In this document: positions 1 through 32,292 of the stretch, piece after piece
Layout of the letters: each line of letters starts with the position of its first letter
Position numbering within the stretch: position 1 is the first letter of the stretch
NCBI GenBank assembly: GCA_017302355.1
Contig: JAFLDQ010000020.1
Location: 1-32,292, forward strand
From: Dechloromonas sp.
GTDB lineage: Bacteria > Pseudomonadota > Gammaproteobacteria > Burkholderiales > Rhodocyclaceae
Direction of reading: 5' to 3'
Length of the DNA stretch: 32,292 nucleotides
Program-made: the position numbers and the translations under genes
Notes under the pieces: model-generated
The model's input: the letters and a program-made list of their open reading frames with translations, nothing else
Databases searched by the model: none
Told to the model about the DNA's origin: nothing

Positions 1-286
1 CCCGAAGGTGCTGTGCCAGCAGAGTTTTTTTACCTTCGCGCCACACGCCCTCCGCCCGCCTCGCTTCCTCGGTCGTTTTCTGCACCTGATGCTGCGCCCA
101 GGCCGTCAGCGATTCCCGACCCAGTTGGCGCAATTCGTCAATCAGCCGCTGTTCCGCGGCATCCGCCTCTTGCACGGCGCCGGCCTCGTTCTCTACCGCC
201 GACAAAATCGATTCCACCCTGGCCAGCAGTGGCGGGTGCGCCTTTAACCGCTCCACCAGTTCTGCCTCGCGTGTCAGTCTCTCCAT
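1..286 (-). pseudogene. ISKra4-like transposase, 5' fragment with probable frameshift
   Basis: The minus strand reads an open frame from ATG at 286 to the window edge (95 codons), preceded by an AGGAG ribosome site 7 bases upstream. The product starts MERLTREAELVERLKA and continues with an acidic, helical stretch, which resembles the N-terminus of ISKra4-family (UPF0236-like) transposases as I remember them. After residues EGKK (about 84-87) a run of seven A (26-32 in plus coordinates) follows. Past it the expected family motif CWHSTFG is found in a different frame, reached by a one-base forward shift, while the starting frame continues LLAQHLR. The gene is therefore frameshifted by mutation, expressed by slippage on the A7 run, or affected by a homopolymer sequencing error. 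The rest of the element lies outside the window. The family call rests on recall of the N-terminal pattern and the WHSTFG motif only. Confidence 0.6.
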
Positions 287-362
287 TTCCTTTCTCCTCT
301 GGCTGCGATACTGGGCAAGACTATCCCACATCAGTTTGAATCGCACCCGGGATCCTGCGACC
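287..362. other. Spacer between glmM and the transposase gene; probable IS end
   Basis: These 76 bases separate the glmM stop from the transposase start. They hold the transposase ribosome site and, by inference, the outer end of the insertion sequence, perhaps at the GGGTGCGATTC motif (minus strand, near 340-350). Without the other end no terminal inverted repeat or target duplication can be defined. Confidence 0.3.
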
Positions 363-1715
363 TCATTGGCCGGCCTCGCGCACCACCCTGGCGAGTTCCT
401 CGGCCGCTTCAAGAACCTCTGTCGCATCCTCTCCTTCGACCATGACCCGCAGCAAGGGCTCAGTCCCCGAAGCACGCAGCAGGACGCGACCCCTGCCGGA
501 AAGGCGACTCTCGATGTCTTCCCGCGCCCCACGAATCGAATCGTCGTCCTGCCAGGGAAAGCCCTTGACCATCGGCACATTGATCAGCTTCTGCGGATAG
601 AGTTCGAGATCCCCCAGCAAGCTGGCCAGGTCGCCGCCCGACTCCCTCAACGCCGCCAGCACCTGCAGGGCGGCGACCGTACCATCCCCGGTGGTGTGAC
701 GATCGAGGGCGAGGATGTGCCCCGAGTTCTCTCCGCCGTAGATCCACCCTCTGTCCTGCAGCATCTCGAGGACGTAGCGGTCTCCGACGGCCGCCCGCGC
801 GAAGGGGATGTCCATCTTGCCCAAGGCATGCTCGAGCGCCAGATTGGTCATCAGCGTTCCAGCGACCCCCCTGACCTGTCCGTGCTTCGCGCGACTCCGG
901 ACAATCGCGTAGAGCAATTGATCGCCATCGTAGAGATTCCCCTGGGAGTCCACCATCTGCAGGCGGTCGGCATCGCCGTCGAGGGCGATCCCGAGGTCCG
1001 CGCCTTCGGCGAGGACAGCCTCGCACAGGGCGCGGGGCGCCGTCGCGCCACATCCGTCGTTGATGTTGAGGCCGTTGGGCTGCGCGCCGATGGCAACCAC
1101 ATCGGCGCCGAGCTCATGGAAGACATCGGGCGCCGTGTGGTAGGCTGCCCCGTGCGCACAATCGACGACGATGCGCAGGCCGCGCAGATCGAGATCGTTG
1201 GGAAACGTGCTCTTGCAGAATTCGATGTAACGGCCGCGCGCATCGCCGATCCGCTTCGCCCGCCCGAGATCGGCCGCCGCCACGCAAACCATCGGCTGAT
1301 CGATGACCTCCTCGATGGCGTGTTCGACATCGTCCGGCAGCTTGGTGCCCTGCGCCGAGAAGAACTTGATGCCATTATCGTAATACGGGTTGTGCGAGGC
1401 GGAAATCACCGCCCCCGCCTGCAGGCGCAGCGCCCGGGTCAGATAGGCGACCGCCGGCGTCGGTATCGGCCCGACCAGCGAGACATCGACACCCGCTGCC
1501 GAGAACCCGGCCTCCAGAGCGGCCTCGAGCATGTATCCGGAAAGCCGGGTGTCCTTGCCGATGAGGACCGCCGGACGGTCGCCCTCCGGCATCACGGCGC
1601 GTTCGAGCAGCACCTTGCCGGTCGCGTAGCCGAGGCGCATCACGAAATCAGGCGTGATCGGCGCTTGTCCGACATGACCGCGCACGCCATCGGTGCCAAA
1701 GTATTTCCTACTCAT
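363..1715 (-). CDS. glmM: Phosphoglucosamine mutase
   Basis: GlmM converts glucosamine-6-phosphate to glucosamine-1-phosphate, the step that feeds UDP-GlcNAc for peptidoglycan and LPS. The protein is 450 residues, the usual family length. It begins [13 protein letters not shown], carries the phosphoserine loop ISASHNP (catalytic Ser about 107), the Mg-binding DGDADR motif, the sugar-binding GENSGH motif and the C-terminal phosphate-binding [12 protein letters not shown]. The reading frame is open 28 codons further upstream, but that part is antisense-like and lies inside folP; the ATG at 1715 gives the family N-terminus. The start overlaps the folP stop by 8 bases, so glmM is translated together with folP, a common pairing in proteobacteria. 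Confidence 0.97.
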
Positions 1716-2547
1716 TGCCGACTCCCTCATCGATTGCCGCCAGGACTGCCAGCGCATCCCGGGTTTCCGCCACATCATGCACGCGCAGTATTTTCGCACC
1801 TTTCAGCGCCGCCAGTGTCGCTGCGGCAATGCTGGCCGCCAGACGCTGGCCGACCGGCCGGCCGGTGATCGCGCCCAGCATGGACTTCCGCGAGACGCCA
1901 ACCAGCATTGGCAGGTCATCAACGCCGGCTGCGGTCAACGCCCGAAAAAGGGCAAGATTGTGTTGGAGGTTCTTGCCGAAACCGAAACCCGGATCGAGAA
2001 CCAGACGACGGCCGTCGATCCCGGCCGCGCGAGCAGCCGCGACACGCGCTGCCAGAAATCCGCGGACTTCCCCCACCACGTCGCCGTATCGCGGAGCGTT
2101 CTGCATCGTTCCCGGCTCTCCCTGCATGTGCATCAGGCAGACGGCGCAATCGCTGGCGGCGACCGCGGCCGTGGCGTCAGGGCGCCCGAGGGCGCTGATG
2201 TCGTTGATCATCGCGGCACCCTCGGCCAGCGCGGCACGCATCACAGCCGGCTTGTAGGTATCGACCGAAACCGGGACGCCCCAGCCGGCGATCTCGCGCA
2301 GGACCGGCAGCAGTCGCCGCAACTCCTCGTCTTCCGGCGTCGGAATGGCGCCGGGGCGCGACGATTCGGCGCCGATGTCGAGAATGTCGGCGCCTGCGTC
2401 GAGCTGGTTGCGGGCATGACGTAGCGCACGGCCGACGTCCGAACCCATGCCGTCGCCCGCGAACGAGTCCGGCGTGAGATTGACGATACCCATGATCAGC
2501 GGACGATCGAGAGGCAGCCGGAAACCGCCGCAGTGAAGTTCAGGCAT
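1708..2547 (-). CDS. folP: Dihydropteroate synthase
   Basis: FolP joins p-aminobenzoate to the pterin pyrophosphate in folate synthesis and is the sulfonamide target. The 279-residue TIM barrel shows the pterin-binding signature [11 protein letters not shown] (19-29), the [10 protein letters not shown] segment (57-66), INDISA (114-119), [10 protein letters not shown] (184-193) and the phosphate-binding SRKSML (219-224). The ATG at 2547 has no recognisable Shine-Dalgarno: the bases before it are the T-rich tail of the ftsH terminator. Expression must come from terminator read-through or from a promoter I cannot see. The stop lies inside the first codons of glmM. Confidence 0.97.
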
Positions 2548-2555
2548 GGCAGAAA

Positions 2556-2580
2556 TGAAAAACCGGGAGTTGGCTCCCGG
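2556..2580 (-). terminator. Rho-independent terminator after ftsH, abutting folP
   Basis: On the minus strand a perfect 7-bp stem CCGGGAG/CTCCCGG with a 4-base loop is followed by five T and then a T-rich stretch. It begins 22 bases after the ftsH stop and its tail ends about 8 bases before the folP ATG. The shape is that of a classical intrinsic terminator. Confidence 0.85.
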
Positions 2581-2601
2581 CTCGGCTATGGAGGGTGCCG
2601 C

Positions 2602-4482
<1,881 letters not shown>

Positions 4483-4535
4483 GCTTGCTCTCCTTTGACA
4501 GCGTCGAGCGACAAAGACGCCATTCTACACAACTC

Positions 4536-5153
4536 TCATCGCAGCACACTGCCGAGCAGATAAAGCTCGGCGCTCCTGTCGCGCGACGCAGCGGGCTTGC
4601 GCACCGCGACGCTCCGGAAGACCTCGCGCATCGAATGGAGAAATGCCGCGTAATCGGTCCCCTGAAAAACTTTGACCAGGAAAGCACCTTCCGGTTTCAG
4701 GTGCGCCCGGCAAAAGTCCAGGCCAAGTTCGGCGAGGTGCATGATCCGCGCCTGATCGACGAGCGGCACTCCCGACATATTGGGAGCCATGTCGGACATT
4801 ACAAGTCCCACCCGCCGCCCGGCCAGCCTTTCTTCCAGCCGGGCAAGAATGTCGTCGTCGCGGAAATCGCCCTGGATGAAGTCCACACCATGGACCTGCT
4901 CCATCTCGAGTACATCGAGGGCGATGACGAGACCGCCGGCGCCCACCCGCCTGGCGGCCACCTGCGACCAGCCGCCGGGCGCCGCGCCGAGGTCGACGAC
5001 GACCTCGCCGGAGCGCAGCAGCCGGTCCCTGTCGTCGATTTCCAGCAACTTGAATGCGGCGCGCGAACGCCATCCTTCCTTCCTGGCGAGCTGGACATAG
5101 GGGTCATTGACATGCTCGCGCATCCAGGCCTTGCTGGTCCTCGTTCTGGCCAT
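4536..5153 (-). CDS. rlmE: 23S rRNA (uridine-2'-O) methyltransferase RlmE
   Basis: RlmE (FtsJ/RrmJ) methylates U2552 in the A-loop of 23S rRNA using S-adenosylmethionine and is heat-induced in E. coli. The 205-residue product has the SAM loop [12 protein letters not shown] (53-64) and the K-D-K-E catalytic tetrad at K35, D121 ([10 protein letters not shown]), K161 (LVKVFQG) and E196 (SAELYLLG). It lies 53 bases upstream of ftsH in the same direction, the conserved rlmE-ftsH order. It is divergent from yhbY with only 31 bases between starts. Confidence 0.97.
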
Positions 5154-5184
5154 TCGCTAAAATGCCGTTTTCGAAAGGTCTGCC

Positions 5185-5547
5185 ATGCTGCAATTATCGT
5201 CCGGCGCGCTCCGCGCGATGCGCGCCCGCGCCCACCACCTGAGCCCCGTCGTGTCGATTGCCGAAAAGGGCCTCAGTGCAGCCGTCCTCAAGGAAATCGA
5301 CGTCAATCTGAACGCTCACGAACTGATCAAGGTGCGCGTCCATGGCGACCGCCGCGAGGATCGTCTAGCCTTTCTCGAAACGATCTGCGCCGAACTCGGC
5401 GCCACCGCCGTCCAGCACATCGGCAAGTTGCTGGTCATCTACCGCCCCGCCCCGGTCCAGGCTGCTGCGGTCGACGCGCAAAAAAGCACGAAATCCCGCC
5501 GCTCCGCCCCGGCTCCGCGCAAAACCAAGCGCAGCCTGCAGGGCTGA
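5185..5547 (+). CDS. yhbY: YhbY-type CRM-domain RNA-binding protein
   Basis: YhbY is a small RNA-binding protein of the CRM domain family associated with pre-50S ribosomes. The 120-residue product shows the family pattern: LRARAH-like start, a PVVSIAEKGLS segment (about 24-34), NAHELIKVRV (46-55) and the C-terminal GKLLVIYRP strand. It ends in a basic Lys/Arg/Ser/Pro tail (about 97-119) that is longer than in E. coli YhbY. A weak -10 candidate (TAAAAT, 5158-5163) lies just upstream with an AAGG ribosome site. Its neighbour rlmE also acts on the large ribosomal subunit. Confidence 0.93.
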   Translation: MLQLSSGALRAMRARAHHLSPVVSIAEKGLSAAVLKEIDVNLNAHELIKVRVHGDRREDRLAFLETICAELGATAVQHIGKLLVIYRPAPVQAAAVDAQKSTKSRRSAPAPRKTKRSLQG

Positions 5548-5559
5548 TCATTTCAGCCC
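5541..5559. terminator. Hairpin spanning the two abutting stop codons
   Basis: A perfect 7-bp stem GGGCTGA/TCAGCCC with a 5-base loop covers the TGA of yhbY (5545-5547) and the complement of the DUF4149 gene stop (5548-5550). There is no T-run on either side, so it would be an imperfect bidirectional terminator at best; the symmetry follows partly from the two facing TGA codons. Confidence 0.35.
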
Positions 5560-6009
5560 GCGGCCGGCCCAGGCCGCCAGCCACAGACCCAGCAGGCTCT
5601 GGACCAGATAGACGATACTGGAAATCCCGTGCCAGGCGGCGAAGCGGTCACGCAACACGCTTTCCATCACCCCGCGCGGCAGGGCGTCGGCCTTCAGTTG
5701 CGCCAGCAGCGGCTGGATGCCGAACTGACTGGCGGCAGCCAGCAGCGCCATCACCAGCACCAGCCAGAAGACGGTGCACCGCAACGCCAGCCCGCGACAG
5801 CGGGCGACCAGGAAGACGAGCACATAGGCGGCGCCGCCGAGTCCGACCCAGCCGATCAGCGCGAACAGCTTCCCGGCCACGACCCCGGCCAGCTGGCGGT
5901 CGCCGAGGCTCGAGAACAGAACCGGCGCGGCGATGTAGCCGATCGCCCACATGCCGCCGACCCACAGGGTGATGACCACGAAATAGAGGGCTTCGGAAGT
6001 CTTGCGCAC
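5548..6009 (-). CDS. DUF4149 membrane protein
   Basis: The 153-residue product is hydrophobic with four predicted membrane segments (about 6-27, 44-68, 78-97 and 130-148) and matches the DUF4149 (TMEM205-like) pattern: an early LWVGGMWAIGYIAAPVLF helix and a late AAWHGISSIVYLVQS segment. Its biochemical function is unknown. It lies 6 bases downstream of greA in the same direction, so it is probably the last gene of the carAB-greA transcript. Its stop codon touches that of the convergent yhbY. Confidence 0.88.
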   Translation of the reverse strand: MRKTSEALYFVVITLWVGGMWAIGYIAAPVLFSSLGDRQLAGVVAGKLFALIGWVGLGGAAYVLVFLVARCRGLALRCTVFWLVLVMALLAAASQFGIQPLLAQLKADALPRGVMESVLRDRFAAWHGISSIVYLVQSLLGLWLAAWAGRGLK

Positions 6010-6015
6010 GCCGGT

Positions 6016-6492
6016 TCACTCGTAGCGGACGTCGATGATCTCGAATTCGCGCATGCCTCCCGGCGCCTGAACCTGGGCGATATCGCCGGCGTACTTGCCG
6101 ATCAGCGCCCGCGCCATCGGCGACCCGAAGGAAAGCTTGCCCTGCCTGATATCGGCCTCGTCCTCGCCGACGATCTGGTAGGTGACGGCGTCGCCCGATT
6201 CCTGCTCCTCGAGGTCGACGGTGGCCCCGAAGACGCAGCGGCCGTCGGCATCAAGGAGCAGCGGGTCGATGATCTGGGCGTTGGCCAGCTTGCCCTCGAG
6301 ATCCTTGATGCGCGCTTCGAGAAAGCCCTGGCGTTCCTTGGCGGCATCGTATTCGGCATTTTCCGAGAGATCGCCGTGCGAGCGCGCTTCGGCAATCGCC
6401 GCGATCACCGCCGGACGCTCGATCGTCTTCAGGCGTTGCAACTCGTCGCGCAGCTTCGCGGCGCCTGCCACGGTCAACGGAACTTTACTCAT
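6016..6492 (-). CDS. greA: Transcription elongation factor GreA
   Basis: GreA rescues backtracked RNA polymerase by stimulating transcript cleavage. The 158-residue protein has the normal length and layout: an N-terminal antiparallel coiled coil (about 1-75) with the acidic tip motif [16 protein letters not shown] that reaches the polymerase active site, then a FKBP-like C-terminal domain ending in the FEIIDVRYE strand. The start begins [18 protein letters not shown], matching the family. It lies 65 bases downstream of carB on the same strand. Confidence 0.97.
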
Positions 6493-6513
6493 CGTTCATT
6501 CCAGCAAAGGCAT

Positions 6514-6546
6514 GCCGCCGGCGCCCGGAGGGGGCGGCCCGGCGGT
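6514..6546 (-). other. GC-rich hairpin between carB and greA
   Basis: An 8-bp stem (GCCGCCGG against CCGGCGGT, one G-T pair) with a 17-base loop lies between the carB stop and the greA start. No T-run follows on the minus strand. It could reduce read-through or mark an RNA processing site, but may be chance in GC-rich DNA. Confidence 0.25.
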
Positions 6547-6557
6547 CAGGGGTTGTC

Positions 6558-9764
<3,207 letters not shown>

Positions 9765-9775
9765 TTCGTCTATCC

Positions 9776-9862
9776 GTGAAACGTGAAACGTGAAACGTGA
9801 AATGTGAAAAACGCAAGGGTCAGAGGGCCGTCACGTTTCACTTTTCACCTTTCACTTCTCAC
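9776..9862 (-). repeat. Inverted array of 7-base repeats between carA and carB
   Basis: Read on the plus strand, five tandem heptamers of form GTGAAAN fill 9776-9810 (last base C, C, C, T, A). After a 19-base loop, their complements NTTTCAC fill 9830-9862 (one partial unit plus GTTTCAC, TTTTCAC, CTTTCAC, TTCTCAC). In mRNA this would fold into a hairpin of about 33 bp with mainly one mismatch per heptamer. The carA stop codon lies inside the outermost unit and the array ends 11 bases before the carB ATG. A 7-base period is incompatible with coding. The loop holds no gene. It resembles in plan the arrays around the four-helix-bundle gene at 27938-28350. Confidence 0.9.
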
Positions 9863-11010
9863 TCCTGTAAAGCAGCGACGCCGCGTGTCATGGTATCGAG
9901 GAAGCGGTCGAACAGGTAAGCAACGTCGTGCGGGCCGGGGCTGCCTTCCGGGTGGCCCTGAAAGGAGAAGGCCGGCACGTCGGTGCGCGCGATGCCCTGC
10001 AGCGAGCCGTCGAACAGCGAGACGTGGGTCACCCGCAGGTTTTCCGGCAAGGAATCCGCGTCGACCGCAAACCCGTGGTTCTGGCTGGTGATCAGCACCT
10101 GGCCGGTATCCAGATCCTTGACCGGGTGGTTGGCGCCGTGGTGGCCGAACTTCATCTTGACCGTCCGCGCACCGGAGGCAAGGCCGAGCAACTGATGACC
10201 GAGGCAGATGCCGAATGTCGGCACGCCGCGGCCGAGGAACTCACCAATGGCGGCGATCGCGTAGTCGCAAGGCTCCGGGTCGCCCGGGCCATTCGACAGG
10301 AACACGCCGTCCGGCTTCATCGCCAGCACGTCGGCCGCCGGTGTCTGCGCGGGAACGACGGTCAGCCTGACGCCGCGCCCGGCCAGCATGCGCAGGATGT
10401 TCTTCTTGACGCCGAAATCGTAGGCGACGACATGGAAGCGCGGCGCCGCGCCCGGTCCGTAGCCCTGCAAGGTCCACTCGCCCTCGCTCCAGGAATAGCC
10501 CTGCCTGGCTGAAACCACCCGCGCCAGATCCATCCCGTTCAATCCCGGGAAAGCGCGGGCCATCGCCAGCGCCTTGCCATCATCGACCCCGCCGGCCAGG
10601 ATGCAACCGGCCTGAGCGCCCTTCTCGCGCAGGATGCGGGTCAGCCTGCGCGTATCGATGCCGGCAATGGCGACGATGCCATGCCTCTTCAGATACGCTG
10701 ACAGATCGTCCTCGCAGCGCCAGCTGGAAGCGCGACCGGGCAGGTCGCGAATCACCAGTCCGGCGGCGTGGTTGGCGCCGGACTCGAAGTCCTCGGCGTT
10801 GCAACCCGTGTTGCCGATATGCGGATAGGTCAGCGTGACGATCTGCCGGCAGTATGAAGGATCGGTGAGGATCTCCTGATAGCCCGACATCGCCGTGTTG
10901 AACACGACCTCGCCACTGGTCACTCCGTCCGCGCCGATGGATTGCCCCCGGAACAGCGTCCCGTCGGCCAGGGCGAGAATGGCGGGGGTAAATGCGGGCA
11001 GCAACGACAC
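9859..11010 (-). CDS. carA: Carbamoyl-phosphate synthase, small (glutaminase) subunit
   Basis: CarA hydrolyses glutamine and channels ammonia to CarB. The N-terminal CPSase domain (from [11 protein letters not shown]) is followed by a class I glutamine amidotransferase domain with the nucleophile motif GICLGH and the C-terminal GHPE His/Glu pair. I chose the GTG at 11010: AGGAG lies 8 bases upstream and the protein (383 residues, [17 protein letters not shown]) has normal length. An ATG at 11043 would add 11 residues but lacks a well-placed ribosome site. The TGA stop falls within the first unit of the inverted heptamer array. Confidence 0.96.
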
Positions 11011-11051
11011 GACCGGCTCTCCTGGAAATTCCTGCTTGTTCATGTGCCAAG

Positions 11052-11073
11052 CGGGAAGGCTCGCGCCTCCCCG
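11052..11073 (-). promoter_or_regulatory. GNRA-capped hairpin in the carA leader
   Basis: On the minus strand CGGGGAGGC pairs with GCCTTCCCG (one G-T pair) across a GCGA tetraloop, within the predicted 5' leader of carA and about 40 bases before its GTG start. car leaders are often regulated by pyrimidine levels, but nothing here identifies the mechanism, and there is no T-run that would make it an attenuator. Confidence 0.35.
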
Positions 11074-11094
11074 CTCGTGCTCAGCAGCCCGGCG

Positions 11095-11123
11095 ATTCTA
11101 GCCGAAACGGCCCCGCCGGGCAA
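11095..11123 (-). promoter_or_regulatory. Sigma70-type promoter for carA
   Basis: The minus strand shows TTGCCC, a spacer of exactly 17 bases, and TAGAAT. Transcription would start near 11088, giving a leader of about 78 bases before carA. It lies in the 195-base gap between dapB and carA, so the carAB-greA genes can be expressed independently of bamE-dapB. The remainder of that gap shows nothing else that I recognise. Confidence 0.6.
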
Positions 11124-11205
11124 ACTTGCCGACCCTTCGACCCTTCGCCGACTTGCGGCCCGCCTTCGCCCGCGCGACGACGACGGGAACCATCAGTGGC
11201 GGCAA

Positions 11206-12485
<1,280 letters not shown>

Positions 12486-12520
12486 GCGGGAATCCGGGTT
12501 TTCTCAAACAGGTTGGATGC

Positions 12521-12533
12521 GGTATATCATACC
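12521..12533. promoter_or_regulatory. Short palindrome in the bamE-fur intergenic region
   Basis: GGTAT-ATC-ATACC is a perfect 5-bp inverted repeat in the 91-base gap between the divergent bamE and fur starts. It overlaps TATATC/TATCAT, which could serve as a -10 for fur. It does not match the 19-base Fur box well. Confidence 0.3.
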
Positions 12534-12576
12534 CGAATTCTTGGCGTCCCCGCCCCCGACCACTGACGGAAATACA

Positions 12577-13017
12577 ATGAGCGACCCGCAAAGTCTCAAG
12601 AACATGGGGCTCAAGGCCACCTTCCCGCGCCTCAAGATCCTCGAGCTGTTCGAGAAGGGCACCTTGCGCCACATGACGGCGGAAGATGTCTACCGGATGC
12701 TCATCGCCGAGAACATGGACATCGGCCTGGCCACGGTCTACCGCGTGCTGACGCAGTTCGAGCAGGCGGGGCTGCTCGAGCGTCACTTCTTCGAATCGGG
12801 CAAGGCCGTTTTCGAGATCAACCATGGGAAGCATCACGACCACCTGGTCTGCGTCGATTGCGGCCGCGTCGAGGAGTTCTACGACCCGGAGATCGAGCGC
12901 CGGCAAAACCTGGTGGCCAGCGAGCGCGGCTTCGCCATCCAGGACCATGCGCTCTACCTGTACGCTCACTGCACCAAGACCGGCTGTCCCAACCGCAACA
13001 AGGAAGGCAAGTCATGA
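12577..13017 (+). CDS. fur: Ferric uptake regulator Fur
   Basis: Fur is the Fe(II)-dependent repressor of iron uptake. The 146-residue protein starts [15 protein letters not shown], has a winged-helix domain (about 1-83; [30 protein letters not shown] recognition region) and a metal-binding dimerisation domain with HGKHHDH (83-89), the CVDC pair (92, 95), H124 and the C-terminal HCTKTGC (131-137). The frame is open upstream to 12418 but that region is bamE antisense, and the ATG at 12577 gives the Fur N-terminus. Its last codons overlap the start of the transporter gene (ATGA). Confidence 0.95.
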
Positions 13018-13610
13018 CCGGGTTCGCCGACTTCATTTCAGGGACCTGGCTGGCCTCGGCCGGGACGACATTCCTGCTCGTCGGGTTCGCCGAAATCGGC
13101 GACAAGAGCCAACTGGTGTGCATGACCCTGGCGGCCCGCCACCGCGGCCTGCCGGTGGCAATCGGCGCCGTCTCCGCCTTCGCCGTCCTCAACCTGCTCG
13201 CCGTCGTGTTCGGCGCCGCGGTAGCGGCCTGGCTGCCGGAATTGCTGGTCACGCTGGTGGTCGCCGCGCTCTTCGCCTTCTTCGGGATCAACGCGCTGCG
13301 CTACCGCGAGGACGAAGAAGACGACAACGTCGACGAGAAGCCGGGACACGGCATCGTGGCGACGACCTTCCTGCTCATCTTTCTCGCCGAGTTCGGCGAC
13401 AAGACGCAACTCGCCGTCGCCGGCCTCGGCAGCACGACCGAGCCGTCGGCCGTCTGGGCGGGAGCGACGGCGGCCCTCGCCCTCACCTCGCTGCTCGGCG
13501 TCTTCGCCGGACGCAAGCTGCTGCATCGCCTGCCGCTGGTCTGGATCCATCGGGTCAGCGGCGTCTTCTTCCTGCTGCTGGCGATCTTCGCCGTCACCCG
13601 CCTCTTCTGA
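13014..13610 (+). CDS. GDT1/UPF0016-family cation (probably Mn2+) exporter
   Basis: The 198-residue membrane protein has six predicted helices in two repeats, each with the family signature E-x-G-D-[KR]-[ST]: EIGDKS at 27-32 and EFGDKT at 126-131. An acidic loop ([11 protein letters not shown], about 98-108) joins the halves. Members of this family (TMEM165, Gdt1, bacterial MneA) move Mn2+ or Ca2+, and bacterial ones mostly export Mn2+; the metal here is inferred. The ATG overlaps the fur stop in an ATGA arrangement, so it is translationally coupled to an iron regulator, consistent with a role in Mn/Fe balance. Confidence 0.88.
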
Positions 13611-13616
13611 ACGCCT

Positions 13617-13659
13617 GCCGGAAGCGCTTGATTTTCGGGCGGTTTTCGCGGTTGACCGC
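13617..13659 (+). repeat. Dispersed 43-base repeat, copy A
   Basis: This stretch downstream of the transporter gene matches 17111-17153 at most positions: GCCGGAAGCGC, then ATTTTCGG, GTTTTCGCG and GTTGACCGC occur in the same order and spacing with small compensating indels. Its 3' end contains a mini-hairpin GCGG-TTGA-CCGC that is kept in both copies. A shared CTGAAC precedes both copies by a few bases. Function is unknown; a REP-like element or a terminator variant is possible. Confidence 0.7.
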
Positions 13660-13740
13660 ACCCGGCAGCGAGCAATGCCGCAGCCCGGCCGTCATCACGC
13701 ACGCTCGCGCTGGCGACACTTCCTGGTCGGCCGGCGGCGC

Positions 13741-13769
13741 TTGCCCGAATCCTGCCCCCATGCTACAAA
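13741..13769 (+). promoter_or_regulatory. Sigma70-type promoter for the exported-protein cluster
   Basis: TTGCCC, 17-base spacer, TACAAA followed by T. It lies about 70 bases upstream of the first gene of the cluster, whose ATG at 13839 has an AAGGAG ribosome site. The surrounding gap 13660-13838 shows no other recognisable feature. Confidence 0.5.
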
Positions 13770-13838
13770 TGGCCGTCAGCACGCTGCGGACGCCGTCGCC
13801 GGAGCGACTGATCGTTCAACCTCGAAAAGGAGCGTTTC

Positions 13839-14216
13839 ATGAAATTTTCCAGAAAGCTGGTATTGGTGCTGGGCATCGCGGTCGCCAGCGTGACCGCGAC
13901 CTCGGTCCACGCAGCCGAGATCCCTGTGGTCACCGGCGAACATTGGACCAGGTCGTCGGACGATGTGAAGAAAGCCTATCTCGTCGGTATCGCCAATCTG
14001 GCGCAGGTCGAGAGCGCCTATTTCCAGGGGAAACCGCCGGCCGATGCCGAGAGCTTCGTCCCGCGCCTGGTCAAGGGACTGCAGGGCCAGACGCTCGACA
14101 GCGTGCGCGAAGGGCTCAACCAGTGGTATGCGGCAAATCCCGGCAAGCTGCAGCGCCCGGTGATCGAAACCATCTGGTTTGAAATGGCCGTACCCGGCCT
14201 GCAAAAGAACAAGTGA
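13839..14216 (+). CDS. Small secreted protein of unknown function
   Basis: The 125-residue product has a clear Sec signal peptide (basic start, hydrophobic core 7-20, cleavage after VHA at about 25) and a mature part of about 100 residues beginning AEIPVVTGEHW. The pattern HW-x-x-SS-x-x-x-KKAYLVGIANLAQVE followed by an amphipathic WYAANPGK segment recalls small exported proteins common in Betaproteobacteria that I know only as hypothetical. No cysteine or catalytic motif is evident in the mature part. AAGGAG supports the start. It ends 11 bases before a lipoprotein gene, and an exported-protein operon is likely. Confidence 0.75.
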   Translation: MKFSRKLVLVLGIAVASVTATSVHAAEIPVVTGEHWTRSSDDVKKAYLVGIANLAQVESAYFQGKPPADAESFVPRLVKGLQGQTLDSVREGLNQWYAANPGKLQRPVIETIWFEMAVPGLQKNK

Positions 14217-14227
14217 CGGAGAGAGCC

Positions 14228-14449
14228 ATGAAAAGACTTGGATTGATCACAGCCATCGCGGCAGCTGCGGGCCTTGCCGGCTGCACGGACATGACTCCGC
14301 GCCAGCAGGGAACGATGAGCGGGGCGGCCATTGGCGCCGCCGGGGGCGCCGGAATCGCCGCCATTTCCGGCGGTAACGCGTGGACCGGCGCCGCCATCGG
14401 CGGCGTTGCCGGCGGCGTGGCCGGCAACATCCGGGGCGGCAAGAGATAA
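14228..14449 (+). CDS. Glycine-zipper lipoprotein
   Basis: The 73-residue product starts MKRLGLITAIAAAAG and has a lipobox LAGC (Cys about 19), then MTPRQQGTMSGAAIGAAGGAGIA and AWTGAAIGGVAGGVAG, two Gly/Ala-rich helices with GxxxG spacing that form a glycine-zipper hairpin. Small lipoproteins of this kind (YMGG/OsmB-like) sit in the outer membrane and are often stress-induced. The ATG at 14228 follows GGAGAG; an in-frame GTG at 14213 overlapping the previous stop is less likely because it would bury the signal peptide. Confidence 0.8.
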   Translation: MKRLGLITAIAAAAGLAGCTDMTPRQQGTMSGAAIGAAGGAGIAAISGGNAWTGAAIGGVAGGVAGNIRGGKR

Positions 14450-14461
14450 TTCCGCCCTAGC

Positions 14462-14496
14462 CGCACCCCGAGCCGGTACGTGCGGTGAGGGGTGCG
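14462..14496 (+). other. Stem-loop after the glycine-zipper gene
   Basis: CGCACCCC pairs perfectly with GGGGTGCG across a 19-base loop, beginning 12 bases after the stop. A short CTTTT follows about 15 bases later, which is too far for a standard intrinsic terminator. It may attenuate transcription into the DUF3300 gene. The rest of the 183-base gap (to 14632) shows only the AAGGAG ribosome site of the next gene. Confidence 0.35.
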
Positions 14497-14632
14497 TGCC
14501 AGCTTTTCGCATCATGGTGCGCCGAGGGCCCCCCGGGCCTGGCTTGAGCCGGGTCCGATCGACCCTGCCATTCAGGTGTAGGATGCCGCAATCAGGAACC
14601 GCCCCCGGGACGACCGACAAGGAGCTTTCGTA

Positions 14633-16162
14633 ATGCGTTCGATGTTGCGTTGCATCGCCACGATTCTTGCCGCCGCGCTCCTGCTGGTTGCCGCACCGGC
14701 GCGCGCCGCGGACCCGCCCGCCTTCACCGTAGAGCAACTGGACCAGATGCTGGCGCCGATCGCCCTCTTTCCCGACGCGCTCCTGTCGCAGGTGCTGATG
14801 GCCAGCACCTATCCGTCGGACGTCGCGCAGGCGGCCGACTGGGCATTCGCCAACCGCAATCGGGAGGGTGACGAGGCGGTCAAGGCGGTGCAGGACAAGC
14901 CGTGGGATCCCAGCGTGCAGTCGCTGGTCGCTTTCCCGCAGGTGCTCGCCATGCTGGGCGAGAAGCCGGAATGGGTGCATGACCTCGGCGATGCTTTCCT
15001 GGCGCAACCCGAGGCGGTCATGGACTCCGTGCAGTTTCTGCGCTCCAGGGCGAAGAACGCCGGCAACCTGAGCTCCAACGAACAGCAGATCGTCACTGTC
15101 GAGGCGGCGCCACCGCCGCCGCAGACCATCGTCGTCAATGCGCCACCGCCACCGGCGCAGATCATCACCATCGCCCCGGCGAATCCGCAGGTCATCTTCG
15201 TTCCCGTCTATAACCCGGTGCACGTATTCGGCCCCTGGTGGCACCCGCTGTTTCCGCCATTCTTCTTCCCGCCGCCGCCGCGCTGGGGATTTGGCTGGAA
15301 TCCGGTCGGCACCGCCATCTGGTGGGGCGTCGGCATCGGCGTCACCTACGCGCTGTGGGGCAGTGTCGACTGGCGCCGCCGCAACGTCAACATCAACGTC
15401 AATCAGTGGAACAACATCCACGTCAACAACCGCATCACGTCCAACAACCGGAACGTGAACTGGAACCACAATCCCGGCAACCGGAGGGGTGTCCCCTATC
15501 GCGATGCCGCGACCCGCGATCGCCTGGAGAACAGACTCGGCGAGCGCGGCGGCCGTCCGGATTTTCGTGGGCGCGAGGATCAGCGTGATCGAGCGCGGGC
15601 GGCGCTGAGTGACCGCGTCGGCGCCGAGAACCTGGACCGCGACGCGTTACGCAACCTCGACCGCAACCAGATTCCGCAGCGGTTGCCGGAAGGTTCCGGT
15701 ACGTCGGTGCGTGATCGCGCGGCCAACATCGACCGCGATCAGGCGCGTGACCGGGCCGCCAACCTCGACCGCGGGCAGGCACGCGACCGCGTGGCCAACA
15801 TCGACCGCGATCAGGCGCGTGACCGCGCCGCCAACCTCGACCGCAGCCAGGTGCAGAACCGCGCCGCCAACATCGACCGCGGCCAGGCCCAGAACCGCGC
15901 CGCCAACATCGACCGCGGCCAGGTGCAGAACCGCGCCGCCAATGTCGACCGTAGCCGCGCGCAGGAACGCAACGCCAGCGCCGCACGAACCAATCGCGAC
16001 AACGCGCTGCGTGGCGCCAACGACGGTCGCCAGGTCAGACAGCAGACCGACCGCGGCGCCGCGAGCCAGGCCGCCCAGCGCCACGCGGCGACCAATCGGA
16101 ACGCCGGCGCCGGCCGGCAAACGGCTGGCGCTGCTGGCGCCGCCCGCGAGCGCCGGCGGTGA
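14633..16162 (+). CDS. DUF3300 exported protein with Arg/Asn/Asp-rich repeat tail
   Basis: The 509-residue product has a Sec signal peptide (cleavage after ARA, about 25), the DUF3300 domain (about 32-195: LDQMLAPIALFPDALLSQVLMASTYP, WDPSVQSLVAFPQVL, IIIAPANPQVIFVPVYNP-type motifs), Pro-rich stretches, an aromatic-rich membrane-like segment (PLFPPFFFPPPP, then WGVGIGVTYALWG) and an Asn-rich region. The C-terminal ~230 residues are very hydrophilic and contain seven tandem 12-residue repeats. DUF3300 genes are commonly next to DUF2950 genes, as here; the molecular function is unknown. AAGGAG supports the ATG. The stop overlaps an alternative GTG of the next frame. Confidence 0.9.
   Translation: MRSMLRCIATILAAALLLVAAPARAADPPAFTVEQLDQMLAPIALFPDALLSQVLMASTYPSDVAQAADWAFANRNREGDEAVKAVQDKPWDPSVQSLVAFPQVLAMLGEKPEWVHDLGDAFLAQPEAVMDSVQFLRSRAKNAGNLSSNEQQIVTVEAAPPPPQTIVVNAPPPPAQIITIAPANPQVIFVPVYNPVHVFGPWWHPLFPPFFFPPPPRWGFGWNPVGTAIWWGVGIGVTYALWGSVDWRRRNVNINVNQWNNIHVNNRITSNNRNVNWNHNPGNRRGVPYRDAATRDRLENRLGERGGRPDFRGREDQRDRARAALSDRVGAENLDRDALRNLDRNQIPQRLPEGSGTSVRDRAANIDRDQARDRAANLDRGQARDRVANIDRDQARDRAANLDRSQVQNRAANIDRGQAQNRAANIDRGQVQNRAANVDRSRAQERNASAARTNRDNALRGANDGRQVRQQTDRGAASQAAQRHAATNRNAGAGRQTAGAAGAARERRR
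15710..15961 (+). repeat. Seven in-frame 36-base repeats encoding a 12-residue unit
   Basis: Seven consecutive 36-base units encode [RQ][DN]R[AV]AN[ILV]DR-x-[QR]-[AV], for example RDRAANIDRDQA and QNRAANIDRGQV. Units alternate between RDR/IDRDQ and QNR/IDRGQ variants, which shows that duplication happened in steps. The repeat is in frame and highly charged, so copy-number changes would lengthen or shorten the tail without frameshift. Confidence 0.93.
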
Positions 16163-16176
16163 TCAGGGGCCACGCC

Positions 16177-17076
16177 ATGGGATATCAGACGATGAACAAC
16201 CGATGGATGAGAGGCGCTGCCGCGCTGCTGTTCGCGCTGACGCTGGCGCTGCCCTGCGCTGCCGGCACGCAGACGACATTCGCCTCGCCGGAAGCGGCGG
16301 CGGACGCGCTGGTCGACGGCCTCGCCCGCCAGGACGATTCCGGACTGCGGACGGTGCTTGGGCCAGACCACGAACGGCTCATTCCGCTCGACGATATTTC
16401 GGTCGAGGATCGCATCGCCTTTCTCGAGGCCTGGGCAAGGGGCCACCGGATCAAACGGGTGAGCGATTCGGATGCGCTGCTGGAACTCGATGGCGGATGG
16501 ACGCTGCCCATACCCATCGTCCGCACCCGCGCCGGCTGGTCGTTCGACATCCGGGCCGGGCGTGAGGAAATGCACACGCGCCGGATCGGACGCAACGAAC
16601 TCGCCGCGATCCAGAGCATGCACGCCTATGTCGAAGCGCAGCAGGAGTATGCGGCGCAGGACCGCAACGGTGACGGCGTCGTCGAATTCGCTCAGAAAGT
16701 CCTGAGTTCACCCGGCGCCCGGGACGGCCTCTACTGGCCCACGCCGGCCGGGGATCCGGAGAGTCCGCTCGGACCGCTGTTCGATACGAAGGATCTCAAG
16801 GACGGCTACCACGGCTACCGCTTCAGGATACTCAAGGCGCAGGGTCCGGCGGCGAGGGACGGCGCGCGCGGCTATGTCAGGGACGGCCGCATGACCGATG
16901 GCCATGCGCTGGTTGCCTGGCCCGCCCGCTACGGCGAGACGGGCGTGATGGCCTTCATCGTCAACCAGGACGGCGTCGTGTACCAGAAGCACCTGGGCCC
17001 CGATACCGCCGCCATTGCCGGTGCGATGCCCCGTTTCGACCCCGACGCTTCGTGGACCGCACTGCCCGCGCCGTGA
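16177..17076 (+). CDS. DUF2950 exported protein
   Basis: The 299-residue product has a signal peptide (hydrophobic core around 13-28, cleavage near CAAG) and matches DUF2950: FASPEAAADALVDGLARQD, a LDGGWTLPIPIV strand pair, RNELAAIQSMHAYVEAQQEYA, the DGLYWP segment and the DGYHGYRFRIL motif, ending GPDTAAIAGAMPRFDPDASW. Function is unknown. I chose the ATG at 16177 because AGGGG lies 8 bases upstream; the frame is open to a GTG at 16159 that overlaps the DUF3300 stop, and ATGs at 16192 and 16204 are also possible. It is the last gene of the exported-protein cluster. Confidence 0.88.
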   Translation: MGYQTMNNRWMRGAAALLFALTLALPCAAGTQTTFASPEAAADALVDGLARQDDSGLRTVLGPDHERLIPLDDISVEDRIAFLEAWARGHRIKRVSDSDALLELDGGWTLPIPIVRTRAGWSFDIRAGREEMHTRRIGRNELAAIQSMHAYVEAQQEYAAQDRNGDGVVEFAQKVLSSPGARDGLYWPTPAGDPESPLGPLFDTKDLKDGYHGYRFRILKAQGPAARDGARGYVRDGRMTDGHALVAWPARYGETGVMAFIVNQDGVVYQKHLGPDTAAIAGAMPRFDPDASWTALPAP

Positions 17077-17110
17077 GGCCGGCATGCGCATCCGCCTGAA
17101 CTCGCCGGCA

Positions 17111-17153
17111 GCCGGAAGCGCGCCATTTTCGGCCGTTTTCGCGGGTTGACCGC
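17111..17153 (+). repeat. Dispersed 43-base repeat, copy B
   Basis: This is the second copy of the repeat at 13617-13659, in the same orientation, in the 115-base gap between the convergent DUF2950 and AI-2E-family genes. It ends in CGCGG-GTTGA-CCGCG, one base pair longer than the hairpin of copy A. Together the copies bracket the four exported-protein genes. A 6-bp hairpin (17167-17186, CCGGGA/TCCCGG) follows and might help terminate convergent transcripts. Confidence 0.7.
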
Positions 17154-17191
17154 GCCTTGGGCGAGACCGGGAGCAGCCTGTCCCGGATCGC

Positions 17192-18238
17192 TCAGATTTC
17201 CCCGTTGCGCGAAAGAAGGATCGCGATGGCGCGTGTCCCCGGGAATTCGGCGAAGACCAGCACCATGCAGGCGGTGATCGGCACCGCCAGGAAGGCGCCC
17301 GGGATGCCCCACAGGGTCGACCAGGCGGCCAGGCTCACGAGAATGACGAAGGGGCTGAGATTCAGCGAGTTGCCCATCAGGTAAGGATCGAGAAAGAACC
17401 CGATGACGAACTGCGCCGCCGACAGGGACGCCAGGATGACCAGCGCGATGCCAAAATCCGTGAACTGCATCGTCGCGAACGCCACGGGAAAAAGGACGCT
17501 CAGGACCGAACCCAGGTAAGGAACATAATTCAGCATCCCGATCAGGACCGCCCAGAACGCCGCAAATTCGACGCCGACGAATTTCAGGATGGCCCATCCG
17601 ACCAGGCCCTGTATCACACTCACCACGGTCTTGAGCGCAAGATACGCACCAATCCTGGCGTTGACCTGCGCGACGATGTTCTGGATCTGACGGACCTTCC
17701 GCGGATCACTGGAAATCCTGGCGATCTTGGCCGCGAACGTGCGCTCCTCGATCAGCAGGAAGGCGACATAGAGAAGGACGACCACCAGCGTGGAGACGAT
17801 CGCCGACACCGAAACCACGGTCGATCCGATGAGCCTTTGCGTATTGACTTGCGCAAGGACGTCTTGGCGAAGGGTGGCCCAGGTGGGAGCCAGTTCAAGA
17901 CCCATCCGTTCGGCAACGCTCTGGACGGCATTCAGCAGCGATGCGGCATAGGTCGGCGCCAGCGCCGAGACATTGCCGATGCTGCCGGCCACGAGGGAGG
18001 CGACGCCGGCAAGCGACAACACGATCGCCAGAGCCGACAAGGGATAACCGGCCCGCGCGGGCAAGAAACGTCCGACGAGCGGAAGCTTCACGAGGATTCG
18101 GGCAAGGCCGACGATGACGTAGACGACGAGGACACTGAAGACGATCGGAACGAAGACGCCTTTTCCGATGTGGAGCACCCAGCCAATGACCAGCGCGAAA
18201 ATGGTCCCGTGGACGATCGCCTGAAAACGCGGATTCAT
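17192..18238 (-). CDS. AI-2E (PerM/YdgG-type) family membrane protein
   Basis: The 348-residue product has about eight membrane helices with the family layout: two or three N-terminal helices, a soluble middle (about 110-190), then PYLGSVLSVLFP and the late helices ending FLAVPITA. The family includes TqsA-type exporters and ion antiporters, so substrate cannot be assigned. The frame is open to 18355 inside recN, but the ATG at 18238 (MNPRFQAIVHG) gives the usual length and a membrane-proximal N-terminus. Its ribosome site is weak. It lies 61 bases downstream of recN on the same strand. Confidence 0.88.
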   Translation of the reverse strand: MNPRFQAIVHGTIFALVIGWVLHIGKGVFVPIVFSVLVVYVIVGLARILVKLPLVGRFLPARAGYPLSALAIVLSLAGVASLVAGSIGNVSALAPTYAASLLNAVQSVAERMGLELAPTWATLRQDVLAQVNTQRLIGSTVVSVSAIVSTLVVVLLYVAFLLIEERTFAAKIARISSDPRKVRQIQNIVAQVNARIGAYLALKTVVSVIQGLVGWAILKFVGVEFAAFWAVLIGMLNYVPYLGSVLSVLFPVAFATMQFTDFGIALVILASLSAAQFVIGFFLDPYLMGNSLNLSPFVILVSLAAWSTLWGIPGAFLAVPITACMVLVFAEFPGTRAIAILLSRNGEI

Positions 18239-18299
18239 GGCGACATCCGCCTCGCCAGCCGCGACAGCCCCGGTTCCCGGAACAGATTCCGGGCGCACT

Positions 18300-20000
18300 T
18301 CATGGCTGGGCGTCCGGCGCAGTTGAACTCGCCCGGCGCTCGCCACCCTTGGCATTCAACAGTTCCCGTGCATGCTCGAGCGTGATGTCCGTCACCTCCA
18401 CCCCGCCGAGCATCCGGGCAATCTCACGCACGCGTTGACCTGCGTCGAGCGCTTCGATCGAACTGAGCGTCGCGCCGTCGCGGGTCGCCTTGCTCACCTG
18501 CCACTGCCACGCGGCGCGCGCCGCGACCTGCGGCAGATGGGTGACGCACAGCACCTGACGCTCGTCGCCGAGCTCGCGCAGCAGGCGGCCGACGATTTCG
18601 GCGACGCCGCCGCCGATGCCGACATCGACCTCGTCGAAGATCAGCGTCGGCACGCTGGCGGAACGCGAGGTCAGCACCTGGATGGCCAGGCTGATCCGCG
18701 ACAGTTCGCCGCCCGACGCCACCTTGGCGAGCGGCCTTGCTTCCAGTCCGGCCAGCCCGCCGACGCGGAACTCGACCTGCTCCAGACCGTGCGCCGCGCC
18801 CTCGGCCAGCGGCAGCAAGGCCACTTCGAAGCGCCCGGACGCCAGCGCCAGCTTCTGCATCAGCGCGCTGACCGCCGCCCCCATCTCGCCGGCAACGCGC
18901 TGCCGCCCGGCCGACAGTTCGCGGCCCAGATCCAGGAATTCGCCATGCGCCGTCGTGACCCGCGCCGCCAGCACATCGAGGTCGGCGGCGGCGCTGAGCG
19001 TCTCCAGCCGCGCCCGCCAGCCGGCCAGCAATCCGGGAAGCTCGTCCGGCGGCACGCGGTATTTGCGGGCGCAGGCGAGCACCGCCTCCATGCGCCGCTC
19101 CGCTTCCACCAGGCGCCCGGGGTCGAGGTCGACGCGGTCGGCGTAGCGGCGCAAGGTCGACACCGCTTCCCCCAGTTCGGCCTGCGCCGACTGCAGCAGG
19201 CCGGCGACCTCCTGCAGCGCCGGATCGTAGCTCGCCAGCGAATCGAGCCGGGTGGCCACGCGGTCGAGCGTCCCCGCGCAGGCCGTTTCGCCATCGGCCA
19301 GCGCCACGAGCGCGAACTGGGCGCCCTCGATCAGACTCGCCGCATGCCCCAGGCGCTTGTGCTCGCTTTCGAGGGCCGCCCATTCATCCGCGGCGAAAGC
19401 CAGCGTGTCGAGCTCGCGGACCTGCCATTCGAGCTGATCGCGCTCGCGTTCGAGCGCCTCGGCGCCGCTCGCCGCCGAATCCAGCGTCTGCTCGGCCTCG
19501 CGCCATGTCCGGTAAGCCGTCGCAACCCGTTGCGCCAGGCCGGAAAGCCCGGCATGCATATCGAGCAGCGCCCGTTGGGCATCGGCGCGCAGGAGCGACT
19601 GGTGGGCGTGCTGGCCGTGAATGTCGACCAGGAATTCGCCAACCTCGCGCAACTGCTGGGCGGTTGCCGGCGAGCCGTTGATGTAGCCGCGCGAGCGGCC
19701 GCCGGCATCGAGGACGCGCCGCAGCAGCAGTTCGTCATCGCCATCGAGGTCGTTGGCCGCCAGCCAGGCGGCGACCTGGGGCAGGCCGCCGATCCCGAAG
19801 GTCGCCGCGACTTCCGCCTTGTCGCGCCCGGCGCGGACGACGCCGGCATCGGCGCGGTCGCCGAGGGCCAGCGCCAGCGCGTCGATCAGGATCGACTTGC
19901 CCGCCCCGGTTTCCCCGGTCAACGCGCCAAAACCGGGCGAAAACGCGAGTTCCAGCCGTTCGACGATGACGAAGTCGCGGATCGCGAGGCGGCGCAGCAT
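18300..20000 (-). CDS. recN: DNA repair protein RecN
   Basis: RecN is an SMC-like ATPase that acts early in double-strand break repair. The 566-residue protein has the N-terminal Walker A GETGAGKS (29-36), the DIHGQHAHQSLL Q-loop region (about 152), long coiled-coil arms, the ABC signature in VASGGELSRISLAIQ and Walker B LIFDEVDVGIGGG. The ATG at 20000 overlaps the nadK stop by one base (TGATG), so it is translationally coupled to nadK, a conserved pair. No LexA box was evident upstream of nadK. Confidence 0.97.
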   Translation of the reverse strand: MLRRLAIRDFVIVERLELAFSPGFGALTGETGAGKSILIDALALALGDRADAGVVRAGRDKAEVAATFGIGGLPQVAAWLAANDLDGDDELLLRRVLDAGGRSRGYINGSPATAQQLREVGEFLVDIHGQHAHQSLLRADAQRALLDMHAGLSGLAQRVATAYRTWREAEQTLDSAASGAEALERERDQLEWQVRELDTLAFAADEWAALESEHKRLGHAASLIEGAQFALVALADGETACAGTLDRVATRLDSLASYDPALQEVAGLLQSAQAELGEAVSTLRRYADRVDLDPGRLVEAERRMEAVLACARKYRVPPDELPGLLAGWRARLETLSAAADLDVLAARVTTAHGEFLDLGRELSAGRQRVAGEMGAAVSALMQKLALASGRFEVALLPLAEGAAHGLEQVEFRVGGLAGLEARPLAKVASGGELSRISLAIQVLTSRSASVPTLIFDEVDVGIGGGVAEIVGRLLRELGDERQVLCVTHLPQVAARAAWQWQVSKATRDGATLSSIEALDAGQRVREIARMLGGVEVTDITLEHARELLNAKGGERRASSTAPDAQP

Positions 20001-20911
20001 CAGGCGCCTGCGGGACGCTCGCTCCAGTGCAGCCTCTGGCGCAGCATCGCAAAGTAACTGTAGGTGGGTGGATGCAGGAAACGGATGGTGTAGTCGGAAC
20101 GCTTGAGCCGGACGAGGTCGCCGGGCTGAAGGTCGAGCGTCACCTGGCCGTCGAAGTGCACGCGCGGGTCATCGGCCTGGACGACGCGAACTTCGATGCT
20201 GACCTGGTCGTTGACCATGATCGGCCGGTTGGTCAACGCATGCGGACACAGCGGCACCAGGGCGATGCCGGTCAGCGTCGGATGCAGGATCGGCCCGCCC
20301 GCCGAGAGCGAGTAGGCGGTCGACCCGGTCGGCGTCGACACGATCAGGCCGTCCGAGCGCTGGTTGTAGATGAATTCGCCGTCGATCGACAACCTGAACT
20401 CGATCATCCGGCCGATCGCTCCCTTGTCGACGACGACATCGTTGAGCGCCAGATTGTCGGAGATCTCCTTGCCGTCACGAATGACCTCGGCGTCGAGGAG
20501 CATGCGGTTTTCCGCCGTGAAGCGCCCGTCGAGCAGATCGTCCATGCAGGTCAGCATGTCGCTGCGCGCGATGTCGGTCATGAAACCGAGGCGCCCCTGG
20601 TTCACGCCGACCAGCGGCACCCGATAGCGCGCAAGGCGCCGCGCCGAGTTGAGCATCGTGCCGTCGCCGCCGATCACGATGGCAAGGTCGGCATGCGCCC
20701 CGATGTCGCTGAAGTCGCAGGCAACCCAGCGCGAAAGATCGACCTGGCGACCGACGTTCTCGGCCGTCTCCCGCTCGATGAACACCGACACCCCCCGCTC
20801 GTGCAGATACTGCGCCAGGCGGCGCAGGGATTCGGCGATCTCCGGACTGTGATACTTGCCCACCAGCGCGATGGTCCTGGGAGATTGGTAGGAGGCGAAG
20901 CTGGAGTCCAT
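20000..20911 (-). CDS. nadK: NAD kinase
   Basis: NadK phosphorylates NAD to NADP. The 303-residue protein carries the GGDGT motif (81-85), the [10 protein letters not shown] segment, the LNDVVVDKG region with the conserved Asn-Asp pair, and the glycine-rich [16 protein letters not shown] loop. The start [20 protein letters not shown] matches betaproteobacterial homologues. It is divergent from hrcA across 65 bases and followed directly by recN. Confidence 0.97.
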
Positions 20912-20962
20912 GGCGCGAATTCTTGCACAAAAATGGCCGCGCGCGCCGTCGCCGGTTTTTTG

Positions 20963-20968
20963 TACAAT
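20963..20968 (+). promoter_or_regulatory. -10 element for hrcA, close to the start codon
   Basis: TACAAT lies 8 bases before the hrcA ATG, preceded by a run of T. The expected transcription start would be at or 1-2 bases before the ATG, and there is no Shine-Dalgarno between, so the mRNA may be leaderless. No good -35 is seen at 16-18 bases. Confidence 0.4.
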
Positions 20969-20976
20969 GGCCTTCC

Positions 20977-22005
20977 ATGCTCGATGACCGTTCCCGCACC
21001 CTGCTCAAGGCTCTGGTCGAACACTACATCGCCGACGGCCAGCCGGTGGGTTCGCGCGCGCTCTCCAAGTTCTCCGGTCTCGACCTGTCTCCGGCGACAA
21101 TCCGCAATGTCATGGCGGACCTCGAGGAGGCAGGCTTCGTCGCCAGCCCGCACACCTCCGCCGGGCGCGTCCCGACCCCCCGCGGCTATCGCCTGTTTGT
21201 CGATAGCCTGCTGACCGTGCGGCCGCTGGAAGCGCGCCAGATGGGGGCGATGGAGGAGGCCCTGCAGGGCCGGCCGGCAAGCCAGGCCCTTTCCAGCGCC
21301 TCGCAGCTGCTGTCAAGCCTCACGCACTTTGCCGGCGTCGTCATGGCGCCACGGCGCTCGCCCGGCCGGATCCGCCAGGTCGAATTCCTCAACCTGACCG
21401 AGAAGCGCATTCTGCTGATCATCGTCACCACCGACGGCGACGTGCAGAACCGGATACTCGTGACCGAAAGGGCGTATTCGGCTGCGGAACTGGTCAATGC
21501 CGCCAATTATCTGAACCAGAATTTCGCCGGTCTGGATTTCGAACAGATCCGCCACCGGCTTTCGGCGGAACTCGTGCAACTGCGCGAGGATATCCGGCCG
21601 CTGATGGAGCTGGCGCTGGATGCCGGCGGCGAGGCGCTCTCCGGCGACGCCGCGCCGTGCGTCATTTCCGGCGAACACAACCTGCTCGATGTCGAGGAAC
21701 TCTCTTCCAACATGAGACGCCTGCGCGACCTGTTCGACCTGTTCGAGCAGCGCTCCAGCCTGATGCGCCTGCTCGACATCTCCAACCGCGCCGCCGGCGT
21801 CCAGATCTACATCGGCGGCGAATCGGGCCTCGCCCCGCTCGACGAATGCAGCGTGGTCGCCGCGCCCTATACCGTCGATGGCCGGATCGTCGGCTCGGTC
21901 GGCGTCGTCGGCCCGACCCGGATGGCCTATGAGCGGGTCATCCCGATTGTCGACATCACGGCCAAACTGCTGTCCAGCGCCCTCTCCCGCCCACACAATT
22001 ACTGA
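20977..22005 (+). CDS. hrcA: Heat-inducible transcription repressor HrcA
   Basis: HrcA represses chaperone operons by binding CIRCE elements and is kept active by GroEL. The 342-residue protein has the N-terminal winged-helix domain ([28 protein letters not shown]; [29 protein letters not shown]) and the GAF-like domain (about 105-330) ending [22 protein letters not shown] chose the ATG at 20977 ([10 protein letters not shown]) as the family start, although the frame is open to 20923. Its stop overlaps the hemH ATG by one base. No CIRCE element is seen upstream of hrcA itself or of grpE; targets would lie elsewhere, for example at groESL. Confidence 0.95.
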
Positions 22006-23108
22006 TGTCACGTTTTCGGCAGGAATCGCCGCACCAGCACGGGAGAGCGCCGGGCACGGCGGTCGTCCTCGTCAACCTGGGTACGCCCGACGCACCGACC
22101 GCCCCCGCCCTCAAACGTTATCTGCGGCAGTTCCTGTCCGACCCGCGTGTCGTCGAGATCCCGCGTCCGCTGTGGTGGCCAATCCTGAACGGAATCATCC
22201 TCAACACCCGCCCGCGGAGATCCGCCCAAAAATATGCCGCCGTGTGGACTCCCGAGGGCTCGCCGCTGAAGGTTCATACCGAGCGTCAGGCCAGGTTCCT
22301 GGCCGGCTATCTCGGCGAACGCGGACATCGCCTGACGGTCGTCTGGGCGATGCGTTACGGCGCGCCGTCGCTGCCCGACACCCTGGACCGGCTCGCTGCG
22401 TCCGGCGCCCGCCGCATCCTGATCGTGCCGATGTACCCGCAATACTCGGCCAGCACGACCGCCACGGTCATCGACGAGGCCTGCAACTGGCTGCTGGGCC
22501 GGCGCAATCAGCCGGAAATGCGGTTTGTCCGCAATTTCCACGACGACCCCGGCTACCTTGACGCGCTCGAACAGTCGGTGCGCAAGCACTGGTCCCGACA
22601 CGGACCGCTCGCCGACGGCGATCAACTGATCATCAGCTTCCACGGCCTGCCGCGACGCAGCCTCGAACTCGGCGACCCCTACTACTGCGAGTGCATGAAA
22701 ACTGGCCGCCTGCTGGCCGAGCGGCTGAATCTCGCGCCGGAACGGCACCGCATCTGCTTCCAGTCGCGCTTCGGCAAGGCCGAGTGGCTGAAACCCTACA
22801 CAGCGCCGACCCTCGAGGCGCTGGGCAAGACGGGGACGCGGCGGGTCGATGTCATCTGCCCGGGATTCGTCGCCGACTGCCTGGAAACCCTGGAAGAAAT
22901 CGCCATCGAAGGAAAGACGTCGTTCCTGGCAAGCGGCGGCAAGGAATACCACCATGTCGCGGCGCTGAACGAAGACCATCGCTGGCTGACGGTGTTAACC
23001 TCCCTCGTCGAGCGCCACCTTGCCGGCTGGCCGTCCAAAGAGATAGCCGACCCCGTCGCGCTGGCCGCCTCCGCCGACCAGGCGAAAGCGCACGGGGCCA
23101 GCCATTGA
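22005..23108 (+). CDS. hemH: Ferrochelatase
   Basis: HemH inserts Fe2+ into protoporphyrin IX, the last step of haem synthesis. The 367-residue protein has VVLVNLGTPDAP (20-31), YPQYSASTT (144-152), the catalytic SFHGLPRR (211-218, metal-ligand His213), FQSRFGKAEWLKPYT (252-266) and CPGFVADCLETLEEI (285-299, conserved Glu). The start overlaps the hrcA stop (TGATG), so it is coupled to hrcA. The 186-base gap that follows (to trxC) shows only the trxC promoter region. Confidence 0.97.
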   Translation: MSRFRQESPHQHGRAPGTAVVLVNLGTPDAPTAPALKRYLRQFLSDPRVVEIPRPLWWPILNGIILNTRPRRSAQKYAAVWTPEGSPLKVHTERQARFLAGYLGERGHRLTVVWAMRYGAPSLPDTLDRLAASGARRILIVPMYPQYSASTTATVIDEACNWLLGRRNQPEMRFVRNFHDDPGYLDALEQSVRKHWSRHGPLADGDQLIISFHGLPRRSLELGDPYYCECMKTGRLLAERLNLAPERHRICFQSRFGKAEWLKPYTAPTLEALGKTGTRRVDVICPGFVADCLETLEEIAIEGKTSFLASGGKEYHHVAALNEDHRWLTVLTSLVERHLAGWPSKEIADPVALAASADQAKAHGASH

Positions 23109-23239
23109 ACCTGAACCCGCAGTGGACCGCCTCGATTCCCTGGCGGCGCCTCAGCAAACCCCGCTCTTCTGCCGCCACGGATCACCCGCCGGGCGAGCAC
23201 GCCACGCCCCTGCTGGCGCGCCCAACCACGGTTGCCAGG

Positions 23240-23281
23240 TTGAAACCGGCGAAGCCGGCCCGATATCAGAGTTTTCTGATA
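23240..23281 (+). promoter_or_regulatory. Promoter and inverted repeat upstream of trxC
   Basis: TTGAAA (23240-23245) is followed 18 bases later by TATCAG, which starts a perfect 7-bp inverted repeat TATCAGA-GTTT-TCTGATA (23264-23281). The repeat overlaps the presumed -10, the usual place for a repressor site, and ends one base before the GGAGG ribosome site. The regulator is unknown. Confidence 0.4.
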
Positions 23282-23294
23282 CGGAGGATCGATG

Positions 23295-23729
23295 ATGAGT
23301 GACAACCTGCACGTCGTTTGCCCGCACTGCGACGCGGTCAATCGCCTGCCGGCACAGCGCCTCGGCGAAAGGCCGACCTGCGGCCAGTGCCGGCTCGCCC
23401 TGTTCACCGGCCAACCACTCGAACTGACCGCCAGCAATTTCGACCGCCATATCGGACGTGGCGACCTGCCCGTCGTCGTCGATTTCTGGGCGCCATGGTG
23501 TGGCCCCTGCCGCTCGATGGCTCCCGCGTTTGCCCGCGCCGCAGGCGAACTGGAGCCGGAAGTGCGCCTGGCCAAGGTCGATACGGAGAGTCAGCAGCAG
23601 CTTGCCGCCCGTTTCAACATCCGCAGCATCCCGACCCTGGCCATGTTCAGAAGCGGGCGCGAAATCGCCCGGCAGAGCGGTGCGGTCGACGCGGCGACAC
23701 TGCGGCGCTGGATTCGCGCGCACCTGTAA
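23295..23729 (+). CDS. trxC: Thioredoxin 2 (zinc-binding thioredoxin)
   Basis: TrxC is a cytoplasmic disulfide reductase with an extra N-terminal zinc site. The 144-residue protein has CPHC (9-12) and CGQC (29-32) as zinc ligands, then a thioredoxin fold with active site WCGPC (68-72), the cis-Pro loop RSIPTL and the end RRWIRAHL. Two adjacent ATGs exist; the second (23295) is 7 bases from GGAGG, the first only 4, and MSDNLHVVCPHC is the usual family start. It is convergent with the kinase gene; the 126-base gap shows nothing notable. Confidence 0.95.
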   Translation: MSDNLHVVCPHCDAVNRLPAQRLGERPTCGQCRLALFTGQPLELTASNFDRHIGRGDLPVVVDFWAPWCGPCRSMAPAFARAAGELEPEVRLAKVDTESQQQLAARFNIRSIPTLAMFRSGREIARQSGAVDAATLRRWIRAHL

Positions 23730-23855
23730 TTCCCGCTGCCGATCAATCGGGAGGCGAGGACGAGCCGGCGCCAGTGCAGGCAGCACGGCAATGCGAAGGC
23801 GACGAAGGCACGGTCGGCCTGGTAATGGAATGCTGTGGCGTCCGGCGCGGCGAAA

Positions 23856-25226
23856 CTACATCGGCGACAACTCGAGGTCGATCCCCGAACCGGGACCCGA
23901 GCGCGTGGAACCCGCCATCAGGCTCTTCGTGCTCTCCACCGCGGGCGCCCCGAGAGCCGCCGCAATGCCATTGACCGTGCGCATGCGGTCGATCATCCGC
24001 CCCAGCAGCGCGGTTCGCATGCGCTCCTGCAATTCCTCGGAGGCCAGCGCCAGTGCGGCGGCATTGATTTCGAGAAAGAGCGAGTTCTCGAGGGTGACCA
24101 CGCTGGCCGAGCGATCGTCGCTGGTCGGGTGCAGATAGGCCACCTCGCCGATCACCTCGCCCTTTCCCAGACGGCACAGCGTGCGGCCGGCGATGGAGAT
24201 CTCGACATAACCCTCGATCAGGACGCCGAACACCCGGCTGGCCTCACCTTCGCGAATGATCGTCACGCGGGGAGCGATCTCGCGCCATACGGAGATCCGC
24301 AAGATCTCCCAGAGCTCGACGTTCTCGAAGTCGATGAAGAAGTCGAGCTTCCTCAGTATCTCGAAGTGCCGGTTGTCCTGGACCGTCTCGTCGTCTTCGA
24401 GGATCTGGTAGCGGACCGCCGCGAGATCCTTGGCGAATTCGGCGCCATTCCGGTAACGGCTGTAGAGATCCTTCTCCAGCGCCTTGCGCAGGATCGCGTT
24501 GAGCCCCTCCGGCAGGCTCGGATTCAGCGAGGTCACGTCCGGCGCGTCGGTATTGATGATGCGGTAGATCAGCGTCGCCTGGTTCTTGGCGCGGAACGGC
24601 AAGCGCCCGGTGAGCAACTGGAACATGACCACACCGAGCGAGTAGAGGTCGGTCTTCTGGTTCAGCGCATAGCCCTTGATCTGTTCCGGCGACATGTACG
24701 ACGGCGACCCGACGCCCATGATGAAGGTCGAGTCGCGGTCCATGTTCTTGTTCAGATTGAGCGCCAGCCCGAAATCGACCAGCTTGGGCTCGTCGTTGGC
24801 CGCCACCAGGATGTTCGCCGGCTTGATGTCGCGATGGATGATCCCCTGGCGGTAAGCGCTGTCGAGCGCCATGCAGCACTTGAAGATGATCCCGATCACC
24901 CGGTGCAATGGCAGCAGCTTGTCGATGCGGGTATGCGCCTCGAGCGGGAAGCCGGCGACATACTCCATCGCCAGATAGGCGAAGTCTTCCTCGACGACCC
25001 CCTCGTAAACCTTGGCGATGTTCGGATGCTTGAGACGCCGGGCAACCATCTGCTCGTTGCCGAACAGTTTGCGCAGGCGGCGCGACATCGCGGCGCAGTC
25101 CTTTCCGAAACGGATGACCTTGACGGCGACAGGGCGATTTGAATCCGGACTCACGCAGAGGTAGACGATGGCCGTCGCCCCCTTGCCGATTTCCCGGACG
25201 ACCCGGTACTTGCCTATCTGTTCCAT
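23856..25226 (-). CDS. Ser/Thr protein kinase fused to a cyclic-nucleotide-binding domain
   Basis: The 456-residue cytoplasmic protein has a complete Hanks-type kinase domain (about 7-275): glycine loop IGKGATAIVY (13-22), VAVK (Lys36), Glu58, HRDIKPANIL (131-140, catalytic Asp133), DFG (151-153), the SPSYMSPEQ activation end (174-182) and DLYSLGVVMF. A linker leads to a cNMP-binding domain (about 305-400) with IREGE, a LxxGYVEI strand and a phosphate-binding cassette GEVIGEVAYL...DRSAS that keeps the key Glu and Arg. No membrane segment is seen. This suggests kinase activity gated by a cyclic nucleotide. The frame is open upstream to 25988, but that is grpE antisense; MEQIGKYRVVREIG is the natural start, with a weak ribosome site. 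It is divergent from grpE. Confidence 0.93.
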   Translation of the reverse strand: MEQIGKYRVVREIGKGATAIVYLCVSPDSNRPVAVKVIRFGKDCAAMSRRLRKLFGNEQMVARRLKHPNIAKVYEGVVEEDFAYLAMEYVAGFPLEAHTRIDKLLPLHRVIGIIFKCCMALDSAYRQGIIHRDIKPANILVAANDEPKLVDFGLALNLNKNMDRDSTFIMGVGSPSYMSPEQIKGYALNQKTDLYSLGVVMFQLLTGRLPFRAKNQATLIYRIINTDAPDVTSLNPSLPEGLNAILRKALEKDLYSRYRNGAEFAKDLAAVRYQILEDDETVQDNRHFEILRKLDFFIDFENVELWEILRISVWREIAPRVTIIREGEASRVFGVLIEGYVEISIAGRTLCRLGKGEVIGEVAYLHPTSDDRSASVVTLENSLFLEINAAALALASEELQERMRTALLGRMIDRMRTVNGIAAALGAPAVESTKSLMAGSTRSGPGSGIDLELSPM

Positions 25227-25319
25227 GCGCCTGTGGAGAGTCGATTCAGGGGCGTCATCGTAGCATGCCGGCGGCCCGCAGGTCATCGCTTCGCGGCCGC
25301 CGATAAATGCGGCCTGGCT

Positions 25320-25347
25320 CTTGAAAACCGGACGAGCGCCCCCAAAT
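25320..25347 (+). promoter_or_regulatory. Sigma32-type heat-shock promoter for grpE-dnaK-dnaJ
   Basis: CTTGAAA (25320-25326), a 13-base spacer and CCCCAAAT (25340-25347) agree closely with the sigma32 consensus CTTGAAA-N13/14-CCCCATNT. Transcription would start near 25355, about 20 bases before the grpE ATG, which has a TTGGAG ribosome site. No CIRCE repeat is seen in the 150-base gap to the kinase gene. Confidence 0.8.
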
Positions 25348-25376
25348 AGGTTGGCAGATTTTTTGGAGAACCGCGC

Positions 25377-25934
25377 ATGACCATCCCCGAGAATACCCAG
25401 GAACCGCTGCCGGAGAGCGAACCCGTCCGCGAGGAGGCCCCCGCAGCGGCGCCTGGCGGGCACACCGACACTCTGCCCAGCATCGAGGAACAATTCCGCC
25501 AGCTGGAACTGCAGGCCGCCGAGCATCACGACGCCTGGCTGCGCGCCAGGGCCGAAGGCGAGAACATCCGCCGGCGCGCCCGGGAAGATATCGCAAAAGC
25601 CCACAAGTTTGCCGTCGAGAAATTCGCCGGCGACCTGCTGGCGGTCAAGGACAGCCTCGAAGCCGCTCTCGCCGTACCCGAGCAGACCGCCGAGAGCTTC
25701 AAGGCGGGCGTCGAGCTGACGCTGAAGCAACTGGTTTCCGCCTTCGAGAAGAATGCGCTGACCGAGGTCAATCCGGCCGGCGAGAAATTCGACCCGTACA
25801 AGCACCAGGCGATGGGCATGATCGACTCCGAGCAGGATGCCAATACCGTGGTCACCGTGCTTCAGAAGGGTTACCTGATCTCCGAGCGCGTGCTGCGTCC
25901 GGCGCTGGTCATGGTCGCCAGGCCGAAGTCTTGA
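25377..25934 (+). CDS. grpE: Nucleotide exchange factor GrpE
   Basis: GrpE releases ADP from DnaK. The 185-residue protein has an acidic disordered N-terminus (1-32), a long dimerising coiled coil (about 33-105, including [17 protein letters not shown]) and the C-terminal beta-wing with [18 protein letters not shown] and the [26 protein letters not shown] motif. It leads the chaperone operon directly behind the sigma32-type promoter; dnaK starts 65 bases downstream. Confidence 0.97.
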
Positions 25935-25999
25935 AATCCGGGGCGCCGCCCCAAAATCCGGAACATCACAGTCATTCGCATCCAGCAAAGGAACAGAAC

Positions 26000-27937
<1,938 letters not shown>

Positions 27938-28350
27938 CGGGAAGGAGGAAGGGTAAAGGGTGTGAAACGCGCACACCGCGACCTCAAGGCCTGGCAGCAG
28001 GCGATGTCGCTCGTGGAAGGCATCTACACCCTGACCGCCGCCTTTCCTCCGGATGAACGCTTCGGCCTGACATCGCAGCTTCGCAGGGCTGCCGTGTCGG
28101 TGCCGAGCAACATCGCTGAAGGATTCGCTCGCAATGGCAGCAAGGAATTACTGCAATTCCTCGCCATCGCGGGCGCTTCGCTTTCGGCATTGGACACGCT
28201 GCTCGAACTGGCCAGCCGGCTCGGCTACCACAAGGAGAGCGATAACTTGAGAAAGGCAGTGGATGAAGTGTCGGGTTTGGTAATGGGTCTCAGCGCGTCA
28301 ATCCGCCGCAAGCTGTAACCCTTCCCTCTTCCCCCTTCTCCCTTCTCCCC
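27938..28350 (+). mobile_element. Putative IVS-like element: four-helix-bundle gene between inverted heptad arrays
   Basis: The whole dnaK-dnaJ spacer forms one unit. Left arm (27938-27961) is almost pure purine with AAGG every 7 bases (GGGAAGG, AGGAAGG, GTAAAGG). Right arm (28319-28350) is pure C/T with the complementary period: CCCTTCC, CTCTTCC, CCCTTCT, CCCTTCT, CCCC. The arms are mutually complementary and enclose one gene of the family best known from intervening sequences in 23S rRNA. The left arm begins directly after the dnaK stop and the right arm ends at the dnaJ ATG. Normally dnaJ follows dnaK closely, so an insertion is likely. No target duplication can be defined and mobility is inferred. 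Confidence 0.65.
27962..28318 (+). CDS. Four-helix bundle (23S rRNA IVS / S23-type) protein
   Basis: The 118-residue protein belongs to the four-helix-bundle family (TIGR02436, S23/IVP, related in fold to Avd of diversity-generating retroelements). It shows the hallmark pattern: [11 protein letters not shown] near the start (Trp11), [15 protein letters not shown] (29-43), [13 protein letters not shown] (45-57), then [23 protein letters not shown] and a short RLGY turn before the last helix. Avd binds nucleic acid, and a basic surface is plausible here, but the role of free-standing members is unknown. It starts with GTG; the ribosome site is the GGAAGGG/GGAGG of the left arm. It is read in the same direction as dnaK and dnaJ and would be cotranscribed on heat shock. 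Confidence 0.88.
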
Positions 28351-29481
<1,131 letters not shown>

Positions 29482-29505
29482 TTGCTTGGCCTTGCAGTGA
29501 AGGCT

Positions 29506-29537
29506 GACTTGCGCAGCAAGTCAAGGGACAAAGTCCC
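29506..29537 (+). other. Two adjacent perfect hairpins downstream of dnaJ
   Basis: GACTTGC-GCA-GCAAGTC (29506-29522) is followed two bases later by GGGAC-AAA-GTCCC (29525-29537), both perfect with 3-base loops. Neither has a T-run. They sit between the true dnaJ stop and a second dnaJ-like 3' end, and could be part of an inserted repeat or an mRNA 3'-end stabiliser. Confidence 0.5.
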
Positions 29538-29546
29538 GGCCGGAAC

Positions 29547-29576
29547 TACAAGGTGAAGGAATTCTTCGGCGTTTGA
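29547..29576 (+). pseudogene. Remnant resembling the dnaJ 3' end
   Basis: The codons read YKVKEFFGV then TGA, against DKVREFFGD then TGA at the end of dnaJ (29452-29481). Differences fall mostly at third codon positions (GTC/GTG, TTT/TTC, TTT/TTC, GGT/GGC), the pattern of related coding sequence, not recent copying. It lies 95 bases downstream and has no open frame linking it to a start. Only ten codons support it, so chance similarity cannot be excluded. The remaining gap (29577-29674) shows nothing recognisable. Confidence 0.4.
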
Positions 29577-29674
29577 CCTTTCCACGCCGCAGCCATGGCT
29601 GAAAGACAATGTGGTCGCGCCGGCAAGCGCCCGCCGGCAGCCCGCTGCAGGCCATGCCGCGACTGTTTCCCACG

Positions 29675-29700
29675 CCACGATTCGGCTGTTAGAATCGTGG
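29675..29700 (+). promoter_or_regulatory. Perfect inverted repeat over the -10 of the binding-protein gene
   Basis: CCACGATTC and GAATCGTGG form a perfect 9-bp inverted repeat with an 8-base centre. TAGAAT (29690-29695), a good -10, lies partly in the right arm, about 30 bases before the ATG at 29726. The layout suggests an operator on the promoter; no good -35 is visible, which fits an activator- or repressor-controlled promoter. A terminator role is less likely because no T-run follows. Confidence 0.45.
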
Positions 29701-29725
29701 GACTGTCAACGTGGGGGGACGAACA

Positions 29726-30865
29726 ATGCATTTCCTGAAGCAATTGCTTGCCGTTGCGGCCATCGCCGTCTCCACGCTGGCCGGGGCGGAACCCGGGGTC
29801 ACCGCCACCACGATCACGCTGGGCATGTCCGCCCCCTTCACCGGACCGAACGGCGCCTATGGACTCGACATGCGCAAGGTGATCGAGGGGTATTTCGACC
29901 AGGTGAACAAGGCTGGCGGCGTCAATGGCCGCAAGATCTCCCTGACGGCGCTGGATGACGGCTACGAAACCGACCGCACGGTCGCCAACACGAATGCCCT
30001 GATCAACGACAAGAAGGTTTTTGCTCTGATGGCCTATTACGGGTCCAGCCCGACGACCGAAGCGATGAACAAGGTCTTCGGGCCGGCCAGGGTGCCCCTG
30101 GTGGGAACCATATCCGGGGCCGGTTCGCTGCGCGAGCCGATTTCGCAGAACCCGGGCAGCCGCTACATGTTCCACGTGCGGGCGAGCTACGCCGATGAAA
30201 CCGAAGCCATCGTCAACCAGCTCGTGTCGCTGGGGCTCAAGAACGTCGCCGTCTTCTACCAGAACGACGGTTTCGGGAAATCGGGTCTGGAAGGCGTGAC
30301 GGCGGCGCTGAAAAAGCACAACCTTGCTCCCACGGCGGCCGCCACGGTCGAGCGCAACTCGGTCGAAGTCGCCAGCGCCGTCGATGCCATCGCCAAGACC
30401 AAGCCGCAGGCGGTGGTCATGGTCACCCTGTACAAGCCCACGGCGGCATTCGTCACGGCCATGAAGGCCGCTGGCCAGCGCCCGATGTTCATGACGCTGT
30501 CACCGGTCGGCAGCGAGCAACTGGTCAAGGAACTCGGCGCCGATGCGCGCGGTATCGGGATTTCGCAGGTCATGCCCTACCCGTGGAACGACATCGTCCC
30601 GATGGTTCGCGACTATCAGAAGCTGATCGGCAACAAGGCCGACTCTTCGTACTACGGTATCGAGGCGTTCGTCATGGCCCGCATCACGGTCGATGCGTTG
30701 CGCAGGGCCGGCAAGGATCCGACCCGCGAGAGATACATGGAAGCCCTCGAGAGCACCGGCACGGACCTGGGCGGGTTCCGCGTCGCGTTCAGCGCCAGCA
30801 ACCGGCAGGGTTCGCGTTTCGTCGAAATGACCGTCGTCGGACCTGGCGGCAAGATCCTCAAGTAG
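29726..30865 (+). CDS. ABC transporter periplasmic binding protein, branched-chain amino acid type
   Basis: The 379-residue precursor has a signal peptide (about 1-21, end near TLAGA) and a Peripla_BP_6 (LivJ-like) fold: TTITLGMSAPFTGPNGAYG at the start of the mature part, NKAGGVNGRKISL, the YYGSSPTTEAMNKVFGPARVPLVGT ligand-hinge region, VAVFYQNDGFGKSGLEGV and the YGIEAFVMARITVDALRRAG helix. This group binds amino acids, amides, urea or aromatic acids; the ligand cannot be told from sequence. The ATG at 29726 follows a G-rich ribosome site. No permease or ATPase gene lies beside it in this window, so it is an orphan here. Confidence 0.9.
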   Translation: MHFLKQLLAVAAIAVSTLAGAEPGVTATTITLGMSAPFTGPNGAYGLDMRKVIEGYFDQVNKAGGVNGRKISLTALDDGYETDRTVANTNALINDKKVFALMAYYGSSPTTEAMNKVFGPARVPLVGTISGAGSLREPISQNPGSRYMFHVRASYADETEAIVNQLVSLGLKNVAVFYQNDGFGKSGLEGVTAALKKHNLAPTAAATVERNSVEVASAVDAIAKTKPQAVVMVTLYKPTAAFVTAMKAAGQRPMFMTLSPVGSEQLVKELGADARGIGISQVMPYPWNDIVPMVRDYQKLIGNKADSSYYGIEAFVMARITVDALRRAGKDPTRERYMEALESTGTDLGGFRVAFSASNRQGSRFVEMTVVGPGGKILK

Positions 30866-30880
30866 CGGCCGACATTCGGA

Positions 30881-30904
30881 AACGGCCTGTTTGCACAGGC
30901 CGTT
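30881..30904. terminator. Hairpin between the convergent binding-protein and cysS genes
   Basis: AACGGCCTGT and ACAGGCCGTT form a perfect 10-bp stem with a TTGC loop, 15 bases after the binding-protein stop and 6 bases from the cysS stop. The position and strength fit a bidirectional terminator, although no long T-run follows on either strand. Confidence 0.65.
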
Positions 30905-30910
30905 GTCACT

Positions 30911-32287
30911 TCAGGCGCACCGCCAGGCGGTTCCCCGCGGGCTATCGTCGAGGACGATCCCGGCGGCCTTCAACTGGTCGCGAATGCGGTCGGCCTCGGC
31001 AAAATTCCGCGCCTTCTTGGCCGCCGCACGGTTGGCGACCAAGGCCTCGATCGCTGCCTCGTCCAGCCCACCGGCGCGGGCTGCCCCGCTGCGCAGGTAC
31101 GCCAGCGGGTCGCGTTCGAGCAGGCCGAGAACCCCGGCAAGCGCCTTCAGCAGACCCGAAAGCTCGCTGCTGCGCTGGCGATTGACCTCGCCTGCGAGTT
31201 CGAACAGCACGGCAATCGCCCCGTGCGAATCGAAATCCTCGTCCAGCGCGGCGGCGAAGCGCGCGGCGAATTCGTTGCTCCAGTCGATGTCGACCGCAGC
31301 GGCAGGCGGCACGTCGCGCAGCGCGAAATAGAGGCCATCGAGACTGCGCCGGGCATCGTCGAGGTGGGAATCCGAATAATTCAGGGCGCTGCGGTAGTGG
31401 GCGCGCAGGATGAAGAAGCGCACCACCTCGGCATCGTAGCGCTCCAGCACTTCGCGGATGGTGAAGAAGTTGCCCAGCGATTTCGACATCTTTTCGTTGT
31501 CGACCCGGACAAAGCCGTTATGCATCCAGTAATTGACGAAACTGCACTGGTGCGCCCCTTCGGACTGGGCGATTTCGTTCTCGTGGTGGGGGAACTGCAG
31601 ATCCTGGCCGCCGCCGTGGATGTCGAAGTGATTGCCGAGGATTCTCGAACTCATCGCCGAACATTCGATATGCCAGCCCGGCCGGCCTTCACCCCAGGGC
31701 GACGGCCATGCCGGCTCGCCCGGCCTGGCATGCTTCCAGAGGACGAAATCGAGCGGATCCTGCTTGGCCGAGTCGACCTCGACACGCTCGCCGGCGCGCA
31801 GGTCGTCGAGCGACTTGCCCGACAGCTGGCCGTAACCGGCGAACTTGCGCACCGCGTAGTTCACGTCGCCATCGCTCGCCCGGTAGGCCAGACCGCGTGT
31901 CTCGAGCAGGCCGATGAGGTCGAGCATTTCCGGCACGAATTCGGTGGCGCGCGGCTCATGGTCCGGCCGCAGCACGCCGAGCGCATCGGCATCCTCGTGC
32001 ATGAAGGCGATAAAGCGGTCGGTCAATTCCTTGATCGATTCGCCATTCTCGATGGCGCGCCGGATGATCTTGTCGTCGATGTCGGTGATGTTGCGCACGT
32101 AGGTCACGTCGTAGCCGCTGGCCTTGAGCCAGCGATAGACCATGTCGAAGACGACCATCACGCGAGCGTGCCCGAGGTGGCAATAGTCGTAGACGGTCAT
32201 CCCGCAGACGTACATGCGGACCCTGCCCGGTTCGATGGGCGTGAAGACCTGCTTTTCCCTTTTCAGGGAGTTATGGATTTTGAGCAT
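30911..32287 (-). CDS. cysS: Cysteinyl-tRNA synthetase
   Basis: CysS charges tRNA-Cys with cysteine. The 458-residue class I synthetase is complete: HIGH-type motif HLGH (37-40), zinc ligands Cys28, Cys209, His234 and nearby Glu, the NYWMHNGFV segment, KMSKS (266-270) and a C-terminal helical domain (from about 310) ending [11 protein letters not shown]. The ATG at 32287 gives the usual start [15 protein letters not shown], and the window ends 5 bases beyond it, so its promoter is not visible. Confidence 0.98.
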
Positions 32288-32292
32288 GGGCG

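Follow-up and report, generated by a model that had tools for sequence, protein, structure and literature searches.

Opposed heptad arrays frame S23/IVP four-helix genes in operon spacers and in 23S rRNA

The stretch of DNA considered here (the window) comprises 32,292 nucleotides of a Dechloromonas sp. contig (JAFLDQ010000020.1), and a small gene is lodged in it between dnaK and dnaJ, with spacers on both sides that repeat at intervals of seven bases. The features of the locus are as follows:

25931..27937, +: dnaK, the upstream neighbour (open reading frame list; HSP70, E 3.2e-260)
27938..27961, +: 5' heptad array, purine, AAGG every 7 bases, from the dnaK stop to the start codon of the gene (period-7 p=0.0026 against shuffles)
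27962..28318, +: S23/IVP four-helix gene, 118 amino acids, GTG start (PF05635, TIGR02436; solved homologs 2gsc and 2rld)
28319..28350, +: 3' heptad array, pyrimidine, ending at the dnaJ ATG (period-7 p=0.0006 against shuffles)
28351..29481, +: dnaJ, the downstream neighbour (open reading frame list, profile match)

The gene matches PF05635 with an E value of 4.1e-32 and TIGR02436 with one of 1.9e-30; the element holds this one open reading frame, of PF05635 only, and no transposase. The 24-base spacer upstream carries AAGG three times at a 7-base spacing, which amounts to only about three units (period-7 score 8.4), and the 32-base spacer downstream holds about 4.4 heptads (score 17.6), with Tandem Repeats Finder reporting a period of 7 at 28319-28349. 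For periods 4-6 and 8-11 the scores of the two spacers do not exceed 5.6. The succession of a purine array after dnaK, an S23/IVP gene and a pyrimidine array reaching the dnaJ ATG, as set out in a preliminary description of this DNA, is borne out, with period 7 significant on both sides. The same description took the ends of the element to be complementary, and for the window itself this stands only in part: the element is predicted to fold with the gene enclosed by a stem of the two spacers (z -3.83, 100 shuffles), whereas mutual pairing of the two spacers shows no excess over same-letter shuffles (p=0.17). No Rfam match was found within the window, and the element sits between dnaK and dnaJ, not in 23S rRNA. 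The purine 5' array probably doubles as the source of ribosome-binding purines for the gene. Elsewhere in the window, a tandem repeat with a 36-bp period (15709-15951) lies within a long open reading frame that probably encodes a repetitive protein, and is unrelated to the heptad element.

Since the window's own spacers are insufficient for much of a conclusion, comparison across the family decides. For this comparison, 58 loci of a species-genome collection and the loci of whole-genome searches gave 160 distinct elements, 152 of them with full flanks; excluded were the 8 elements lacking full flanks, any match whose E value exceeded 1e-8 and duplicates recognised by an identical 60-base key. 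Flanks were called complementary at a local alignment score of at least 13. By this measure the flanks are complementary at 107 of the 152 family genes. Among the controls, the same holds for 4 of 408 other open reading frames in the window and the genome-contig loci, for 14 of 1982 positions chosen at random and for 68 of 1511 swapped pairs; the 45 family genes below the cut-off include that of the window, which misses it narrowly with an arm score of 12.5. By subset, complementary flanks were found at 42/56 genes of the genome contigs and window, 6/14 of one whole-genome search set, 20/25 in the family of genome G001, 24/28 in the phylum of G006 and 15/29 in the phylum of G008. The survey loci are partly related, so that p values overstate their independence; the effect nonetheless recurs in separate phyla. 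A further 20 loci from plasmids and viral contigs, which include near copies (L381 and L382 have identical flanks), gave 17 with complementary flanks, namely 7 of 8 plasmid loci (7 of the 8 cyanobacterial, from 8 of 33 plasmid records taken) and 10 of 12 IMG/VR contigs, and in the phage records searched there was no match to the family gene.

The periodicity seen in the window is likewise shared. A best period-7 segment scoring at least 10 is present on the 5' side of 89 of the 152 elements, on the 3' side of 93 and in both arms of 70, as compared to 17 of 1021 random positions. Among other periods, period 8 was found 11 times on either side, and periods 5, 6, 9, 10 and 11 between 0 and 2 times. 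At a strict threshold in 400-kb samples, both arrays were detected at only one of three family genes in G420 and not at the single one in G229 (0/1). A comparison of other family members with controls had been proposed in the preliminary description, and its outcome, in the survey and in the plasmid and viral set, favours what was claimed there. At the level of sequence comparison, the heptad frame around S23/IVP genes is confirmed as real and general, beyond what chance provides.

The arms have median lengths of 4.4 heptads (5') and 4.6 heptads (3'), with 4-5 heptads the commonest and a range from 3 to more than 10. The units vary greatly among elements, and include AAGGGGG, GTGAAAC, GGGAAAC, GTGAGGA, AGTGGTC, TTAGCAG, AATCGTG and more; in 64 of the 70 elements the 5' arm is rich in G. 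Within one element, the two arms match at 6-7 of the 7 unit positions in 49 of 70 cases, compared with 193 of 1969 swapped pairs. The order of units is another matter, as only 3 of 56 permutation tests gave p<0.05, with a small excess overall (mean 21.45 vs 20.47, Wilcoxon p 0.038). The possibility that the arms are exact inverted repeats was thus rejected, because the order of units is hardly conserved between them; the arms rather repeat a single unit in opposite directions, and exact pairing is not the thing that selection preserves. The complementary ends of the preliminary description are to be corrected in this sense. In orthologous dnaK-dnaJ elements the two arms change jointly, being of AAGGG in locus L004 and of GTGAAAC in L018 and L020, with proteins that are 66-68% identical. 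More generally, units agree at 6 or more of 7 positions for 85-91% of the pairs whose proteins are at least 70% identical, for 55% of those at 60-70% and for about 2-4% of those below 60%.

With respect to placement, 89 of the 113 elements with both neighbours determined (151 examined, matches with E above 1e-10 left out) lie between co-directional genes, compared with a baseline of 145 of 389. The median spacing is 51 bases from the upstream stop to the start codon, and 38 bases from the stop to the next start. Core operons with a heptad-framed gene in a spacer include dnaK-dnaJ, glyA-nrdR and ahcY-metF; the glyA-nrdR neighbours were confirmed, and the glyA-nrdR clade retains AAGGG arms. On plasmid locus L388 both neighbours are on the opposite strand. 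On two cyanobacterial plasmids (L389 and L391) the gene lies between CRISPR-associated genes (cas6/cas4 and cas10/cmr3-type). The family itself is large, with at least 7967 proteins matching PF05635 at E<1e-3, and turned up in 116 of the 148 genomes sampled from one phylum. One genome of 2.5 Mb (G516) has 29 PF05635 matches, the family being present in all 10 searched genomes of that phylum.

Members of the family with the same build also occur inside 23S rRNA. In two genomes from the family of G001, G205 and G090, the gene lies within 23S rRNA (Rfam RF02541) and has heptad arms, which in G205 are CAGAGGACAGAAGACAGATGACAGATGACAGA and TCTGTCCTCTGTCCTCTGTCTTCTGTCCTCTG; in G090 a second, gene-less heptad hairpin is present elsewhere in that 23S gene. 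The earlier proposal of an element resembling an intervening sequence (IVS), adapted to operon spacers, is supported by these 23S members together with the co-directional placement of most others. In the accessible part of a report on the Coxiella IVS (PMC4990558), tandem GACAGAT heptamers that vary among strains precede the S23p open reading frame, the 23S IVS is excised by RNase III in vitro, and the S23p protein is seemingly not made. The 23S rRNA IVSs of Coxiella and others thus resemble the elements described here in the S23/IVP open reading frame, in the complementary ends around it and, for Coxiella as for G205 and G090, in the presence of heptads. The window element differs in residing in an mRNA spacer, where cutting by RNase III would be an analogy, and the seeming absence of the Coxiella protein stands against the purifying selection evident on the gene here (median pN/pS 0.07 over the 40 closest pairs examined).

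The history of the gene is one of persistence at a site combined with absence from many relatives. At 27 dnaK-dnaJ elements, the identity of the protein tracks that of DnaJ (Mantel r 0.73, p 5e-4). A dnaJ match was obtained in 196 of 199 genomes and 30 dnaJ loci were compared. The gene is missing between dnaK and dnaJ in the window's nearest DnaJ relatives (G072, G187 and G122), as it is in most relatives of G001, so that the empty site for which the preliminary description proposed to look does exist and losses or separate gains are frequent there. Among the 30 loci, that of G001 (L129) has the element. In the array test that of G116 proved to hold a heptad hairpin without the gene, and L139 and L141 resemble it by eye. 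In the gene tree, which was built quickly and in which 35 of 73 forks are weak, 5 site changes are required where the minimum possible is 4; the one move seen is that of the glyA-nrdR clade, which sits inside the dnaK-dnaJ elements. Sites are therefore sticky, and free hopping among them was rejected. Recent transfer between the window lineage and L001 was considered too, and is not supported, because the gene shows a lower DNA identity (79.6%) than either the dnaK end (88.6%) or dnaJ (83.7%), and protein identity at dnaK-dnaJ follows DnaJ.

Heptad hairpins are not confined to the gene, as is evident from the following:

9775..9866 (arms 9775-9809 and 9831-9866), -: gene-less heptad hairpin in the carA-carB spacer of the window, unit GTGAAAN, fold z -3.90
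L002 3847-3938; L007 972-1058; L008 3837-3928; L018 3920-3999; L020 3929-4004: gene-less hairpins between grpE and dnaK
L105, about 705-799, reverse strand: gene-less hairpin in the G090 23S rRNA gene

The unit of the carA-carB hairpin differs from the dnaK-dnaJ arm unit of the window. In 648 kb, comprising the window and the loci, 38 array pairs lie at the gene and 13 others were listed; of these, L024 in fact surrounds a family gene that had been removed as a copy, another (L058) encloses a 372-base gap with no family gene detected, and the five grpE-dnaK pairs have the unit of the downstream dnaK-dnaJ element. Samples of 400 kb from six genomes contain 0-2 pairs per genome, with 2 of the 6 pairs overall at the gene, and 50 kb of E. 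coli contain no paired heptad arrays. G229 is unusually rich in arrays, with 73 of period 7 and 35 of period 8 in 400 kb (L267-L286), yet has only one inverted pair at a looser threshold.

Pattern searches extend these observations to whole genomes. GTNAGGA arrays are present in 9 of 199 genomes, 4 of which lack the family gene; the nine include G116, G085 and G131, whose sole gene-bearing element shares the unit (p 6.5e-5, post hoc and with kinship ignored), with the proviso that the three belong to one clade of the gene tree and that G116, which prompted the search, is not independent. GTGAAAN arrays are present in 5 of 199 genomes, none with a family gene, with 25 matches in G062; G012, in which no family gene was found either, has 13 matches. 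Reversed control patterns also match, and are not independent since the reversed units are rotations of themselves. By eye, the arrays are paired at 17 of 19 places in G116, G085 and G131, 8 of 11 in G062, 5 of 6 in G012 and 2 of 2 in G161. One unit is common to several loci in G116, G085, G131, G012, G062 and G009, and units differ in G001 and in the window. In the Gallionellaceae, the family of G009, AAGGG arrays were recorded for 14 of the 29 genomes in which the gene passes the cut-off versus 5 of the 31 without (p 0.012, or 0.024 without G628, whose sole match is its own arm). Of 43 gene-less hairpins, 17 have the sequence AAACC directly after the 5' arm (shuffle mean 1.26, maximum 5), compared to 2 of 70 gene-bearing elements, and the two forms therefore differ beyond the gene itself. 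Loops with AAACC include those of L341, L354 and L371, and some G062 loops (L360, L361 and L364) are similar across loci by eye. At L372 in G012, two complementary heptad arrays are separated by roughly 250 bases that look like coding sequence, and no family gene was seen there. That hairpins lacking the gene exist, in part in genomes where no family gene was detected, indicates that the arrays need no gene at the same place. The preliminary description, in which the arrays are the ends of an element, is to be corrected in that such hairpins also occur without the gene.

Heptad arrays have been noticed before in other settings. Heptamer repeats of TAACTGA are described in Beggiatoaceae (PMC4679880), and heptanucleotide sites in Geobacter metallireducens, of which class 3 consists of five heptads and is said to occur mostly in pairs (PMC2700814); in the parts of these reports at hand both are intergenic, as are the arrays here. 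The terms 'four-helix' and '23S' are absent from the main texts of the two papers, so neither makes a link to the four-helix gene there. The accessible part of the Coxiella report notes heptamers but not a wider link to the family (PMC4990558), and a search conducted mostly without subscription papers found no other tie between heptad arrays and the family. The suggestion that heptad ends may be undescribed holds for the wider link within the literature covered, and gives way for Coxiella, where heptamers were already reported. The survey also touched on diversity-generating retroelements, in that two weak family matches (L111 and L113) scored 10 and 8, under the arm cut-off. Both have a nearby motif that we take to resemble the variable repeat of such retroelements. 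The Avd protein of these retroelements belongs to a homologous four-helix family, according to the portion of the source available (PMC10053308).

On balance, we consider it probable that the element is a cassette of the IVS type, its heptad stem being free of register and probably cut open by RNase III. Such a cassette would consist of one S23/IVP four-helix gene between two oppositely oriented arrays of one unit, mostly of 4-5 heptads. On transcription of the operon, the arrays could pair with each other whatever the heptad register, and the resulting stem would enclose the gene; we infer that this stem forms in the cell and is cut by RNase III, by analogy with 23S intervening sequences. Opening of the stem would separate the host messages from the insert, rendering insertion harmless, and the four-helix protein may in turn recognise the heptad frame. 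The units of the two arms would be kept alike through pairing or through recognition by the protein.

If recognition were the whole explanation, a pentameric four-helix ring could read the heptads, one per subunit, with the arms as candidate binding sites whose unit is preserved by recognition and not by pairing. We regard this as a tentative possibility. The solved homologs 2gsc and 2rld have 5 chains each, the Xanthomonas member is described as a homopentamer in the accessible part of PMC4990558, and the predominance of arms with 4-5 heptads, together with the paired five-heptad sites of Geobacter metallireducens (PMC2700814, in part), suggests one heptad per subunit; conservation of the unit, but not of unit order, between arms is likewise in keeping with recognition, as is the sharing of units among similar proteins. 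That last correlation would equally be produced by shared descent, however, and arm lengths of 3 to more than 10 heptads speak against it. A broader version, which we find doubtful, would unite S23/IVP proteins and heptad hairpins in one undescribed repeat-and-protein system spanning multiple phyla: the ring would take one heptad per subunit, the 7-base period would be the footprint of one subunit, the arms would be alike because one protein reads both, and the two forms of the system would be hairpins without the gene and cassettes with it, the latter in rRNA IVSs, operon spacers, plasmids and viral contigs.

REP/REPIN sequences are a familiar case of intergenic hairpins that are dispersed and may have a protein of their own (RAYT). 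The heptad hairpins resemble them in both respects, with the differences that here the unit varies freely between elements, the period is 7 and the element contains no transposase. The hairpins might on this analogy be independent REP-like repeats that have spread in operon spacers and 23S rRNA, with the gene a passenger or a helper in trans. Gene-less hairpins in the carA-carB spacer, the five grpE-dnaK spacers and the 23S gene of G090, their genome-wide occurrence in G116, G085, G131, G012 and G062, the last two without a family gene, and the AAACC that sets them apart all point in this direction. We nevertheless judge it unlikely, since 0-2 pairs per 400-kb sample is a general abundance that cannot account for arrays at 70% of family genes, and since AAGGG arrays are commoner with the gene in the Gallionellaceae and gene lineages stay at one site. 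Far less plausible is an ordinary host gene whose spacers collect heptanucleotide microsatellites through replication slippage. In many bacteria heptanucleotides reportedly outnumber every other class of repeat (PMC4679880, in the part available), and the loss of unit order would suit such an origin, but slippage yields no unit-matched arrays in opposite orientation on both sides of one gene, other open reading frames of the same loci only rarely have complementary flanks, and other periods are nearly absent.

For the IVS-type cassette and the family as a whole, a hallmark present in 107 of 152 sampled members represents an anatomical rule for PF05635, a large family of unknown function, and one that opens direct tests by RNase III mapping and by protein-heptad binding. 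Core operons can carry such frames between their genes, and the heptad frame joins the puzzle of fragmented 23S rRNA with that of unexplained heptamer repeats. Scattered oddities, among them rRNA inserts, genes in operon spacers and heptad arrays, are in this way tied into one kind of element.
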